Source: Streptomyces sp. Q6 (lineage in GTDB: Bacteria > Actinomycetota > Actinomycetes > Streptomycetales > Streptomycetaceae). Taken from it: DNA of 64,000 bases. The translations under genes and the position numbers were made by a program. The stretch is from contig NZ_CP146022.1 of the NCBI RefSeq assembly GCF_036967205.1, forward strand, positions 4,464,001-4,528,000, given 5' to 3'. The notes below the pieces were generated by a model. That model worked only from the letters and a program-made list of their open reading frames with translations, did no database searches and was not told where the DNA came from. Of this stretch, positions 1 through 64,000 are shown piece by piece (position 1 is the stretch's first letter; every line of letters starts with the position of its first letter).

Positions 1-378
1 CCCCTTCGTCGGCGCCGCGTACTTCGCCGGGGACAGCAACTGCCGTGCCGCGGGCACCAGTCCGTGCTTCTTCTTCCCGTAGACGATGCCGATGCCGGGG
101 TCGTCGCCGCCGTCGTCGTGCGCGAGGTCGTCGAGGACGAGGTCGGGGGCGCCGTCGCCGTTGAAGTCCGGGGTGCCGGCCGGGGGCGTGGCGCCGGTGC
201 CGCGCGGGATCGGCTGCGCGGCGGCGACGGCGTCCTTGTTCGCCAGTGCGACGGGGCTGTGCGAGGCGGCGGCGTCCGGCGGGGAGGCGCCGCCGCAGGC
301 GGTGAGCGTGGCGGCGAGCAGCGCGGCGCCCAGTGCCCCGGCTCGGCAGCCGTGTCTGTGTGTGCCCGTTGTCGCCAT
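1..378 (-). CDS. FG-GAP repeat lipoprotein, C-terminus outside window
   Basis: The gene runs off the left edge of the window, so only the first 126 codons are visible. The start is the ATG whose first base is 378. The N-terminus is a lipoprotein signal: a basic start, an Ala/Leu-rich core and the lipobox LTAC, with the cysteine near residue 27. The first FG-GAP/VCBS calcium-binding loop follows (DFNGDGAPDLVLDD). The family folds as a beta-propeller on the cell surface, and substrate or ligand cannot be told from this. It lies just downstream of, and in the same direction as, a second FG-GAP gene, so the two may form a locus. It is a partial gene, and the lipoprotein assignment is fairly secure. 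Confidence 0.75.
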   Translation of the reverse strand, partial: MATTGTHRHGCRAGALGAALLAATLTACGGASPPDAAASHSPVALANKDAVAAAQPIPRGTGATPPAGTPDFNGDGAPDLVLDDLAHDDGGDDPGIGIVYGKKKHGLVPAARQLLSPAKYAAPTKG

Positions 379-519
379 GTCCCGCCCCGCCCCGCCGTCA
401 GCCGTATTCCGTATGCGAACTGTGTCCTGCGGTTCATGATGCCGACGGGGCGGGGGATCGTTAAGGGGCGGGAGGTGCCGGGTTGGTCACGTTCACCGCC
501 CGCCGCCCGGTCCGGCCGC

Positions 520-1911
520 TCAGCGCAGGGTGGTGCCGAACCGGATGCCCGCGCTCGGGAGTCCGAAGTCCGCGCCGTTGAAGGACGTCGCCGACGTCGT
601 CGTCAGGTACGGGGAGCTGCCGCGCAGCACGGTGACGGCGCCCGCGTCGGCCTTGGTGCCGATGTCCTCGCCGGACGCGCCGATCGCGAGTTCCGCGCGG
701 CCGCCGCCGTTGATGTCCTTGAAACGCAGCGACGAGCCGAACGCGTCGCCGGTCTCGGCGGTGCCGGGTACCCCGGTGGTCGCCTGGTGGTAGGCGCGGC
801 CCGTGGTGAGGGAGCCGGTCCTGCCCTTGAGGACGACGACGGAGCCGGTGCCCTTGATGCCGTCGACGGTCTCGCCGGGCGCGCCGACGGCGACGTCGTC
901 GCAGCCGTCGTTGTCGAGGTCGCCGACGGCGACGGACGCGCCGAAGCGGTCCTCGGTCTCCGTCGCGCCGGGCACGTCACCGCTGTCCTGGGTGACCTTG
1001 TCCATGCCCTCCATCTCGTCGCCGAAGATGGTGGAGCCGCCCCAGAACACCCAGATCGAGTTCTCGTCGGCCTGTCCGGTGACCAGGTCGGGGTAGCCGT
1101 CGCAGTTGACGTCGCCGGTGGCGGCGGCCTCCGTGGTGGAGCCGGTGTAGTTGCCGTCGATCTGCCCGGAGTAGTAACCGATGTCGCCGGCGCCGCCGTT
1201 GACCCAGCCGGTGTACGGGCTGCCGTCGGCGTGTTTGCCGTAGAGGACGTACGTGTACGTCTCGCCGACGCCGACGCCGTGGAACTGCGCGGCCGTCTGC
1301 CCCTCCAGGGTCACGTCGTCGGGGACGAACTCGACCTCGGGCGCGTACGCGGTCGCCGGTGTGCCGTCCCCGTACCACCACCACTTCTTGGCGCTCACGA
1401 CGGACAGCTGGGCCCAGTCGTCGCCGTCGAGGTCGACGAAGACGGTGCCCTCGCCGAACCGTTCGTCGTCGGCGGTCGGCGCGTGGTAGACCTGCGCGCC
1501 GTGGGTGAGGCCGCCGGAGCCGCCCCACATGACGGTGACGGCGCCGGACGCCCAGTCGGCGACCTGCTCGCCGGGGGCGCCGATGATCAGGTCGGCGTAG
1601 CCGTCGTGGTTCACGTCGCCGCTGGAGACGTTCTCGCCGAACTCGTCCTCGGGCTCGGTGACACCGGGGACGCCGGCGCTCTCCTGCGTGACGGTGACGG
1701 ACCTGGCGGGACCGGCGCCGGAGGCCGAACCGTAGGTGATCGTCACGGAGTTGGCCTTGGGCGTGCCGATGGCGAGGTCCCGGTACCCGTCGCCGTTGTA
1801 GTCGTCCTTGAGGGTGCTCGCGGCGGACGCGGTCCCCGCGAGGGGGAGGGTGAGGCCGCCTGCGGCGAGGGCGGCCACACCTATGGCGACGGCCAGCTTC
1901 CTGATGCGCAC
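520..1911 (-). CDS. secreted FG-GAP (integrin-alpha-like) repeat protein
   Basis: 463 aa. I chose the GTG at 1911 (VRIRKLAVAIGV) because GGAG sits 6 nt upstream and a clear signal peptide follows, with a hydrophobic core at about residues 8-22 ending TASAAS. The open frame extends further upstream, but that part is Arg/Pro-rich and looks non-coding. The mature protein has at least five FG-GAP blades with calcium-loop motifs such as DYNGDGYRDLAIG, DVNHDGYADLIIG, DVNCDGYPDLVTG and DLDNDGCDDVAVG. A seven-bladed beta-propeller is likely. FG-GAP proteins are extracellular, and some carry esterase or adhesion domains, but none is visible here. Confidence 0.85.
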   Translation of the reverse strand: MRIRKLAVAIGVAALAAGGLTLPLAGTASAASTLKDDYNGDGYRDLAIGTPKANSVTITYGSASGAGPARSVTVTQESAGVPGVTEPEDEFGENVSSGDVNHDGYADLIIGAPGEQVADWASGAVTVMWGGSGGLTHGAQVYHAPTADDERFGEGTVFVDLDGDDWAQLSVVSAKKWWWYGDGTPATAYAPEVEFVPDDVTLEGQTAAQFHGVGVGETYTYVLYGKHADGSPYTGWVNGGAGDIGYYSGQIDGNYTGSTTEAAATGDVNCDGYPDLVTGQADENSIWVFWGGSTIFGDEMEGMDKVTQDSGDVPGATETEDRFGASVAVGDLDNDGCDDVAVGAPGETVDGIKGTGSVVVLKGRTGSLTTGRAYHQATTGVPGTAETGDAFGSSLRFKDINGGGRAELAIGASGEDIGTKADAGAVTVLRGSSPYLTTTSATSFNGADFGLPSAGIRFGTTLR

Positions 1912-2003
1912 GGTCAACTCCAGGGGGAAGAACGGATGTTGCGTCGGTTCACTGGTGTGACGCGTGGGGCTGGGCTGGTGGTTGTACGCAGGACGCCGCG
2001 AGT

Positions 2004-2520
2004 TCACCGTCCGTCGGCCGGGGTGCGGCTCACCCCCACGTCCGTGGTCGCGAAGGGGGCGGTCCGGGAGGCGGACGGGCCGTCGGCGCCGCCGTGCAGC
2101 ACCAGGTACATGTCTGTGCGGCGCTCGTGCGGGGGCAGGAAGAGGGCCACGTCGTCGCGGCCGTCGCCGTCGCTGTCCTTGACGAGGAGATCGGCCAGGC
2201 CGTCGCCGTCGCCGTCGGCGTCGCCCGCGTCCGGGGAGTGGCGGCCGTCGGTGATCGGCCCGTTGGCGAAGTCGTGGGTGTCCGGGACGGGCGCCTCGGC
2301 GAGCTGTCCCTCGGCGGTTTCCTCGCGGCTGAGCAGCGCGGCGCACGGGGGCGTCGTCTCGTCCTCGTGGTCGACGCAGTGGTTCGACAGGAACACCCGC
2401 GCGCCCGTCCCCGTCGAAGTCGGCGGTGGTGGCGGACTCCGGAGCGACGTGCCCGTCCTCGCCGGGGTCCAGGCCGACCGTGCGCGCAGCCGCGTGTTCC
2501 GTACGGGATCGCGGCTTTGT
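2004..2520 (-). pseudogene. FG-GAP protein remnant, 5'-truncated and frame-broken
   Basis: The 130-codon frame ending at 2004 reads as FG-GAP protein (DADGDGDGLADLLVKDSDGD, then RDDVALFLPP). Upstream, similar protein continues in a different frame (TTADFDGDGR near 2410-2425, preceded by ARTVGLDPGEDGH). The junction near 2400-2410 needs one base removed or two added. Reading further upstream there is no ATG, GTG or TTG before the etfD stop codon and terminator, so the 5' end with any signal peptide is missing. I read this as a decayed third FG-GAP copy. A short gene starting at the ATG at 2396 is possible but less likely, because it has no signal peptide and no good ribosome site. Confidence 0.55.
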
Positions 2521-2558
2521 GTGGCCGATTCGTGGCCGGTTCCCCCGTGGCGGACGAC

Positions 2559-2595
2559 GGACCCCGCCCTCCGCGCGGTGCGGAGGACGGGGTCC
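2559..2595 (-). terminator. Rho-independent-type hairpin after etfD
   Basis: A GC-rich inverted repeat with 16-bp arms (one mismatch) around a short loop begins GGACCCCG and ends CGGGGTCC. It lies 20 nt beyond the etfD stop codon. There is no long T-tract, which is common for Streptomyces terminators. Confidence 0.75.
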
Positions 2596-2616
2596 GTGGG
2601 TGGGACGGGGGCCGGA

Positions 2617-4899
2617 CTACTTCACCGGCTCCGGCTCCGGGGCGTCCGCCGACTCCTCGTCGCCCGCCGGGTCGACCGGCGTCCTGACGGAGTCGAGCAG
2701 CAGCTGCGCGACGTCGACGACCTGGATGGACTCCTTGGCCTTGCCGTCGTTCTTCTTGCCGTTGACCGAGTCGGTCAGCATGACGAGGCAGAACGGGCAG
2801 GCGGTGGAGACGATGTCCGGGTTGAGGGAGAGGGCCTCGTCGACGCGCTCGTTGTTGATGCGCTTGCCGATCCGCTCCTCCATCCACATCCGCGCGCCAC
2901 CGGCGCCGCAGCAGAAGCCCCGCTCCTTGTGGCGGTGCATCTCCTCGTTGCGCAGGCCCGGGACCTTGCCGATGATCTCGCGCGGCGGCGTGTAGATCTT
3001 GTTGTGGCGGCCCAGGTAGCACGGGTCGTGGTACGTGATGATGCCCTCGACCGGCGTGACGGGGACGAGCTTGCCCTCGTCGACGAGGTGCTGGAGCAGC
3101 TGGGTGTGGTGGATTACTTCGTAATCACCGCCGAGCTGCGGGTACTCGTTGCCGATGGTGTTGAGGCAGTGCGGGCAGGTCGCGACGATCTTCTTCGCCG
3201 ACTTCGGCTTGGCCGACTCGGGGACGACCTTGCCGTCGTCGTCGAGCTCCTCGCCGAACGCCATGTTGAGCGCCATGACGTTCTCCTGGCCGAGCTGCTG
3301 GAACAGCGGCTCGTTGCCGAGGCGGCGGGCGGAGTCACCGGTGCACTTCTCGTCGCCGCCCATGATCGCGAACTTGACGCCCGCGATGTTGAGCAGCTCG
3401 GCGAAGGCCTTGGTGGTCTTCTTCGCGCGGTCCTCCAGGGCGCCGGCGCAGCCGACCCAGTAGAGGTACTCGACCTCGGTGAGGTCCTCGATGTCCTTGC
3501 CGACGACCGGCACCTCGAAGTCGAGCTCCTTGAGCCACTCCAGGCGCTGCTTCTTCGCCAGGCCCCAGGGGTTGCCCTTCTTCTCCAGGTTCTTGAGCAT
3601 CGTGCCCGCCTCCGACGGGAACGCGCTCTCGATCATCACCTGGTAGCGGCGCATGTCGACGATGTGGTCGATGTGCTCGATGTCGACCGGGCACTGCTCG
3701 ACGCAGGCGCCGCAGGTGGTGCAGGACCACAGGACGTCGGGGTCGATGACGCCGTTCTCCTCGGCGGTGCCGATGAGGGGGCGCTCGGCCTCGGCGAGGG
3801 CCGCCGCGGGGACGTCCTTGAGCTGCTCCTCGGTCGCCTTCTCCTCGCCCTCCATGGACTTGCCGCCACCGGCGAGCAGGTACGGGGCCTTGGCGTGCGC
3901 GTGGTCGCGCAGCGACATGATGAGGAGCTTCGGGGAGAGCGGCTTGCCGGTGTTCCACGCGGGGCACTGCGACTGGCAGCGGCCGCACTCGGTGCAGGTG
4001 GAGAAGTCGAGCAGGCCCTTCCAGCTGAACTGCTCGATCTGGCTGACGCCGAAGGTGTCGTCCTCGCCCGGGTCCTCGAAGTCGATCTCCTTGCCGCCCG
4101 AGGTCATCGGCAGCAGGGCGCCCAGCGACACGTCGCCCCGCGCGTTCCGCTTGAACCAGATGTTCGGGAAGGCGAGGAAGCGGTGCCAGGCGACACCCAT
4201 GTCGGTCTTCAGGGCGACCGTGATCATCCAGATGAAGGAGGTCGCGATCTTCAGGCCGGCGAAGAAGTACGTGAGGTTCTGGAGCGTGGAGGTGTCCATG
4301 CCCTCGAACCAGGAGACCACCGGGTACGAGATGAAGAACGACGCCTCGTAGCTGTCCACGTGGTGCTGGGCGCCTTCGAGGGCGTGCAGCAGGAAGATGC
4401 AGACGCCGACGATGAGGATGACGGCCTCGACGAAGTACGCCTGGCCGAAGTTGGAGCCGGCGAACCGGGACTTGCGGCCCGGCTTGCGCGGGTGGGACAG
4501 CTGGCGGACGACGATCAGGACCGCGATCCCGATGACCGTCAGGGTGCCGATCAGCTCCACGAACATGTTGTACGGGGCCCACTCGCCGACGATCGGCAGC
4601 AGCCAGTCGGCCTGGAAGAGCTGGCCGATGGCGTTGACGATCGTCAGCAGCAGCGAGAAGAAGCCCACCGCCACGAACCAGTGCGCGACACCGACGATGC
4701 CCCAGCGGTTCATCCGGGTGTGGCCGAGGAATTCCTTGGCCACCGTGACGGTGCGCTGCACCGGCTCGTCGGTGCGGGTGCCCGCGGGCACGTTCTGGCC
4801 GAGCCGCATGAAGTTGTAGATCTGAAGGAGGGCGCGGACGAACAGGGCCGCGCCGACCACGATCGTAACCAGCGACACGATGATCGCGGCGAGTTGCAT
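2617..4899 (-). CDS. etfD: EtfD-like membrane Fe-S oxidoreductase
   Basis: 760 aa. The start is the ATG at 4899, with GGAG 7 nt upstream; the longer frame adds 22 unlikely residues. The N-terminal ~260 residues hold about five membrane segments of the nitrate-reductase-gamma type. Two 4Fe-4S motifs follow, CTECGRCQSQCP (~302) and CTTCGACVEQCP (~393). Two CCG (heterodisulfide reductase-type) domains come next, with WVGCAGA (~484), CPHC, CCGAGG and CPFC cysteine clusters. This layout matches the mycobacterial Rv0338c/EtfD family, which passes electrons from the electron-transfer flavoprotein of fatty-acid beta-oxidation into the membrane quinone pool. That role is established for the family and inferred here. 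It is a single gene with its own leader and terminator. Confidence 0.85.
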   Translation of the reverse strand: MQLAAIIVSLVTIVVGAALFVRALLQIYNFMRLGQNVPAGTRTDEPVQRTVTVAKEFLGHTRMNRWGIVGVAHWFVAVGFFSLLLTIVNAIGQLFQADWLLPIVGEWAPYNMFVELIGTLTVIGIAVLIVVRQLSHPRKPGRKSRFAGSNFGQAYFVEAVILIVGVCIFLLHALEGAQHHVDSYEASFFISYPVVSWFEGMDTSTLQNLTYFFAGLKIATSFIWMITVALKTDMGVAWHRFLAFPNIWFKRNARGDVSLGALLPMTSGGKEIDFEDPGEDDTFGVSQIEQFSWKGLLDFSTCTECGRCQSQCPAWNTGKPLSPKLLIMSLRDHAHAKAPYLLAGGGKSMEGEEKATEEQLKDVPAAALAEAERPLIGTAEENGVIDPDVLWSCTTCGACVEQCPVDIEHIDHIVDMRRYQVMIESAFPSEAGTMLKNLEKKGNPWGLAKKQRLEWLKELDFEVPVVGKDIEDLTEVEYLYWVGCAGALEDRAKKTTKAFAELLNIAGVKFAIMGGDEKCTGDSARRLGNEPLFQQLGQENVMALNMAFGEELDDDGKVVPESAKPKSAKKIVATCPHCLNTIGNEYPQLGGDYEVIHHTQLLQHLVDEGKLVPVTPVEGIITYHDPCYLGRHNKIYTPPREIIGKVPGLRNEEMHRHKERGFCCGAGGARMWMEERIGKRINNERVDEALSLNPDIVSTACPFCLVMLTDSVNGKKNDGKAKESIQVVDVAQLLLDSVRTPVDPAGDEESADAPEPEPVK

Positions 4900-5251
4900 T
4901 TGAGGGCTCCTCGGGCCTGCGAGGGGAGTCTTTGAGGACGGCTGATGAGGGGTCGGGATTCCCATCAGCCTGATTACTAAGCGGTAACTTATGTAGTCCG
5001 TCTGAGACTACCCACTTACGGAGACGCAATGTAGTCGTCGCGTTCGTGATCTGCGTCGCTGAGGCAACCCTCACGGCGCCGCGCGCGGCTGATCAGGGTC
5101 GTTCCGGGGTGCGGTCCGGTGGGTCCGACGCCAAAGCAGATCGTGTTATTCGCTCCATATTTGGACATAACGGAATAGCTTATGTAGGGCTCCGGACGGG
5201 CGTGCCCCACCGGTGTCACCCCGATACCGCAACTTCACCGAGGGGCCCACG
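4900..5251. promoter_or_regulatory. divergent intergenic region etfD / glycopolymer cluster
   Basis: About 350 bp without a convincing gene, and noticeably more AT-rich than its surroundings, so probably holding both promoters. In the etfD leader an inverted repeat pairs 4940-4947 with 4963-4970. Upstream of it, TTACTAAGCGGTAA at 4974-4987 is an imperfect palindrome (TTAC-N6-GTAA) of the size bound by TetR-family repressors. The 9-mer CTTATGTAG occurs twice, at 4988-4996 and 5179-5187. No regulator gene lies beside it. Confidence 0.45.
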
Positions 5252-6283
5252 ATGACCGCACCCCTGACGTACCTGGTCACCGGAGGCGCGGGCTTCATCG
5301 GCTCGCACCTCGCCGACGCGCTGCTCGCGCACGGCCACACCGCCGTCGTGCTCGACGACCTCTCCACCGGCGACCGCACCAACCTGGCCACCGCCTGGCC
5401 CGACCCGAAGCTCCGCTTCGTGCGCGGCTCGGTCCTCGACGCGCGGCTCGTCGACGAACTCATGGGCCGCTGCGACCGGGTCGTGCACCTGGCCGCCGCC
5501 GTCGGCGCACGGCTCGTCGCCGAACAGCCGCTGAAGTCGTTCACCACGAACGTGCGCGGCACCGAGACCGTCGTCGAGGCCGCGCACCGGCACGGCCGCC
5601 CGCTGCTGCTCGCCTCGTCCTGCGAGATCTACGGCGGCAACGGCGCGGGCCCGGTCGCCGAGGCCGCCGACCGCGTCCTCGGCCCGACGACGGTCGCCCG
5701 CTGGTCGTACGCCACCGCGAAGGCCGCCGACGAGATCCTCGCCCTCGGCTTCCACCGCGAGCACGGCCTGCCGGTGACGATCGCCCGCCTCTTCGACACC
5801 GCCGGCCCGCGCCAGTCGCCCGCCCACGGCGCGCTCGTCCCGCGGCTCGCCGCGCAGGCCGTCGCGGGCCTGCCGCTCACGATCCACGGCGACGGCACCC
5901 AGCGGCGCTGCCTCACGCACGTCGCGGACGTCGTCGACGCGCTGCTGCGCCTGCTCGACCACCCCGGCGCCGTCGGCGAGGTCTTCGACGTCGGCAGCGC
6001 CGAGGAGACCAGCGTCGGCGACCTCGCGGGCCTGATCGTCGAGCGCGCGGGCTCACCGTCGCCGCTGCGGTTCGTCCCGTACGAGGAGGTGGCCGCGGCC
6101 GGCCACGGGTTCGAGGACCCGGAGCGGCGCGTCCCCGACACCCGCAAGCTGCGCGCGCTCACCGGATGGGAACCCCGGTCGGGACTGACCGACATCGTCG
6201 ACGCGGCGCTCGTCGACGCCGGAGGCGGCTTCCCCGGACCCGGCGCCCCGCTGTCCTTCCCGCCCGCCCCGGCCCGGGTATGA
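5252..6283 (+). CDS. NAD-dependent sugar-nucleotide epimerase/dehydratase (SDR)
   Basis: 343 aa. I chose the ATG at 5252, preceded by GAGGGG, over the upstream GTG at 5213. The Rossmann signature TGGAGFIGSH is near residue 8, and DDLSTG lies at the end of beta-2. The extended-SDR catalytic Tyr/Lys are in SYATAK (~residues 152-157), after SCEIYGG. The family interconverts or dehydrates nucleotide sugars (GalE, RmlB or UDP-glucuronate decarboxylase types). The exact substrate cannot be read from sequence. Its stop codon overlaps the next start (ATGA), so it is the first gene of a coupled cluster that ends with an LCP ligase and likely supplies the sugar for a wall glycopolymer. Confidence 0.85.
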   Translation: MTAPLTYLVTGGAGFIGSHLADALLAHGHTAVVLDDLSTGDRTNLATAWPDPKLRFVRGSVLDARLVDELMGRCDRVVHLAAAVGARLVAEQPLKSFTTNVRGTETVVEAAHRHGRPLLLASSCEIYGGNGAGPVAEAADRVLGPTTVARWSYATAKAADEILALGFHREHGLPVTIARLFDTAGPRQSPAHGALVPRLAAQAVAGLPLTIHGDGTQRRCLTHVADVVDALLRLLDHPGAVGEVFDVGSAEETSVGDLAGLIVERAGSPSPLRFVPYEEVAAAGHGFEDPERRVPDTRKLRALTGWEPRSGLTDIVDAALVDAGGGFPGPGAPLSFPPAPARV

Positions 6284-7326
6284 GCGTGCTGTACGGGATC
6301 GCGGCCGCCGCGACCGCCCTGCTGCTCGCCGCCGCCCTCACCGCCGCGCTGCGCGTCCTCGCGCTGCGCACGTCCTTCGGTGTCGTACGGCCCGGCGCCC
6401 GCACGCCGCACACCAGGCCCGTCCCGCACCTCGGCGGGCTCGCCGTGACGCTCACGACCGGCGGCGTCTCGGCGGCCGGCGCCCTCACCGGGCTCGCCCC
6501 GCTCGGCTCCACCACCGCCACCCTGCTGCTCGCCACCGGCGCCGTCGCCCTGCTCGGGCTGCTGCACGACCTGCGGCCGGTGGGCGCGCGGGCGCGGATC
6601 ATCGTGCAGGCGGGAGCGGCGACCGTCGTCGTGCACGGCACCCAACTCGGCCTGTTCGTCGGTGCGTTGACGGTCCTGTGGATCGTCTTCGTGACGAACG
6701 CCTTCCACGTGCTCGACACCTGCGACGGGGCCGTGGGCACCGTCGGCGTCGTCACCTCGCTCGGCCTGTGCGTGTGCGCGGGGGCGGAGGGGACCGGCTC
6801 GCTCGCCGTGCTCCTCGGGCTGCTCGCCGCCGCGCTGACCGGGTTCCTGACGTACAACTGGCATCCGGCGCGAATGCTCCTGGGCGGCTGCGGGGCGCTG
6901 TCCACCGGGTTCCTGATCGCGTGCGCGGCGCTGCTCGTGAACGCCGGGCACGACGCGCCCGCCTCACCGGCCGCGCTGTTCGCCCTGACCGTCGTGGTCA
7001 GCGCCGACGCCGTGCTCGTCCTGGTGTCCCGGCGCAGGGCCGGGCGCGGGCTGCTGCGCGGCGGCTCGGACCACATCGCGCACCGGCTGCGGCGGCTCGG
7101 CCTGACCGTGCCCGGGGTCGCGGTCGTGCTCGGCGCCGCCGCCGGGCTCGGCACGGTCACCGGCGTGCTGCTGCACCGGGGCACGGTCGGCGCCTCGGTG
7201 GTGTGGTGGCTGGGCGGGGCCGCCGCGGTGGCGGTGGGCCTGCTGCTGCGGGTGCCGGTGTACGCGGCGCGGCGACGGGTGCGCGCCGCCGAGGCGCCCC
7301 ACTCCGTCGATCTGGTGCGGGGTTGA
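6280..7326 (+). CDS. MraY/WecA-family polyprenyl-phosphate sugar-1-phosphate transferase
   Basis: 348 aa, very hydrophobic, with about ten membrane segments. The ATG at 6280 overlaps the preceding stop. Family landmarks are HTRPVPHLGG near residue 45, NAFHVLDTCDG (~144) where WecA-type enzymes carry the Mg-binding N-x-x-N-x-x-DG, and a basic cytoplasmic loop GGSDHIAHRLRRLG near residue 260, in the position of the usual HLHHRL motif. The role would be to load the first sugar phosphate onto undecaprenyl phosphate. The HIH motif is altered, so substrate preference may differ from WecA. Confidence 0.8.
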   Translation: MSVLYGIAAAATALLLAAALTAALRVLALRTSFGVVRPGARTPHTRPVPHLGGLAVTLTTGGVSAAGALTGLAPLGSTTATLLLATGAVALLGLLHDLRPVGARARIIVQAGAATVVVHGTQLGLFVGALTVLWIVFVTNAFHVLDTCDGAVGTVGVVTSLGLCVCAGAEGTGSLAVLLGLLAAALTGFLTYNWHPARMLLGGCGALSTGFLIACAALLVNAGHDAPASPAALFALTVVVSADAVLVLVSRRRAGRGLLRGGSDHIAHRLRRLGLTVPGVAVVLGAAAGLGTVTGVLLHRGTVGASVVWWLGGAAAVAVGLLLRVPVYAARRRVRAAEAPHSVDLVRG

Positions 7327-7418
7327 GAGAGGTGACCGCCACGGCCCGGACCGTGGCCGGCACCGCGGTGAGCGGCCACGGGCGGCCGCACATGTCGTAC
7401 GCGCGAGGGAGAACGAAG

Positions 7419-7823
7419 ATGATCGGCATCGGCCGGACCGCTGAACTGGTGCGCCAGCTCACCCATTACGAGATCGACCTGGTGCTCGACTCCGGAGCGC
7501 ACCACGGCCGCTTCGGGCGCGGCCTGCGCCGGGCCGGGTACCGGGGACGGATCGTCTCCTTCCAGCCGTTCGGCGGGCCGCGCGCCAAAGTGCGCCGTCT
7601 CGCCGCGCGGGACCTGGAGTGGAGCGTGCTCCCGTACGCGCTCGGCGAGCGGGACCGCCAGTGGACCCGGCGGCTCGACGGGGTGTGGGAGGACGTCGTG
7701 GCGCCGGGCGAGCGGGTGCTGCTCCAGGTCGACCACGTGCCGGAACTGCCCGAAGTCCTCGCCGGCGCAGGGGAGTTCGGGGACGACCTGACCCTCGTAC
7801 GGTCGGGGGAGGTGTTCGCGTGA
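7419..7823 (+). CDS. shortened FkbM-like methyltransferase fold protein
   Basis: 134 aa from the ATG at 7419, which has GGAG 7 nt upstream; a GTG at 7332 would add 29 residues. The N-terminus is clearly FkbM-like: VLDSGAHHGRFGRGLRRAGY, then GRIVSFQP, corresponding to the D-x-GA-x-x-G SAM-binding loop and the acidic end of beta-2 (here Gln replaces Glu). FkbM methyltransferases are usually about 230-270 aa. Here the middle is missing and only a remnant of the strand LLQVDHVPEL follows. It may be a degenerate, possibly non-catalytic member. Its stop overlaps the next start (GTGA), so it is translated within the cluster. Confidence 0.6.
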   Translation: MIGIGRTAELVRQLTHYEIDLVLDSGAHHGRFGRGLRRAGYRGRIVSFQPFGGPRAKVRRLAARDLEWSVLPYALGERDRQWTRRLDGVWEDVVAPGERVLLQVDHVPELPEVLAGAGEFGDDLTLVRSGEVFA

Positions 7824-8896
7824 GGATCGCGTTCGTGCACCGTCGCGGCGGCGACGACGAGGCCGTGCTCGGCCAGGCCGCCGCCCTCGGCCGCGCGGGC
7901 CACGACGTGCACCTCGTCGCCGCCGACGCCGACGACCTGCGCCGCACGCCCGGATACGCGACCGCCCGCCGTACCGTCACCGTGACGACCGGGCACGGCG
8001 GAGACCCGGTGGCGGCGCTGCGCGCGCTGCGCCCCGACGTGGTGCACGTCCACCACGTCTCCGCCGACCCCGGCCGCTCCTGGGTCGCCGACTGGACCGG
8101 GCCGCTCGTCGCCACGCTGCACGACCACCACCCGCCGTGCGCCTCCGCCGGCCTGCACCGGGACGGCCGCTACGGCGGCTCACGGGGCGCGAGACTGCCC
8201 CTCGCGTGGGCGTCGCGGGGCGGGACCGCCGACGACCCGCTGCTGCGACGGGCCGACCGGCTGATCGTGCTGTCCGAGACGAGCCGCGCCCGGTACACGC
8301 GGGCCGGTGTCGCGCCGGAGCGGCTCGCGCTCGTGCCGCACTTCGTGCCCGACGGCACCCGCGGCGCCATGCGCCCCGAGCCGGTCTGGGTCTACGCGGG
8401 GCGGCTGGCCCAGGAGCAGGGCATCACCGAACTCCTGCGGCGCTGGCCCGCCGGGCAGCGCCTCGACGTGTTCGGCGGCGGGCCCCGGGAACGCGAGTGC
8501 CGGGCCGCGGCCCCGGACTCCGTGACGTTCCGCGGGGTCGTGGAGCACGCCGGCCTCGTCCGGCGCCTCGGCCGCTACCAGGGCCTCGTGCTGCCCGGCC
8601 GCTTCGACGACGGCCTCCCGCTCGTCTACTCCGAGGCGCTCGCCGCGGGCCTGCCCGTCCTCGCCTTCGACGGCTCCCCGACGGCCCGCACGGTCCGCGC
8701 CGAGGGCACCGGCACGGTCGCCTCCTGGGACGCCTCGCTCCCCGCGGCCCTGCGCGCCGCGTCCCTCGTGTTCCCCACCCTGCGCGCGCACTGCCGTGCG
8801 CGGTACGAGGAGACGTACGGCGAGACCCAGTGGGTGACCGGCACCGAGCGGCTGTACGCCGCCGTGGTGCGGGCCGGTGCGCGGGAGTTCGCGTGA
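7820..8896 (+). CDS. GT4-type glycosyltransferase (GT-B fold)
   Basis: 358 aa from a GTG that overlaps the preceding stop. The N-terminal Rossmann domain begins MRIAFVHRRGGDDE and contains DVVHVHHVS. The C-terminal donor-binding domain has VYAGRLAQEQGI (~residue 193), DVFGGGP, and the GT-B E-x7-E region around PLVYSEALAAGLPVLAF (~residue 270). It is predicted to transfer a sugar from a nucleotide donor onto the lipid-linked intermediate made by the upstream transferase. Acceptor and donor are unknown. Confidence 0.8.
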   Translation: MRIAFVHRRGGDDEAVLGQAAALGRAGHDVHLVAADADDLRRTPGYATARRTVTVTTGHGGDPVAALRALRPDVVHVHHVSADPGRSWVADWTGPLVATLHDHHPPCASAGLHRDGRYGGSRGARLPLAWASRGGTADDPLLRRADRLIVLSETSRARYTRAGVAPERLALVPHFVPDGTRGAMRPEPVWVYAGRLAQEQGITELLRRWPAGQRLDVFGGGPRERECRAAAPDSVTFRGVVEHAGLVRRLGRYQGLVLPGRFDDGLPLVYSEALAAGLPVLAFDGSPTARTVRAEGTGTVASWDASLPAALRAASLVFPTLRAHCRARYEETYGETQWVTGTERLYAAVVRAGAREFA

Positions 8897-9543
8897 GGGG
8901 CGCGCGGGGCACCGTCCCCCACGACCGCCTGGGCGCCCGCGCCCTGGCGGCCGCCCGCGACGCCGTCACCGCCGAGCAGGTGCGGGAGCTGCGGACCCGG
9001 CACGGGCTCACCCCCGGCCTCACCGGCCTCTACGTCGGCGGCCTCGACGCCGCACAGCGCGTCCCGTTCCTGCTGGCCGCCGCCGACGCCGTGGCGGACC
9101 GGCTGCCCGGGTTCCGGCTGCTCGTCGCCGGTGACGGGGAGCGGCGCGCGGCGGTCGAGCGGCACGGGCCGCACGTCGTGTCCGTGGGCCCGGTCGACGG
9201 GCCGGACAAGGCGCTGCTCGGCGCGGCGGCCGACGTGATGCTGATGCCGGGCCTCGTGGGGCCGTGCGCGGCCGACGCGTTCGCGCTGCGCACGCCGCTG
9301 GTCACGACGCGGTGGCCGGTCCACGCCCCCGAGTTCGGCTGTCTGGATGACGGCCGCAACGCCGTCGTCACCCCCGACGACCGGGGCGCCTACGCCGACG
9401 CGGTCGCCGAACTCCTCACCCGGCCACGCCGGTTGGCGTGTCTGCGCCGGGCCTGCCGCGCCGACGCGCAGCGGTTACCGGCCGAGGACGCGGCGGCTCG
9501 GTCCGGGCACGGCGTGGAAGGGGTCCTGCATGGCACTACGTGA
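8893..9543 (+). CDS. glycosyltransferase C-terminal (donor) domain protein, N-domain absent
   Basis: 216 aa from a GTG overlapping the preceding stop. After about 45 residues it matches only the second half of GT-B glycosyltransferases: GLYVGGLDAAQRV, LLVAGDGERR, VGPVDGPDKALLGAADV and the PEFGCLDDGRNA loop. Full-length relatives are about 400 aa and carry an acceptor domain first. No upstream frame supplies one, because the preceding gene is a different, complete transferase. It could be a remnant, or it could act together with the preceding enzyme. Translation appears intact and coupled on both sides. Confidence 0.65.
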   Translation: MRGARGTVPHDRLGARALAAARDAVTAEQVRELRTRHGLTPGLTGLYVGGLDAAQRVPFLLAAADAVADRLPGFRLLVAGDGERRAAVERHGPHVVSVGPVDGPDKALLGAAADVMLMPGLVGPCAADAFALRTPLVTTRWPVHAPEFGCLDDGRNAVVTPDDRGAYADAVAELLTRPRRLACLRRACRADAQRLPAEDAAARSGHGVEGVLHGTT

Positions 9544-10555
9544 TCTTGTCCCGTCCCGGCCCTGGGTGCGGCGCACCCTCCTCGGCGTCTGTCTGCTCCT
9601 GACGGTCGCGCTCGGCGCGGGCGCCTGGGCCTACGCCCGCCTCGACGGCAACATCCGCACCGACGAGGCCACCGACCAGGCCCTCGACGCCGACCACGGC
9701 AGACGGCCCGCCGCGCTCAGGTCCGGTGCGCAGAACATCCTGATCATGGGCTCGGACATCGAGGCCACGAAGGACAGCCAGCGCTCCGACACGACGATGC
9801 TGCTGCACCTGTCGGCCGACCGGAAGCGGGCGGCCCTGGTGAGCGTGCCGCGCGACCTGATGGTCGACATCCCGGCCTGCCGGCTGCCGGACGGGGAGCG
9901 CAGCGAGCCCGAGTACGCCCAGTTCAACTGGGCGTTCGAGCGCGGCGGCGCGGCCTGCGCGATCCGTACCTTCGAGGACCTGACGGACGTCCGCGTCGAC
10001 CACCACCTGGTCCTGGACTTCACCGGGTTCAAGACGGTCGTGGACGCGCTCGGCGGCGTCGACGTGAAGGTGCCCGAACGGATGAAGGTGCCCCACGGCG
10101 ACCTCGTCCTGCACAAGGGCGAGCAGCACCTGAACGGCGCCGAGGCCCTCGTCTTCGTACGCGGCCGTACCGGCGTCGGCGACGGCAGCGACCTGCAACG
10201 CATCGAGCGGCAGAAGGAGTTCGTGCGGGATCTGCTCGGGCAGGTGCGGGAGGCCGGGCTGCTCGACCACACGACCCGGCTCTACCCCGTCCTGCACGCC
10301 GTCACGTCGGCGCTCACCGCCGACAAGGGGCTCGACTCGCTGAGCGAGCTGTACGGGCTCGCGGAGGGCGCGGGCCAGGTGCCCGAGGGGCGGACGGCCA
10401 TCGTCACCGTTCCGAGCGTGGAGCACCCCGACTACTGGGGGCGCTACACACCGGTCGAGGACCAGGCCGAGGCGCTGTTCGACGCGCTGCGCGAGGACGA
10501 GCCGCTGCCCGCGCACCTCTACAACGCGTACGACCCGGACAACGACGAGCTGTGA
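9530..10555 (+). CDS. LytR-CpsA-Psr (LCP) family wall glycopolymer ligase
   Basis: 341 aa from the ATG at 9530, with GGAAGGGG upstream, overlapping the previous gene by 14 nt. One N-terminal membrane anchor lies at about residues 16-35. The extracellular LCP domain follows, with ILIMGSDIE, RSDTTMLLHL, ALVSVPRDLMVDIP, DALGGVDVKVP and the FVRGR region. LCP proteins transfer undecaprenyl-linked glycopolymers onto peptidoglycan. Being the last gene of an overlapping run of sugar genes supports a role in attaching the polymer they make. Confidence 0.9.
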   Translation: MALRDLVPSRPWVRRTLLGVCLLLTVALGAGAWAYARLDGNIRTDEATDQALDADHGRRPAALRSGAQNILIMGSDIEATKDSQRSDTTMLLHLSADRKRAALVSVPRDLMVDIPACRLPDGERSEPEYAQFNWAFERGGAACAIRTFEDLTDVRVDHHLVLDFTGFKTVVDALGGVDVKVPERMKVPHGDLVLHKGEQHLNGAEALVFVRGRTGVGDGSDLQRIERQKEFVRDLLGQVREAGLLDHTTRLYPVLHAVTSALTADKGLDSLSELYGLAEGAGQVPEGRTAIVTVPSVEHPDYWGRYTPVEDQAEALFDALREDEPLPAHLYNAYDPDNDEL

Positions 10556-10574
10556 CAGGGGAGTCGGCGGTCCT

Positions 10575-11435
10575 TCACGGTGACGTGCGGCTCGCCGCGA
10601 GAGCGCGGGCCACCGTCACCACGTACGGGGACACCATCAGGACCGGCGCCCGCACCCCCGCGTGCCGCCCGCAGTAGACCCACCACTGCCGCACCGGCAG
10701 CTCGCGCTGCGACACCCTGCGGCGCAGCGCCTCGCGCACCCCGATGCCGGGCTCCCGCGAGCCGCGCAGCAGCGGGTCGGGCGGGCAGTCGCCGACGTGC
10801 CGCGGCGCGACGTACGCGGCGATGCCCGCGTGGCGGGCCCGCAGCCCGTGGTCGTGGTCGCCCATGCCGTGCCGGAACACCTTGTCGATGTCGCCGACCC
10901 GCTCGCGCACCGCCCACGGCAGCAGCACCACGCGGCCGTCGTACGTGTCGCAGGGCTCGGGCCGCCCGGTCGGCTCGACGAGGACGAGGGCGCGGCCGCG
11001 CAGCCGGCGCCCGGAGTGCGTGGTGACGCCGTCGTGCCGGACGGCGCCCACGACGACGGCCGTGTCCTCGAAGCCGCGGGACGCGCGCAGGAGGTGGGCC
11101 AGCGCGTCGGGCGCGAGCCGCACGTCGTGGCCGAGCCACAGCTGGTGCGTCGGCTCGTGGATGCCGGCGGCCCGGCTGTTGCGGCTCGCGAGGCGCATGC
11201 CGTGGCCCCAGAACACGTCGGGTCCGACGACGGTCACCTGCGCGCCGGGGTGGGCGCGGCGCACCGCGTCCGGGGTGCCGTCCGTCGAGCCCGCGTCGAC
11301 CAGATGGACGCGGACGGACGTGCCGCGCGGCAGTCCGCGCTGCGCCGCGAGGGCGTCGAGGGCGGCGAGCGTGGTCGCGCACCGGTTGTGGCTGGTCATC
11401 AGGACGGCGATGCGGGGCGGTCTCGGCGGCTCCAC
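10575..11435 (-). CDS. glycosyltransferase family 2
   Basis: 286 aa. I use the GTG at 11435, with AGGAG 6 nt upstream; an in-frame ATG at 11492 would add 19 residues and lies close to the dnaK promoter. The GT-A fold begins IAVLMTSHNRCATTLAALDA and VHLVDAGSTDGTPD. Metal/substrate features include DVFWGHGMRL and a DHDHGLRARHAG segment like those of rhamnosyl/galactofuranosyl GT2 enzymes. It faces the LCP gene convergently and is probably part of the same polymer pathway. Confidence 0.8.
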   Translation of the reverse strand: MEPPRPPRIAVLMTSHNRCATTLAALDALAAQRGLPRGTSVRVHLVDAGSTDGTPDAVRRAHPGAQVTVVGPDVFWGHGMRLASRNSRAAGIHEPTHQLWLGHDVRLAPDALAHLLRASRGFEDTAVVVGAVRHDGVTTHSGRRLRGRALVLVEPTGRPEPCDTYDGRVVLLPWAVRERVGDIDKVFRHGMGDHDHGLRARHAGIAAYVAPRHVGDCPPDPLLRGSREPGIGVREALRRRVSQRELPVRQWWVYCGRHAGVRAPVLMVSPYVVTVARALAASRTSP

Positions 11436-11509
11436 GGGAGGCTCCTTCCTCGTAAAAGAGCTGGTCAGAGCCTTTTGATCATCAAACTGCACATAAGCGC
11501 AGGATAAAA

Positions 11510-11530
11510 GTTGAGTGCAGGTGACTCAGG
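11510..11530 (+). promoter_or_regulatory. weaker HspR (HAIR-like) operator upstream of dnaK
   Basis: GTTGAGT-N7-ACTCAGG matches 12 of 14 bases of the HAIR consensus CTTGAGT-N7-ACTCAAG. Its centre is 53 bp (five helical turns) upstream of the perfect site, and a possible -35 TTGACG (11535-11540) lies between them. Multiple HspR sites at dnaK are known in Streptomyces. Confidence 0.6.
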
Positions 11531-11562
11531 TCTGTTGACGGGGAGGGGGGTGGTGTTGCAGT

Positions 11563-14146
<2,584 letters not shown>

Positions 14147-14191
14147 CGGCATACGCGTGACAGAGGCAAGTGAGGAGGGACGTCGAGGCCG

Positions 14192-15376
14192 ATGAGCACC
14201 AAGGACTTCATCGAGAAGGACTACTACAAGGTCCTCGGCGTCCCCAAGGACGCCACCGACGCCGAGATCAAGAAGGCGTACCGCAAGCTCGCCCGCGAGA
14301 ACCACCCCGACGCCAACAAGGGCAACCCCAAGGCGGAGGACCGCTTCAAGGAGATCTCCGAGGCGAACGACGTCCTCGGCGACCCCAAGAAGCGCAAGGA
14401 GTACGACGAGGCCCGCGCGCTCTTCGGGAACGGCGGCTACCGCCCCGGTCCCGGCGGCGCGGGCGGCGGCTCGTTCAACTTCGACCTGGGTGACCTCTTC
14501 GGCGGGGGAGCCCAGGGGCAGGGCGGCCAGGGCGGGTTCGGCGGAGGCATCGGCGATGTCTTCGGAGGCCTGTTCAACCGGGGCGGCGCGGGCACGGGCA
14601 CCCGTACCCAGCCGCGCCGCGGCCAGGACATCGAGTCCGAGGTGACGCTGAGCTTCACCGAGGCCGTGGACGGCGCGACGGTGCCGCTGCGGATGTCCTC
14701 CCAGGCCCCCTGCAAGGCGTGCTCCGGCACCGGCGACAAGAACGGCACGCCGCGCGTGTGCCCGACCTGCGTCGGAACCGGTCAGGTCTCGCGGGGCGGC
14801 GGTGGCGGCTTCTCCCTCACCGACCCGTGCGTCGACTGCAAGGGCCGCGGCCTCATCGCCGAGACCCCCTGCGAGGTCTGCAAGGGCTCGGGCCGCGCGA
14901 AGTCCTCGCGCACGATGCAGGTCCGCATCCCCGCGGGCGTCTCCGACAACCAGCGCATCCGCCTCCGCGGCAAGGGCGCGCCGGGCGAGCGGGGCGGTCC
15001 GGCGGGCGACCTGTACGTCGTGGTCCACGTCGACGCGCACCCGGTCTTCGGCCGCAAGGGCGACAACCTCACGGTCACCGTCCCGGTGACCTTCCCCGAG
15101 GCGACGCTCGGCGGCGAGGTCAAGGTGCCCACGCTCGGCGGTCCCGCCGTCACCCTGAAGCTGCCCCCGGGCACGCCGAACGGGCGGACGATGCGGGCCC
15201 GCGGCAAGGGCGCGGTCCGCAAGGACGGCACGCGCGGGGACCTGCTCGTCACCGTCGAGGTGGCGGTGCCCGAGGACCTCACCGACGAGGCCCGTTCGGC
15301 CCTGGAGTCGTACGCCAAGGCGACTGAGGACACCGATGTACGGGCAGAACTGTTCCAGGCCGCGAAGGGAGCCTGA
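14192..15376 (+). CDS. dnaJ: chaperone DnaJ (Hsp40), operon copy
   Basis: 394 aa. The J domain at residues 10-75 contains the HPD motif (ENHPDANK). A Gly-rich linker (~80-150) follows, then four zinc-binding CxxCxGxG repeats: CKACSGTG, CPTCVGTG, CVDCKGRG and CEVCKGSG. The C-terminal beta-domains hold client peptides. It stimulates DnaK ATPase. It lies 45 nt after grpE, and hspR starts 5 nt beyond its stop codon. Confidence 0.97.
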   Translation: MSTKDFIEKDYYKVLGVPKDATDAEIKKAYRKLARENHPDANKGNPKAEDRFKEISEANDVLGDPKKRKEYDEARALFGNGGYRPGPGGAGGGSFNFDLGDLFGGGAQGQGGQGGFGGGIGDVFGGLFNRGGAGTGTRTQPRRGQDIESEVTLSFTEAVDGATVPLRMSSQAPCKACSGTGDKNGTPRVCPTCVGTGQVSRGGGGGFSLTDPCVDCKGRGLIAETPCEVCKGSGRAKSSRTMQVRIPAGVSDNQRIRLRGKGAPGERGGPAGDLYVVVHVDAHPVFGRKGDNLTVTVPVTFPEATLGGEVKVPTLGGPAVTLKLPPGTPNGRTMRARGKGAVRKDGTRGDLLVTVEVAVPEDLTDEARSALESYAKATEDTDVRAELFQAAKGA

Positions 15377-15381
15377 GCCAC

Positions 15382-15831
15382 ATGGACGGCCGTCGACGGA
15401 GCAACCCGTACGAACTGACCGACGAGACCCCGGTGTACGTCATCTCGGTGGCGGCCCAGCTGTCCGGCCTGCACCCGCAGACGCTGCGTCAGTACGACCG
15501 TCTGGGTCTGGTCTCCCCCGACCGCACCGCCGGCCGGGGCCGGCGCTACTCGGCCCGCGACATCGAACTGCTGCGCACCGTCCAGCAGTTGTCGCAGGAC
15601 GAGGGCATCAACCTCGCCGGCATCAAGCGCATCATCGAGCTGGAGAACCAGGTCGCCGCGCTCCAGTCCCGTGTGGCGGAGCTCTCCGCCGCCGTGGAGG
15701 GAGCCGCCGCGACCATGCAGCAACGTGAGGCGGCGGTGCACGCTTCGTACCGCCGCGACCTGGTCCCGTACCAGGAGGTGCAGCAGACCAGCGCGCTGGT
15801 GGTGTGGCGGCCCAAGCGGCCCCACGACTGA
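15382..15831 (+). CDS. hspR: heat-shock repressor HspR (MerR family)
   Basis: 149 aa. The MerR-type winged helix-turn-helix at residues 14-80 includes YVISVAAQLSGLHPQTLRQY and GRGRRYSARDIELL. A coiled-coil dimer helix (~85-115) and a short C-terminal tail VVWRPKRPHD follow. HspR binds HAIR operators together with DnaK and represses this operon and clpB. Both target sites are visible in this window (11563-11583 and 36153-36173). Confidence 0.96.
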   Translation: MDGRRRSNPYELTDETPVYVISVAAQLSGLHPQTLRQYDRLGLVSPDRTAGRGRRYSARDIELLRTVQQLSQDEGINLAGIKRIIELENQVAALQSRVAELSAAVEGAAATMQQREAAVHASYRRDLVPYQEVQQTSALVVWRPKRPHD

Positions 15832-15844
15832 GCCCGTTCGCGCC

Positions 15845-15889
15845 GAGGGCCGGGTGGCCGACACGATCCGTGTCGGCCACCCGGCCCTC
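15845..15889. terminator. perfect 21-bp stem, bidirectional terminator
   Basis: Two perfectly complementary 21-base arms flank a 3-base loop, between the convergent hspR and secreted-protein genes. The left arm starts GAGGGCCGGG and the right arm ends CCCGGCCCTC. It can serve both strands. Confidence 0.9.
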
Positions 15890-15896
15890 ACGCGTG

Positions 15897-17332
15897 TCAG
15901 CCGCTGATCGTGAACGTGGTGCTGTTGTTCCTCAGGTTCGGGTCGAAGGCGCTGATGCGCAGCTCCGGGTCCTCGTTGCGGGTGGCCACGGTGCCGGTCG
16001 CGCCGGCCGCGCTCACGCTGTCCACGCGCAGCTTGAAGTCGAAGACCGTACGGGCGTTCTCCCACAGCAGGATCGGCGTGCGGCACACGTAGTGCCGGCC
16101 GTCCGCCTCGTCGCACATCTCGGGCTTCTTGGTGACGGTCGTCCCGACGGGCAGGGTGACGTCGATCGTGGCGACGCTCGCGCCGGCGCCGAGGGACGCG
16201 ACCCAGGCCGGGCCCTTGTTGCGGACGCCGACGCGGGCGGTGACTGTGTCACCGACGGCGACGCCCGACACGCTCTTCCCGATCGCCTTCAGGTCCGCGG
16301 TGTTGGCCGCGGTGTACGTCGCGATGCGGTAGTTGTCCGCGAGGTTGAGGTCGTCGGTGCCCGACGCCGCGCGCAGCGACGCGACCGGAGCCGGCACGAA
16401 GGCGTCCCCGGTGCCCTGGACGAACGGGCGCCCGGCGAGGGCCTGCTCGTAGGCCTCGTCGGTGTACGGGGTCACCTGGTAGTCGAAGCGCTCGTACAGC
16501 GCGGCGGCGGTGGTGCGCACGGCGGTCGCGGGCGACAGGTCGTACGTCTGGCCCGGCGCGACGGCCTGGTCCAGGACGCAGACGGCGGTGGTGCCCGTGG
16601 AGTTGGAGACCTGGTCGGCCTCCAGGTACGTGCAGTTGCCGTAGCGGTGCGCCAGGTTCAGGCCGTGCGAGGCGAAGAGGGTGAGGATCGTGCGGTCGGC
16701 CGTCCGGTTGCCGGAGTTGGTCAGCCGCACCGGCTGGGCGACGTCGCTGTCGACGGCGACCTTCGTGTTGAAGGGCAGCTCGCTCAGGCCCAGGTCGGGG
16801 CCGTTGGCGACCGTGATGCGGGTGTCGGTGGGGTACGCGTCGAGCGGGCCGAAGGCGCTGTCGGCGGTCGCCGAGTAGTGCAGGGACGCGGAGGCGTCGG
16901 CGGGGGCGCCCGCCTCGGCGTGGACGCCGAGCGTGGCGGCGGTGATCCACGGGCTGCCGTCGAGCGTCCCGAAGGAGCAGGTCGCCCTCAGCGCACTCGC
17001 GGCGTCCTCGGTGCAGTTGGCGGGCCAGGTCACGGCCGCGATACCGGCCAGCTCGCCCGCGTCGACGGTGAGCGTGCCGCCGGAGACCGAGTTGTCGGTG
17101 TTGTCGTGGGAGATCTGCACGTCCACGGACTGGGTGGCGGTGTGGCCGTCGGAGTCGGCTCCGGGCAGGACCAGGTCGTAGGGGGCCGATATCCACAGGG
17201 CGTCGTTCGCGACCGGGTCGTCGGCGACGGCCGGGCCGCCGCGGCGGCGGTCAGCAGGGCGGCGGCCGCGAGGGCGGTGAGGGTCGCCGCGGCGCGGGTG
17301 CGGCGCGGGGGGACGGCGATGGTTCTGCGCAT
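15897..17332 (-). CDS. secreted protein with CARDB/DUF11-like domains, apparent frameshift
   Basis: About 478 aa when repaired. The start ATG at 17332 (MRRTIAVPPRRTRAAATL) gives a textbook signal peptide, but its frame fails after the Ala-rich core. The mature protein (VADDPVANDALWISAPYDL) continues one frame away. One extra base in the short G run at 17233-17235 (or its GC-rich neighbours up to 17240) joins them as TAAAAAPAVADDP. The C-terminal ~120 residues resemble CARDB/DUF11 beta-sandwich modules (GDTVTARVGVRNKGPAWV). Function unknown, probably extracellular. The break is most likely a sequence error, and a true pseudogene is the alternative. Confidence 0.7.
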
Positions 17333-17494
17333 GGGGTTCAGCGGCTCCTCGGACAGGAAGGGAGGTCTGCTCGGACGCCACGGTGACCGCTGGGACACGG
17401 GCGGGGTTGCCCTCCGTGCGGCGATCTTGACCTGAGAGTTACCTGTGGGTGCGCTGTGGCGCGGGGGCCCGCGCGCATGGCGCAGGATGGACGC

Positions 17495-18013
17495 ATGACC
17501 GAGATCCGCACCCCCCGACTCCTGCTGCGCCGCTGGCACCCCGACGACGACCTGGGCCCGCTGGCCGAGATCCAGTCCGACCCGGTGGTGATGAGCCACA
17601 TCGGCGACGGCGAGCCGCGCTCCCTCGACGAGAGTGCCGAGGACATCGAGCGCTGGGAGGAGGAGTGGGACGACGAGGGGTTCGGCCTCTTCGCCGTCGA
17701 ACTGCTCGGCTCCGGCGAACTGGTGGGCGCCATCGGCCTCTACGTCCCCGACGCTCCGGCGCAGGTCGCGGGCCACATCGGTATCCAGTGGCGGCTCGGC
17801 CGCGTCTTCTGGGGCCAGGGCTACGCCTCCGAGGCCGCCCAGGCCACGCTGGAGTTCGCCCTCCAGGACCGGGGCATCGACCGGGTCGTGGCCGTCACGG
17901 CCCACGGCGACACGTCGTCGGCGAAGGTCCTCGACAAGCTGGGCATGGAGCTCACCGGCGAGGCCGACGGCGCACGGCTGTACGCCATCGACCTCACCGA
18001 GTACCAGGGGTAG
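17495..18013 (+). CDS. GNAT family N-acetyltransferase (RimJ/RimL-like)
   Basis: 172 aa. I prefer the ATG at 17495 (MTEIRTPRLLLRRW), the typical RimJ/RimL start, over a GTG 39 nt upstream. The acetyl-CoA loop appears as GRVFWGQGYASEA (~residues 98-110), after VGAIGLYVPD. Residues near the C-terminus (SSAKVLDKLGM) fit the family's last helix. Substrate not predictable. It converges on the tail module, whose last gene ends 17 nt beyond its stop. Confidence 0.82.
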   Translation: MTEIRTPRLLLRRWHPDDDLGPLAEIQSDPVVMSHIGDGEPRSLDESAEDIERWEEEWDDEGFGLFAVELLGSGELVGAIGLYVPDAPAQVAGHIGIQWRLGRVFWGQGYASEAAQATLEFALQDRGIDRVVAVTAHGDTSSAKVLDKLGMELTGEADGARLYAIDLTEYQG

Positions 18014-18029
18014 GGCCCGGCCGCGCGGC

Positions 18030-18284
18030 TCAGCGCGTGGCCGACTCCCACACCGCCACGGCCAGCGCCGCGCACGAGGTGATCGCCGCCAGGGAGGGCA
18101 GCGGCCAGCGGGCCCGCTCCAGGGAGTCCAGGCGCGCCTCGTGCTCGTCGAGGGTCTTGTCGGTCTGGTCGGCGCGTTGCAGGAGCAGGGCGAGGTTGCC
18201 CTGCGTGGTGGCGAAGCCGACGTCGACGGAGCGCCGCAGTCGCTCCAACTCCAGCGCCACACCGGCCTGTTCGATATCGGTCAT
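18030..18284 (-). CDS. small coiled-coil membrane protein, last gene of tail module
   Basis: 84 aa. Residues ~1-60 form an amphipathic coiled-coil (ELERLRRSVDVGF, RADQTDKTLDEHEARLDSLE). A C-terminal membrane helix (LPSLAAITSCAALAVAVW) follows, ending in a short positive tail. Proteins of this shape (XhlA-type) accompany holin and endolysin genes in actinophages and Bacillus prophages and help lysis. Its ATG overlaps the holin stop (ATGA), which supports co-translation with the holin. Confidence 0.65.
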   Translation of the reverse strand: MTDIEQAGVALELERLRRSVDVGFATTQGNLALLLQRADQTDKTLDEHEARLDSLERARWPLPSLAAITSCAALAVAVWESATR

Positions 18285-18483
18285 GAACCGTCCCCCTTGC
18301 GCAGCCAGCGCGGCAGCAGCCGGTCCACCTCCGGCAGCGCCATCACCCGCGTGACGGCCGCCGCCACGGCGACGACCCCGCGAGCGCGGGCACGTCCGCG
18401 GCGCCGCCGTCGGCGAGCAGGGGCAGCAGCGCGAGGACGGTCTGGACCGCGGTGCGCAGGGTTCTGCGTGCGGCTTCGCTCAT
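18281..18483 (-). CDS. probable holin, apparent frameshift
   Basis: 67 aa when repaired. The ATG at 18483 has GGAGG 8 nt upstream. The first 36 residues (MSEAARRTLRTAVQTVLALL, then ADVPALAG) continue in the next frame as VVAVAAAVTRVMALPEVDRL and a basic tail RWLRKGDGS, if one C is added to the C4 run at 18376-18379. The product has two membrane helices and a charged C-terminus, as in small phage holins, and lies between endolysin and XhlA-like genes. Unrepaired, the frame ends at 18343 and lacks the second helix. The repaired stop overlaps the next ATG, which argues that the repair is right. Confidence 0.65.
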
Positions 18484-18496
18484 CGTCATCACCTCC

Positions 18497-19348
18497 TCAG
18501 GAGCGCGGTACGCGCAGCCGGTCCCAGCTGGCGCGTCCCGGGATTCCGTCGGCCGCCGCGCCCACGTACCCGAGCCGGCGCTGCCAGGCCGCGTACGAGA
18601 GCACGTCCGCCTCGCCCCACACCGGTCCCGGCCCGACGCGGTAGCGGCCGCAGCCCTCCGCGACCAGGCGCCGCCCCACGGCGGTGCACAGCTCGCTGCG
18701 GCGGCCCGGCACGAAGAAGTCCGCGCCGGGGAAGGGCGCGTACCCGACCGGTGCCGGGACCGGCCGCACCCCGAGCCGGGCCTCGACACGGGTGCGCATC
18801 CCGGCCATCGAGAACGACGGGTCGATCTTGCGTCGGGTCCACTCCTTGTGCCCGATCACGCTCGCCGCCGACCAGCCGTGGGCGCGGCACAGGGCGGCGG
18901 ACACCCTTTCCACGGCGGCGAGTTGGACGGCCGGGTAGGGGTCCTTGCCCGTGCCCAGGTTCTCGATCTCGAAGCCGTAGAAATGGGTGTTGCCGTCGAC
19001 GGCGTCGGGGCCCGGCGCCGCGGGCACCGGCCGTTCGGCGCGTACGGCGTCGTACGCGGCCGACGATCCGGCGCCCGCGTGGTTGGTGCGGCCGCAGCCG
19101 ACGAGGTGGACCGTGCCGTCCTTGGCGATCAGGCCGACGCACAGCGGTCCCGGCAGGGTGGCGGTGCCGTCGCGGCACAGGGTGAGACTGTCGCGGCCCG
19201 CGGTGTGGTGCAGCATCACGCCGTGGACCGGGCCCCAGGGGCCCTTGTGGTTGCGGTTGCGCGTCTGCCAGCGGGGGTGCTCGAAGACGCGTACGCCCTC
19301 GTCGCGCAGGGCGCGGGCGAGGGCGTACGCGGTCAGGGGTGTGGCCAT
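18497..19348 (-). CDS. endolysin: N-acetylmuramoyl-L-alanine amidase with wall-binding domain
   Basis: 283 aa. An N-terminal Amidase_2/PGRP zinc hydrolase spans residues ~30-190, with VMLHHTAG supplying the first zinc His, HFYGFEIENLG and IGHKEWTRRKIDPSF supplying later His/Lys. The C-terminal ~75 residues (GVWGEADVLSYAAWQ-type segment, YVGAAADGIPGRASW) are a peptidoglycan-binding module common in Streptomyces phage endolysins. It cuts the stem peptide from MurNAc. There is no signal peptide, so release should need the neighbouring holin. Confidence 0.9.
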   Translation of the reverse strand: MATPLTAYALARALRDEGVRVFEHPRWQTRNRNHKGPWGPVHGVMLHHTAGRDSLTLCRDGTATLPGPLCVGLIAKDGTVHLVGCGRTNHAGAGSSAAYDAVRAERPVPAAPGPDAVDGNTHFYGFEIENLGTGKDPYPAVQLAAVERVSAALCRAHGWSAASVIGHKEWTRRKIDPSFSMAGMRTRVEARLGVRPVPAPVGYAPFPGADFFVPGRRSELCTAVGRRLVAEGCGRYRVGPGPVWGEADVLSYAAWQRRLGYVGAAADGIPGRASWDRLRVPRS

Positions 19349-19378
19349 GGGCGGTTCCCTAGGTGCTCGGGGCGGGGG

Positions 19379-20011
19379 TCACACGGGGGTGACCGTGACG
19401 AAGCGGTTGGCGAAGGTGGCGGTGCTGGTGGTGGCCGCGGACTTGTAGGCGAGCGTCGCGGTGTACGCGGTGTTCGCGGTCAGGCCCGTGACCTGGAACT
19501 GGGTCGTCGCCGAGCAGGCGCTCGTGCCGGTGACGATCGCGGCGCGGGTGTCGGCGGCGGCGAGGACGACCGTCGTGCCGTTCTTGACGTTGGCGGAGAC
19601 GTACACGGCGGTCGCGGCGGAACTGCCGCCGCGGGCGCCGACCGTGAGCAGGACCGCGCCGGACGGCGGCGCCGTGAAGGTCACCGTCGTGGCCGTGGAG
19701 CCGGTCAGCGCCTCCACGTAGGCCGTGGACGTCGTGGTGCCCGAGCCGGTGTTGGCGCCGTGCACCGGGCCCGGGGCGAGGACCGCCCACTTCGTGCCGT
19801 TGTAGTACGTGTACTGCTTCGGCGTGGTGAGGAAGGCGAGCATCCCGGCGACCGGGGCGGGGACCTTGGCGTCGAGGGAGGCCTGGTCGGCGAAGCGCAG
19901 GACGGTGCGGCCGTCCACCGCCTCGGCCAGGGACTGGAGGTGCAGGGGGATGTTCGCGGCGTCGGCGGGCTGCGGGTAGGGCAGGCCGCCGAGCGGGGTG
20001 AGCAGGGACAT
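19379..20011 (-). CDS. probable tail-tip receptor-binding protein
   Basis: 210 aa; the ATG has GGAGG 7 nt upstream. The N-terminal ~85 residues (LTPLGGLPYPQPADAANIPL, then FADQASLDAKVPAPVAGMLA and TYYNGTKWAVLAP) are of the type found at the start of tail-fibre or minor tail proteins in Streptomyces phages and prophages. The C-terminal part is a Thr/Ala/Ser/Val-rich beta-sandwich likely to bind a surface receptor. It sits between the hub genes and the lysis genes, the usual place for the adsorption protein. Assigned by position and composition; a decorative tail protein is an alternative. Confidence 0.6.
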   Translation of the reverse strand: MSLLTPLGGLPYPQPADAANIPLHLQSLAEAVDGRTVLRFADQASLDAKVPAPVAGMLAFLTTPKQYTYYNGTKWAVLAPGPVHGANTGSGTTTSTAYVEALTGSTATTVTFTAPPSGAVLLTVGARGGSSAATAVYVSANVKNGTTVVLAAADTRAAIVTGTSACSATTQFQVTGLTANTAYTATLAYKSAATTSTATFANRFVTVTPV

Positions 20012-20105
20012 GCGGGGTCCTCCGGTTCTGGGGTGACTGACCTGACGGGGCGGCGCCGATCCGGGCGGGGGCTGTCCGGGCGGTGCGGGTGCGGGCAGGG
20101 GACAT

Positions 20106-20240
20106 CCGGCCGTGACGGTCAGTTGGCAGGACTGTCCAGGGGCTGTCCGGGCCGTGACGATCAGCCGGCAGGGCTGTCCGGGCCGTGACGATCCGGGCGG
20201 TACTGATCCGGGCCGACACGGTCAGTTGGCAGGGCTATCC
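20106..20240. repeat. four degenerate ~31-bp tandem repeats
   Basis: Units begin at about 20106, 20147, 20178 and 20208, and share CCGGGCCGTGACGRTCAG and GGCAGGRCTGTCC cores; the third is shortened. They overlap the end of the 52-aa gene and fill most of the gap before the receptor-binding gene. No frame reads through them sensibly. Confidence 0.7.
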
Positions 20241-20393
20241 GGGCAGGGACGGCGGCAGGGTGTCGGCGGACGAGCCTCCGTCGCCGGCCGTGCCGGCGGC
20301 GCTGTCGACCGGGACGGGCAGCGCGACGTTCCCGTCGTCCGGCGCCGGCTCCTCGGCCGGTACCGGCGGGATCTCGGGGAGCGGTTCCGTCAT
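20235..20393 (-). CDS. small Pro/acid-rich protein in tail operon
   Basis: 52 aa (MTEPLPEIPPVPAEEPAPDD start). Its ATG overlaps the stop of the hub gene (ATGA), the same coupling seen elsewhere in this operon, so I consider it real despite low complexity. It has no membrane segment and is likely disordered. Small genes between hub and fibre genes are common in actinophage tail modules; the function is unknown. Confidence 0.5.
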   Translation of the reverse strand: MTEPLPEIPPVPAEEPAPDDGNVALPVPVDSAAGTAGDGGSSADTLPPSLPG

Positions 20394-22765
20394 GACGTGC
20401 CTCCCGTCGAGGCCAGCAGGGCGCGGTAGGTGAACCCGGCGGTGGTCAGCGCGTCGAGCGTCGGGTACCCGGCGGTGATCTCCGCGTACGTGCGCTGTGT
20501 GCCGTACTCCGGGTCGACCGGCGGGTCGGGGACGAGGCCGGGGTCGAGCGGGACGCCGTTGTACGCCGTGCCGCGCAGGGTCAGCGTCTGCTGCGGTGCG
20601 GCGCCGGCCTGGCAGGTGGTGCGGATGCCGACCACCCAGGCGAGGGTGTCGAGCGCGGCGCCGGTGACGTCCACCACCCGTACGACGTCGCCGAGTTGGA
20701 TGCGCGGATCGTGCAGCACCTCCACCTCGCCGAGCACCGGGACGGGGAAGCGTCCGGCGTCGAGCATGGCGTGCGAGAGGGTGTCGGCGGACTGCCGGGA
20801 CTGCACCCAGGCGGAGGCGGCGGCCTCGTAGACCTGCTTGCCGTAGTACGCCTGGCTCGTCGTGTTGTACCAGGCGAAGGTGCGCTGGCGGGACTGTCCC
20901 GAGCGGACCTGCGGGATGATCTGCACCGACGGCTTGCCGTCCTTGGTCACGGTCCACACGGTGGCGGTGCCGTGGTTGATGAACCGCACCACGTAGTCCG
21001 GGCCGTCCCGCAGCGAGCTGACCGTGACGCTGCCCTTGACCGAGGTGCCGCCGGTGGCGGCGCTGCCGAAGCGCACCTTGTGGCCGGTGATCGGCGCGGC
21101 GTCGTCGTCGATCTGGAGCGGGCCGATGTCGTTCTCGTCCTCGGCGATGGCGTACCGGACCTCCACCACGGTGCCGGGGTCGATCCTGCGGACCACGGTG
21201 TCGGTGACGGTCTCGCCGTTGACGCTCTTGATGCCGGTCCAGTCGGCGTAGGGCTGCTGGCAGTAGTTGCGGCAGGCGTCGATCTCCTCGGAGACGGTGA
21301 GCGCGGAGACCGAGCGGCGGGTGGTGACCGTCAGATCGGGTCGCGGCGGGACCGTGCGGAACCGGGCGGGCCCGTGCCACCGGAAGACGCCCTGCTCGTC
21401 GAACTCGGCGGTCGACATGGTGGCGCGCGCGATCTCGGTGAGGGCGTCCCACTGCGACCCCGACACCTGAGGGACGTCGTACAGCGGGATGTCGGCCTCG
21501 TCGAGGACCGCTCCCTTGCGCCAACGGCCTTTCATATCCCACTCGTTGGCGTTGTACGAGTCGAGGTCGGTCCACGAGCGGTCGGTGACCTGCACGCACT
21601 CGACGGCCATGTCGGTGATCAGGTCGACGCGGTGCAGCTCGGACGGCGGCTGCCCGGCGGAGGCGTCCACATAGGTGCCGGGGCCGCCCGCCAGGTACTC
21701 GCCGTCCGGTGCCGTCAGGCGCGGCTTCACCGTCGCCATGACCGGCGAGCCGCCCGCCCTGGTGTCCACGGCGAAGCCGAGGTGCCAGGCGCCGCGCAGC
21801 GAGGCGAGCTTGCTGAAGGTCCAGATGAACAGCCAGCCCGAACCGTCGACCGTGCCCGAGCCGACCTTGACCTGCCCGGTGGAGATGTCGAAGACCGCGT
21901 TGTAGTAGCCGTACTTGCCGGCGCTGCGGTCGAAGACCAGCTTCAGCTCCACGATGCTGTCCTTGGCCAGCGCCGTGTTGACGTACGCCTCGGCCTGGAA
22001 CACCTTCCCCGATACGGCGAACCGCGAGCGCGGCATCCACGAGACACCGAGCCGCGCGGCGGCCGGCATCAGCGCCATCTCGTACGGGGCGCCGTCCCTG
22101 ATCCAGGAGTACGCGGACGGGTCGGGCAGTGTCTCGGGCTGGCCGTAGGTGGCGTTGAACCCGCCGTGCAGCGATGCGTACAGCGCGGTGAACGGCTGGT
22201 CGAGGCTCGCCGCGACCGCGGGGGCGCGCGGCGGCGGGCAGGTGTGGATGCCGCCCTGGCGCAGCAGCTCGTCCACGCACCAGGCGGTCGTCGCGACGGG
22301 CTTGCCGTACAGCAACCCCTGGTACGGGCGCGGCAGTTGAGCCGGGCCGCGCAGCCGCTCCGCACCGTCCAGGGCCTGCACGGTGACGGTGTCGCTGCCG
22401 GACGCGGCGGTCCGGGAGCGCACGGTGCCGCGGAAGGCGGGCACGGTACGGCCGGACAGGCCCGCCTCGTGCACCGCCGACTGGCCCGGCCGCACCGCGT
22501 CGGACGTGGCGCGCGGCGCCCAGGCCGAGTACAGGCGCGGCGCGGGTGTGCCGTCGGCGCCGCCGAGCTCCACCTCCAGCTGTGCGGAGGCGCTGCCGGA
22601 GACCGCGCGCATCGCGTCCGGCAGGTCGGTGGCGTAGGCCCGCTCCACCTTCCAGGACTGCACCTGTTCGCCGAGGTCCCTGCCTCCGAAGCGGGTGGCG
22701 TGGGCCGGCGCCCGCTCGGGCGCGGCGAGCGCGCCGTCGAGCTCGGTGTCGTCAGAGTTCAGCAC
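20390..22765 (-). CDS. tail hub/baseplate protein (Tal-like minor tail protein)
   Basis: 791 aa from a GTG with GGAGG 6 nt upstream, overlapping the distal tail gene by 14 nt. The N-terminal ~180 residues look like a phage tail hub domain (VQSWKVERAYATDLPDAMRA, FRGTVRSRTA). A lectin-like insert (~200-360; LHLGFAVDTRAGG-type strands) follows, then a second hub-like part with DEQGVFRWHG and IQLGDVVRVVDVTGAALDTL. It would cap the tail below the distal tail protein and carry the receptor-binding protein. No peptidase motif noted. Confidence 0.8.
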   Translation of the reverse strand: MLNSDDTELDGALAAPERAPAHATRFGGRDLGEQVQSWKVERAYATDLPDAMRAVSGSASAQLEVELGGADGTPAPRLYSAWAPRATSDAVRPGQSAVHEAGLSGRTVPAFRGTVRSRTAASGSDTVTVQALDGAERLRGPAQLPRPYQGLLYGKPVATTAWCVDELLRQGGIHTCPPPRAPAVAASLDQPFTALYASLHGGFNATYGQPETLPDPSAYSWIRDGAPYEMALMPAAARLGVSWMPRSRFAVSGKVFQAEAYVNTALAKDSIVELKLVFDRSAGKYGYYNAVFDISTGQVKVGSGTVDGSGWLFIWTFSKLASLRGAWHLGFAVDTRAGGSPVMATVKPRLTAPDGEYLAGGPGTYVDASAGQPPSELHRVDLITDMAVECVQVTDRSWTDLDSYNANEWDMKGRWRKGAVLDEADIPLYDVPQVSGSQWDALTEIARATMSTAEFDEQGVFRWHGPARFRTVPPRPDLTVTTRRSVSALTVSEEIDACRNYCQQPYADWTGIKSVNGETVTDTVVRRIDPGTVVEVRYAIAEDENDIGPLQIDDDAAPITGHKVRFGSAATGGTSVKGSVTVSSLRDGPDYVVRFINHGTATVWTVTKDGKPSVQIIPQVRSGQSRQRTFAWYNTTSQAYYGKQVYEAAASAWVQSRQSADTLSHAMLDAGRFPVPVLGEVEVLHDPRIQLGDVVRVVDVTGAALDTLAWVVGIRTTCQAGAAPQQTLTLRGTAYNGVPLDPGLVPDPPVDPEYGTQRTYAEITAGYPTLDALTTAGFTYRALLASTGGTS

Positions 22766-23594
22766 CGCGCACCTCCACCAGATCGATGCTGACGTTGCGG
22801 TACGGCAGCGGGTTCGCGGGCGCGTCGCTGTACGCGGTCACGCTCATCGCGGGGCAGCCGTCGCCCAGTGCGTACGCGACCGGGGTGTCGCCGATCGTCA
22901 GACAGGCGCCGGCCAGCCCGAACAGGCCGGTCGCTCCGGGGCCGCCGACGGGGGTGACGTAGGCGGCGTCGGCCGGTGCGGTGCCGGTCACGGTGGACCC
23001 GGCGGCGGAGGACGTGGACAGGTACGACCCGTCGGCGGCCTTCCAGTCCAGCTGCGCGGTGGCGGTCGCCGCGCTCCAGTCCGGCGGCACCAGCCAGGAC
23101 ACGCGCATGCCGGGGGCGACCGGCCAGCCCGGCCAGGTGCCGTGCCGCCAGCCGATCCGGGTGACGTCCTGGAACTGCGCGACGACGGTGTCGCCGACGG
23201 CCGGGCTGACGACCATCGTGCCCACGATGGTGAACCAGTGGTCGCCGCCGCTGGGCGAGCTGGACTGCGCGGCGGCCTGGTAGGGGTCGAGCAGGTTCAG
23301 TGAGGCCGGGTCGAGCAGGGCGAGCGGCCCGTACGACGGGGACGAACTCCCTTGCAGACCCGGCCCGTTGACCCGGCGGGCGAGCCGGACGAGATGCTGG
23401 GCCTCGTCCGGCGGGAGCAGGTCCCAGGAGAACTTGAGCCGGCGGGGGGTGCGCGGCGGGGCGACGGTGGTGACCGCGCCCTCCAGGGACTTGAACTCCG
23501 TGACGTTCAGGTCGGCGGTGCGGTCCCAGCTCTTGGCGGCCTGCGGTATCTCGCGCAGCAGGCCGGGCTTTCCGATCCACAGATTTCTGATCAT
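22752..23594 (-). CDS. distal tail protein (Dit-like)
   Basis: 280 aa; GGAG 6 nt before the ATG. It follows the tape measure gene by 10 nt, as in siphophages. The N-terminal belt domain begins MIRNLWIGKPGLLREIPQAA. The C-terminal half is a galectin-like beta-sandwich (WFTIVGTMVVSPAVGDTV, RVSWLVPPDW). Dit forms the ring joining tail tube and tip. Assigned from order and fold-like features. Confidence 0.75.
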   Translation of the reverse strand: MIRNLWIGKPGLLREIPQAAKSWDRTADLNVTEFKSLEGAVTTVAPPRTPRRLKFSWDLLPPDEAQHLVRLARRVNGPGLQGSSSPSYGPLALLDPASLNLLDPYQAAAQSSSPSGGDHWFTIVGTMVVSPAVGDTVVAQFQDVTRIGWRHGTWPGWPVAPGMRVSWLVPPDWSAATATAQLDWKAADGSYLSTSSAAGSTVTGTAPADAAYVTPVGGPGATGLFGLAGACLTIGDTPVAYALGDGCPAMSVTAYSDAPANPLPYRNVSIDLVEVRGAEL

Positions 23595-23604
23595 GGGGTG
23601 CTCC

Positions 23605-24594
23605 TCACCTCCGAGCGAGCTGGCGCTGTCCGACCTGGACGGCGCGGGCGATGACCTGGGAGTCCACCGCGACGTGCACGGGCCGTGCGGCCATCGCCTC
23701 GACGGCGGCGGCGAGCCGGGCGAGCGTGGCGGCGTTGCCCGGGTGGTGGCCCATCATGCGGCTGAGCTTGGACAGCGGGATGACGGCCTCGTTCTCGCCG
23801 CCCTCGCCGATGAGCGCGAGCCGGCCGCCGGAGCGGGCCTGGACGACGCCGCCCTCGGCGAGGGTGGGGATGTTCGGGATCTGCGGCAGATGGATCCCGA
23901 ACTCCTTGCCACCGACGACCGGGACCCAGCCCGGGATCTTCACGTGGATGGAGTTGAGCCCGCGGATCATCGCGTTGATGCCGCCGATGTAGGCGCGCGG
24001 CAGCGCCGTGAACCCGTTGACCAGGCCCTTCATGATGCTCTTGATGGGCCCGGCGTGGGAGCGGATGGCCCCGGAGATCGCGTTCCAGGCCCACTTCACG
24101 CCGGCGGCCAGCGCCTTGGACACCTTGTCCATGTTGATGAACTGGCTGATGATCGGCGCGAGCAGCGAGATGACGAGGCCGAGGGCGTTGGCCTTCATCG
24201 CGGTGTTGAGGCCCTTCTGGGCGAGGGTGGCGCCCTTGAGCCCCTTGCCGAGCCCGCCCATGGACTTGCCTCCGCCGGTGGCCGTCTTCCCGGCCTTGCC
24301 GACGGACTTCTCGACGGCGTCGGACTGCCGCTTCACGTCGCGCAGGGCCGTGTTCGCCTTGCCGGAGGACGACTTGAGGTGGTCGAGGGAGGACTTGAAC
24401 TTGTCGGTGGAGGCTCGGGACCGGCCGAGTGCGGTTCCGGCGCTGCCCGCGCCGCTGCCGACCTTGCCGACCGACGAGGAGGCGTTGGCCGCGGAGCCGC
24501 GCAGCTGGCGGGCGGCCGAAGAGGCCTGGGCCGCCGCGCTGCGGAAGCGGGCGAGGTGTCCGGCCGCGGTGGTCGAACTGCGAGCGAGTGTCAT
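23605..24594 (-). CDS. tape measure protein, unusually short
   Basis: 329 aa. An Ala/Ser/Lys-rich helical N-terminal half (LARSSTTAAGHLARFRSAAA, KFKSSLDHLKSSSGKANTAL) precedes a hydrophobic stretch near residues 130-160 (GLVISLLAPIISQFI). The C-terminus has the classic actinophage tape-measure ending ALAEGGVV-like (TLAEGGVVQARSGGRLALIG, then GEGGENEAVIPLSKL). Siphophage tape measures are usually 700-2000 aa. At about 0.15 nm per residue this one would specify a tail near 50 nm. The adjacent upstream membrane protein may share its role. Confidence 0.8.
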   Translation of the reverse strand: MTLARSSTTAAGHLARFRSAAAQASSAARQLRGSAANASSSVGKVGSGAGSAGTALGRSRASTDKFKSSLDHLKSSSGKANTALRDVKRQSDAVEKSVGKAGKTATGGGKSMGGLGKGLKGATLAQKGLNTAMKANALGLVISLLAPIISQFINMDKVSKALAAGVKWAWNAISGAIRSHAGPIKSIMKGLVNGFTALPRAYIGGINAMIRGLNSIHVKIPGWVPVVGGKEFGIHLPQIPNIPTLAEGGVVQARSGGRLALIGEGGENEAVIPLSKLSRMMGHHPGNAATLARLAAAVEAMAARPVHVAVDSQVIARAVQVGQRQLARR

Positions 24595-24611
24595 GGCAAC
24601 TCCCGTTCTCG

Positions 24612-25127
24612 TCAGGCGATGGCGCGGGCCGCGCGGCTGACATCGGAGGTGAGGTCGTGGAGGGACCGGGCCAGTTCGATCGACGCCTTGCGCATGCTCT
24701 TCAGACGCTCGGGGTCGACGCTGGTCACGGGGACGGGGGGAAGCCGGTTCGCGGTGGCCCTGGCCTCCAGCGTCTTCTTCCGGCGCGGCAGACCGGTCTC
24801 GCCGTGCGCGAGCCCCATCTTGTCCATCACCTTCGCCTTGGACTTGTCGGTGTCGACGAAGTTGCTCACGATGAAGCCGGTGATGACGGCGCCGAGCGCG
24901 GACCAGGCGACGACGGAGCTGCCCTTGAAGTCCTTGAAGGACTTCACCAGTTCGTCCAGGCCGAACCCGAGGGACTTGGCCCAGTTCTCCGCCTGGGTCG
25001 GTTCCTCCTTCGCCTCCTTGAACTTCTGGTCGATGTATTCCTTGGAAGCCCCGGTCCCCTTGTCCTCCAATTTCTTCTTTATGGCGGCTACTTCGGTGTA
25101 GACCTCGTCGATCGTGTGGCTGGGCAT
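24612..25127 (-). CDS. membrane protein of unknown function inside tail module
   Basis: 171 aa. A charged helical N-terminus (AAIKKKLEDKG, EYIDQKFKEAKEE) is followed by one membrane helix at about residues 72-90 (VVAWSALGAVITGFIVSNFV) and a C-terminal coiled-coil (ERLKSMRKASIELARSLHDL). I do not recognise the family. It occupies the place between tail chaperones and tape measure where siphophages normally have no gene. It could be the detached N-terminal part of the tape measure, an immunity or anchoring protein, or a cargo protein. Codon use resembles its neighbours. Confidence 0.6.
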   Translation of the reverse strand: MPSHTIDEVYTEVAAIKKKLEDKGTGASKEYIDQKFKEAKEEPTQAENWAKSLGFGLDELVKSFKDFKGSSVVAWSALGAVITGFIVSNFVDTDKSKAKVMDKMGLAHGETGLPRRKKTLEARATANRLPPVPVTSVDPERLKSMRKASIELARSLHDLTSDVSRAARAIA

Positions 25128-25147
25128 GGAGTTCCCTTCAAGCTCTC

Positions 25148-25176
25148 TTGACAGCTTGTGTGGCGGCCCGGATAGT
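25148..25176 (+). promoter_or_regulatory. sigma-70-type promoter for DUF3592 gene
   Basis: A perfect -35 TTGACA (25148-25153) lies 17 nt before a -10 GATAGT (25171-25176), pointing into the plus-strand gene at 25218. It lies in the 90-bp gap between two divergent genes. Confidence 0.6.
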
Positions 25177-25217
25177 GATACGCGGATTGATCGCCGGTGT
25201 TTCTTCGGGTGGGGGAA

Positions 25218-25601
25218 ATGTACGGATTAGCTGGTTTGGTGGCGGCCTTCGCGCTCGCCGTGCTCTATGCCGCTGTACGAATCTTTCGGCGCGGGCGGGC
25301 GCTGCGCACGCGCGGGATCAGGGTCTCCGCGGCATGCGTGAATGAAGACAATTCCTCGAAGGGCGGCACATTCCTACAGGTCCAATTCCCGGTGGAGGAC
25401 CGGGAACTGGTGACCAGTGTCGGCCCATTCAGTTTTCCGCCGGCCCGGCGCGGGGAATCGCTCACCGTGGTCTACGACCCGCAGGACCCGACCAATATCG
25501 AGACGCCGGAACAGATGTCCAGCGGGAAACTCGCCATTGGTTTCATGGGATTCGCCTGCGTGCTGCTCGCGCTGGCCGCTCTCATGTTCATCACCGCCTA
25601 G
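25218..25601 (+). CDS. DUF3592-like membrane protein, reversed within tail module
   Basis: 127 aa from the ATG at 25218; in-frame GTGs at 25209 and 25197 are alternatives. A membrane helix at the N-terminus (GLAGLVAAFALAVLYAAVRI) precedes a soluble beta-domain (FLQVQFPVEDRELVTSVGPF, TVVYDPQDPTNIE), and a second helix lies at the C-terminus. This is the DUF3592 layout. It is the only plus-strand gene in the tail block, has its own promoter, and is less GC-rich than its neighbours (for example GAAGACAATTCCTCGAAG). It looks like a 'moron', an independently expressed insertion. Function unknown. Confidence 0.75.
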   Translation: MYGLAGLVAAFALAVLYAAVRIFRRGRALRTRGIRVSAACVNEDNSSKGGTFLQVQFPVEDRELVTSVGPFSFPPARRGESLTVVYDPQDPTNIETPEQMSSGKLAIGFMGFACVLLALAALMFITA

Positions 25602-25608
25602 CCGTTCC

Positions 25609-26001
25609 TCACGAGAGGAACCGGAGTACTTCCTCCGGGGCGGGGAGACCGGCGCGGCCGGCGTCCGCGGGGGCCGGTTCGCTCTCCGCGGCGAGGCGGT
25701 CGGCCGGCCGCTTCAGCGGGGTCGGGAACTCCGGTGGATCGGCGTCCTCGCCCTGATTCACCACGGCGAACATCCAGTTGGACTCGGCCAGTTGGTCGAT
25801 CATGTGCGCCAGGAGATGGTCCGTCACCCCCCAGGTGGCGGCCTCGCCGTGCAGAGCGTGGGCGAAGGCGCCGTCGCGCGGCAGGTGCCGGACGAGGATC
25901 GCGAGCCGCCGGGACGACAGCTGCCCCCGGTGCCAGTCGAGAAGGTCCACGCCGTAATGGCGCAGCAGATCGGCCTCGATGGCCTCGGCGTGCTCCTCCA
26001 C
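25609..26001 (-). CDS. tail assembly chaperone, downstream (T) frame
   Basis: The open frame is 130 codons from a GTG at 26001. Its real translation is probably by -1 frameshifting from the upstream gene, because the same frame is open back to the slippery site at 26022-26028 and adds the conserved-looking GRLSLGELVEEHAE. The region DLLRHYGVDLLDWHRGQLSS, RRLAILVRHLP, WGVTDHLLAHMIDQLAESNW and a Pro-rich end are typical of actinophage tail chaperone T domains. The G-T fusion binds tape measure and tail tube subunits during assembly and is not in the finished tail. Confidence 0.8.
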   Translation of the reverse strand: MEEHAEAIEADLLRHYGVDLLDWHRGQLSSRRLAILVRHLPRDGAFAHALHGEAATWGVTDHLLAHMIDQLAESNWMFAVVNQGEDADPPEFPTPLKRPADRLAAESEPAPADAGRAGLPAPEEVLRFLS

Positions 26002-26015
26002 GAGCTCGCCGAGGC

Positions 26016-26306
26016 TCAGTCTTCCCCCAGGCCCAGCCCCGTCTCCTTGCCGTACGCCTCCAGGATCGCGGCGATGTCCTGCACGGTGACGTCGTGCCGC
26101 TCGAACCGTGCGAACTGGCTCTCGCCGAGCAGGATGTGGAGCAGTCCGTCCACGTCGTTGTCGTCGAGGGCGCGCAGCTTGCGGGCGACTCCGCGGCCGA
26201 GTTCGGTCGGCAGCTCGAACGTGTCGTCGTCGAGCTGGAAGGTCCAGGCCCGGCCGAGCGCTTCGAGGCGCTGGGCGCGGGCGGCGTTGACGTTGAAACC
26301 TGCCAT
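26016..26306 (-). CDS. tail assembly chaperone, upstream (G) protein
   Basis: 96 aa (MAGFNVNAARAQRLEALGRA start). It contains TFQLDDDTFELPTELGR and ends YGKETGLGLGED, over a GGGGGAA run. Size, position after the major tail protein and the slip site before the stop codon match the G gene of the lambda-type G/GT pair. It is expected to be made in excess over the G-T fusion. Confidence 0.82.
   Translation of the reverse strand: MAGFNVNAARAQRLEALGRAWTFQLDDDTFELPTELGRGVARKLRALDDNDVDGLLHILLGESQFARFERHDVTVQDIAAILEAYGKETGLGLGED
26022..26028 (-). promoter_or_regulatory. programmed -1 frameshift slippery heptamer GGGGGAA
   Basis: Minus-strand GGGGGAA lies two codons before the G-gene stop (frame GGG-GAA-GAC-TGA). 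A -1 slip enters the open T frame. Frameshifted chaperone pairs at this genomic position are conserved in tailed phages; the heptamer is not a perfect X-XXY-YYZ, so efficiency is uncertain. Confidence 0.7.
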
Positions 26307-26424
26307 GAGGTGCTCCTGATGGGGAAGTTGAGGAGGACGGGGGAGTGTGGGAGGGGACGGACCGGCGCGCGCGAGCCGCGCGCGCCGGTCCGACTGGTGG
26401 TGCTGGTGGTGCCGTTACGCGCCC

Positions 26425-27027
26425 TTACGCGTAGGCGCCGTCCTTCATCAGCCAGGTCGCCAGCGGCTTCGACGTGTCGTCCTGGGCGTACGCGGTGAAG
26501 GTGACGCCGAGCTTCATGGCCCCGGTGCGGGTCATCGAGATCTCCTCGGTCTCGGTGACCTGGCCGCGCGGGACGATCAGCCGGTAGACGACCGCCGTGC
26601 CGTTCTGGACGTCGGTGAACTCGATGCCCAGCGAGCGCTCGTCCGCGCCCGGGTTGGTGGTGAGGTCGTACTTGTACGTGCCGGCCTCGGCCGGGGTGCC
26701 CACGGTCGCCGTGGAGCCGCCGCCCATGAAGAACGGCAGGGTGCTCTTGTTGAACTGCATCAGCTGGAACTTCAGCGTCAGCTCTCGGTCGGAGTAGATG
26801 TAGCGCAGCGCGCTCACCGACTGCCAGCCGTCCACCTGGTCGATCTTGTCCTTCTTGGCGAGCTTGACGCCGTCGGTGGACGTGTAGCCCAGCTCGGTCC
26901 ACCCGGTCGGCCAGGCCACGCTGGTGTCGGCCGGAGCGGCGATCGGGGTGGCGGCGTTGAAGGCGGCGACGAGCACCTTGCCGGTGCCCGGGACGCGGAT
27001 CTGGGAGCTGGTGTTCGGAGAAGGCAT
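26425..27027 (-). CDS. major tail (tube) protein
   Basis: 200 aa; AGGAG precedes the ATG. Tube-protein features are an N-terminal arm (VPGTGKVLVAAF), GWTELGYTSTDGVKLAKKDK, and a long beta-rich core with RELTLKFQLMQFNKSTLPFF and YRLIVPRGQVTETEEISMTR. A C-terminal Ig-like extension is absent. It would polymerise around the tape measure. No sheath gene lies beside it, so the tail is non-contractile. Confidence 0.85.
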   Translation of the reverse strand: MPSPNTSSQIRVPGTGKVLVAAFNAATPIAAPADTSVAWPTGWTELGYTSTDGVKLAKKDKIDQVDGWQSVSALRYIYSDRELTLKFQLMQFNKSTLPFFMGGGSTATVGTPAEAGTYKYDLTTNPGADERSLGIEFTDVQNGTAVVYRLIVPRGQVTETEEISMTRTGAMKLGVTFTAYAQDDTSKPLATWLMKDGAYA

Positions 27028-27045
27028 GGAAGGCTCCTTCGTAGG

Positions 27046-27447
27046 TCAGGCGGGACGGATCGAGAGCTGGAGGCGGGTCAGGTAGCGGCTGGCGGCCGGG
27101 CGGTTGTAGTCGGGCAGCCAGCGCGGCCCCTCGACCTCCGTCACGTCGGTGACGACCGCCGTGCCGTAGGCCGTGCCCTGCAACTCGTGCACGCAGGCGC
27201 GGGCGGCGAGGGCGATGGTGTGGGCGACCGTCTTGTCGGCGGCGTACGCCTCCAGGTCGACCACGGGGTGGTCGAGGTACAGGTCGTCGATCCAGGTCCC
27301 GCCGGTGCGGGAGACGAGGACGACCTTCTGGGTGCCGTCGAACCCGGCGGGCGGCCGGTTGTCGACCGTCGTGCCCGTCAGTTCGGCCCGGGTCTTGAGG
27401 AAGTCGACGACGAGACGTTCGACGTCGGGAAAGTTCAGTACGGACAC
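27046..27447 (-). CDS. tail terminator/completion protein
   Basis: 133 aa from a GTG with GGGAG 7 nt upstream (VSVLNFPDVERLVVDFLKTR). The longer frame upstream is not protein-like. It has an alpha/beta fold with VVLVSRTGGTWIDDLYLDHP and VDLEAYAADKTVAHTIALAA, as in tail terminator proteins located just before the major tail gene. It is the first structural gene of the block: the head-tail connector, capsid and terminase genes expected upstream in a phage are not here. Confidence 0.75.
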   Translation of the reverse strand: MSVLNFPDVERLVVDFLKTRAELTGTTVDNRPPAGFDGTQKVVLVSRTGGTWIDDLYLDHPVVDLEAYAADKTVAHTIALAARACVHELQGTAYGTAVVTDVTEVEGPRWLPDYNRPAASRYLTRLQLSIRPA

Positions 27448-27674
27448 ATGAAAGCTCCCGTCAAAAGGGGGAGTCGAGGTGTGCTGGGCGGTGTACGCGC
27501 AGGCCTGCACGCTCCGGACCGCGACTGCGACGAGGGGTCCGGGCAACACGAAGCGGCAGGTCCGCCGCCCGGGGTTCCGGGCGCAGCTCTGCCGCTGCTC
27601 CCAGTGTGATCGGGGGCCCCGGATCCCGCAACTCGCCTACTCAGAGCCCTTGTTGGGGGCCCGGGAACGCGAGT
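27448..27674. other. gap between regulatory and structural genes
   Basis: About 225 bp separate the structural genes from the regulator genes. I see no gene, tRNA or clear promoter in it. It is expected to hold the promoter for the tail operon, since a terminator separates it from the regulators. Confidence 0.4.
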
Positions 27675-27705
27675 GGGCCCGCTGACGAATGACGTCAGCG
27701 GGCCC
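27675..27705 (-). terminator. perfect 13-bp hairpin after the regulator operon
   Basis: The arms GGGCCCGCTGACG and CGTCAGCGGGCCC flank a 5-base loop, 22 nt beyond the stop of the AlpA-like gene. It separates regulators from tail genes, so the two blocks probably have different promoters. Confidence 0.85.
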
Positions 27706-27727
27706 TCTTGTCGCGGTGGGTTGAGTG

Positions 27728-27919
27728 TCAGGCGGAGGTGTCGGTGTTTCTGCCGCGCGCGATCCGCTCAGCGGCGAACACGTCCTCAAGCCGGTACATG
27801 AGCCGCCGCCCCTGTCTCCCGGCGGCCTTGAGATGGCCGAGCTGCACCCACTTGCGGATGGTGGCGGGCGCGACGCCGGCTTCGGCGGCGGCGAGCTCGC
27901 CGGTGATGAAGCAGCTCAC
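27728..27919 (-). CDS. small AlpA/excisionase-like helix-turn-helix protein
   Basis: 63 aa from a GTG with GGAGG 7 nt upstream, overlapping the previous stop (GTGA). The winged HTH spans most of the protein: ITGELAAAEAGVAPATIRKW, VQLGHLKAAGRQGRRLMY, then EDVFAAERIARG. These MerR-related mini-regulators act as excisionases or activators of phage genes. With no integrase nearby, a role activating the downstream tail operon is more likely (inference). Confidence 0.75.
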   Translation of the reverse strand: MSCFITGELAAAEAGVAPATIRKWVQLGHLKAAGRQGRRLMYRLEDVFAAERIARGRNTDTSA

Positions 27920-28413
27920 GCGCGGACCTCCTGACGGCACACGGGGTTCACGCACATCACCACGGCCCGCTCCGGCAGGGCCCGCAGGGACACCGAATCG
28001 CAGGCGGGGCAGCGCCCGGCGATCCGCACGAGCTGCTCCGGGTCGCCGACGGCGCGTCCGCAGCGGGCGGCCATCCGCCGTGCCTCGCTGACCAAGTGGG
28101 CGTCCAGGTCCGGGAGTTCGGCGACGCGCCCGGCGAGATCGGCGAGCCGTCGCAGCCGTACGACGACGGGTGCGGGCCGCGCGGGCCGCAGCCCGAGCCG
28201 TTCGCGCACGGCCTCCTCCAGTTCGACGACCCCGTCGGTGATGTCGCGCAGGGCGTCGGACACGTAGAGCCGGACGGGTGCGCGACCGCCGCCGGAGTCC
28301 GGGCCGCTCCGCTCGCGCAGGGTGCGGCCGCTGGAGGGCGCCAACTCGGCGAGCAGCAGCGGAAATCGCTCGGCCAGGGTGTGCAGCCACAGCGTCGCGG
28401 CGGAGCCACTCAT
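27916..28413 (-). CDS. zinc-ribbon protein of unknown function in regulator operon
   Basis: 165 aa; GGAGG 7 nt before the ATG at 28413. A helical N-terminal part (LWLHTLAERFPLLLAELAPS) and a middle with VRLRRLADLAGRVAELPDLD precede a C-terminal zinc ribbon CPACDSVSLRAL, then VMCVNPVCRQE. Both its ends overlap neighbours by four bases, forming a tightly coupled WhiB - zinc ribbon - HTH operon. Similar proteins occur in Streptomyces prophages; their role is unknown. Confidence 0.65.
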   Translation of the reverse strand: MSGSAATLWLHTLAERFPLLLAELAPSSGRTLRERSGPDSGGGRAPVRLYVSDALRDITDGVVELEEAVRERLGLRPARPAPVVVRLRRLADLAGRVAELPDLDAHLVSEARRMAARCGRAVGDPEQLVRIAGRCPACDSVSLRALPERAVVMCVNPVCRQEVRA

Positions 28414-28709
28414 CGCACATCCTCCTCTGCGCTCCGTACCGGCACCTCGCGTCCGTTGCGCCACAGCCGGCCCCCGCTGACCCCGTCGAACCAGGTGTGC
28501 GCGGGGTCGACCACGGCCTCGCACAGCTCCCGGATCGCACATTGGTTGCACGCTCGCAACGTATGGGCGGCGTCGGTGGGGTCGCGAGTGAAGACGTAGT
28601 GGGAGGGGAGGGACGCGCAGGCGGCGGATCTGCGCCAGTCGAGCTCGTCGTCGTGAAGTGGAAAACCCCTGCTCAATAGGGGTTTCGAAGAAGTTGCAGG
28701 GCTGAACAC
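28410..28709 (-). CDS. WhiB-like Fe-S transcription factor
   Basis: 99 aa from a GTG with GGAGG 8 nt upstream. Four cysteines bind a 4Fe-4S cluster, C31-x22-C54-x2-C57-x5-C63 (AACASLP, ACNQC, ELC), followed by the beta-turn region TWFDGVSGGRLWRNGR, where the family usually has G-V-W-G-G. Phage and prophage WhiB proteins modulate sigma-factor regions. Its promoter region holds a perfect SOS-type palindrome, so this may be the damage-responsive switch of the tail module. Confidence 0.88.
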   Translation of the reverse strand: MFSPATSSKPLLSRGFPLHDDELDWRRSAACASLPSHYVFTRDPTDAAHTLRACNQCAIRELCEAVVDPAHTWFDGVSGGRLWRNGREVPVRSAEEDVR

Positions 28710-28732
28710 GTGCAGCGCCTCCCCACGTATGG

Positions 28733-28744
28733 GAACATTTGTTC
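28733..28744. promoter_or_regulatory. LexA/SOS-box-like palindrome before whiB-like gene
   Basis: GAACATTTGTTC is a perfect GAAC-N4-GTTC palindrome, the core of the actinobacterial/Bacillus LexA box. Its near end lies 23 bp upstream of the WhiB-like start codon and is followed by CGAG. No other regulator site with this sequence was noticed nearby. Confidence 0.65.
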
Positions 28745-28777
28745 GAGAAAAGCGAACGCGCGATCAGAGTCGCATGA

Positions 28778-28903
28778 TGCGTGCGCGTGCGCAAGCGACT
28801 ACAGGGAGTCGAGAGACGAAGGAGAGGAGCGAGGTGTGAGCGCCAAAAGAGGCTTCCGCTAATGGAGTTGGTGTCAAGGTCTCCCTCTGCGTGCGCGTGC
28901 GCA
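28778..28903. repeat. repeated TGCGTGCGCGTGCGCA motif in divergent promoter region
   Basis: The identical 16-mer lies at 28778-28793 and 28888-28903, exactly 110 bp apart. A shorter TGCGTGCGCGC follows at 28913-28923. The inner GTGCGC-GT-GCGCAC is nearly palindromic, as expected of an operator. They lie between the WhiB-like gene (minus) and the XRE gene (plus), so autoregulation by the XRE protein is a reasonable guess. Confidence 0.5.
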
Positions 28904-28961
28904 CACCTATCGTGCGTGCGCGCTCGGTACGCTGTGCCCGCGACGAGGGGAGATCAACGTC

Positions 28962-29453
28962 ATGGGCAGCAGTTCGTGGGCACGCGCCCACACCGACCCG
29001 GATCAACGGGACGACGCGGAGGAGGCGGCGCGCGCCGGGCTCGACGCGTTCGCGGGCTGGATCGAGGACCTGATGCGGCAGCGCGGCTACACCATCGACA
29101 GCCCGCGCGGCGGCGGCCGTTCCCGCCTGGCCGACGACGCCGGGGTGCACCGGGCGGCCGTCAGCAGGCTGTTGCAGCGGCAGAGCATGCCCGACCTGGA
29201 GACCATGCGCCGCCTGGCCGTGGCGCTCGGGGTGCCGCTGCGCGACGTACTGATCCGCTCCGGCCGGCTCTCCGAGGAGGATCTGCCGGTTGGCGGGACG
29301 CAGGAAGGGAATCCAGGGAACGGGTCCGCTGAAGGGACGCGTCTGACGCCCGAGGAGGCTGCCCGCAGAATGGGCGTACCGCCCGAATTGCGGGAGACGT
29401 TCGTCAGGGTGGCGAAGCAGTTCCTGCCGGGCGGTGACTCGATGAACAGGTGA
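28962..29453 (+). CDS. XRE-family helix-turn-helix regulator
   Basis: 163 aa; GGGGAG precedes the ATG. The HTH is at about residues 46-90 (RSRLADDAGVHRAAVSRLLQ, then MPDLETMRRLAVALGVPLRD). A Gly/Glu linker and a C-terminal tail with LTPEEAARRMGVPPELRET follow. XRE proteins like this serve as phage-type repressors. It is divergent from the WhiB-like gene across about 250 bp holding the SOS-like palindrome and repeated motifs, which makes it the best candidate repressor of the tail module. Confidence 0.82.
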   Translation: MGSSSWARAHTDPDQRDDAEEAARAGLDAFAGWIEDLMRQRGYTIDSPRGGGRSRLADDAGVHRAAVSRLLQRQSMPDLETMRRLAVALGVPLRDVLIRSGRLSEEDLPVGGTQEGNPGNGSAEGTRLTPEEAARRMGVPPELRETFVRVAKQFLPGGDSMNR

Positions 29454-29487
29454 CCGCCCCTGGGGAGGGGTGGAAGGGTGGGGACAT

Positions 29488-29994
29488 ATGGGGCGCGACA
29501 GAGTCGACGCACGGACGGACGCGTCCACGCGCGGCACGGGGGACTCGTCCGACACGGGCGCCACGGACGGGGCCGCACGCCTCACGGGGGAGCTGCTGGT
29601 CGAACTGGGCCGCAAGATAGCGGAGTTCGGCGAACGCGCGGTACGGATCGTCACGGTCGACGAGATGGAGCGCGAGCAGGTCGTCTGGTTCCGCCTCGGC
29701 TGGGAGGAGCACGCCCGCCACGCGGCGGGCGAGCCCCCGGCCCCACCCGCCCAGAACGCCGTCCCCGCACGGCTGTTGACGTTCCCGGAGCGCGCCCCCG
29801 ACTTAGTCGAGGAGCCCCGCCACGACCGCTACGACGACGCGGTGGAACCCGGAACGGGCGGCCCTGCCCCGCTCCCGACGGTCCCCGACGCGAACGTACG
29901 CGACCTCATGCCGCACCGCCCCGCCTGGCCCCGCGGGACCACGCCCCCACCCCGCCCGACAGCCCGACCCCAGGCGCGCCCGGCGCCGGAGTAG
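29488..29994 (+). CDS. hypothetical protein downstream of XRE regulator
   Basis: 168 aa; a purine-rich GGGTGGGGAC precedes the ATG at 29488. A helical core at residues ~30-75 (TGELLVELGRKIAEFGERAV, VDEMEREQVVWFRLGWEEHA) is followed by a Pro/Ala/Arg-rich tail of about 90 residues that is likely disordered. No known domain recognised. It is 34 nt after the XRE gene and probably co-transcribed with it. Confidence 0.6.
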   Translation: MGRDRVDARTDASTRGTGDSSDTGATDGAARLTGELLVELGRKIAEFGERAVRIVTVDEMEREQVVWFRLGWEEHARHAAGEPPAPPAQNAVPARLLTFPERAPDLVEEPRHDRYDDAVEPGTGGPAPLPTVPDANVRDLMPHRPAWPRGTTPPPRPTARPQARPAPE

Positions 29995-30075
29995 GGGCGG
30001 GGTGCGGCTGGGCCCGACAGCGGGGGATTCCCGGGGCCGGCCCCGCCGCGTCGAGGACCGTGTGACGTGGGAGGG

Positions 30076-30855
30076 CTACTTCAGGGCGACGCTGTCGCCG
30101 GTGGCCGTCACCGGGCTCGTGGTGCTCGTGCCCGCGAACTTCCAGCGCCAGGTGCCCGCCGCGTTCGCCGTGACCGTCGTCCTCAGCTTGCCCGCGCTGT
30201 CCGTCGTCACGTTCTTGACGGTGGCGTACGTCGACGAGCCGGACTTCTTGAACTGAAGGGCCACGGACTGGGACGTGTAGCCGGCGTAGACGTTCGTGTT
30301 CCAGTTCGCGCGGGTCAGGGCGCCGGTCACGGTCAGGGTGCGGCCCTTGGCGACGGGCTCGGGGCTCGCCTGGGTGGTGGTCAGCTTGGCGTACCGCTTC
30401 ACCTTCACCGACCTGCTGCTGTCGAGCGTGTAGAAGTCCGTGTCGTAGGCCGCGGCCTCCGCGTCGAGGTGCCAGGTGCCCGCCCGGGTGTTCTGGAGGT
30501 CGGCGTAGTCGTCGCTGTCGTTCGCGTCGAAGGAGTACGTCCAGGTGCACTTCATCGTCGTCGACGTGGGCCGGGTGCAGGTGGCCGCGTGGGGGAAGGC
30601 GATGTGGTCGTCGGGGCTGATCAGCTTGCCGCCGTAGATGCCCTTGATCCCGGAGTCGTCCTTGGCGGTCGCCACGACGGTCAGCGACCGCGCGGCGCTG
30701 ACGCCCACGTTCACGGTCGACGTGCTGAACGTCACCGACGTGAACGTGGTGTCGCCCTTGTGCGTGTCCGCCTGCGCGGCGGGGGCGAGGAGGGTGAGCA
30801 GTGCGAGGGTGCCGCTCGCGGCGAGGGCACCGGTGGCGGCCGTACGGATGCGCAT
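30076..30855 (-). CDS. secreted beta-sandwich protein, Streptomyces calcium-binding-type family
   Basis: 259 aa from the ATG at 30855. A signal peptide (MRIRTAATGALAASGTLALL, cleaved after AQA) leads into two modules. The first, ~30-165, has SLTVVATAKDDSGIKGIYGG. The second, ~170-259, has ASPEPVAKGRTLTVTGALTR, NWNTNVYAGYTSQSVALQF and a final TSPVTATGDSVALK. This architecture recurs in Streptomyces secreted proteins of unknown role. A single gene with about 250 bp upstream before the divergent SnoaL gene; that gap contains the palindrome TTAC-N7-GTAA at 30990-31004. Confidence 0.8.
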   Translation of the reverse strand: MRIRTAATGALAASGTLALLTLLAPAAQADTHKGDTTFTSVTFSTSTVNVGVSAARSLTVVATAKDDSGIKGIYGGKLISPDDHIAFPHAATCTRPTSTTMKCTWTYSFDANDSDDYADLQNTRAGTWHLDAEAAAYDTDFYTLDSSRSVKVKRYAKLTTTQASPEPVAKGRTLTVTGALTRANWNTNVYAGYTSQSVALQFKKSGSSTYATVKNVTTDSAGKLRTTVTANAAGTWRWKFAGTSTTSPVTATGDSVALK

Positions 30856-31109
30856 GGTTCTCCAGGCAGGTGAGCCGGATCTCGGTCCGGGCGAGGAGAA
30901 GACGTGCGGCGGGGCGGGTTGGTTGTACGAGGCAGGTACGGCCCTTGTGCGGCGGCCGGTGCGTGCGCCGGGCCTGCGCGCACCGGGCATTACCTGGCAC
31001 GTAATCGCGCCCCGCACGCCGCCCCGGCACTCTGAAGTCACCGGAACCCGGGCGGCGCACTCCGCTCGGGCTCCGGGTCCCGGACACGGAATCCCTGGAG
31101 GCTTTCGCC

Positions 31110-31508
31110 ATGAACGCTCACGACACCGCCGTCGCCCGCTACTTCGAGGCCTGGAACGCCCGTACGTCCGAGGAGCGCGCCAAGGCGGTCGCCGCCGCCT
31201 GGACCGAGGACGGCAGCTACACCGACCCGCTGGCGGAGGTCGCGGGGCACGAGGGGATCGCGGCCGTCGTCGCAGCCGCGCACGAGCAGTTCCCGGGGTT
31301 CGCCTTCCGGCGGCTCGGCGCGGTGGACGGGCACCACCGGCTGGCGCGGTTCGGCTGGGAGCTGGTGTCGCGGGCGGACGGGTCGGCGCCCGTCGCCGGG
31401 TTCGACGTGGTCGAGCTCGCCGAGGACGGCCGGATCCGTGCGGTCCACGGATTCCTCGACCGGGTGCCGGCGCAGGCATCCGAGGCCGCCGAGGTGTCCG
31501 AAGCGTGA
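31110..31508 (+). CDS. SnoaL-like (NTF2-fold) protein
   Basis: 132 aa; GGAGG 8 nt before the ATG. The NTF2-like cone begins DTAVARYFEAWNARTSEERA, then AAAWTEDGSYTDPLAEVAGH and FDVVELAEDGRIRAVHGFLD. Members include polyketide cyclases, small isomerases and non-enzymatic binders. Without a biosynthetic context no reaction can be assigned. Confidence 0.78.
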   Translation: MNAHDTAVARYFEAWNARTSEERAKAVAAAWTEDGSYTDPLAEVAGHEGIAAVVAAAHEQFPGFAFRRLGAVDGHHRLARFGWELVSRADGSAPVAGFDVVELAEDGRIRAVHGFLDRVPAQASEAAEVSEA

Positions 31509-31687
31509 AGGACTGGTGACGACAGAAGCCGGATGTCCGAAATCCGCTGTATCTGGCTTCATGTGGGGAAGTAACGGATCCGGTTTCGTTGCGGTGTGGC
31601 TTCATCTCTTGACCCCGCGTGGGCGGCCGAGTTGGCTTCGAGCCACCTCGGTCGCATCGTCGCGGCCACGTCAGGGAGGTATCCGTA

Positions 31688-32812
31688 ATGAACACGCGAA
31701 TGCGATCCGCCGCCATGGTCGGCGCCGCATCCGTCCTGCTGGTCTCGCTCTCGGCCTGCGGTGGTGTGCTGCCCGGCGGGGGCAGCGACTCCGACACGCC
31801 TGCTCGCAAGGGCAACGATGTCAAGATAGGTCTGCTCCTCCCGGAGCGTGAGACCGCCCGCTACGAGAAGTTCGACTACCCCATCATCATGAAGACGGTG
31901 GCCAAGTTGACCTCGGGCAAGGGCACGCTGATCTACAAGAACGCGAAAGAAGACGCGCTCCTGCAGAAGCGGCAGATGCAGGACATGATCGACGCCCAGG
32001 TGGACGCCATCCTCGTGGACGCCGTCGACTCCAAGGTCATCGCCGCGTCGGTGCAGAAGGCGAAGGACGCGGGCATCCACGTCATCGCGTACGACCGTCT
32101 CGCGCAGGGCCCGGTCGAGGCGTACGTCGGCTTCGACAACGAGCTCGTCGGCCAGACCCAGGGCAAGGCCCTTCTCGAGGCGCTCGGCTCCGGCGCCACC
32201 AAGAGCAGCAAGATCGTGATGATCAACGGCGCGCCCACCGACCCGAACGCGGCGGTCTTCAAGGAGGCCGCCCGCGCGGAGCTCGGCGACGCGGTGACGA
32301 TCGCCAAGTCGTCCGACATCGTCGGCTGGAAGCCGAAGAACGCGCAGACGGCCATGGAACAGGCCATCACGTCGATCGGCGCCGACCACATCGCCGGTGT
32401 CTACTCCGCGAACGACGGCATGGCCGGCGGCATCATCACCGCGCTCAAGAACGCGGGCGTCACCGACCTGCCCCCGATCACCGGCCAGGACGCCGAACTC
32501 GCCGCGGTGCAGCGGATTCTCGTGGGCGACCAGTACATGAGCGTCTACAAGCCGTACCCCGAGGAGGCGGCCACCGCGGCCGAGATGGCGGTGCGCATCG
32601 CGCAGGGCCGCTCGATCGAGTTCGAGGCGCTCGCGATGAACGCCACGGACAGCCCGACGACGAAGCAGATCCGCACGGCGAGCGTCAGTGTGGTCGCGCT
32701 GACCCGCAAGAACATCAAGAGCACCGTGATCAAGGACGGCATCTTCTCGGTGAAGGAGATCTGCACGCCGAAGTACGAGGCGGCGTGCGCGGAGGCGGGT
32801 CTGACGAAGTAG
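31688..32812 (+). CDS. sugar ABC transporter substrate-binding lipoprotein (orphan)
   Basis: 374 aa; GGGAGG 8 nt before the ATG at 31688. The lipobox is LSAC (Cys ~23). The periplasmic-binding fold (XylF/ChvE/RbsB cluster) shows VKIGLLLPERETARYEKFDY, QMQDMIDAQVDAILVDAVDS, VYSANDGMAGGIITALKNAG and ITGQDAELAAVQRILVGDQY. Such proteins bind aldopentoses, aldohexoses or oligosaccharides outside the membrane. No ATPase or permease gene is adjacent, so it must share a transporter encoded elsewhere or act as a receptor. Confidence 0.88.
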   Translation: MNTRMRSAAMVGAASVLLVSLSACGGVLPGGGSDSDTPARKGNDVKIGLLLPERETARYEKFDYPIIMKTVAKLTSGKGTLIYKNAKEDALLQKRQMQDMIDAQVDAILVDAVDSKVIAASVQKAKDAGIHVIAYDRLAQGPVEAYVGFDNELVGQTQGKALLEALGSGATKSSKIVMINGAPTDPNAAVFKEAARAELGDAVTIAKSSDIVGWKPKNAQTAMEQAITSIGADHIAGVYSANDGMAGGIITALKNAGVTDLPPITGQDAELAAVQRILVGDQYMSVYKPYPEEAATAAEMAVRIAQGRSIEFEALAMNATDSPTTKQIRTASVSVVALTRKNIKSTVIKDGIFSVKEICTPKYEAACAEAGLTK

Positions 32813-32842
32813 TTACGGAGGGCTGAGGACGAGGCGGAGGGG

Positions 32843-32869
32843 CAGCCCGCCGCCGTGCGGGCGGGGCTG
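32843..32869. terminator. hairpin between convergent genes
   Basis: An imperfect GC-rich inverted repeat (CAGCCCGCC to GGGCGGGGCTG) lies between the sugar-binding protein stop and the LuxR-type stop. Its stability is plausible but it has a bulge. Confidence 0.4.
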
Positions 32870-32879
32870 GTGCGATTCG

Positions 32880-33854
32880 TCAGTTCGTCTCGTCCAAAAT
32901 CCCTGACTGGCCGATGAGGTAGCCCAGTTGAGCCCGGCTGTCGCTGCCCAGGGTGGCGGCGAGTTTGGCTATGTGGACGCGGACCGTGCGGATGTTCATC
33001 CCGAGGCGCTCGGCGATGACGGCGTCTGTGTGTCCCTCGATGAGCAGGGTGGCGATGGTCCGCTGCCGCGTGGTGATCTCCCCCGGCGTCGACTCCTCAC
33101 CCGCGTCCTGAGGGAACAGCGGTGTGGCCAGCCGCCACAGCCGGTCGAAGGTCGTCGCCAGATAGGAGATCAGTGCCGGGTGCCTGATCTCCATGGCGAC
33201 GGTGCGGTCGGAATTGGCCGGGATGAAGGCGACCTTGCGGTCCAGCATGATGAGCCGCTCCGTCACCTCGTCGAGGGTGCGTACCTGGACGTCGCCGCTG
33301 AGCCGCTCGAAGTGGGCGAGGGTCGACGGGTAGTGGCGGGCGGGATGTTGGTACAGCGTCCGCATGCGTGCGCCCCTGTCCAGGAGTCGCTGCTCGCGAG
33401 GTCGATTACTGGCCAGGAGCTCCGGGGGGCGCGGACCGCCGGGCTGAATGGTCAGGAGTTCCTCGGAGGACTCCTCGGAGGCTTCCTGGATGGCGTCGTT
33501 GATCCGGTGGAGGCCCAGCACGATGCTGACCATCGGCCCGTCGGGGACGGCGGCGCGCTGCGCGTCCAGAGCGATCAGTGGGGCGAACGACGCCGCGAGC
33601 TTCTCACCCCGGGTGCGCTGAAGGGTGATGTTCTCCTCGACCGCCCGCAGTAGACCGGGAAGTGCCACGGCCGGCGGGACGGGGCGCATCCACTGCGGAT
33701 CGTCGGCGTCCTGTTTGAGGAGTCCGAACGATCTGAGACACGGCGCTCGGTCCGCCTCCCTGGCGGCGACTCTTCCTTCTCGTAGTGCCCGCGAGTACAC
33801 GCTCAGGGCCGCGTCGCACAGTTCTCCCGCTGCGTGGGTGTGGGGTTCGACCAT
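32880..33854 (-). CDS. LuxR-type regulator with sensory N-domain (second of tandem pair)
   Basis: 324 aa. The ATG at 33854 overlaps the upstream gene's stop (TGATG). A long N-terminal region (~1-250) contains PCLRSFGLLKQDADDPQWMR and a TrmB/PLD-like segment GARMRTLYQHPARHYPSTLA. The C-terminal LuxR HTH is at ~255-315 (TDAVIAERLGMNIRTVRVHI, then GSDSRAQLGYL). There is no phosphoacceptor domain, so activity is likely set by a ligand or partner bound to the N-domain. It is a paralogue of the next gene and divergent, via that gene, from a secreted peptide gene. Confidence 0.85.
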   Translation of the reverse strand: MVEPHTHAAGELCDAALSVYSRALREGRVAAREADRAPCLRSFGLLKQDADDPQWMRPVPPAVALPGLLRAVEENITLQRTRGEKLAASFAPLIALDAQRAAVPDGPMVSIVLGLHRINDAIQEASEESSEELLTIQPGGPRPPELLASNRPREQRLLDRGARMRTLYQHPARHYPSTLAHFERLSGDVQVRTLDEVTERLIMLDRKVAFIPANSDRTVAMEIRHPALISYLATTFDRLWRLATPLFPQDAGEESTPGEITTRQRTIATLLIEGHTDAVIAERLGMNIRTVRVHIAKLAATLGSDSRAQLGYLIGQSGILDETN

Positions 33855-34879
33855 CACGTGTGGCTCTCTTTGCTCGGCGTCCCGGGCTCCTGGTCGAGGA
33901 TCCCCGATCGTGCGATCAGATAGCCCAGTTGAGCACGGCTTCCGCTGCCGAGAGTCGCTGCGATCTTGGCGATGTGGGCGCGGCAGGTGCGTACGTTCAT
34001 GCCGAGACGTCTGGCGATGGCCTCGTCCACGTGCCCTTCGACCAGGAGCTTGGCTATGGAGCGCTGGACTCCGGTGACGCCGTCGATGGGCGGGGCGTAG
34101 GGGGCCGCGTCCTCCAGTATCGGCACCGCGCGTTGCCAGAGCTGTTCGAAGACCTTCGCCAAGTACGCGACGAGACCGGGATGGCGCAGTTCCAGGGCGA
34201 CCTGGAGGCCGGTGTCGCGGTCGTCGGACGCGGGGATGAACGCCACGGTCCTGTCGAAGATCATCAACCGCTCGATGAGCTCTTCCAGCGTGCGGATCTC
34301 GACATTGCCCTCCGCCATGACCTGCGCGTACGCCAACGTCCCTTGACTGTGGCGCGCTGTGTGCTGGTACAGGGTGCGCATGGTGATCCCGCGTTCCAGG
34401 ACGCCTTTGCTGAGCTTCATGGCCTCGGTCAGCGCGTACTCGCTGCGGCCGCCGCCGGGCTGCACGGTCAGGATCTCTGACTCGCACTCGGTCGTGGCGA
34501 GTTCTATGGCCGCGTTGATGCGGCTGAATCCCTCCAGCACTGTGATGGAGTGAGCCGTCGGACGCCCCTGCGCGCTGATGGCCATGAATGGCTCAAAGGC
34601 ATCGGCGAGTTCGACCGCTAGCGTCCGGCGCTCCTGAATCTCTCTTTCGAGCGGTTGCAGGCGTCGGGTCAGCGCCGCCGTGGGGGGAACCGGGCGCAGC
34701 CACTCCGCGTCGTCCGGATCCGGGTGCAGGAGGGCGAACTCCATGAGGCATGGTGCTGTGGTGGCCTCTTCGCGGGAGATGCGCCCAGACTGGAGTGCAC
34801 TGGCGTAAAGGCGTCGTCCCTCCCCGCACAGTTCAGTCACCGGATGAGGATGTGTCTGAATTGCGTCTTCTGGTCTCAT
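33854..34879 (-). CDS. LuxR-type regulator with sensory N-domain (first of tandem pair)
   Basis: 341 aa from the ATG at 34879; GGAGG is only 1-2 nt away, so the start may be a little further in. It has the same architecture as its downstream paralogue: PCLMEFALLHPDPDDAEWLR, GITMRTLYQHTARHSQGTLA and a C-terminal HTH VDEAIARRLGMNVRTCRAHI with GSGSRAQLGYLIARSGILD. The two are coupled and clearly arose by duplication. It is transcribed away from the small secreted peptide gene across about 105 bp, a classic arrangement for a regulator and its target. Confidence 0.85.
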   Translation of the reverse strand: MRPEDAIQTHPHPVTELCGEGRRLYASALQSGRISREEATTAPCLMEFALLHPDPDDAEWLRPVPPTAALTRRLQPLEREIQERRTLAVELADAFEPFMAISAQGRPTAHSITVLEGFSRINAAIELATTECESEILTVQPGGGRSEYALTEAMKLSKGVLERGITMRTLYQHTARHSQGTLAYAQVMAEGNVEIRTLEELIERLMIFDRTVAFIPASDDRDTGLQVALELRHPGLVAYLAKVFEQLWQRAVPILEDAAPYAPPIDGVTGVQRSIAKLLVEGHVDEAIARRLGMNVRTCRAHIAKIAATLGSGSRAQLGYLIARSGILDQEPGTPSKESHT

Positions 34880-34985
34880 TCCTCCACCCCCCAGGGTCCT
34901 GAACGTGCAGGAACATGATGCATCGCTTCTGTGGTGTTTGCGTGACTGAATGAGTCATCGTCATGAGTGCCGGGGGAGAGTAGCC

Positions 34986-35201
34986 ATGGAAGTGAGGACG
35001 AGGCCCGCTATGTGCAAGAAGATGGTTCGGTCAGCGCTCGCTCTTGCCTTCTCTGTCGGGGTCGCGCTGGGTGCTGTCAGCACGCTCGACCTGCACTGGG
35101 GCAGCAGCGCCACGGGTGTGCAGGCCATCGCACCCCCGGATCTGCACTGGGGCGGCGCCCCGGTGATCGATTCGGAGAGCAAGACGGACGTAGCCGCATG
35201 A
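34986..35201 (+). CDS. small secreted peptide precursor with two DLHWG motifs
   Basis: 71 aa; GGGAG 7 nt before the ATG at 34986. An N-terminal export signal has a basic start (RTRPAMCKKMVR) and a hydrophobic core at about residues 16-32 (ALALAFSVGVALGAV). Immediately after come two identical pentapeptides, DLHWG at 35-39 and 52-56, with a 17-residue period, then a polar tail. Repeated short motifs directly behind an export signal resemble signalling-peptide precursors, but this is inference. Its stop overlaps the next start (ATGA). I do not recognise the family. Confidence 0.65.
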   Translation: MEVRTRPAMCKKMVRSALALAFSVGVALGAVSTLDLHWGSSATGVQAIAPPDLHWGGAPVIDSESKTDVAA

Positions 35202-35551
35202 TCACCCCACCCGACGACAGATCACTCCGCCGCGAACTCGCGATCGCCTACCGCTCCGGCTGGCACACGATCGATCTCGTGACGGCGATCCCGAACCCCG
35301 GCGACTCGCTGATGGTCACCCTCTTCGGGGAGCCGATCATCGTGGCGAGGGACGAGGGGGACGACATCCGGGCCTACCGGTGTCTGCGCCGGCCCCGTGG
35401 GGCGCCGCAGCCGGTGCGGACCGTCGTCCGGTACGGAATGATCTTCGTCAATCTCGACCAGCGGGATCACCAGCTGGTCGGGGACGCGGGACCCGAGGTC
35501 GAGGCCTCCGATGTCCCGTCCCGCACCACAGCCACCCCCCGCAGTGCCTGA
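35198..35551 (+). CDS. Rieske-like domain protein lacking cluster ligands
   Basis: 117 aa, translationally coupled to the peptide gene. The N-terminal ~90 residues follow a Rieske-oxygenase N-domain: RSGWHTIDLVTAIPNPGDSL, TLFGEPIIVARDEGDDIRAY, then MIFVNLDQ. The canonical C-x-H ... C-x2-H ligands are missing: the only cysteine is in YRCLRRPRGAP, where relatives have CPHRGAP. It cannot hold a 2Fe-2S cluster as known. It may be a repurposed binding domain acting on the peptide or the regulators, or a decaying oxygenase fragment. Confidence 0.6.
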   Translation: MITPPDDRSLRRELAIAYRSGWHTIDLVTAIPNPGDSLMVTLFGEPIIVARDEGDDIRAYRCLRRPRGAPQPVRTVVRYGMIFVNLDQRDHQLVGDAGPEVEASDVPSRTTATPRSA

Positions 35552-35594
35552 CGCGATTCCCCCGTCGTTGTAAATCGCGCAGGTGCTTCCCCCC

Positions 35595-35637
35595 GCAGCG
35601 GCGTCACCGTGGACCTGAAACACGGTGGCGCCGCTGC
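35595..35637. terminator. bidirectional hairpin terminator
   Basis: 17-base arms (one mismatch; GCAGCGGCG on the left and CGCCGCTGC on the right) flank a loop of about 9 bases between convergent genes. Confidence 0.8.
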
Positions 35638-35659
35638 AGTTTGTGCCGAGCCGGTGCGG

Positions 35660-36082
35660 CTACCCGGCGGTGAAGACACCGTTGCCGGTGGCCCGGTCCA
35701 CCGCGATCTCGATGACCACCCGGTCCGGGTTGGGGCGCGGGGCGCGCGTGTAGCGCTCGGCGTAGCGGCGCTCGGCGTCGGACACGTCGTCCGGTGACGT
35801 GCGGACCGTCGCCGTGCCCTCCAGCGTCGCCCAGCGCCGCCCGTCGACCTGGCAGACGGCGACCCGGGCCGACGGCGCGCCCTCCAGGATGTGGGCGATC
35901 TTCCGGCTGGCCTTGTTCGTGATCACCCGGGCCACCCGCTGCTCGGCGTCGTACGTCACGCCGACCGGCACGACATGCGGTGTGCCGTCCGGGCGCAGGG
36001 TCGTCAGGGTGCACAGATGCCGTTCCTGCCAGAAGGTGAGGAAGTCGGCGTCGGGGTGGTGGAGGTCGATCCGCTTGGCCAT
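35660..36082 (-). CDS. PPOX-class (pyridoxamine-phosphate-oxidase-like) F420/flavin protein
   Basis: 140 aa from the ATG at 36082 (MAKRIDLHHPDADFLTFWQE). The split-barrel shows HLCTLTTLRPDGTPHVVPVG, RVARVITNKASRKIAHILEG and VAVCQVDGRRWATLEGTATV, the pattern of TIGR03618-type F420-dependent PPOX oxidoreductases. It reduces an unknown substrate with F420H2 or a flavin. It is divergent from clpB across 150 bp that contain the HspR operator. Confidence 0.85.
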   Translation of the reverse strand: MAKRIDLHHPDADFLTFWQERHLCTLTTLRPDGTPHVVPVGVTYDAEQRVARVITNKASRKIAHILEGAPSARVAVCQVDGRRWATLEGTATVRTSPDDVSDAERRYAERYTRAPRPNPDRVVIEIAVDRATGNGVFTAG

Positions 36083-36152
36083 GGCGCCGAATTTATCGGA
36101 CCTGTCCGTCCGGGGCCTGTCCGTGAGGGGCCGCTCAGGCCGCTCACGCCAC

Positions 36153-36173
36153 CTTGAGTGGAATAGACTCAAC
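36153..36173 (+). promoter_or_regulatory. HspR HAIR operator at clpB
   Basis: CTTGAGT-N7-ACTCAAC matches 13 of 14 HAIR bases, about 60 bp before the clpB start. Its left arm overlaps a -35-like TTGAGT, so HspR binding would block the promoter. This links clpB with the dnaK operon, as known in Streptomyces. Confidence 0.88.
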
Positions 36174-36235
36174 TTTGTGTACGTTGGACAGGTCAGGATT
36201 GACGCAGACATACGTACGTGGAGGAGAACAGGCAC

Positions 36236-38839
36236 GTGGACGCCGAGCTGACGAACCGGAGCCGCGACGCGATCAACGCGGCAAGCAGCCGGGCCGTGTC
36301 CGGGGGCCACCCGGATCTGACCCCGGCCCATCTGCTGCTCGCCCTGTTGGAGGGGCGGGCCGAGGAGACCGCGAACATCACCGACCTGCTGGCCGCGGTC
36401 GACGCCGATCAGGTACGGGTGCGGGAGGGCGCCGAGCGCGTGCTCGCGGGCCTGCCCAGTGTCACCGGGTCGACCGTCGCACCGCCGCAGCCGAGCCGCG
36501 ACCTGCTGGCGGTCATCGCCGACGCCGGTGAGCGCGCGAAGGAACTGGGCGACGAGTTCCTCTCCACGGAGCACCTGCTGATCGCCATTGCCGCCAAGGG
36601 CGGGGCCGCCGGTGAGGTACTGAACGAGAATGGGGCCAGTGCGAAGAAGCTGGCCGAGGCCTTCGCGAAGATCAGGGGAGGGCGCCGGGTGACGACACCC
36701 GACCCCGAGGGGTCGTACAAGGCACTGGAGAAGTTCGGGACCGACTTCACCGCCGCCGCGCGCGAGGGACGGCTCGATCCCGTCATCGGGCGGGACCAGG
36801 AGATCCGGCGCGTGGTGCAGGTGCTGTCCCGGCGGACCAAGAACAACCCCGTGCTCATCGGCGAGCCCGGCGTCGGCAAGACCGCCGTCGTCGAGGGTCT
36901 CGCGCAGCGCATCGTGAAGGGGGACGTGCCGGAGAGCCTCAAGAACAAGCGGCTCGTCTCGCTCGACCTCGGTGCGATGGTCGCGGGCGCGAAGTACCGC
37001 GGCGAGTTCGAGGAGCGCCTGAAGACCGTCCTCTCCGAGATCAAGGAGAGCGACGGGCAGATCATCACGTTCATCGACGAGCTGCACACCGTCGTCGGCG
37101 CGGGCGCCGGCGGGGACTCCGCCATGGACGCGGGGAACATGCTGAAGCCCATGCTCGCGCGCGGTGAGCTGCGCATGGTGGGCGCGACGACGCTCGACGA
37201 GTACCGCGAGCGGATCGAGAAGGACCCGGCGCTGGAGCGGCGGTTCCAGCAGGTGCTGGTCGCCGAGCCGTCCGTCGAGGACTCGATCGCGATCCTGCGC
37301 GGGCTCAAGGGACGCTACGAGGCCCACCACAAGGTCCAGATCGCCGACAGCGCGCTGGTCGCCGCGGCCACGCTGTCCGACCGGTACATCACCTCCCGCT
37401 TCCTTCCCGACAAGGCCATCGACCTCGTCGACGAGTCCGCGTCGCGGCTGCGGATGGAGATCGACTCCTCGCCCGTCGAGATCGACGAACTCCAGCGCGC
37501 CGTCGACCGGTTGAAGATGGAGGAGCTGGCGATCGGCAAGGAGACCGACCCCGCCAGCAAGCAGCGCCTGGAGAAGCTGCGGCGCGATCTCGCCGACAAG
37601 GAGGAGGAGCTGCGCGGACTCACCGCCCGCTGGGAGAAGGAGAAGCAGTCCCTCAACCGCGTCGGTGAGCTGAAGGAGAAGCTCGACGAGCTGCGCGGGC
37701 AGGCCGAGCGCGCCCAGCGCGACGGCGACTTCGACACCGCGAGCAAGCTCCTCTACGGCGAGATCCCGTCCCTGGAAAGGGACTTGGAGGAGGCCAGCGA
37801 GGCCGAGGAGGAGGTCGCGCGCGACACCATGGTCAAGGAGGAGGTCGGGCCCGACGACATCGCCGACGTCGTCGCGTCCTGGACCGGCATCCCCGCCGGA
37901 CGCCTCCTGGAGGGCGAGACGCAGAAGCTGCTCCGGATGGAGGAGGAGCTGGGCAAGCGGCTCATCGGGCAGAGCGAGGCCGTCCAGGCCGTCTCCGACG
38001 CCGTACGCCGTACGCGCGCCGGTATCGCCGACCCGGACCGGCCCACCGGTTCGTTCCTCTTCCTCGGTCCGACGGGTGTCGGCAAGACCGAACTCGCCAA
38101 GGCGCTCGCCGACTTCCTCTTCGACGACGAGCGGGCCATGATCCGCATCGACATGAGCGAGTACGGCGAGAAGCACAGCGTCGCGCGGCTCGTCGGTGCG
38201 CCGCCCGGCTACGTCGGGTACGAGGAGGGCGGCCAGCTCACGGAGGCGGTGCGCCGTCGCCCGTACAGCGTGGTGCTGCTCGACGAGGTCGAGAAGGCGC
38301 ACCCGGAGGTCTTCGACGTCCTGCTCCAGGTGCTCGACGACGGACGGCTGACCGACGGCCAGGGTCGCACGGTCGACTTCCGCAACACGATCCTGGTCCT
38401 CACGTCGAACCTCGGCTCGCAGTACCTGGTCGATCCGCTGACCTCGGCGGAGGAGAAGAAGCAGCAGGTCCTGGACGTCGTACGGGCGTCCTTCAAGCCC
38501 GAGTTCCTGAACCGGCTCGACGACCTCGTGGTCTTCTCGGCGCTGGAGAAGGACGAACTGCGCCGGATCGCCTCGCTCCAGATCGGGCGCCTCGCGAAGC
38601 GGCTCGCCGAGCGCCGGCTGACCCTCGACGTCAGCGACGCGGCGCTGGACTGGCTGGCGACCGAGGGCAACGACCCGGCGTACGGGGCGCGGCCGCTGCG
38701 CCGGCTCGTCCAGACGGCGATCGGCGACCGGCTCGCCAAGGAGATCCTGTCCGGCGAGGTCGTGGACGGGGACACGGTCAAGGTCGACACCTTCGGCGAC
38801 GGGCTGATCGTGGGCGCGGCCACGGGCAAGACGCTGTAA
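36236..38839 (+). CDS. clpB: ATP-dependent disaggregase ClpB
   Basis: 867 aa from the GTG at 36236, which has GGAGGAG upstream; a GTG 18 nt earlier lacks a ribosome site. The Clp N-domain repeats (~1-145) are followed by AAA-1 with Walker A GEPGVGKT (~211) and FIDELH. The M-domain coiled-coil at ~400-525 distinguishes ClpB from ClpC. AAA-2 has GPTGVGKT (~610) and [15 protein letters not shown]. It lacks the ClpP-binding loop, as expected for a disaggregase working with DnaK. The HAIR operator upstream indicates HspR control. Confidence 0.97.
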
Positions 38840-38852
38840 CCGCCGCGTCAGG

Positions 38853-38881
38853 GGTCCCCCGCGCCGTCGGCGCGGGGGACC
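38853..38881. terminator. clpB terminator hairpin
   Basis: A perfect GGTCCCCCGCGCC / GGCGCGGGGGACC stem with a 3-base loop lies 13 nt after the clpB stop. Confidence 0.85.
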
Positions 38882-39023
38882 TCCGGCATGCGGCCGTGCG
38901 GGCGGGCGACAGCGCTTTCGCGGGGTCGTGCGGACGGGCGTTTCCCCGGGGGCGCAAAGATGCGAGGCTGGGGCTGCCAATGCATCGCACTGGGCACCCT
39001 GGCAGCGCGGGGAGGTCCGTACG

Positions 39024-39602
39024 ATGGGCCGAAACCAGAGTCAGTCAGGAGCAGGAACCTTGTCTATCGATCCGTCCTCGATTCCCAACTTCGGGGGACA
39101 GCCCGAACCGCAGCAGGGGGCGGGACCGGCGGGCCCCGTCATTCCCGACCAGGACCTGGTCAAGCAGCTCCTCGAGCAGATGGAGCTCAAGTACGTCACC
39201 GACGAGGAGGGTGACCTCGCGGCTCCGTGGGAGGAGTTCCGTACGTACTTCATGTTCCGCGGCGAGGGCGACCAGCAGGTCTTCTCGGTGCGGACGTTCT
39301 ACGACCGGCCGCACACCATCGAGGTGAAGCCGCAGCTCCTGGAGTCCATCGACGACTGGAACCGGCGCACCCTGTGGCCCAAGGTCTACAGCCACACCCA
39401 CGACGACGGCACGGTCCGCCTCATCGGCGAGGCCCAGATGCTGATCGGCACCGGCGTCTCGCTGGAGCACTTCGTGTCGTCGACCGTCAGCTGGGTCCGC
39501 GCGGCGATCGAGTTCGACCGCTGGCTCGTGGAGCAGCTCGGTCTGGAGACCGACGTCGACTCCGCCGAGACCGACGAGAAGCCCGGTGACGACGCGGAGT
39601 AG
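39024..39602 (+). CDS. YbjN domain-containing protein
   Basis: 192 aa; GGAGG 8 nt before the ATG. A disordered N-terminus (~1-45) leads into the YbjN fold (type III secretion chaperone-like): LVKQLLEQMELKYVTDEEGD, TYFMFRGEGDQQVFSVRTFY, LIGEAQMLIGTGVSLEHFVS and a final acidic tail. Actinobacterial YbjN proteins may act as sensor or chaperone-like domains; no specific role is known. Confidence 0.85.
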   Translation: MGRNQSQSGAGTLSIDPSSIPNFGGQPEPQQGAGPAGPVIPDQDLVKQLLEQMELKYVTDEEGDLAAPWEEFRTYFMFRGEGDQQVFSVRTFYDRPHTIEVKPQLLESIDDWNRRTLWPKVYSHTHDDGTVRLIGEAQMLIGTGVSLEHFVSSTVSWVRAAIEFDRWLVEQLGLETDVDSAETDEKPGDDAE

Positions 39603-39611
39603 TTCCGCCCG

Positions 39612-40829
39612 TCACAGCGGTGTGTGGGCGTAGACGATCAGATACGTCCCGTACGCAAGGGAGAGCCCGGCCAGTACGCCCGTCACCAGGACGGCGTGTG
39701 CGGGCCGGGCTCTCGCCGTACGGGCGAGCGCGCAGGCCAGCGGCAGCAGCAGCGGGAACGCGGGCAGCAGGAAGCGCGGCTTCGACTCGAAGAAGCCGGA
39801 GCCGCCGACGGCGATCAGGAGCAGTACGCCGGTGTAGACGGCGAGCGGCAGCGGCGCCCGGTCCAGGAGCAGGAACGCGTACAGGAGCACGGCCGCCGCC
39901 ACGATCAGCAGCGTCATGGGGAAGACGAAGCGGTCGCCGTGCAGCAGCATCTTCTTCACGAACCGGGCCGAACCCACCCCGAAGTCGAACGTCGAGCCCC
40001 AGCCGCGCTGCACCGCGAAGTAGCCGCCGAGCGGATCGCCCTGGTGCCGTCCCACCCACAGGACGTACGAGGCCCAGCCGAGCGGCGCGAGCAGCGCGCC
40101 CGTCCACAGCCTGTGGGGAACCCGGCCGCGGTGCCGCACGATCTCGTACACGGCTGTGGACAGGACGGCCGCCGCGACCGCGAAGCCGTTCGGGCGGGAC
40201 AGGCCGGCGAGCGCGGCGAGGGAACCCGCCCACAGCCAGCGCCCGGTCAGGACCGCGTACAGGGACCAGGCGGCGAGCGCCGTGAGCACCGGTTCCGTGT
40301 ACGCCATGGACAGCACCACGGAGTGCGGGAGCAGGCCCCACAGGACGACCAGGGCCGTCGCGACGGCGGGGCCGTGCAGACGGGCGCCGATGCGGTGGAT
40401 GCCGACGGCCGCGGTGAGCGTCGCCGCCCAGGCGATCAGCAGGGCGCACACCCCGGTGCTCAGCGGCAGCACCGTGTGCGCGGCCCGGATCAGCGCGGGG
40501 TAGAGCGGGAAGAACGCGAGGTCGCTGTGGACGACGCCGTCGCCGAAGTGCAGGGTGCGCACGCCGTAGCCGTGCGCGGCGATGCCCTCGTACCACAGGG
40601 AGTCCCAGGAGCGGCCGAGCAGCGCGAGCGGCTTCTGCCCGGTGAGCCAGGCGCCCGCGGCGACCGCGAGCACGCCCGTCAGCCGGGCCGCCGCGAAGAC
40701 CGCGAGTGCCTTCGCGGCCCCGGCCGCCGGGCGCGGCAGAGCCCGCGGCGAGGACGCGGCGCGGGCTCCGGAGGAGGGGGCACCGGGGGCTGAGGGGCCG
40801 TCAAGAACGGTGGCGGTCGGCTCGGTCAC
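39612..40829 (-). CDS. integral membrane mannosyltransferase-like protein (GT-C, PIG-V type)
   Basis: 405 aa from a GTG. After ~40 soluble residues there are about ten membrane segments. GT-C features are SWDSLWYEGIAAHGYG in the first external loop (acidic motif), HSDLAFFPLYPALIRAAHTV, and YTEPVLTALAAWSLYAVLTG, as in PIG-V/DUF2029-like polyprenyl-phosphomannose-dependent transferases. It probably mannosylates a lipid or secreted protein at the outer face of the membrane. A single gene, convergent with ybjN. Confidence 0.8.
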   Translation of the reverse strand: MTEPTATVLDGPSAPGAPSSGARAASSPRALPRPAAGAAKALAVFAAARLTGVLAVAAGAWLTGQKPLALLGRSWDSLWYEGIAAHGYGVRTLHFGDGVVHSDLAFFPLYPALIRAAHTVLPLSTGVCALLIAWAATLTAAVGIHRIGARLHGPAVATALVVLWGLLPHSVVLSMAYTEPVLTALAAWSLYAVLTGRWLWAGSLAALAGLSRPNGFAVAAAVLSTAVYEIVRHRGRVPHRLWTGALLAPLGWASYVLWVGRHQGDPLGGYFAVQRGWGSTFDFGVGSARFVKKMLLHGDRFVFPMTLLIVAAAVLLYAFLLLDRAPLPLAVYTGVLLLIAVGGSGFFESKPRFLLPAFPLLLPLACALARTARARPAHAVLVTGVLAGLSLAYGTYLIVYAHTPL

Positions 40830-40911
40830 ATCCGAACCCTGCGATGCCCGTGCCGCGCCCGCGAGTTGGGCGGGGCCAGACGGGGGCCGCCGACCGGCGT
40901 ACGGCCGGGGG

Positions 40912-42102
40912 TTACCGCCGCTTGAGCCGGCCGACCGCTTCCGTGAGCACGGACTCCCGCTTGCAGAACGCGAACCGCACGAAGGGCGCCCCGGCCGCCC
41001 GGTCGTCGTAGAACACGGCGTTCGGGATGGCGACGACCCCGCACCGCTCGGGCAGCTCCCGGCAGAACGCGAAGCCGTCGCCCGCCGGGTCGAGCGGGCG
41101 GATGTCGGTCGTCACGAAGTACGTGCCCGCGGGCTCGAACACCGTGAAGCCCGCGTCCCTGAGGCCCGCCGTGAGCAGGTCCCGCTTGGCCGTCATGTCG
41201 GCGCGGAAGTCGTCGAAGTAGGAGTCGGGGAGGGCGAGCGCCTCCGCGATCGCGTACTGGAAGGGGCCCGCGGAGACGTACGTGAGGAACTGCTTCGCCG
41301 AGCGGACCGCCGAGACCAGCTCCGGCGTGGACGTCACCCAGCCGACCTTCCAGCCGGTGAACGAGAAGGTCTTGCCGCTGGAGGAGATCGTCACCGTGCG
41401 CTCGCGCATGCCCGGCAGGGTGGCCAGCGGGATGTGCTCGGCGTCGCCGTAGGTCAGGTGCTCGTAGACCTCGTCGGTGACGACGAGCAGGTCGCGCTCG
41501 ACGGCGAGCTCGGCGACGGCGGTCAGCTCGGCACGGGTGAGGACGGTGCCCGTCGGGTTGTGCGGGGTGTTGATGAGGAGCAGCCGGGTGCGGGGGGTGA
41601 CCGCGGCGCGCAGCTCGTCGAGGTCGAGCCGGAAGGCCGCGCCGTCGGGCCGGAGCGTCACCGGGACCCGGGTGCCGCCCGCGAGCGCGATGCTCGCCGC
41701 GTACGAGTCGTAGTACGGCTCGAACGCGATGACCTCGTCGCCGGGCTCGACCAGGGCCAGCAGGGACGCGGCGATGGCCTCCGTCGCGCCCGCCGTGACC
41801 AGGACCTCGGCGTCCGGGTCGAGCGTGATGCCGTACCGCCGCTCCTGGTGCGCGGCGATCGCGGTGCGCAGCTCGGGGACGCCGGGGCCCGGCGGGTACT
41901 GGTTCCCGCGCCCGTCGCGCAGCGCCCGCACCGCCGCCTCGCGCACCGACTCGGGGCCGTCGGTGTCGGGGAACCCCTGGCCGAGGTTGATCGAGCCGGT
42001 GGCCGTGGCGAGCGCGGACATCTCGGCGAAGATCGTCGTGCCGAACTCGGCGAGTCGGCGGTTGAGCAGAGGGCGCGCGCGGGACGGGCTCGGGGAGGTC
42101 AT
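40912..42102 (-). CDS. class I/II PLP aminotransferase (DapC/KAT-like)
   Basis: 396 aa from the ATG at 42102; an ATG 9 nt upstream lacks room for a ribosome site. Fold-type I features are INLGQGFPDTDGPESVREAA, TAGATEAIAASLLALVEPGD, NTPHNPTGTV, VVTDEVYEHLTYG, the PLP lysine in SSSGKTFSFTGWKVGW (~residue 235), and RFAFCKRE with the carboxylate-binding Arg. Closest in style to N-succinyldiaminopimelate, methionine or kynurenine aminotransferases. Given kynA and kynU 9 kb away, kynurenine use is possible but unproven. Confidence 0.88.
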   Translation of the reverse strand: MTSPSPSRARPLLNRRLAEFGTTIFAEMSALATATGSINLGQGFPDTDGPESVREAAVRALRDGRGNQYPPGPGVPELRTAIAAHQERRYGITLDPDAEVLVTAGATEAIAASLLALVEPGDEVIAFEPYYDSYAASIALAGGTRVPVTLRPDGAAFRLDLDELRAAVTPRTRLLLINTPHNPTGTVLTRAELTAVAELAVERDLLVVTDEVYEHLTYGDAEHIPLATLPGMRERTVTISSSGKTFSFTGWKVGWVTSTPELVSAVRSAKQFLTYVSAGPFQYAIAEALALPDSYFDDFRADMTAKRDLLTAGLRDAGFTVFEPAGTYFVTTDIRPLDPAGDGFAFCRELPERCGVVAIPNAVFYDDRAAGAPFVRFAFCKRESVLTEAVGRLKRR

Positions 42103-42237
42103 GCCGGCCATCCTGCGCCGAACCTCTGGACTTCCTCAACTCTGCTTTGGCCGCGTGCGGGCACGGGCATCCCCCTCACACGCCCCGCTCGGGGCGCCCC
42201 TCGGGGGACACGGGGGCACGGGGGAACCGGAAAGCGG

Positions 42238-42564
42238 GTGAGTGCCGTGATCGTGGGAGCGATTGCCGTAGGGATCGTGGTCGTCGTCGTGGTCGTCGTC
42301 ATGGCGGCCTCCGGCGGGCGGGGCGACCCGCTCGCGCCGCGGAACGCCGGGAGCAACCGGCGGACGTCCACGAAGAAGAGCGGCGGCGGCAGCGGCAGCT
42401 GGTGGGCGGGCGGTGCCGCGTCCGGCGGCGTGTCCTGTTCCGGAGGGTCGTCCGGACACCACCACTCGTCGTGCGGGGGCAGTTCCTCGTGCGGTGGCGG
42501 CAGCTCCTGCGGGGGCGGCTCGTCGTGCGGGGGTGGCGGCGGCGGCTGCGGCGGCGGCAGCTGA
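42238..42564 (+). CDS. Gly/Ser/Cys-rich membrane-anchored small protein
   Basis: 108 aa from a GTG at 42238. One membrane helix lies at residues ~4-24 (VIVGAIAVGIVVVVVVVVM). The rest is a low-complexity tail with repeated SCGGGS units and a HHH stretch; the last ~45 residues hold nine cysteines. It could bind metal or form disulphides outside the cell. Similar Gly/Cys-rich tails occur in uncharacterised actinobacterial proteins. A start at a nearby GTG is also possible. Confidence 0.55.
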   Translation: MSAVIVGAIAVGIVVVVVVVVMAASGGRGDPLAPRNAGSNRRTSTKKSGGGSGSWWAGGAASGGVSCSGGSSGHHHSSCGGSSSCGGGSSCGGGSSCGGGGGGCGGGS

Positions 42565-42572
42565 CACCTGAG

Positions 42573-42631
42573 GCGTGCGGCCCGCGGGGAGGCGACTGAC
42601 ACGGGGCAGTCGGTCCGCGCGGGCCGCACGC
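42573..42631 (+). terminator. long-looped hairpin after Gly/Cys-rich gene
   Basis: Perfect 14-base arms (GCGTGCGGCCCGCG and its complement) are separated by 31 bases, 9 nt beyond the stop codon. Confidence 0.55.
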
Positions 42632-42926
42632 ATGTCCGGGTGTCCCCCCGGAAGTTGTGCGCCGGGCGCGAAAGGTGGCCGTGGAAGTTGAACAGTTGAG
42701 CTGTGCAGCCCTCGGGGGGATGGAAACCCTCCGAAGTTGGGTAAAAACGCTGTGGCGAAGACACCGCCCATGATTCCCTTTCAACCGTCAAAAACAGCCC
42801 TCGTTCGACGTACTCGGCCTACGTACCCTGACCCTGACGTACTCGACACGTTCGCGTGGGCGCGAGCCGGTCCCTTTTGGACATAAGCCGGTCTCACCTC
42901 CTTATGCGTGCTAGCGGAGCCGACCC
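42632..42926. other. intergenic region before DUF2617 gene
   Basis: About 295 bp with lower GC near its right end. It probably carries the promoter of the DUF2617 gene. I see no gene; short frames here are shadows. Confidence 0.35.
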
Positions 42927-43454
42927 ATGCTCACGACCCTGAACACCGCCTACACCGATACGAGCGCGGCCGATCTGGCCTGGGCTCTGGGCCGGGAGCC
43001 CTTGCCCGCGCTCGCCACCCTCGACCTCGAACTCGCGGGCGCCACTCTCCAGTTGAGGCTCCTCGGCGCCTCTCACCAGGTGCTTCTCGAAGAGGAGCAC
43101 GGCAGCTGTTCGGAGACCGTGGCCTGCATCCCCGGCAGCAGCACCCCGCTCCCGCTCGGCGTCGCGAAACGCGTCGGCGACTGGGAGTACGAATTCGCCG
43201 CGCGCGTCGAACAACTGACAGCCGGTCAATTCGCCGGGCGCGCTCAGGAGTTGCTCGCTCTGGTCGCCGACCATCCGAACGGACTCGCCGGAGTCTTTCC
43301 CGGCAGCCCGCACGCCTTCACGGCGATGCTGGCCCAGCGGCACGACGACGGGCAGGTGCACTGGCGCACCTGGCACGCCTATCCGCAGGACGGTCAACTC
43401 GTCGCCACCCGCAGCCGGGTGGGTGTGCGGGTGCCGGCCGGTGCCGCGCTCTGA
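42927..43454 (+). CDS. DUF2617 family protein
   Basis: 175 aa (MLTTLNTAYTDTSAADLAWA start). The characteristic family features are LATLDLELAGATLQLRLLGA, SHQVLLEEEHGSCSETVACI, an internal helix KRVGDWEYEFAARVEQL and the C-terminal VHWRTWHAYPQDGQLVATRS. The family is confined to actinobacteria, and its members are usually encoded just upstream of the spermidine-synthase-like gene, as here. Function unknown. Confidence 0.88.
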   Translation: MLTTLNTAYTDTSAADLAWALGREPLPALATLDLELAGATLQLRLLGASHQVLLEEEHGSCSETVACIPGSSTPLPLGVAKRVGDWEYEFAARVEQLTAGQFAGRAQELLALVADHPNGLAGVFPGSPHAFTAMLAQRHDDGQVHWRTWHAYPQDGQLVATRSRVGVRVPAGAAL

Positions 43455-43580
43455 GCCCCTGTCCGTAGGTCTTCGTCAGGTCTTCGTCAGGTCATCGTCC
43501 GGCGGGGTATGCGTGCGGTGCGCCGGTTCCACACGTGTGGGTGACCGGGCGGAGTCGGGCGGTGACGTAGCGTTCCAGGC

Positions 43581-45118
43581 GTGATCGAACCGCACGCGCC
43601 CGCCCCGCCCGGAGGGGCCCCACGGCACTTCGGCGGACCGGGCCGGGCTCCGCTCCCGGTCAAACCGGGCACCGGCCGGTTCCTGGTCCTCGTCGGCGTC
43701 TTCGTCTGCGCGGCCTGTGGACTGGTGTACGAGCTCGAACTCGTGGCGCTCGCCTCGTACTTGATGGGCGACTCGGTCACCCAGGCCTCCGTCGTGCTCT
43801 CCGTCATGGTCTTCGCGATGGGCCTCGGCTCGCTCGCCGCCAAGCGGCTGCGCTACCGGGCCGCCGTCGGCTTCGCCATGGTCGAGGCGGCGCTCGCCCT
43901 GGTCGGCGGATGCAGCGCGATGGCGCTGTACGCGGTGTTCGCGTGGACCGGCGACCGCGGCGGCGCCTGGACCGAGGGGCCGCGCTACCTGCTCGTCGCG
44001 TTCTCCCTGGCCATCGGCGTGCTGATCGGCGCCGAGGTCCCGCTCCTCATGGTGCTCATCCAGCGGATCCGCCGTCAGGACCCCGGCGGGGCCGTCGCCG
44101 ACCTCTTCGCGGCGGACTACGTGGGCGCGCTGGTCGGCGGCCTGGCCTTCCCCTTCCTGCTGCTCCCCCTGCTCGGCCAGCTGACCGGGGCGCTGCTGAC
44201 CGGCGCGGTCAACGCGGTGGCCGGGGGCGCCCTCGTCCTCGGCCTGTTCCTGCGGGACCTGAGCGCCCGCGGCCGCTGGCTGCTGCTGTTCGTCAACCTG
44301 CTCGCGCTCGGGCTGCTCGCCACCGCGTGGGTCCTCGTCGACGACTTCGAGCGGGCGGCCCGCCAGGCCATGTTCGGCCCGCACGTGCGGGCCGCCGTAC
44401 AGACCGGCGACCAGGAGGTCGTCGTCACCGGCGGCGAGCGCGGGCGGCCCGTGCGCCTCTACCTGGACGGGAAGCTGCGGGTGGGCGGCCACGGAGCGGG
44501 CCGCTACGACGCGGCGCTCGTCCGCCCCGCGCTCGGCGCCGGGCCGCACGGGCGGGTCCTCGTGCTCGGCGGCGGCGACGGCCTCGCGGCGCGCGAGGTG
44601 CTGCGCCACCGCGGGGTGCGCTCCGTCGACGTCGTCGACCCCGACCCCGGCCTGGTCCGCCTCGCCAGGACCGACCCGGCGCTGAGCGGGCTGAACGGAC
44701 GGGCGCTGAGCGACGCGCGGGTGCGGGTCGCGACGGGGACGTCTTCGGCTGGCTGCGCGGCGCCGTCCGGGGGCCGGCGCGACCGTACGACGTGGTGATC
44801 TGCGATCTGCCCGACCCGGGCCGCACGGCGAGCACGAAGCTGTACTCGCAGGAGTTCTACGGGCTCGTGGGGCGGGTGCTCGGGGAGCGGGGCCGGGTCG
44901 TGGTGCACGGCGGCGCGGTGTCGGGCCGCCGCTTCTGGACGGTCGCCTCGACGGTGCGCTCCGCGGGGCTGCGGGTGGTGGCGTACCGGGGCGACGGGGG
45001 TGCGGGCTTCGTCCTCGCGGGCCGGGGCCGACCGGGTCTCACCCCGGGCACGGGGTGGCGGAACGCCGGTCCGGTACCGGGGTACGCCCCGTCGACGCTG
45101 GTGCATCCGCGCTACTGA
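43581..45118 (+). CDS. membrane-fused spermidine-synthase-like protein, apparent frameshift
   Basis: About 512 aa when repaired, from the GTG at 43581. About seven membrane helices fill residues 30-260 ([32 protein letters not shown]). A spermidine-synthase/SAM-binding domain follows, with [26 protein letters not shown] and [15 protein letters not shown]. After VRVATG the frame breaks at the G4 run 44735-44738. One added G restores [33 protein letters not shown] and a normal C-terminus. These actinobacterial fusions are of unknown substrate. The break looks like a sequence error. Confidence 0.8.
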
Positions 45119-45239
45119 CCCGGGTGCGGGGGAGGGGAACCGTGCGGTCACCCCCTCACGGACCGGCGGCCGAAGTGAATCGACACCGCACCGGCGAAGA
45201 GGGTCCACGTTCCGGGCGGAGTCGCTACGCTCGGGTGAC

Positions 45240-46111
45240 ATGGAGCATGAGGTGTTCGTTCCGGTTCCGGCGGAGTCCCTGCGGGCGGTTCTCTGCGACC
45301 CCCTTGGCGTCGCCCGGGCGCTGCCCGGGTTCCAGCGCGACGCCGCCGGTGAGGGAGGCCGCCTCAAGGTGCGGGTCGGCGGCCACACCATCACGTACCG
45401 CGGCAGCGTCCGTGTCGCCGAGGCGGGCGACGGGTCGTTCGCCGTGACCGGCGACGGCACCGAGGTCCGGGGCACCGGAGGCGTGAAGTTCGCGCTCACC
45501 GCCCGGGTGGCCGCGGCCGACGGCGGGTCCACGCTCACGTTCACCGGCACCGCGTCCGGCGACGGCCGGGTCGCCGAGCTCCCGCACGAAGCCGTGGAAT
45601 CGGCCGCCCACCGACTGCTGAACCGTTTCGCGGGGAACCTCGGCGCGGCGGGCCAGGAGCCGGGCTCGGAGGACGCCGACGACGAGCGGGCCGAGCCCGT
45701 CTCCGTGTTCGACACCGAGGTCCCGCCGCCGTCCCTCGCCCCGGACGAGGACCTCGACGGAGACCTCGGCGGAGATCTCGACGAAGACCTCGACGGGGAC
45801 GCCGATGCGGACACGGAAGCCGATGTCGAGGACGGTGTCGATGTCCACATCGCGCTGCACGAGGACGTGGACGAGGACCTCGACGAGGACACCGGCCTCC
45901 CGGCGGAGCCGCTCGCCGCGCACGCCCGGCGCACCATGATCGGCCGCAGCGCCGAAGAGGTCGACCACGCGCCGCCGCGCGGCCGCTACGCCCCGTGCCG
46001 GTACCCGACGGCCCCACCGCGCGGGCCACCCTGCGCTGGGCCGCCCCCGCCGCGGCGGTCGCCCTCGCGTCGGCGATCGTCGTCGGAAGGGCCCTGCGCA
46101 GGCGCCAGTAG
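45240..46111 (+). CDS. SRPBCC (CoxG-like) protein with acidic linker and membrane anchor, apparent frameshift
   Basis: About 290 aa when repaired. Residues 1-145 form a CoxG-type START-like domain (EHEVFVPVPAESLRAVLCDP, GGRLKVRVGGHTITYRGSVR, ALTARVAAADGGSTLTFTGT). A very acidic, repetitive linker (~165-225; DLDGDLGGDLDEDLDGDADA) follows. The frame then breaks at the C4 run 45991-45994. One added C restores PVPDGPTARATLRWAAPAAA and a final membrane helix VALASAIVVGRALRRRQ. It is thus a tail-anchored lipid- or hydrophobe-binding protein. The family's role here is unknown. Confidence 0.75.
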
Positions 46112-46137
46112 TCCGGGGCCGCATAGGGTCAGGGGTC

Positions 46138-46962
46138 GTGACGACACAGGAAACGACGCTGACCGCGGGCGACGCGGAAGTGACCGTGGCGCCGGCGAAC
46201 GGCTGCCGCGTGAGCAGCCTGAAGATCGCCGGTACCGAACTGCTGCGGCAGGGGGAGAAGTACGGCTGCTTCCCGATGGTGCCCTGGTGCGGGCGCATCC
46301 GCGACGGACGGTTCCGGGACGGCGGCCACACGCACCAGATGCCGCTGAACTCCCCGCCGCACGCCATCCACGGCTTCGCCCGCAGCGCCGAGTGGACCAC
46401 CGCGCGCGTCACGGACACCGAGGCCGTGTTCACGTACGACCTCACCGAGCCCTGGCCCTACCCCGGCCGGGTCACGCAGATCGTCTCGCTCACCGAGGAC
46501 GCGCTGACCCTGACGCTCGGCGTCGAGACGTACGGCGACTCGTTCCCGGCGCAGGCCGGCTGGCACCCCTGGTTCAACCGGCGGCTGGGCGACTCCTCGG
46601 TCGAGATCGCCTTCGACGCCGCCTGGCAGGAGGAGCGCGGCGCCGACCACCTGCCCACCGGCAAGCGCATCGACGTACAGCCGCAGCCGTGGGACGACTG
46701 CTTCGGGATGCCCGACGGCGTCGACGTCACGCTGACCTGGCCCGGCGAGATCGAGGTGAAGGTCGCCAGCCGTGAGCAGTGGGTCGTCGTCTACGACGAG
46801 CAGGAGGCGGCCGTGTGCGTCGAGCCGCAGACCGGACCGCCGAACGGGCTGAACACGGCGCCGCGCCTCGTCACCCCCGTCGAGCCGATCGAGGCGAGCA
46901 CCACCTGGTCATGGCGGCGGCTGAAGGATCCGGCCCCGCAAACACAGGCTCTAAGCTCGTAG
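46138..46962 (+). CDS. aldose 1-epimerase family protein
   Basis: 274 aa from a GTG. The galactose-mutarotase fold shows EVTVAPANGCRVSSLKIAGT, GCFPMVPWCGRIRDGRF, PPHAIHGFARSAEW (catalytic His) and QAGWHPWFNRRLG (second His), with the general base Glu near VCVEPQTGPPNG. It converts alpha and beta anomers of hexoses or hexose-6-phosphates. It ends 2 nt before pyrE, so co-transcription is likely. Confidence 0.9.
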   Translation: MTTQETTLTAGDAEVTVAPANGCRVSSLKIAGTELLRQGEKYGCFPMVPWCGRIRDGRFRDGGHTHQMPLNSPPHAIHGFARSAEWTTARVTDTEAVFTYDLTEPWPYPGRVTQIVSLTEDALTLTLGVETYGDSFPAQAGWHPWFNRRLGDSSVEIAFDAAWQEERGADHLPTGKRIDVQPQPWDDCFGMPDGVDVTLTWPGEIEVKVASREQWVVVYDEQEAAVCVEPQTGPPNGLNTAPRLVTPVEPIEASTTWSWRRLKDPAPQTQALSS

Positions 46963-46964
46963 CC

Positions 46965-47519
46965 ATGACTTCGAACGACGTGCGTGACGCGCTGCTCCAG
47001 CAGATCAAGGACAAGGCCGTGGTGCACGGCAAGGTGACGCTCTCCTCCGGCCTGGAGGCCGACTACTACGTCGACCTGCGCCGCGTCACCCTCGACGGCG
47101 AGGCCGCCCCGCTCGTCGGCCAGGCGCTGCTCGACCTGACCCGTGACCTGGACTTCGACGCGGTCGGTGGCCTCACCATGGGCGCCGACCCCGTCGCCGG
47201 CGCGATGCTGCACGCGTCCGCCGCCCGCGGCGAGCGCCTCGACGCGTTCGTCGTCCGCAAGGCCGCCAAGGCGCACGGCATGCAGCGCCGCGTGGAGGGC
47301 CCGGACATCAAGGGCCGCCGCGTCCTGGTCGTCGAGGACACGTCCACCACCGGCGGCTCCCCGCTGGAGGCCGTCCAGGCGGTGCGCGAGGCCGGGGCCG
47401 AGGTCGTCGGCGTCGCCACCATCGTGGACCGGGCGACCGGCGCCGCCGAGAAGATCACCGAGGGTGCGGGCGTGCCGTACCTCTTCGCCTTCTCGAAGGA
47501 CGAGCTCGGTCTCGACTGA
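46965..47519 (+). CDS. pyrE: orotate phosphoribosyltransferase
   Basis: 184 aa from the ATG at 46965. PRTase signature VLVVEDTSTTGGS (~residues 122-134) binds PRPP. The flexible catalytic loop is near FVVRKAAKAHGMQRRVEGPD, and LSSGLEADYYVDLRRVTLDG is near the N-terminus. It makes OMP from orotate in pyrimidine synthesis. It follows the aldose epimerase gene closely; fba lies about 195 bp downstream. Confidence 0.96.
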   Translation: MTSNDVRDALLQQIKDKAVVHGKVTLSSGLEADYYVDLRRVTLDGEAAPLVGQALLDLTRDLDFDAVGGLTMGADPVAGAMLHASAARGERLDAFVVRKAAKAHGMQRRVEGPDIKGRRVLVVEDTSTTGGSPLEAVQAVREAGAEVVGVATIVDRATGAAEKITEGAGVPYLFAFSKDELGLD

Positions 47520-47713
47520 GCTCCGTCCGGGACCCGGACGGGGCCCGCACGGGACCTGTCCGGGACCCGTCCGTGAACTCGGGACTTTCGCCGGACTGGA
47601 GCATTCGCACAAGTCTGGAAAGATGGGGTCGACGATGATGTCACCCCCTTGGTGAGGGTCACCCAGAACAGCAACCCGAACCCGCAATCACGCGCTTTAC
47701 GAGGAGACGGCAG

Positions 47714-48745
47714 ATGCCCATCGCAACCCCGGATCAGTACAACGAGATGCTCGACCGGGCCAAGGCGGGGAAGTTCGCCTACCCGGCCATCAACGTCTCG
47801 TCGACGCAGACCCTCAACGCGGCCCTCCAGGGCTTCGCCGAGGCCGAGAGCGACGGCATCATCCAGATCTCCACCGGTGGCGCCGAGTACCTGTCGGGCC
47901 AGGGCGTGAAGGACATGGTCGTCGGCGCCCAGGCGCTCGCCGAGTTCGCGCACGTCGCCGCCGAGCGGTACCCGAACAAGATCGCGCTGCACACCGACCA
48001 CTGCCCCAAGGGCAAGCTGGACGGCTACGTGCGCCCGCTGCTCGAGATCTCCGCCGCGCGCGTCGCCAAGGGCCAGCACCCGCTGTTCCAGTCGCACATG
48101 TGGGACGGCTCGGCCGAGACCCTCGCCGACAACCTGGAGATCGCCCAGGAGCTGCTCGCCAAGGCCAAGGCCGCGAACATCATCCTGGAGATCGAGATCA
48201 CGCCGACCGGTGGTGAGGAGGACGGCGTCTCGCACGAGATCAACGACAACCTCTACACCACGGTCGACGACGCGGTGCGCACCGTCGAGGCCCTCGGCCT
48301 GGGCGAGAAGGGCCGCTACCTGCTGGCCGCCTCCTTCGGCAACGTGCACGGCGTGTACAAGCCGGGCAACGTCGTGCTCCGCCCCGACCTGCTCGCCGAG
48401 CTGAACGAGGGCATCGCCGCGAAGTACGGCAAGCCGGCCGGCTCCAAGCCGTTCGACTTCGTCTTCCACGGCGGCTCCGGCTCCACGATCGAGGAGATCA
48501 CCACCGCGCTGGAGAACGGCGTCGTGAAGATGAACCTCGACACCGACACCCAGTACGCCTTCACCCGCCCGATCGCGGGCCACATGTTCGAGAACTACGA
48601 CGGCGTCCTGAAGGTCGACGGCGAGGTCGGCAACAAGAAGACGTACGACCCGCGCGTGTGGGGCAAGAAGGCCGAGGCGAGCATGACCGCCCGCATCGTC
48701 GAGGCCTGCGCGAACCTGCGCTCCACGGGTACCCGCATCAAGTAA
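47714..48745 (+). CDS. fbaA: class II fructose-bisphosphate aldolase
   Basis: 343 aa; GAGGAG precedes the ATG. Class II zinc-enzyme motifs include ALHTDHCPKGKLDG (zinc His and catalytic Asp), LEIEITPTGGEEDGV, FGNVHGVY (zinc His), FVFHGGSGS and NLDTDTQYAF for phosphate binding. Splits fructose-1,6-bisphosphate in glycolysis. It has its own upstream region (~195 bp) and a terminator. Confidence 0.97.
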   Translation: MPIATPDQYNEMLDRAKAGKFAYPAINVSSTQTLNAALQGFAEAESDGIIQISTGGAEYLSGQGVKDMVVGAQALAEFAHVAAERYPNKIALHTDHCPKGKLDGYVRPLLEISAARVAKGQHPLFQSHMWDGSAETLADNLEIAQELLAKAKAANIILEIEITPTGGEEDGVSHEINDNLYTTVDDAVRTVEALGLGEKGRYLLAASFGNVHGVYKPGNVVLRPDLLAELNEGIAAKYGKPAGSKPFDFVFHGGSGSTIEEITTALENGVVKMNLDTDTQYAFTRPIAGHMFENYDGVLKVDGEVGNKKTYDPRVWGKKAEASMTARIVEACANLRSTGTRIK

Positions 48746-48756
48746 GCAGCTGTCGC

Positions 48757-48795
48757 GCACGGGCCCGGCGTCCCCTCGGGGCGCCGGGCCCGTGC
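48757..48795 (+). terminator. fba terminator hairpin
   Basis: Perfect 14-base arms (GCACGGGCCCGGCG / CGCCGGGCCCGTGC) flank an 11-base loop, 11 nt after the stop. Confidence 0.85.
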
Positions 48796-48814
48796 CGTGC
48801 CCGGAGGTCTTCCG

Positions 48815-49978
48815 ATGTCTTCAGCCACGTACGACTTCGACATACCCGTCGACCGGCACGGCACCTGGTCCGTGCAGTGGGACGGCATCACCGACCGTTT
48901 CCCCGTGCCCGATCTGCTGCCGTTCACGATCTCCGACATGGACTTCGCGTGCGCGCCCGAGGTGCTGGACGCACTGAACTCCCGTATCGCGCACGGGGTT
49001 TTCGGGTACACGGACTGGCGCAACGACGACTTCCGGGGCGCGATACGGGACTGGTTCCGCGGCCGGTACGCCACCGAGGTCGACCTCGACCGGCTGGTGT
49101 ACGCCCCGTCGGTGCTCAACCAGGTGTCGCAGCTCCTGCGGATGTGGACCGCGCCGGGCGACGGGGTCGTGCTGCACGCGCCGACGTACGACGGGTTCCG
49201 CAAGGCCGTCACCGGCCTCGGGCGCGAGCTGCGGGCCGTCGGGCTCGACGACTGGGCCGGCCTGGAGCGGGAGCTGGCGCGCCCCGACAGCCGGGTGCTC
49301 GTGCTCTGCTCGCCGCACAACCCGACCGGGCACGTGTGGACGGACGCCGAACTGCGTCGCCTCGCCGGCCTCGCGCGGACCTACGACGTCGCCGTCGTCA
49401 GCGACGAGATCCACGCCGATCTCACACACGACGGGTACGTCCACCTGCCGTTCCCGCGGTACGCCGACGGGCTCCGCTGGGCGCTCGTCACCTCGGCCAC
49501 CAAGTCCTTCAACTTCCCCGCGCTGAGCGGGAGTTACGGGTTCGTGGGCGATCCGGGCGACCACGCCGAGTTCGTCCGCAGGATGGACACCGGCGAGGGT
49601 CTCGCGTCGCCCGCCGTGCTGTCGCTGACCGCGCACATCGCCGCGTACCGCGAGGGCGGGGCGTGGCTGGACGCCCTGCGCGCGTACACGTACGGGAATC
49701 TGCGGATGGTCGAGGAGCGGCTCGCGGAGGGGCTGCCGGAGCTGGGCTGGCGGCCGCCGCAGGCCGGGTACCTCGCCTGGATCGACCTGCGGCCGCTCGG
49801 CATCGAGGAGGACGCGGAGATGCAGCGGGTCCTCGTCGAGCAGGAGAAGGTGGCGGTCATGCCCGGCGGCACGTACGGGGCGCCGGGCTTCGTGCGGCTG
49901 AACGTCGGCTGTCCGCGGGCCAAGGCCGAGGCCGGGGTGGGCGCGCTGATCAGGGCCGCGCGCCGGGTCGCCGGGTAG
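48815..49978 (+). CDS. MalY/PatB-type PLP enzyme (C-S beta-lyase)
   Basis: 387 aa; GGAGG precedes the ATG at 48815. MalY/PatB features are the start YDFDIPVDRHGTWSVQWDGI, LPFTISDMDFACAPEVLDAL, GVFGYTDWRNDDF, LCSPHNPTGHVW, VVSDEIHADLTHDGYVHLPF and the PLP lysine in TSATKSFNFPAL (~residue 232). The family cleaves cystathionine and other cysteine S-conjugates. The substrate in vivo is uncertain. Confidence 0.88.
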   Translation: MSSATYDFDIPVDRHGTWSVQWDGITDRFPVPDLLPFTISDMDFACAPEVLDALNSRIAHGVFGYTDWRNDDFRGAIRDWFRGRYATEVDLDRLVYAPSVLNQVSQLLRMWTAPGDGVVLHAPTYDGFRKAVTGLGRELRAVGLDDWAGLERELARPDSRVLVLCSPHNPTGHVWTDAELRRLAGLARTYDVAVVSDEIHADLTHDGYVHLPFPRYADGLRWALVTSATKSFNFPALSGSYGFVGDPGDHAEFVRRMDTGEGLASPAVLSLTAHIAAYREGGAWLDALRAYTYGNLRMVEERLAEGLPELGWRPPQAGYLAWIDLRPLGIEEDAEMQRVLVEQEKVAVMPGGTYGAPGFVRLNVGCPRAKAEAGVGALIRAARRVAG

Positions 49979-49997
49979 GCGCGGCACACTGGAACCC

Positions 49998-50411
49998 ATG
50001 AGCCTTCACGAGAACCTCCTCGGGGGACCGCCCCCGACCCACCTGCCCGACGACCCGGAGCCGCGTGAGCTGCTCGCGAACGGCACGGCCCCCGCCGACG
50101 TCGCCGCGAAGTACCCGACTTCCTCGCTCGCCTGGGCGCAGCTCGCCGACGAGGCGTTCGAGCGGGGCAGCGTCGTCGAGTCGTACGCGTACGCCCGTAC
50201 CGGCTACCACCGGGGCCTGGACGCCCTGCGGCGCAGCGGCTGGAAGGGCCACGGCCCGGTGCCGTGGGAGCACGAGCCGAACCGCGGCTTCCTGCGCGCC
50301 CTGCACGCGCTGGCCCGCGCCGCCGGGTCCATCGGCGAGCAGGAGGAGTACGAGCGCTGCAGCCAGTTCCTCAAGGACTCCTCGGAGACGGCCGCGCAGA
50401 CGCTCGGCTAG
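49998..50411 (+). CDS. DUF3151 domain-containing protein
   Basis: 137 aa (MSLHENLLGGPPPTHLPDDP start). A helical repeat protein: VAAKYPTSSLAWAQLADEAF, YAYARTGYHRGLDALRRSGW, GPVPWEHEPNRGFLRALHAL and EEYERCSQFLKDSS, the DUF3151 pattern found throughout actinobacteria, usually near fba as here. Function unknown. Confidence 0.9.
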   Translation: MSLHENLLGGPPPTHLPDDPEPRELLANGTAPADVAAKYPTSSLAWAQLADEAFERGSVVESYAYARTGYHRGLDALRRSGWKGHGPVPWEHEPNRGFLRALHALARAAGSIGEQEEYERCSQFLKDSSETAAQTLG

Positions 50412-50581
50412 TCCCCTTTTCGTCCCCCTTTGTCAGGGGTTTCGGTACGGCCCGCCCGGTGTGACCGGGCGGGCCTTGCTGTTTCGGGGGACGATTGCGG
50501 AGGATGCACGGTGGGGACCGGGGCCCCGTGCCGGTAACGGCAGGGCGGACCGCTACCCGGAGTACGCAACAGGAGACAGCG

Positions 50582-51412
50582 ATGTCCCACGACGCGGAAG
50601 CACCAGCGACCCCGCATCTCGACTTCGCGGGCACCACGCCCTACGAGGACTACGTCCAGGCCGATGTCCTCACCCACCTCCAGCACCTTCGCTCGGACGA
50701 CCCCGGCGAGATGGTCTTCCTGGTCACGACCCAGGTGATGGAGCTGTGGTTCACCGTCATCGTGCACGAGTGGGAGACCGCGACCCGGGCTCTCGCCGAC
50801 GACGACGTGCCCACCGCCGTGGCCGCCCTCAAGCGGTCCGTACGGGAGCTCCAGGCGCTCAACGATTCCTGGCGGCCCCTGGCACAGCTCACCCCCGCCC
50901 AGTTCAACGCCTACCGCTCGGCCCTCGGCGAGGGCTCCGGCTTCCAGTCGGCGATGTACCGGCGCATGGAGTTCCTGCTCGGCGACAAGTCCGCGTCGAT
51001 GCTGGTGCCGCACCGGGGCGCGCCGCGCGTGTACGCCGAGCTCGACAAGGCGCTGCACGAGCCGAGCCTCTACGACGAGGTGCTGCGGCTGCTCGCCCGG
51101 CGCGGCCACGCCGTACCGCGCGCCGTCCTCGACCGTGACGTGTCGCGGAAGTACGAGCCGTCCCCCGAGGTCGAGGCCGTGTGGACCGCCCTGTACGCCG
51201 GTGACGAGAGCGACGAACTCGCCCGGCTCGGCGAGGCGTTGACCGATGTCGCCGAGCTGGTGTGGCGCTGGCGCAACGACCACCTGGTGGCCACGCGCCG
51301 CGCGATGGGCGCCAAGACCGGCACGGGCGGCTCCGCCGGTGTGGCGTGGCTGGAGAAGCGCGCGCAGAAGAACGTGTTCCCCGAGCTGTGGACGGCGAGG
51401 TCCCATGTCTGA
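50582..51412 (+). CDS. kynA: tryptophan 2,3-dioxygenase
   Basis: 276 aa; AGGAG precedes the ATG at 50582. TDO features are LDFAGTTPYEDYVQADVLTH, EMVFLVTTQVMELWFTVIVH (substrate/heme pocket), FNAYRSALGEGSGFQSAMYR (Arg binding the tryptophan carboxylate) and WRWRNDHLVATRRAMGAKTG with the proximal heme His. Opens the indole ring to N-formylkynurenine. It overlaps kynU by 8 nt. Confidence 0.95.
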   Translation: MSHDAEAPATPHLDFAGTTPYEDYVQADVLTHLQHLRSDDPGEMVFLVTTQVMELWFTVIVHEWETATRALADDDVPTAVAALKRSVRELQALNDSWRPLAQLTPAQFNAYRSALGEGSGFQSAMYRRMEFLLGDKSASMLVPHRGAPRVYAELDKALHEPSLYDEVLRLLARRGHAVPRAVLDRDVSRKYEPSPEVEAVWTALYAGDESDELARLGEALTDVAELVWRWRNDHLVATRRAMGAKTGTGGSAGVAWLEKRAQKNVFPELWTARSHV

Positions 51413-52604
51413 CCTGTACGAGCGGGCGCGGGAACTCGACGCCGACGACCCACTCGCCGCTGTCCGCGCCGACTTCGTCCTCGGCGACGGCGTCTACCTC
51501 GACGGGAACTCGCTGGGCGCGCTGCCCGCGCACGTGCCCGGACGGGTCGAGGACGTCGTCCGCCGCCAGTGGGGCGAGCTGCGCATCCGCTCGTGGACCG
51601 AGTCCGGCTGGTGGACCGCGCCCGAGCGGATCGGCGACCTGATCGCCCCGCTGGTCGGCGCGGCGGCCGGGCAGATCGTCGTCGGCGACTCCACAAGTGT
51701 CAATGTCTTCAAGGCACTTGTGGGCGCGGTGCGGCTCGCGCGGCTCGCGGACGAGGGGCGCGACGAGATCCTCGTCGACGCCGCCACGTTCCCCACGGAC
51801 GGCTACATCGCCGCCTCCGCCGCGCGGCTGACCGGCTGCGAGGTGCGTGCCGTGCAGCCGGGCGAGGTGCCGGACGCACTCAACTCCCGTACGGCGGCGG
51901 TGCTGTTGAACCACGTCGACTACCGCAGCGGACGGCTGCACGACCTGCCGTCGCTGACGGCTGCGGTCCGCGCGGCGGGGGCCGTCTCGGTGTGGGACCT
52001 GTGCCACAGCGCGGGCGCGCTGCCGGTCGGGCTCGACGAGCACGGCGTCGACCTCGCGGTCGGCTGCACGTACAAGTTCCTGAACGGCGGCCCGGGTTCA
52101 CCCGCGTACCTGTACGTGCGGCGTGAGCTCCAGGACCGGTTCGACTCGCCGCTGCCGGGGTGGAACTCGCACGCCGAGCCGTTCGGGATGCGCCCGGAGT
52201 ACGAGGCCGCGGACGGCGCCGTGCGCGGCCGGGTCGGCACGCCCGACATCCTGTCCATGCTCGCCCTGGAGGCGGCGCTCGACGTGTGGCGGCGCCCGGA
52301 CGTCTCGGTCGACGCGGTGCGCGCCAAGTCCCTCGCGCTGACGGACTTCTTCCTGGAGTGCGTCGCCGCGTACGTGCCGCAGGGCCGGGTCGAGGTCGTG
52401 ACGCCGCGTGCCCACGCCGAGCGGGGCAGCCAGGTGGCGCTGCGGTGCGCGGACGCGGGCGAGGTGATGGGCCGGCTGATCGCGGCGGGCGTGGTCGGCG
52501 ACTTCCGGGCGCCGGACGTGCTGCGGTTCGGGTTCACGCCGCTGTACCTGGGCTTCGCCGAGGTGGAGCGGGCGGCGCGGGTGCTGGCCGACGAGCTCAG
52601 CTGA
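51405..52604 (+). CDS. kynU: kynureninase
   Basis: 399 aa from the ATG at 51405 inside kynA's end. Kynureninase features are VYLDGNSLGALPAHVPGRVE, VVGDSTSVNVFKALVGAVRL, LLNHVDYRSGRLHDL, VWDLCHSAGALPVGLDEHGV and the PLP lysine in VGCTYKFLNGGPGSPAYLYV (~residue 225). It cleaves kynurenine to anthranilate and alanine. Its stop overlaps the convergent tetR gene by 8 nt. Confidence 0.95.
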   Translation: MSDLYERARELDADDPLAAVRADFVLGDGVYLDGNSLGALPAHVPGRVEDVVRRQWGELRIRSWTESGWWTAPERIGDLIAPLVGAAAGQIVVGDSTSVNVFKALVGAVRLARLADEGRDEILVDAATFPTDGYIAASAARLTGCEVRAVQPGEVPDALNSRTAAVLLNHVDYRSGRLHDLPSLTAAVRAAGAVSVWDLCHSAGALPVGLDEHGVDLAVGCTYKFLNGGPGSPAYLYVRRELQDRFDSPLPGWNSHAEPFGMRPEYEAADGAVRGRVGTPDILSMLALEAALDVWRRPDVSVDAVRAKSLALTDFFLECVAAYVPQGRVEVVTPRAHAERGSQVALRCADAGEVMGRLIAAGVVGDFRAPDVLRFGFTPLYLGFAEVERAARVLADELS

Positions 52605-53237
52605 CGTAGACGCCGGCCGCCGCCGCCGCGAGGGCGGCCTCGACGGCACGGGCCGCGTCCGCCTCGGTGGGCGCGGTCCCGGTGGTCAGGAGCCGGTAGT
52701 AGAGCGGCGCGGAGACGGCCCGTACGACGTCCGCGGCGTCCGTGCCCGACGGCAACTCGCCCCGGGCGACGGCCTCTTCGACGACCGGCGCCCACTCCGC
52801 GACCCGCACCTCGTAGAAGCGCGCGAGGGCCTGGGCCGTCCGGTCGTCGCAGGTCGCGGCGGCGATCACCGCGCGGAACAGCGGGCCCTGGCGCGGGTCG
52901 GCGAGGGTGCGCCGCACGAGGTCGGCGTTGGCGGTCAGGTCTCCGCGCAGCGAGCCGGTCGCCGAGCGGGGCAGCGACTCCTCGGCCATCTCGGCGAGCA
53001 GGTCGGCGACCAGGCCGGTCGGTGACGCCCAGCGCCGGTACACCGTGGTCTTGCCGACGTCCGCGCGGCGCGCGATGTCGGCGAGGTCGAGCCGGTCGAA
53101 GCCCTGCTCGGCCAGCACGTCACCCGCGGCGGCCAGCACCGCCGCGCGGACCCGGCGGTGCGGCCGCCGGGGCGGAGGGTGCCGGGTTCCGGGTCGCTGC
53201 CGGGATCGCTGCGGTGGTCGCTGCTCGGGGCCGTCAT
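52597..53237 (-). CDS. TetR-family regulator beside kyn genes, apparent frameshift
   Basis: About 213 aa when repaired. The natural start is the ATG at 53237 (MTAPSSDHRSDPGSDPEPGT, then LRPGGRTA). Its frame breaks within 53151-53155, and one added base restores RVRAAVLAAAGDVLAEQGFD, the usual TetR start, followed by the HTH LADIARRADVGKTTVYRRWA. Without repair a longer start at 53280 gives an Arg/Pro-rich, implausible N-terminus. The ligand domain has FRAVIAAATCDDRTAQALAR. Location between kynU and the hydrolase suggests control of tryptophan catabolism. Confidence 0.75.
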
Positions 53238-53379
53238 GCCCTCCAGGGTAACGGCACGGGAGAACCGTTAATTCGGTCACTGTGCGTGTCGGCGCACGTC
53301 ATGGGACTGGTAGCGTCCGCTTACCCTGCGGTTCTGATTCCTTCGGGCCAATTCACCTGCGACTTCGAGAGGTTGGAGC

Positions 53380-54256
53380 ATGCCGGACGACGCCGCTGCC
53401 CGTGACGAGGCGGAGGAGGCATCCGCCTTCTCGCACCCCGCCGTACCGCCGGACGTCACCGCGGCGTACGGAGATCACCCGGATCAGGTCGTCGACTTCT
53501 ACGCCCCCCGGGACGGCTCGACCGCGGCCCCGCTGGTCGTCGCCCTGCACGGCGGCGCGTGGCGGGCCCCGTACGACCGCGCGCACCTGAGCCCGTTCTG
53601 CGACTTCCTCGCGCGGCGCGGGTTCGCCGTCGCCAACGTCGAGTACCGGCGCGGGCCCGGGGCGTGCCGCACCAGGGCGTCGACGGGCCGGTGGCCGGGC
53701 GCTGGCCGGAGACGTTCGACGACGTGGCGGCCGCGTTCGACGCGCTGCCCGCCCTGGTCGCCGAGCTGCTCCCCATGGCGGACGCCCGCCGCACCGTCGT
53801 CACCGGGCACTCGGCGGGCGGCCATCTCGCCCTGTGGCTCGCGGCCCGGAACGTGCTGCCCGCGGACGCGCCCTGGTTCACCCCGGCCCCGCCCGCCCTG
53901 CGCGGCGTCGTCGCGCTCGCGCCGATCGCCGACTTCGCGCTGGCGCGGGAGCTGGGGTGTGCGGCGGCGCGGCGGACCAACTCCTCGGCGGCGACGACGC
54001 GTTGTGCGAGCAGCGACGCCCGTGGGCCGACCCCGCGCTGCTGCTGCCGACGGGCATCGCGACGACCCTCGTCCAGGGGCGCAGGGACACGACCGTGCCG
54101 TTCGCCATGGCCGAGGCGTACGCGGACGCGGCGGCCAGGGCCGGAGAGGTCGTGGGCGTCACGTTCCTCCAGGAGGTCGGGCACTTCCCGCTGATCGACC
54201 CGGCGGCGGACGCGTGCGCGGTGGTGGCCGAGGAGATCGCGCAACTGGCCTGGTGA
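53380..54256 (+). CDS. alpha/beta hydrolase, probable kynurenine formamidase; two apparent frameshifts
   Basis: About 292 aa when repaired. The ATG at 53380 has AGAGG 7 nt upstream. The oxyanion motif HGGAW is at residue 57, and the nucleophile serine in GHSAGGHLALWLAARNVLP. The C-terminal part carries TTLVQGRRDTTVPFAMAEAY and EVGHFPLID (catalytic Asp/His). Frames change at the G4 runs 53659-53662 (restores GVPHQGVDGPVAGRWPETFD) and 53954-53957 (restores LGVCGGAADQLLGGDDALCE). HGGxW hydrolases beside kynA/kynU are typically N-formylkynurenine formamidases, so this may complete the pathway. An unrelated esterase is possible. Confidence 0.7.
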
Positions 54257-54479
54257 GCACGACCGGCCCGGCGGGACGGGGCGCCGGGGCCCCGCCCCGC
54301 GGCCCGGGCGGCCGTGACCGCCGCGCGCAGGCTCCGGCGGAACCTGACGCGACCGCGCACGCGGCCCGCACGCGACGCTTGTCGCGACCGCGAACGGCCC
54401 GATGTAGTACTCACGACGGAGGCCCGAGACCCGACTTCCTAGGGACGACCCGGGCCGCCCCGAGCCGTACGGTCGTGCC

Positions 54480-55829
54480 ATGACCGAGACGACCACCACT
54501 GTGCCGGGTTCGCGTGAGCGCGGCCCCGAGTCGCGCTTCGCCCGACAGTCGCTGCGCGGCCTGCGCGCGGACCTGTTCCGGGACGTGTCCGCCTACCGGC
54601 CACTGCCGCGGATGCGCACCGAGGGGCCGGCGTGGGAGTTGATACCGGCGGGGCCGCGCGAGGAAGCGGGGCTGCTGCCCCACCTCGGCGTCCTGGGCCT
54701 CGCGCTGGTGACTTTCGCCATCAGCCTCTCCGGGCCCACCGACAGTGCCCCGGTCGCGCTGATGGGCGGGCTGATCGTGGCGCTGCCCGTCGGACTCACG
54801 CTGCTCCGCCCGGTGCTCGCCTGGTGGCTGTCGCTGGCCGCGGCGCCGATCGCCGTCATGCTCGCCGGAGCCGACCTCTACCCCTGGTCGGGCGGGAGCA
54901 TCGCCGGGCACACGGCCGTCATGACGATCGTCGCCGCCCGCACCCGGCCGCGTACGGCGGCCTGGATGTGGATCCTCAGCGCGGTGTACTCGTTCCTCGC
55001 GGCGAACGCCTTCGGCGGGTGGTTCGGGAGCGACGCCGTGCCGATGCTGCTCTTCTCCGGTGTCGCGGTCGCGCTCGTCACGCTCGGCCAGGCCAACCGC
55101 ACCACCAGGCGCCAGGTCGTCGAGGAGCGCACCTCCACCGCCGTCGAGCGCGACCGCCGCACCCTCCTCGAAGAGCGCACCACCATCGCCCGCGAGCTGC
55201 ACGACGTCGTCGCGCACCACATGTCGGTGGTCGCCATCCAGGCGGAGGCCGCGCCCTACCGCGTCGAGAACCCGCCGCCCGAGCTGGAGCGGGCCTTCGT
55301 CACGATCCGGGAGAACGCGGTGGCGGCCCTCACCGAACTGCGCCGCGTCCTGGGCGTCGTACGGGCCGAGGACTACGAGGCGCCCGACGCCCCGCAGCCC
55401 ACGCTCGCCGACCTCGACCGGCTCCTGGAGAACGTGCGGGACGCGGGCCTGTCCGTCACCAGGACCGTCACCGGCGCGGTCCGTGAACTGCCGCCCGGGG
55501 TCGAACTGTCCGCGTACCGGATCGTGCAGGAGGCCCTGAGCAACACGCTGCGGCACGCACCGGGCGCGCCGGCCGCCGTCGAGGTGGCGTACGTCCTCGG
55601 CGGCATCGGCCTGCGCGTCGTCAACGGGCCCTCGACCGGCCTGGTCAAGCCCAGCCCCGGCGCCGGGCACGGCATCACCGGCATGCGCGAGCGCGTCGCC
55701 ATGCTGAGCGGCGAGATGACGACGGAGGCGACGCCCGACGGCGGGTACGAGGTGACCGTCTTCCTGCCGGTCGCCGCCCGCGAGATCGCCCGTGACGAGC
55801 ACGACGAGCACGACGAGGCCGGCGCATGA
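54480..55829 (+). CDS. two-component sensor histidine kinase (NarL-type)
   Basis: 449 aa. A soluble N-terminus of ~75 residues precedes about five membrane helices (~78-200) with little external loop, so sensing is probably within the membrane. The HisKA_3 dimerisation helix has RTTIARELHDVVAHHMSVVA (phospho-His ~240). The HATPase region has IVQEALSNTLRHAPG and GHGITGMRERVAMLSGEM. It ends overlapping its response regulator by 4 nt. The signal is unknown. Confidence 0.92.
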   Translation: MTETTTTVPGSRERGPESRFARQSLRGLRADLFRDVSAYRPLPRMRTEGPAWELIPAGPREEAGLLPHLGVLGLALVTFAISLSGPTDSAPVALMGGLIVALPVGLTLLRPVLAWWLSLAAAPIAVMLAGADLYPWSGGSIAGHTAVMTIVAARTRPRTAAWMWILSAVYSFLAANAFGGWFGSDAVPMLLFSGVAVALVTLGQANRTTRRQVVEERTSTAVERDRRTLLEERTTIARELHDVVAHHMSVVAIQAEAAPYRVENPPPELERAFVTIRENAVAALTELRRVLGVVRAEDYEAPDAPQPTLADLDRLLENVRDAGLSVTRTVTGAVRELPPGVELSAYRIVQEALSNTLRHAPGAPAAVEVAYVLGGIGLRVVNGPSTGLVKPSPGAGHGITGMRERVAMLSGEMTTEATPDGGYEVTVFLPVAAREIARDEHDEHDEAGA

Positions 55830-56491
55830 TCAAGGTTCTGATCGCCGACGACCAGATGATGGTCCGCGAGGGCTTCTCGGTGCTGCTCGGCGCGATGCCC
55901 GACATCGAGGTCGTCGGCGAGGCGGTCAACGGCAGTGAGGCGATCACCAAGGTCCGCGAACTGCGCCCCGACGTCGTCCTGATGGACATCCGCATGCCGG
56001 AGCTGAACGGCATCGAGGCGACCCGTGCGATCGTCGCCGCCGACGAGGGCGCGAAGGTCCTCGTCCTGACCACGTTCGACCTCGACGAGTACGTGTACCA
56101 GGCGCTGCGCGCGGGCGCCTCCGGGTTCCTCCTCAAGGACGCCTCGGCCCGCCAACTCGCGGACGGCGTACGGATCGTGGCGTCCGGCGAGGCGCTGCTC
56201 GCGCCGACGGTGACGCGCCGCCTGATCACCGAGTTCTCGAAGCTCGCCGACGCCCCGAAGCCGCTCGCGGGCCGGCACGCCGACGCGTACGGCGAGCTGA
56301 CCGAGCGCGAGACGGAGGTCCTCGTGCTCATCGCGCAGGGCCTGTCGAACGCCGAGATCGCCGAGCGGCTCGTCGTCGCCGAGTCGACGATCAAGACCCA
56401 CGTCAGCCGCGTCCTGGTGAAGCTGGGGCTGCGCGACCGCACGCAGGCGGCGGTCTTCGCGTACGAGGCACGTCTGGTCACGCCGGGGTGA
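55826..56491 (+). CDS. NarL/LuxR-type response regulator
   Basis: 221 aa; ATGA overlap with the kinase. The receiver domain has IADDQMMVREGF (acidic pair), VVLMDIRMPELNG with phospho-Asp ~54, and VLTTF and LLKDA with conserved Thr and Lys. The LuxR HTH has LTERETEVLVLIAQGLSNAE and STIKTHVSRVLVKLGLRDR. It lies just upstream of, and may regulate, the P450 gene and the exporter beyond it (inference). Confidence 0.94.
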   Translation: MIKVLIADDQMMVREGFSVLLGAMPDIEVVGEAVNGSEAITKVRELRPDVVLMDIRMPELNGIEATRAIVAADEGAKVLVLTTFDLDEYVYQALRAGASGFLLKDASARQLADGVRIVASGEALLAPTVTRRLITEFSKLADAPKPLAGRHADAYGELTERETEVLVLIAQGLSNAEIAERLVVAESTIKTHVSRVLVKLGLRDRTQAAVFAYEARLVTPG

Positions 56492-56510
56492 CCAGGACTA
56501 ACGTCCCCGC

Positions 56511-57743
56511 ATGGAAGCCACCGCCCCCGGCAGCGCCCGCACCGGAGCCTTCGACCCCTGGTCCCCGACCTTCCTCGCCGACCCGTACCCGGCCTACGCC
56601 GCGCTGCGCGACGCCGGCCGGGTCCACCGGTTCGAGCCCACGAACCAGTACCTGATCCCGCACCACGCCGACGTCTCGGCGCTGCTGCGCGACCGCCGTC
56701 TCGGCCGCACCTACCGACACCGGTACGCCCACGAGGACTTCGGCCGCACGGCGCCGCCGCCCGAGCAGGAGCCGTTCCACACCCTCAACGACCACGGCAT
56801 GCTCGATCTCGAACCGCCGGACCACACCCGCATCCGCCGCCTCGTCTCCAAGGCGTTCACGCCCCGCACGGTCGAGCGACTGCGCCCCTACGTCGAGAAC
56901 CTGGCCGGTGAGCTGGTGGCGGGCCTGGTCGCCGACGGCGGCGGCGACCTGCTCACCGACGTCGCCGAACCCCTCCCGGTCGCGGTCATCGCCGAGATGC
57001 TCGGCATCCCGGAGGCCGACCGCCCGCTGCTGCGCCCCTGGTCCGCGGCGATCTGCGGCATGTACGAGCTGAATCCGCCGGAGGAGACGGCCCGCGCCGC
57101 CGTGCGGGCGTCGGTCGAGTTCAGCGACTATCTGCGCGCGTTGATGGCGGAGCGGCGCGTGACCCCCGGCGGCGACCTGATCTCCGGCCTGATCGCCGCG
57201 TACGACGAGGGCGACCGGCTCACCGAGCAGGAGATGATCTCGACCTGCGTCCTGCTCCTCAACGCCGGTCACGAGGCCACCGTCAACTCGACCGTCAACG
57301 GCTGGTGGGCCCTGTTCCGCCACCCCGACCAGCTCGCGGCCCTGCGTGCCGACCACTCCCTCGTGCCGTCCGCCGTGGAGGAACTGATGCGCTACGACAC
57401 CCCGCTCCAGCTCTTCGAACGCTGGGTGCTCGACGACATCGAGGTCGACGGCACGACCATCCCCCGGGGCTCCGAGGTGGCCCTCCTGTTCGGCTCGGCC
57501 AACCACGACCCGGCGGTCTTCACCGACCCGGCCCGCCTGGACCTGACCCGCGCCGAGAACCCCCACATCTCCTTCTCGGCCGGGCTCCACTACTGCATCG
57601 GGGCGCCGCTGGCCCGGATCGAACTCGCCGCTTCCCTGCGGGCGTTGCTCACCCGGGCGCCCGGTCTGCGGCTCGCGGCGGAACCGGTCCGCAAGCCCGC
57701 CTTCGTCATCCGGGGCCTCGCGGGCCTGCCCGTGGAACTGTGA
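56511..57743 (+). CDS. cytochrome P450
   Basis: 410 aa, 19 nt after the response regulator. It has a heme-binding FSAGLHYCIGAPLAR with Cys ~362, an ExxR in VEELMRYDTPLQ, and an I-helix LLNAGHEATVNSTVNGWW. Here the usual acid-alcohol pair (E/D-T) is AT after Glu, close to CYP105/107-like AGHETT. Soluble, Class I, needing ferredoxin and reductase from elsewhere. No ferredoxin gene adjoins, and the substrate is unknown. Confidence 0.93.
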   Translation: MEATAPGSARTGAFDPWSPTFLADPYPAYAALRDAGRVHRFEPTNQYLIPHHADVSALLRDRRLGRTYRHRYAHEDFGRTAPPPEQEPFHTLNDHGMLDLEPPDHTRIRRLVSKAFTPRTVERLRPYVENLAGELVAGLVADGGGDLLTDVAEPLPVAVIAEMLGIPEADRPLLRPWSAAICGMYELNPPEETARAAVRASVEFSDYLRALMAERRVTPGGDLISGLIAAYDEGDRLTEQEMISTCVLLLNAGHEATVNSTVNGWWALFRHPDQLAALRADHSLVPSAVEELMRYDTPLQLFERWVLDDIEVDGTTIPRGSEVALLFGSANHDPAVFTDPARLDLTRAENPHISFSAGLHYCIGAPLARIELAASLRALLTRAPGLRLAAEPVRKPAFVIRGLAGLPVEL

Positions 57744-57754
57744 CGGCCGCGGGC

Positions 57755-59364
57755 TCAGCTCGACATGTCCCGCCGCCGCAGCCCGGCCAGCCCCGCCGCC
57801 ACGAGGACGACCGCGAGCGCCGTCAGGACCAGCACCGGCGCCGCGTTCATGTCCCCGCCCGGCAGCTTCGGCAGATGCCCGAAGGGCGACAGGTCCATCA
57901 CCGCCTGCGGCACCTTCAGCGCGGGCCCGATCCAGCCGAGCAGCAGCGCCGCGCCCGCCACGGCCCACGCGGCGACGGCGGCCCGCGGCACGAGCCCGTA
58001 CAGGAGCACGGCCGTCCCGCCGAGCGTCCACACGGCCGGCAGCTGCACCAGGGACGCGCCCAGGATCGGCCCCGCGTCGTGCCCGTACCCGACCGCGAGC
58101 CCGAGGCCGCCGAGCAGCATGATGAGCGCGGCACCGGCGAAGGCGATCACGAGGTGGCCGCCCGCCCAGGCGAGCCGCCCCACCGCGTTCGCGAGGATCG
58201 GCTCGGCGCGCTGCGAGGTCTCCTCGCCGTTCAGCCGCAGCACCGACTGGACGACGTACAGCGCGGCGACCAACCCGAGCATGCCGACCATGGAGGCCAG
58301 GAAGGCGTTCGTGATGCCGGACCGGCCGCCCATCCGCTCGATGATCTCGATGGTGTTCCGGTTGTCGCCGACGAGGTCGGTCGCCCCCTTGGTCATGCCG
58401 CCGAAGACGACACCGGCCGCGAGGAACCCGATCGACCAGCCGAGCACACTGCCGCGCTGCAACCGCCAGGCGAGCCCGGACGCCGTGCCCAGGCGCCCGT
58501 CCGCGGGCCCCGGCCGGCTCGGCAGGAAGCTCATGCCGATGTCGCGCCGCCCGGCGAGCGCGTAGGCGACGGCACCCTGCACGGCGATCGCGCCCGCCAG
58601 GAGCAGCAGCACCCACCAGCGTTCGCCCGCGAAGGCCCGTACGTTCTCCACCCAGCCGATCGGCGAGATCCAGGTCAGCGGCGACGAGCCGTCGGCGGTG
58701 CCGGAGTCGCCGGCCGCCCGCAGCACGAACGCGAGGCCGAGCACCGCCGACGTCAGCCCGCGCGCGAGCCGCGCGCTCTCCGTGAACTGCGCGACGATCG
58801 CCGCCATCGTCGCGAACACCGTCCCGGCGCCGCCGACCGCGAGCCCGAACGCCACCGCGCCCGCGCCCCTTGGGCCGCGAGCCCGCCCGCGATGAGCAGG
58901 GCGAGGACACCGTTGGCGACCAGCGCCGCGAGCAGCGCGGCGGTCAGCGGCGCCCGCCGCCCCACCACGGCCGACGACACCAGTTCCTGCCGCCCGCTCT
59001 CCTCTTCGTCGCGGGTGTGCCGCACGACGACGAGCAGGCTCATCACGGCGGCGAGCACCGCCGCGAACGTCCCGATCCGCCACGCCGTCAGCGCGCCGAG
59101 CGAGTCGGCGAAGACCGGCCCGTACATGGCCCGCATCGACCCGTTGGTGTTCATGGTGCGCATGACGTCGGCGCGCTCGGCGTCCGTGGCGTACACGCTG
59201 CTCAGCGAGTTCGGCAGGGAGAGGACCATCATCGCGACGAGGGCGATCCATACGGGGATGAGGACCCGGTCGCGGCGCAGCGCGAGCCGCAGCAGGGCGC
59301 CGGTGCCCGCGAGGTGGCGTCCGCCGCCGATCCGGGGTGCGTAGGTGCCGCCGAGCGTGGTCAT
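57755..59364 (-). CDS. ABC exporter permease (polyketide-antibiotic exporter type), apparent frameshift
   Basis: About 536 aa when repaired. The ATG at 59364 overlaps the ATPase stop. It begins [20 protein letters not shown] with about twelve membrane helices in two repeats. After IAGGLAAQG the frame breaks at the C4 run 58866-58869. One added base gives [20 protein letters not shown], and the protein continues to [11 protein letters not shown]. Motifs [20 protein letters not shown] and [20 protein letters not shown] are typical of this exporter family. It is expected to expel an antibiotic or lipophilic compound together with the adjacent ATPase. Confidence 0.8.
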
Positions 59365-60284
59365 CGCGCCACCGCTTCCTTCTCGGCCCCGCGGACGTCG
59401 TCCTGGTAGTGCCGCAGGAACAGCTCCTCCAGGGTGGGCGGCGTGCTGGTGAGCGACCGCACGCCCGACTCCGTGAGGGACCGCAGGACGGCGTCGAGCT
59501 TGTCGGTGTCGACCTGGAACCTGACCCGGTGTCCCTGGACGTCGAGGTCGTGCACCCCGGGCAGGGACGCCAGCCCGTCGGGGGCTGCGGCGAGTTCGGC
59601 GGTGACGCTGGTCCGTGTGAGGTGCCGCAGCTGGGCGAGCGACCCGCTCTCGACGGTCGCCCCCTTGCGGATGATGCTGACGCGGTCGCAGAGCTCCTCG
59701 ACCTCGCTCAGGATGTGCGACGACAGCAGCACCGTCTGGCCGCGCTCCCGGGTGGCCTCCTCGACGTACGACTGGAAGACCTCCTCCATCAGCGGGTCGA
59801 GCCCGGACGTGGGTTCGTCGAGGATCAGCAGGTCCACGTCGGACGCGGCGAAGGCGGCGACGAGCGCGACCTTCTGCCGGTTGCCCTTGGAGTAGGTGCG
59901 GCCCTTCTTGGTGGGGTCGAGCTCGAACCGTTCGAGGAGCTCGGCCCTGCGCTTCCTGTCGAGGCCACCGCGCAGGCGTCCGTACAGGTCGATGACCTCG
60001 CCGCCGCTCAGGTTGCGCCACAGGGTCACGTCCCCGGGGACGTAGGCGACCTTCTTGTGCAGCTCGACCGCGTCGGCCCAGGGGTCGCGGCCGAGCAGCT
60101 GCACGGCGCCTGAGTCGGCGCGCAGGAGTCCGAGCAGGACCCGGATGGTGGTCGACTTCCCGGAGCCGTTGGGCCCGAGGAAGCCGTGCACCTCACCGGT
60201 CTCGACGTCGAGGTCGAGACCGTCGAGGGCGTGCGTCCTGCCGAACGACTTGTGCAGTCCGGAGACCGTGATTGCCTTCGTCAT
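59361..60284 (-). CDS. ABC exporter ATPase (DrrA-like)
   Basis: 307 aa. The ATG at 60284 ([20 protein letters not shown]) is chosen over one 21 nt upstream that lies within the operator. Walker [10 protein letters not shown] (~residue 37), a signature region [17 protein letters not shown] (diverged LSGGQ), Walker [13 protein letters not shown] and switch His in [13 protein letters not shown]. The C-terminal extension is of the DrrA type. It is coupled to the permease and divergent from a MarR/GbsR regulator. Confidence 0.9.
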
Positions 60285-60304
60285 ACTTCTGAAACTACGC
60301 GGCA

Positions 60305-60320
60305 TTCACAAACTTGTGAA
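60305..60320. promoter_or_regulatory. perfect inverted-repeat operator between exporter and MarR genes
   Basis: TTCACAA-AC-TTGTGAA, two perfect 7-bp arms, lies 20 bp from the ATPase start. A TATAAA element at 60333-60338 lies on the regulator side. It is the likely binding site of the divergently encoded MarR-type protein. Confidence 0.7.
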
Positions 60321-60386
60321 GTTAAGGAAGCGTATAAACTCGATGGCGCGGAACGGGCATGCGGCGCATGGGGAGATGATCGGGAC

Positions 60387-60896
60387 ATGGGTACGGACGA
60401 GACCGAGTCGGCGACGGCCATCGACTCGACGGAGGCGGCGCGCTCCCGTTTCGTCGAGCGGTTCGCGGCCCAGCTCGTCGAGGCCGGCATGACACGCATG
60501 CCCGCCCGGATCTTCACGGCCCTGCTCGCCTCCGACTCCGGCGCGCTCACCTCGGCCCAGCTGGGGGAGCAGCTGAAGGTCAGCCCCGCGGCGGTCTCCG
60601 GGGCGGTGCGCTACCTGAGCCAGCAGCACATGGTCACCCGCGAGCGCGAGCCCGGGACGCGGCGCGACATCTTCCGGGTCCACGACAACCAGTGGTACGA
60701 GACGCTGACCAACCGCGACAGCGTCCTCAAGCGCTGGGAGGACGCCCTGCGCGAGGGCGTCGCCGCCCTGGGCGTGGGCAGCCCCGCCGGCCGCCGCATC
60801 GCCGAGACCCTCGCGTTCTTCGAGTTCGTCGAGGTGGAGCTGGGCGCGATGATGGACCGCTGGCGCGAGCACCGCAAGACGCTCGACCTGGGCTGA
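60387..60896 (+). CDS. MarR/GbsR-family regulator of the ABC exporter
   Basis: 169 aa. The winged HTH spans ~30-105: GMTRMPARIFTALLASDSGA, LTSAQLGEQLKVSPAAVSGA, VRYLSQQHMVTREREPGTRR. A C-terminal dimer helix follows. Such regulators repress a neighbouring drug exporter until its substrate binds. Divergent placement and the perfect palindrome between the genes fit this. Confidence 0.88.
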   Translation: MGTDETESATAIDSTEAARSRFVERFAAQLVEAGMTRMPARIFTALLASDSGALTSAQLGEQLKVSPAAVSGAVRYLSQQHMVTREREPGTRRDIFRVHDNQWYETLTNRDSVLKRWEDALREGVAALGVGSPAGRRIAETLAFFEFVEVELGAMMDRWREHRKTLDLG

Positions 60897-60917
60897 CCGG
60901 GCGTCGCGGGCGCCGCC

Positions 60918-61799
60918 TCAGGGCAGCGCCAGACCCCACGCCCCCACCCGGACCGTCCACGTGCGTCGGCGCACCGGCCCGCCGATCGTCACCGTGTCCG
61001 CCCGGTACCGGAAGTCCGCCCCGGACACCGTGACCGTGCGGGCCTGGGTGCACACCGGCGCCGCCCGGCCGTCGGCCGACGCGTGCCGTACCTCGACCCG
61101 GGCCAGGCCCGTCCCCGTGGCGGGCCCCACCGAGACCCCGGTCAGCGGCTGGTCGAGGTCGACGAGGGTCACCCCGTCCGCCTCGATCCGCAGCCGCGCG
61201 GGGACCCCGGCGTCCGCCGGTGCGCCGCGCGACGGCCTCGGGTCCAGCGTGCGCACCAGCGAGCGGCACGTCCGCAGCCACGGCCGCGCCGCGTCCCGCT
61301 CCCCGGGCGTCTCCCCGGCGGTCTCCGCGACGGGCGGGATGCGCAGGTTCCCGAGCACCACTCCGTCGCTGTCGTCGACCAGGAGATCGAGCCGCCGCTC
61401 CGTCCCGTCGAGCGCGGCGCGCGCCGCGGCGACGGTTCCGGCGGGAATTCCGAGCGAGTGCGCCAGCGACACCGCGCCGCCCACCGGGACCATCGAGAGC
61501 ACCGCCCCCGACAGCTCGCGCTCCCGGTGCAGCAGGGACACGGCTCGCAACAGCGCCCGGTCGTCGCCGATCACCACCGGACGCCGCGCACCCCTCCTGG
61601 CCAGGGCTTTCGCGAACTCCGTAGGCCCTTCGGGCAGGCAGATCTTCGCCGTGGCACCGGCGCACAGCACGTCCTTCGCGATCCGCACGGACTCCCCGTC
61701 CGCACGCCGGGCGACCGGATCGACGATCACCAGAAGCTGCCGTGACAGCCGCGCTCCCGCGCCGTCCGCACGGTCAGATGGATGGTCCAAAGCCGCCAC
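60918..61799 (-). CDS. diacylglycerol/sphingosine-kinase-like lipid kinase, diverged
   Basis: 293 aa from the GTG at 61799 (VAALDHPSDRADGAGARLSR); the longer frame would overlap the purA leader hairpin. The kinase-like N-domain reads LLVIVDPVARRADGESVRIA, VVIGDDRALLRAVSLLHRER and VPVGGAVSLAHSLGIPAGTV. The family's GGDGT nucleotide motif is replaced by GDDRA, so activity is doubtful. The C-domain beta-sandwich has RLRIEADGVTLVDLDQPLTG and FRYRADTVTIGGPVRRRTW. Divergent from purA, an arrangement conserved in Streptomyces. Confidence 0.8.
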   Translation of the reverse strand: MAALDHPSDRADGAGARLSRQLLVIVDPVARRADGESVRIAKDVLCAGATAKICLPEGPTEFAKALARRGARRPVVIGDDRALLRAVSLLHRERELSGAVLSMVPVGGAVSLAHSLGIPAGTVAAARAALDGTERRLDLLVDDSDGVVLGNLRIPPVAETAGETPGERDAARPWLRTCRSLVRTLDPRPSRGAPADAGVPARLRIEADGVTLVDLDQPLTGVSVGPATGTGLARVEVRHASADGRAAPVCTQARTVTVSGADFRYRADTVTIGGPVRRRTWTVRVGAWGLALP

Positions 61800-61841
61800 C
61801 TCGGCCTTGCCTCGCTTCCTCGGGTAGCATCTTTGTGCAAG

Positions 61842-61869
61842 AGCCCCTTGCGCTATTGCGCCAGGGGCT
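61842..61869. promoter_or_regulatory. hairpin in the purA leader
   Basis: Arms AGCCCCT-T-GCGC and GCGC-C-AGGGGCT surround a 4-base loop, about 100 bp before the purA GTG. No plus-strand gene ends here, so it is not an ordinary terminator; it could be an attenuator or an mRNA-stabilising leader element. Confidence 0.45.
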
Positions 61870-61971
61870 TCGTCTATTCCGGGGCACCCCAAGGCTTACG
61901 AAGGCTCGCCGCACAGCCGCGGCTACGGCCCCTGACCTTGGACATGCCCCGCCCGGAAGGGGTGTACGCCT

Positions 61972-63255
61972 GTGCCCGCACTTGTGCTGCTCGGTGCTCA
62001 GTGGGGTGACGAAGGCAAGGGAAAGGCCACCGACCTGCTCGGTGGATCCGTGGACTATGTGGTGCGCTACCAGGGCGGCAACAACGCCGGTCACACGGTC
62101 GTCGTAGGCGACCAGAAGTACGCGCTGCATCTCCTCCCTTCCGGAATCCTCTCCCCGGAGTGCACGCCAGTCATCGGCAACGGAGTCGTCGTCGACCCGT
62201 CGGTCCTGCTCTCCGAGCTGAGCGGTCTGAACGAGCGCGGCGTCGACACGTCCAAGCTCCTGCTCAGCGGTAACGCGCACATCATCACGCCGTACAACGT
62301 GACCGTCGACAAGGTCACCGAGCGCTTCCTCGGCAAGCGCAAGATCGGCACCACGGGCCGCGGTATCGGCCCGACCTACGCGGACAAGATCAACCGGGTC
62401 GGCATCCGCGTCCAGGACCTCTACGACGAGTCGATCCTCACCCAAAAGGTCGAGGCGGCTCTCGAGGTCAAGAACCAGCTCCTGACCAAGCTCTACAACC
62501 GCCGCGCCATCGAGGCGCAGCAGGTCGTCGAGGAGCTGCTCGGCTACGCGGACCAGATCAAGGGCTACGTCGCCGACACCACCCTGATCCTGAACAACGC
62601 GCTGGACGAGGACAAGGTCGTCCTCTTCGAGGGCGGCCAGGGCACGCTCCTCGACATCGACCACGGCACGTACCCCTTCGTGACGTCGTCGAACCCGACC
62701 GCGGGCGGCGCCTGCACGGGTACGGGTGTCGGCCCGACGAAGATCAGCCGCGTCATCGGCATCCTGAAGGCGTACACGACCCGTGTCGGCGCGGGCCCGT
62801 TCCCGACGGAGCTCTTCGACGAGGACGGCGAGGCGCTGCGCCGCATCGGTGGCGAGCGCGGTGTCACCACCGGCCGTGACCGTCGCTGCGGCTGGTTCGA
62901 CGCGGTCATCGCCCGCTACGCGACCCGCGTGAACGGCCTGACGGACTTCTTCCTCACCAAGCTCGACGTCCTCACCGGCTGGGAGCAGATCCCGGTGTGT
63001 GTCGCGTACGAGATCGACGGCAAGCGCGTCGAGGAACTCCCGTACTCGCAGTCCGACTTCCACCACGCGAAGCCGATCTACGAGACCCTGCCGGGCTGGT
63101 CGGAGGACATCACGAAGGCGAAGACCTTCGACGACCTCCCGAAGAACGCGCAGGCGTACGTGAAGGCGCTGGAGGAAATGTCCGGCGCTCCGATCTCGGC
63201 GATCGGCGTCGGCCCCGGCCGCACCGAGACGATCGAGATCAACTCGTTCCTGTAG
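61972..63255 (+). CDS. purA: adenylosuccinate synthetase
   Basis: 427 aa from a GTG with GGAAGGGG upstream. GTP-binding [16 protein letters not shown] (~residues 8-23, catalytic Asp and Lys), NNAGHTVV (catalytic His), [35 protein letters not shown] and the C-terminal VGPGRTETI. It forms adenylosuccinate from IMP and aspartate in AMP synthesis. It has a long leader with a hairpin and its own terminator. Confidence 0.98.
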
Positions 63256-63259
63256 GACG

Positions 63260-63301
63260 ACGACGTTCCCCGCGCAGGCATGCCTGTGCGGGGAACGTCG
63301 T
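63260..63301. terminator. purA bidirectional terminator
   Basis: 21-base arms with a single mismatch (ACGACGTTCCCCGC outer part) and almost no loop lie between the convergent purA and TetR-like genes. Confidence 0.88.
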
Positions 63302-63313
63302 TTCCGGGCCGGC

Positions 63314-63952
63314 TCATGGGCGGGTGTAGGTCTGCTCGTGGGGTGACGGGCAGTCCGTGGTGCCGGTCAGGCAGGCATGGGTGAGTGAGCGAAGGCGCGC
63401 GTCGATCCGGCTCTGTACGTCGTCGCCGCCCGAAGTCTGGCCGAGCGCGAACTGCAGTGTGGCAGCGAAGAGTTGGTAGGTGAGCGCCACGGTCGCCCTG
63501 CGCCGGTCGGGCTCCAGGAACTGGATCTGAGTGCGCGTCCAGTCCCATGCTCTGGCGTGCAGCTTGCTGTCCCAGCGCACCGAGGCGGAGCTCAACAACC
63601 CCGGGTCGGTACGGGCGGTCGCTCGGATCACGGGGTGCTCGCGCACCCGTCGGGCCGCGAGCACCAGCGTCTCCGACAGCCGGCACGCCGGATCCGACGG
63701 GCCGGAGAACCCGACGCGAGCCGCCACGCCGTTCAGTACGCGGTCCAGTTCGACCTCTGCGGACAGCAGGGTCAAGGCATCGACGTCGGGCCAGTTCCTG
63801 CGCAGGAACTGGCGGTCCGTGCGGGCGAGTTCGGCGACCTCGGTGCGCTGTACGCGGCGGGGGCCGTTGCGGCCCGCCACCTCGATGACGGCCCGGTACA
63901 CGGACGAGGCGCTGGGCGGGCCTGTTCGGCGCCGGTTCTCGTTCTGCGTCAT
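63314..63952 (-). CDS. probable TetR-fold regulator
   Basis: 212 aa from the ATG at 63952 (MTQNENRRRTGPPSASSVYR); an ATG at 63964 would add four residues, and neither has a clear ribosome site. The N-terminal region resembles a diverged TetR HTH (YRAVIEVAGRNGPRRVQRTE, then ARTDRQFLRRNWPDVDALTL). The rest is helical (RVREHPVIRATARTDPGLLS, TVALTYQLFAATLQFALGQ), as in TetR ligand domains. The target is unknown; the gene ends convergent with purA. Confidence 0.6.
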   Translation of the reverse strand: MTQNENRRRTGPPSASSVYRAVIEVAGRNGPRRVQRTEVAELARTDRQFLRRNWPDVDALTLLSAEVELDRVLNGVAARVGFSGPSDPACRLSETLVLAARRVREHPVIRATARTDPGLLSSASVRWDSKLHARAWDWTRTQIQFLEPDRRRATVALTYQLFAATLQFALGQTSGGDDVQSRIDARLRSLTHACLTGTTDCPSPHEQTYTRP

Positions 63953-64000
63953 GGCGAGCAGCATCGCGCGACGTGGTGACCGCCGTCGGCCGGTTGCCCG

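What the first reader, a model, noticed from the sequence alone, without database searches (positions are those of the whole stretch)
18030..28709. Tail-only siphovirus-like module: candidate non-contractile tailocin
The minus-strand block contains a tail terminator, tube protein, G/T chaperones, tape measure, distal tail and hub proteins, receptor-binding protein, endolysin, holin and holin partner in normal phage order. I see no capsid, portal, terminase, integrase or replication gene, and both flanks are ordinary Streptomyces chromosome genes. Several features suggest a maintained particle rather than a decaying prophage: gene overlaps are intact, the chaperone slip site is kept, and the lysis cassette is present. 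Contractile injection systems are known in Streptomyces; a flexible-tail bacteriocin with its own lysis genes would be a different device.
Basis: partly seen in the sequence, partly recalled or inferred. Interest (0 to 1): 0.88.

Follow-up and report, generated by a model that had tools for sequence, protein, structure and literature searches.

The report
Headless phage-tail islands in Streptomyces
A soil bacterium carries, and many of its relatives keep intact, the genes for a phage tail without a head (probably a weapon against other bacteria), including a swappable pair of genes that looks like a variable tail component and the membrane protein that protects its owner from it.

Summary
The observation largely holds. 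Window 18030-28709 encodes a siphophage-type tail without head, packaging or integrase genes. It belongs to a family of islands in Streptomyces: the G chaperone is matched in 89 of 392 genomes. Of 99 loci I chose to fetch, 8 carry head homologues (prophages), 91 none. Many islands sit at a few fixed sites (hspR-xylF, rpoC-rpsL, dnaE2), evolve under purifying selection (omega 0.20-0.33), keep the GGGGGAA -1 slip site in 90 of 90 loci and share a repressor/operator control region. Best reading: an F-type (non-contractile) tailocin released by lysis. Particles and killing were not tested, and this copy's holin frame is interrupted.

They co-vary independently of the island background (partial rank correlation 0.26, p=0.0008). 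One strain whose pair differs from that of its close relative carries the relative's membrane gene as an orphan (0.97 similar). This looks like effector and immunity; no paper I saw describes this for a tailocin. New variant of a known kind.

The parts
28962..29453 (+). Divergent Cro/CI-type repressor (REP)
   Evidence: PF01381 7.5e-10, phrog_3949 transcriptional repressor 3.1e-17; conserved beside many islands
29470..29994 (+). Conserved neighbour of REP (unknown function, one TTA codon)
   Evidence: Cluster c30 with 8 members; no PHROG family and no Pfam family; TTA count
28777..28794 (.). Candidate operator, palindrome close to TTGCGCGC-NN-GCGCGCAA (3 mismatches)
   Evidence: 71 sites in the 47 REP promoter regions against 19 in 900 kb elsewhere. 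In the window alone it is no more than chance gives
28410..28709 (-). WhiB-like regulator, first gene of the tail operon
   Evidence: PF02467 3.1e-4 (below cut-off), phrog_472 WhiB 4.6e-6
27916..28410 (-). m15, phrog_1467 protein with possible zinc ribbon
   Evidence: phrog_1467 7.5e-9; PknG_rubred 1.2e-4, below cut-off
27728..27922 (-). MerR/HTH_17 DNA-binding protein
   Evidence: PF12728 9.4e-7; phrog_2474 2.6e-14
27046..27447 (-). Tail terminator
   Evidence: phrog_123 7.7e-22
26425..27027 (-). Tail tube protein
   Evidence: PF25681 2.7e-58; phrog_117 4.1e-30
26016..26306 (-). Tail assembly chaperone G
   Evidence: phrog_10551 1.7e-24
26022..26028 (-). -1 slip site GGGGGAA joining G to T
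   Evidence: Present in 90 of 90 loci, although elsewhere in G only 153 of 600 Gly codons are GGG and 108 of 736 Glu codons are GAA
25609..26001 (-). Tail assembly chaperone T extension
   Evidence: phrog_5813 2.2e-26; -1 frame relative to G
25197..25601 (+). Antisense two-TM DUF3592-like protein: candidate immunity protein
   Evidence: PF12158 E 0.0016, below the family cut-off; family alignment; co-variation with tmp1
25148..25176 (+). Promoter-like site (TTGACA-17-GATAGT) in front of the DUF3592 gene
   Evidence: 2 such sites in 5.1 kb against 0.1 in shuffles
24612..25127 (-). tmp1: coiled-coil protein with one hydrophobic segment, variable: candidate effector or tape-measure partner
   Evidence: no Pfam family above cut-off
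23605..24594 (-). Short tape measure protein (329 aa)
   Evidence: phrog_34082 5.9e-13 and ten other tape-measure families at E 0.1 or better
22752..23594 (-). Distal tail (Dit-like) protein
   Evidence: Position; homologue in prophage L075, 44% identical; weak phrog_20280 in 1 of 22
20390..22765 (-). Tail hub / Tal-like protein
   Evidence: Position; homologue in prophage L075; weak phrog_1887 'tail protein' in 2 of 20
21512..22207 (-). Lectin-like jelly-roll domain inside the hub (residues about 187-418)
20235..20393 (-). Small Pro/Ala-rich protein (52 aa), conserved in part
   Evidence: tblastn in L002, L003, L006, L018, L029, L066-L068
19379..20011 (-). Receptor-binding-like tail protein
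   Evidence: phrog_16452 1.7e-10; phrog_7565 minor tail protein 3.9e-7
18497..19348 (-). Amidase endolysin with wall-binding domain
   Evidence: PF01510 5e-19; phrog_880 9.3e-65; NF038080 3.4e-31
18281..18483 (-). Holin, reading frame interrupted in this copy
   Evidence: Frames printed; intact holins of 68-91 aa in type A relatives
18030..18284 (-). Last gene of the lysis end (phrog_5225)
   Evidence: phrog_5225 1.7e-25; covered to 83% or more in 22 of 22 type A loci

Best explanation
The module is a domesticated headless siphophage tail, i.e. an F-type (non-contractile) tailocin island, here in its short 'type A' form. Working model: (1) inferred: a divergent repressor on palindromic operators keeps the WhiB-MerR-tail operon off; (2) inferred from homology: on induction, tube, terminator and the slip-site chaperone pair build a short flexible tail (329-aa tape measure, about 50 nm at about 0.15 nm per residue, a recalled rule) with a Dit and a hub that carries a sugar-binding lectin domain; (3) inferred: endolysin and holin lyse the producer hypha and release the tails; (4) inferred: tails bind related Streptomyces by the exchangeable DIT-HUB-RBP unit and depolarise them; (5) inferred: the protein behind chaperone T (tmp1) travels with the tape measure as a variable component, and the usually antisense DUF3592-like membrane protein blocks the cognate tmp1, protecting the unlysed kin. 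Shown here: gene content, headlessness, conservation, fixed sites, purifying selection, slip site, operator enrichment, modular swaps and tmp1-partner co-inheritance.
For: Gene content and order. Headless: head homologues in 8 of 99 loci, 0 of those 8 with the control genes or the DUF3592 gene, and in 0 of the other 91 or the window. Hub unmatched in 50,697 phage records and by a pattern scan of viral contigs. Omega 0.20-0.33 in six pairs. GGGGGAA in 90 of 90. Fixed sites on a tree of 59 loci (24 of them in no site group): hspR/xylF 1 change, dnaE2 1, rpoC-rpsL 2; 0 of 500 shuffles as low. No tail gene between hspR and clpB in 12 of 12 other genomes fetched. Operator 71 sites in 28 kb against 19 in 900 kb; of the 13 loci not used to derive it, 11 have a site with at most 2 mismatches. 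L068/L069 differ by swapped DIT-HUB-RBP (pN 0.30-0.37 against 0.02-0.15 in the other 11 genes compared). Hub lectin domain. tmp1-partner: partial rank correlation 0.26, p=0.0008, against 0.02 for tmp1-TMP and 0.11 for tmp1-T; nearest neighbour shared in 15 of 18 and, in new loci, 4 of 5. L003/L029: background 0.96 alike, tmp1 0.04, adjacent partner 0.04, yet L029 has an extra partner 0.97 like that of L003.
Against: No particle, induction or killing data. The holin frame of this copy is interrupted. Some relatives are decayed (L005, L021, L023, L074, L098) or remnants (L058, L125, L126). Type C islands (L030-L035) show no relative of the type A lysis genes and no DUF3592 gene, so release by this cassette cannot be general. 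Only 35 of 91 headless loci have the DUF3592 gene in the gap (27 of 60, window counted and duplicate L066 not; 8 of 31); 15 of 23 loci at rpoC-rpsL lack it. tmp1 has no known toxin domain, and in several loci with a partner no strong hydrophobic segment, which weakens a pore reading. Partner also correlates with the tape measure (0.18) and T (0.15) after the background is removed, and linked genes swap together for any reason. In L098, a new locus, partner and tmp1 point to different relatives. DUF3592 scores are below the Pfam cut-off in this copy, and only 6 of 16 partners match at E 0.05.
Confidence: 0.72

Rival explanations
1. Cryptic prophage remnant: the tail end of a decaying siphoprophage, kept by chance.
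For: Tail genes are of phage descent; prophages with related hub and DIT exist (L075, L127, L128); this copy has a broken holin and some copies are decayed.
Against: A head-free tail set recurs in 91 of the 99 loci fetched, many at a few fixed sites, under purifying selection, with a constant slip site and a shared operator and control region. Independent decay would not stop at the same gene each time.
Confidence: 0.1
2. Headless tail with a producer-internal role, like the cytoplasmic contractile systems of Streptomyces: it acts in programmed lysis or development rather than on other strains.
For: Streptomyces contractile injection systems are cytoplasmic and affect cell death (titles and abstract starts of PMC10066040 and PMC12237407 in the listing); type C islands show no relative of the lysis genes; regulators include a WhiB-like protein.
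Against: Type A has an endolysin-holin-type end, an exchangeable tip with a lectin domain and a membrane protein that co-varies with a tail-linked protein, all better explained by outward action on relatives.
Confidence: 0.15
3. The DUF3592/tmp1 pair is not effector and immunity but a phage-style moron: the membrane gene excludes superinfecting phages by blocking their tape measure, and tmp1 is merely the fast-evolving front part of a split tape measure.
For: Ltp-type exclusion lipoproteins act on the tape measure (cited in passages of PMC3952083 and PMC11480721); tmp1 is coiled coil and sits where the N-terminal part of a tape measure would; partner-TMP correlation 0.18.
Against: The partner co-varies more with its own island's tmp1 (0.26), and tmp1 does not co-vary with the tape measure (0.02); orphan and multiple copies occur (L029, L036, L055, L062, L069); it is absent from the 8 prophages.
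Confidence: 0.3
4. A tail donor for a head-carrying satellite or helper phage elsewhere in the genome.
For: The genome has a head-bearing prophage-like stretch about 330 kb away.
Against: That stretch appears to have its own tape measure (1075-aa ORF) and tail genes (by eye); islands keep the same composition at fixed sites in many genomes.
Confidence: 0.03

Closest known systems
Monocins of Listeria (F-type tailocin, ftb cluster, Gram-positive host)
   Same: Headless siphophage-type tail genes with a holin-lysin cassette at the downstream end, a single monocin region per strain (passages of PMC7076858)
   Different: A WhiB/MerR/repressor region and a tmp1/DUF3592-like cassette are not mentioned in the passages read; sequences were not compared here
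F-type pyocins of Pseudomonas and rhizoviticin of Allorhizobium
   Same: Non-contractile headless tail with regulators and lysis genes (passages of PMC10811719)
   Different: Gram-negative hosts; the words 'immunity' and 'tape measure' do not occur in the rhizoviticin paper's held main text; sequences were not compared here
Streptomyces contractile injection systems (SLP/CIS)
   Same: Phage-tail-like device in the same genus (passages of PMC8910223)
   Different: Contractile; no sheath family and no other contractile-system family matched the window module's genes
Ltp/Sie superinfection-exclusion proteins
   Same: Membrane-anchored phage-encoded protein whose target is the tape measure (cited in passages of PMC3952083)
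   Different: The partner here is DUF3592-like with two hydrophobic segments and is linked to a variable tail-operon protein; no direct comparison with Ltp was made

Membership tests
F-type (non-contractile) tailocin | Siphophage tail genes (tube, terminator, chaperones, tape measure, tip) in one operon | tested here: met
   DIT and hub by position, by homologues in prophage L075 and by weak PHROG hits
F-type (non-contractile) tailocin | No head, packaging, replication or integration genes in the element | tested here: met
   an integrase-like gene lies about 22 kb away beyond dnaK-hspR and is not part of the island
F-type (non-contractile) tailocin | No contractile sheath | tested here: met
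   No sheath family matched any module ORF tested
F-type (non-contractile) tailocin | Lysis cassette for release | tested here: inconclusive
   Endolysin and phrog_5225 intact, holin frame interrupted in this copy; intact holins in many relatives; none detected in type C islands with models of the type A lysis genes
F-type (non-contractile) tailocin | Maintained, not decaying | tested here: met
   Omega 0.20-0.33 in six pairs; 17 of 22 type A loci with all ten genes covered to 76% or more; slip site 90 of 90. Five loci damaged and three remnants
F-type (non-contractile) tailocin | Particles that kill related strains | not testable with these tools
   Needs induction, EM and spot tests
Contractile injection system / R-type tailocin | Sheath, contractile baseplate | tested here: not met
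   No such family among the module's genes
Intact prophage | Portal, capsid, terminase, integrase | tested here: not met
   the head test finds six further prophages beyond the two (L070, L075) that supplied head queries among the loci
Effector/immunity pair (polymorphic toxin type) | Effector and partner co-vary beyond the genomic background | tested here: met
Effector/immunity pair (polymorphic toxin type) | Orphan or multiple immunity genes | tested here: met
   L029 orphan 0.97 like the L003 partner; several copies in L036, L055, L062, L069
Effector/immunity pair (polymorphic toxin type) | Effector with a known toxin domain | tested here: not met
   Eleven tmp1 proteins without any family above cut-off; one weak sub-cut-off HeLo hit in L018. 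Hence not filed as a polymorphic toxin
DUF3592 (PF12158) | Match above the Pfam cut-off | tested here: inconclusive
   This copy 19.5 bits against 25.3; 6 of 16 partners match at E 0.05, best 2.6e-5

The most novel reading that the evidence does not exclude
Streptomyces carry a genus-wide family of F-type tailocins that, unlike the tailocins in the papers I saw, come with dedicated polymorphic immunity: a variable tape-measure-associated protein is delivered by the tail, and a membrane protein encoded beside it, usually antisense and in this window behind a promoter-like site of its own, neutralises only the cognate version. Strains swap the pair and keep old immunity genes as orphans, so tip (DIT-HUB-RBP) and warhead (tmp1) evolve as separate exchangeable units.
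Probability: 0.4. Interest if true: 0.87.

Novelty: new variant of a known kind. Interest (0 to 1): 0.76.

Why it matters
If right, about one in five Streptomyces species sampled (89 of 392 genomes with the G chaperone at E 0.001, 86 of them below 1e-24) holds an undescribed tail-like device beside the known contractile one. How F-type tailocins kill is said to be largely unknown (PMC8910223 passage). A natural set of swapped tmp1/membrane-protein pairs, with orphans, points to the part that may do the damage and to what blocks it, and makes both testable by simple gene removals.

Tried and rejected
Rejected: decaying prophage (see rivals). Rejected: heads supplied by the own prophage. Tried without result: PF03354 in the own genome gave no match; phrog_104 gave none either but rang in no control genome, so it shows nothing. 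Hub and DIT profiles against PDB sequences: none. NCBIfam named only the endolysin, among 10 proteins. DIT structure could not be run. The hub model is weak overall (mean pLDDT 59, pTM 0.50); only its lectin domain is used. In one search that domain also aligns, some rows better, with calreticulin, ERGIC-53, sialidase and clostridial neurotoxin-complex chains; this is a common fold and I draw no functional link from those. Foldseek pdb and viral searches could not be run. The operator match in the window alone is not above chance. sigma-70-like promoters before partner genes: 5 of 50 at 9 or more matches against 1 of 437 tail genes, with 2.3% in shuffles: suggestive only.

Choice of loci: of 89 places listed, I fetched 60 stretches; 26 weaker tube matches (E 7e-13 or worse, 23-30% identity) were not fetched and are probably phage-type tails, so 8 of 99 is not the share of prophages. 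Of the further places, those of G190, G707 (by its hub match probably the same strain as L005), G708, G770 and a second weak one of G746 were not fetched. Of the 15 same-genus relatives, 12 were fetched for the empty site (G001, G002, G008 not).
Pair test: L067 had no tmp1 ORF that I could identify and was left out, as were L024 and L025 (no partner found) and L023, L040, L059 (not curated); 26 loci entered. In the out-of-sample test 8 new loci entered; 3 (L096, L098, L110) had no tmp1 relative at 0.15 or more and were not counted. Only L006/L066 are duplicates.

Literature: full-text searches of the held open-access library (no bioRxiv) for Streptomyces with tailocin and siphovirus (none), phage tail-like and non-contractile (9 papers), tailocin (47 papers, 30 listed), WhiB and tail genes (none), rpoC, rpsL and phage tail (none); F-type tailocin or Actinobacteria (20 of 49,850 listed); tailocin, immunity and tape measure; DUF3592. 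By titles and abstract starts none is about such a Streptomyces device. Passages of five papers were read, no paper in full. Many papers are not held, so this does not prove absence.

Full report
What is there. The window is G000:C1:4464001-4528000 of an 8.95-Mb genome in two contigs; its close relatives by name are Streptomyces. ORF calling by third-position GC and family searches confirm a minus-strand tail module at 18030-28709: WhiB-like protein, phrog_1467 protein and MerR-type HTH first, then tail terminator, tube, chaperones G and T, a 171-aa coiled-coil protein ('tmp1'), a 329-aa tape measure, DIT, hub, a 52-aa protein, a receptor-binding-like protein, amidase endolysin, holin and phrog_5225. 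A Cro/CI-type repressor (28962-29453) is read divergently. A DUF3592-like gene (25197-25601) lies antisense between T and tmp1. The left flank holds a GNAT acetyltransferase, a DUF11 protein and dnaK-grpE-dnaJ-hspR, the right flank a SnoaL-like gene, a sugar-binding protein and clpB.

Chance. The tube match is 2.7e-58. The -1 slip site GGGGGAA at the end of G is present in 90 of 90 loci, although elsewhere in the same genes only 153 of 600 glycine codons are GGG and 108 of 736 glutamate codons are GAA. The T frame is -1 to G in every row printed.

A family, not one remnant. The tube is matched in 79 of 295 genomes of the genus at E 0.001 and the G chaperone in 89 of 392, but G in only 3 of 396 genomes drawn over the phylum, the own genome and two weak hits. 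The type A hub is matched in 25 of 392, of which G264 (locus L075) and G705 (L127) are prophages and G161 and G191 short fragments. I fetched 99 loci of 10-22 kb, chosen by score; 26 weak tube matches were left aside. tblastn with eleven head proteins (portal, protease, capsid, adaptors, putative terminase; taken from L070, L075 and the own prophage) finds head homologues in 8 of 99 loci (L070-L072, L075-L077, L127, L128) and in none of the other 91 nor in the window. PHROG confirms portal, maturation protease and capsid in L070 and portal and capsid in L075. The test finds six prophages beyond the two that supplied queries, but head genes unrelated to the eleven could escape it. The own genome's single PF04586 protease lies about 330 kb away in a prophage-like stretch whose ORFs include a 1075-aa one that looks like a tape measure (by eye).

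Types and sites. Type A (this window; 22 loci) has the short tape measure and the DIT-hub pair. A second type carries two tape-measure-like genes in a row and other tip genes. A third (L030-L035) sits beside dnaE2 and shows no relative of the type A lysis genes. By neighbour genes, of 67 rows 5 lie at hspR, 2 show the sugar-binding neighbour only, 23 lie at rpoC/rpsL/rpsG/fusA, 6 at dnaE2 and 31 elsewhere or unknown; these 31 include 6 prophages and one duplicate. On a tree of 59 loci, 35 of them assigned to a site, each site needs one or two changes, and 0 of 500 shuffles do as well. In 12 of 12 other genomes fetched (of 15 same-genus relatives) the hspR-clpB interval holds no tail gene; in L084-L086 the sugar-binding gene follows hspR within about 0.4 kb. 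So the islands are accessory, but kept at fixed sites.

Selection and decay. Pooled over up to ten tail and lysis genes, omega is 0.27 (0.24-0.31) between the window and L002, and 0.20-0.33 in all six pairs tried. 17 of 22 type A loci have all ten genes covered to 76% or more in one open frame; L004 and L025 lack only the downstream receptor-binding gene; L005 (hub frameshift, receptor-binding gene lost, endolysin cut), L021 (tape measure) and L023 (hub) are broken. L074 and L098 are also damaged, and L058, L125 and L126 look like remnants. The window's own holin frame is interrupted where type A relatives have intact holins of 68-91 aa. I cannot tell mutation from sequencing error.

Control region. 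The stretch between the repressor and the WhiB-like gene carries a palindrome close to TTGCGCGC-NN-GCGCGCAA: 71 sites with up to 3 mismatches in 47 regions of 600 bases, against 19 in the remaining 900 kb; 42 of 47 regions have one. The motif was read from 34 loci; of the 13 loci not used, 11 have a site with at most 2 mismatches, the exceptions being the duplicate L066 and the damaged L074. In the window there is one weaker site (28777-28794), not significant alone. This fits a lysogeny-like switch; it was not tested.

The exchangeable cassette. In the prophages L070, L072 and L075 a long tape-measure ORF follows T directly. In the islands there is instead a region, AT-richer in type A, with tmp1 just before the tape measure and, in 27 of 60 headless loci of the first set (window counted, duplicate not) and 8 of 31 of the second, a two-TM DUF3592-like gene; it is antisense in 23 of the 26 curated pairs. 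0 of 8 prophages have it. Three loci (L004, L027, L043) share another, soluble partner together with related tmp1 proteins. Over 26 curated loci, tmp1 and partner similarity correlate after removing the background of terminator, tube and G (partial rank correlation 0.26, permutation p 0.0008). tmp1 with the neighbouring tape measure gives 0.02 and with T 0.11; partner with the tape measure gives 0.18 and with T 0.15. The locus nearest by tmp1 is also nearest by partner in 15 of 18 cases and, in loci fetched afterwards, in 4 of 5. The clearest case is L003 against L029: background 0.96, tmp1 0.04, adjacent partner 0.04; L029's pair resembles that of L019 (0.54 and 0.48), and L029 has a second partner gene 0.97 like that of L003. 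Several partner genes in a row occur in L036, L055, L062 and L069. The window's pair resembles that of L003 (0.54, 0.37), although its background is nearer L002 (0.92 against 0.70). This is the pattern of effector and immunity genes. Against it: tmp1 has no toxin domain, its hydrophobicity varies, more than half of the headless loci lack the DUF3592 gene, one new locus (L098) does not fit, and linkage alone makes neighbours travel together.

Mechanism and comparison. I commit to an F-type tailocin with separately exchangeable tip and warhead (0.72 for the tailocin, about 0.4 for the effector/immunity reading). Known F-type tailocins (monocins, F-pyocins, rhizoviticin) share the headless siphophage tail with lysis genes (passages). 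Streptomyces contractile systems are a different machine (passages). Tape-measure-directed exclusion proteins exist in phages (passages), which makes a tape-measure-linked membrane immunity plausible.

Noticed in passing
L037-L042, L045-L050, L052, L053, L060, L063, L065, L073 (and L007, L020-L022): Tail islands, most with two tape-measure-like genes in tandem, lie beside rpsL/rpsG/fusA or rpoC; in L007 the whole island sits between rpoC and rpsL inside the ribosomal/RNA polymerase gene region.
   Followed up: partly
L030-L035, upstream of dnaE2: A small headless tail (terminator, tube, chaperones, tape measure, tip) with no relative of the type A lysis genes and no regulator cassette detected, near a protease-like gene; how it would be released is open.
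   Followed up: partly
L078-L079 (G000:C1, about 4.82 Mb): A prophage-like stretch in the same genome with prohead protease and a 1075-aa tape-measure-like ORF; part of its endolysin is 56% identical to the island's over 196 residues.
   Followed up: partly
L080:15207-16268 (+), about 22 kb left of the module: Phage-integrase family gene (PF00589 8.3e-7) beside dcd and a GntR regulator, separated from the island by the dnaK operon and other chromosome genes; probably a remnant of another element.
   Followed up: partly
L068:2276 and 2753, L054:275 and 831, L098:2295 (coordinates after orienting the tail forward): Further DUF3592-like genes outside the T-tape measure gap, beyond the repressor gene; possible orphan immunity genes.
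   Followed up: no
window 29470-29994 and cluster c13 in other loci: Conserved genes beside the repressor and in the gap seem to share a short motif around GW-x-E/D-A (seen by eye); function unknown.
   Followed up: no
L023, L025, L026 (about 8.0-8.8 kb after orienting the tail forward): A receptor-binding-like gene sharing only the first about 79 residues of the window's one sits between T and the tape measure, so the N-terminal docking part is reused; L026 also has the usual downstream gene.
   Followed up: no
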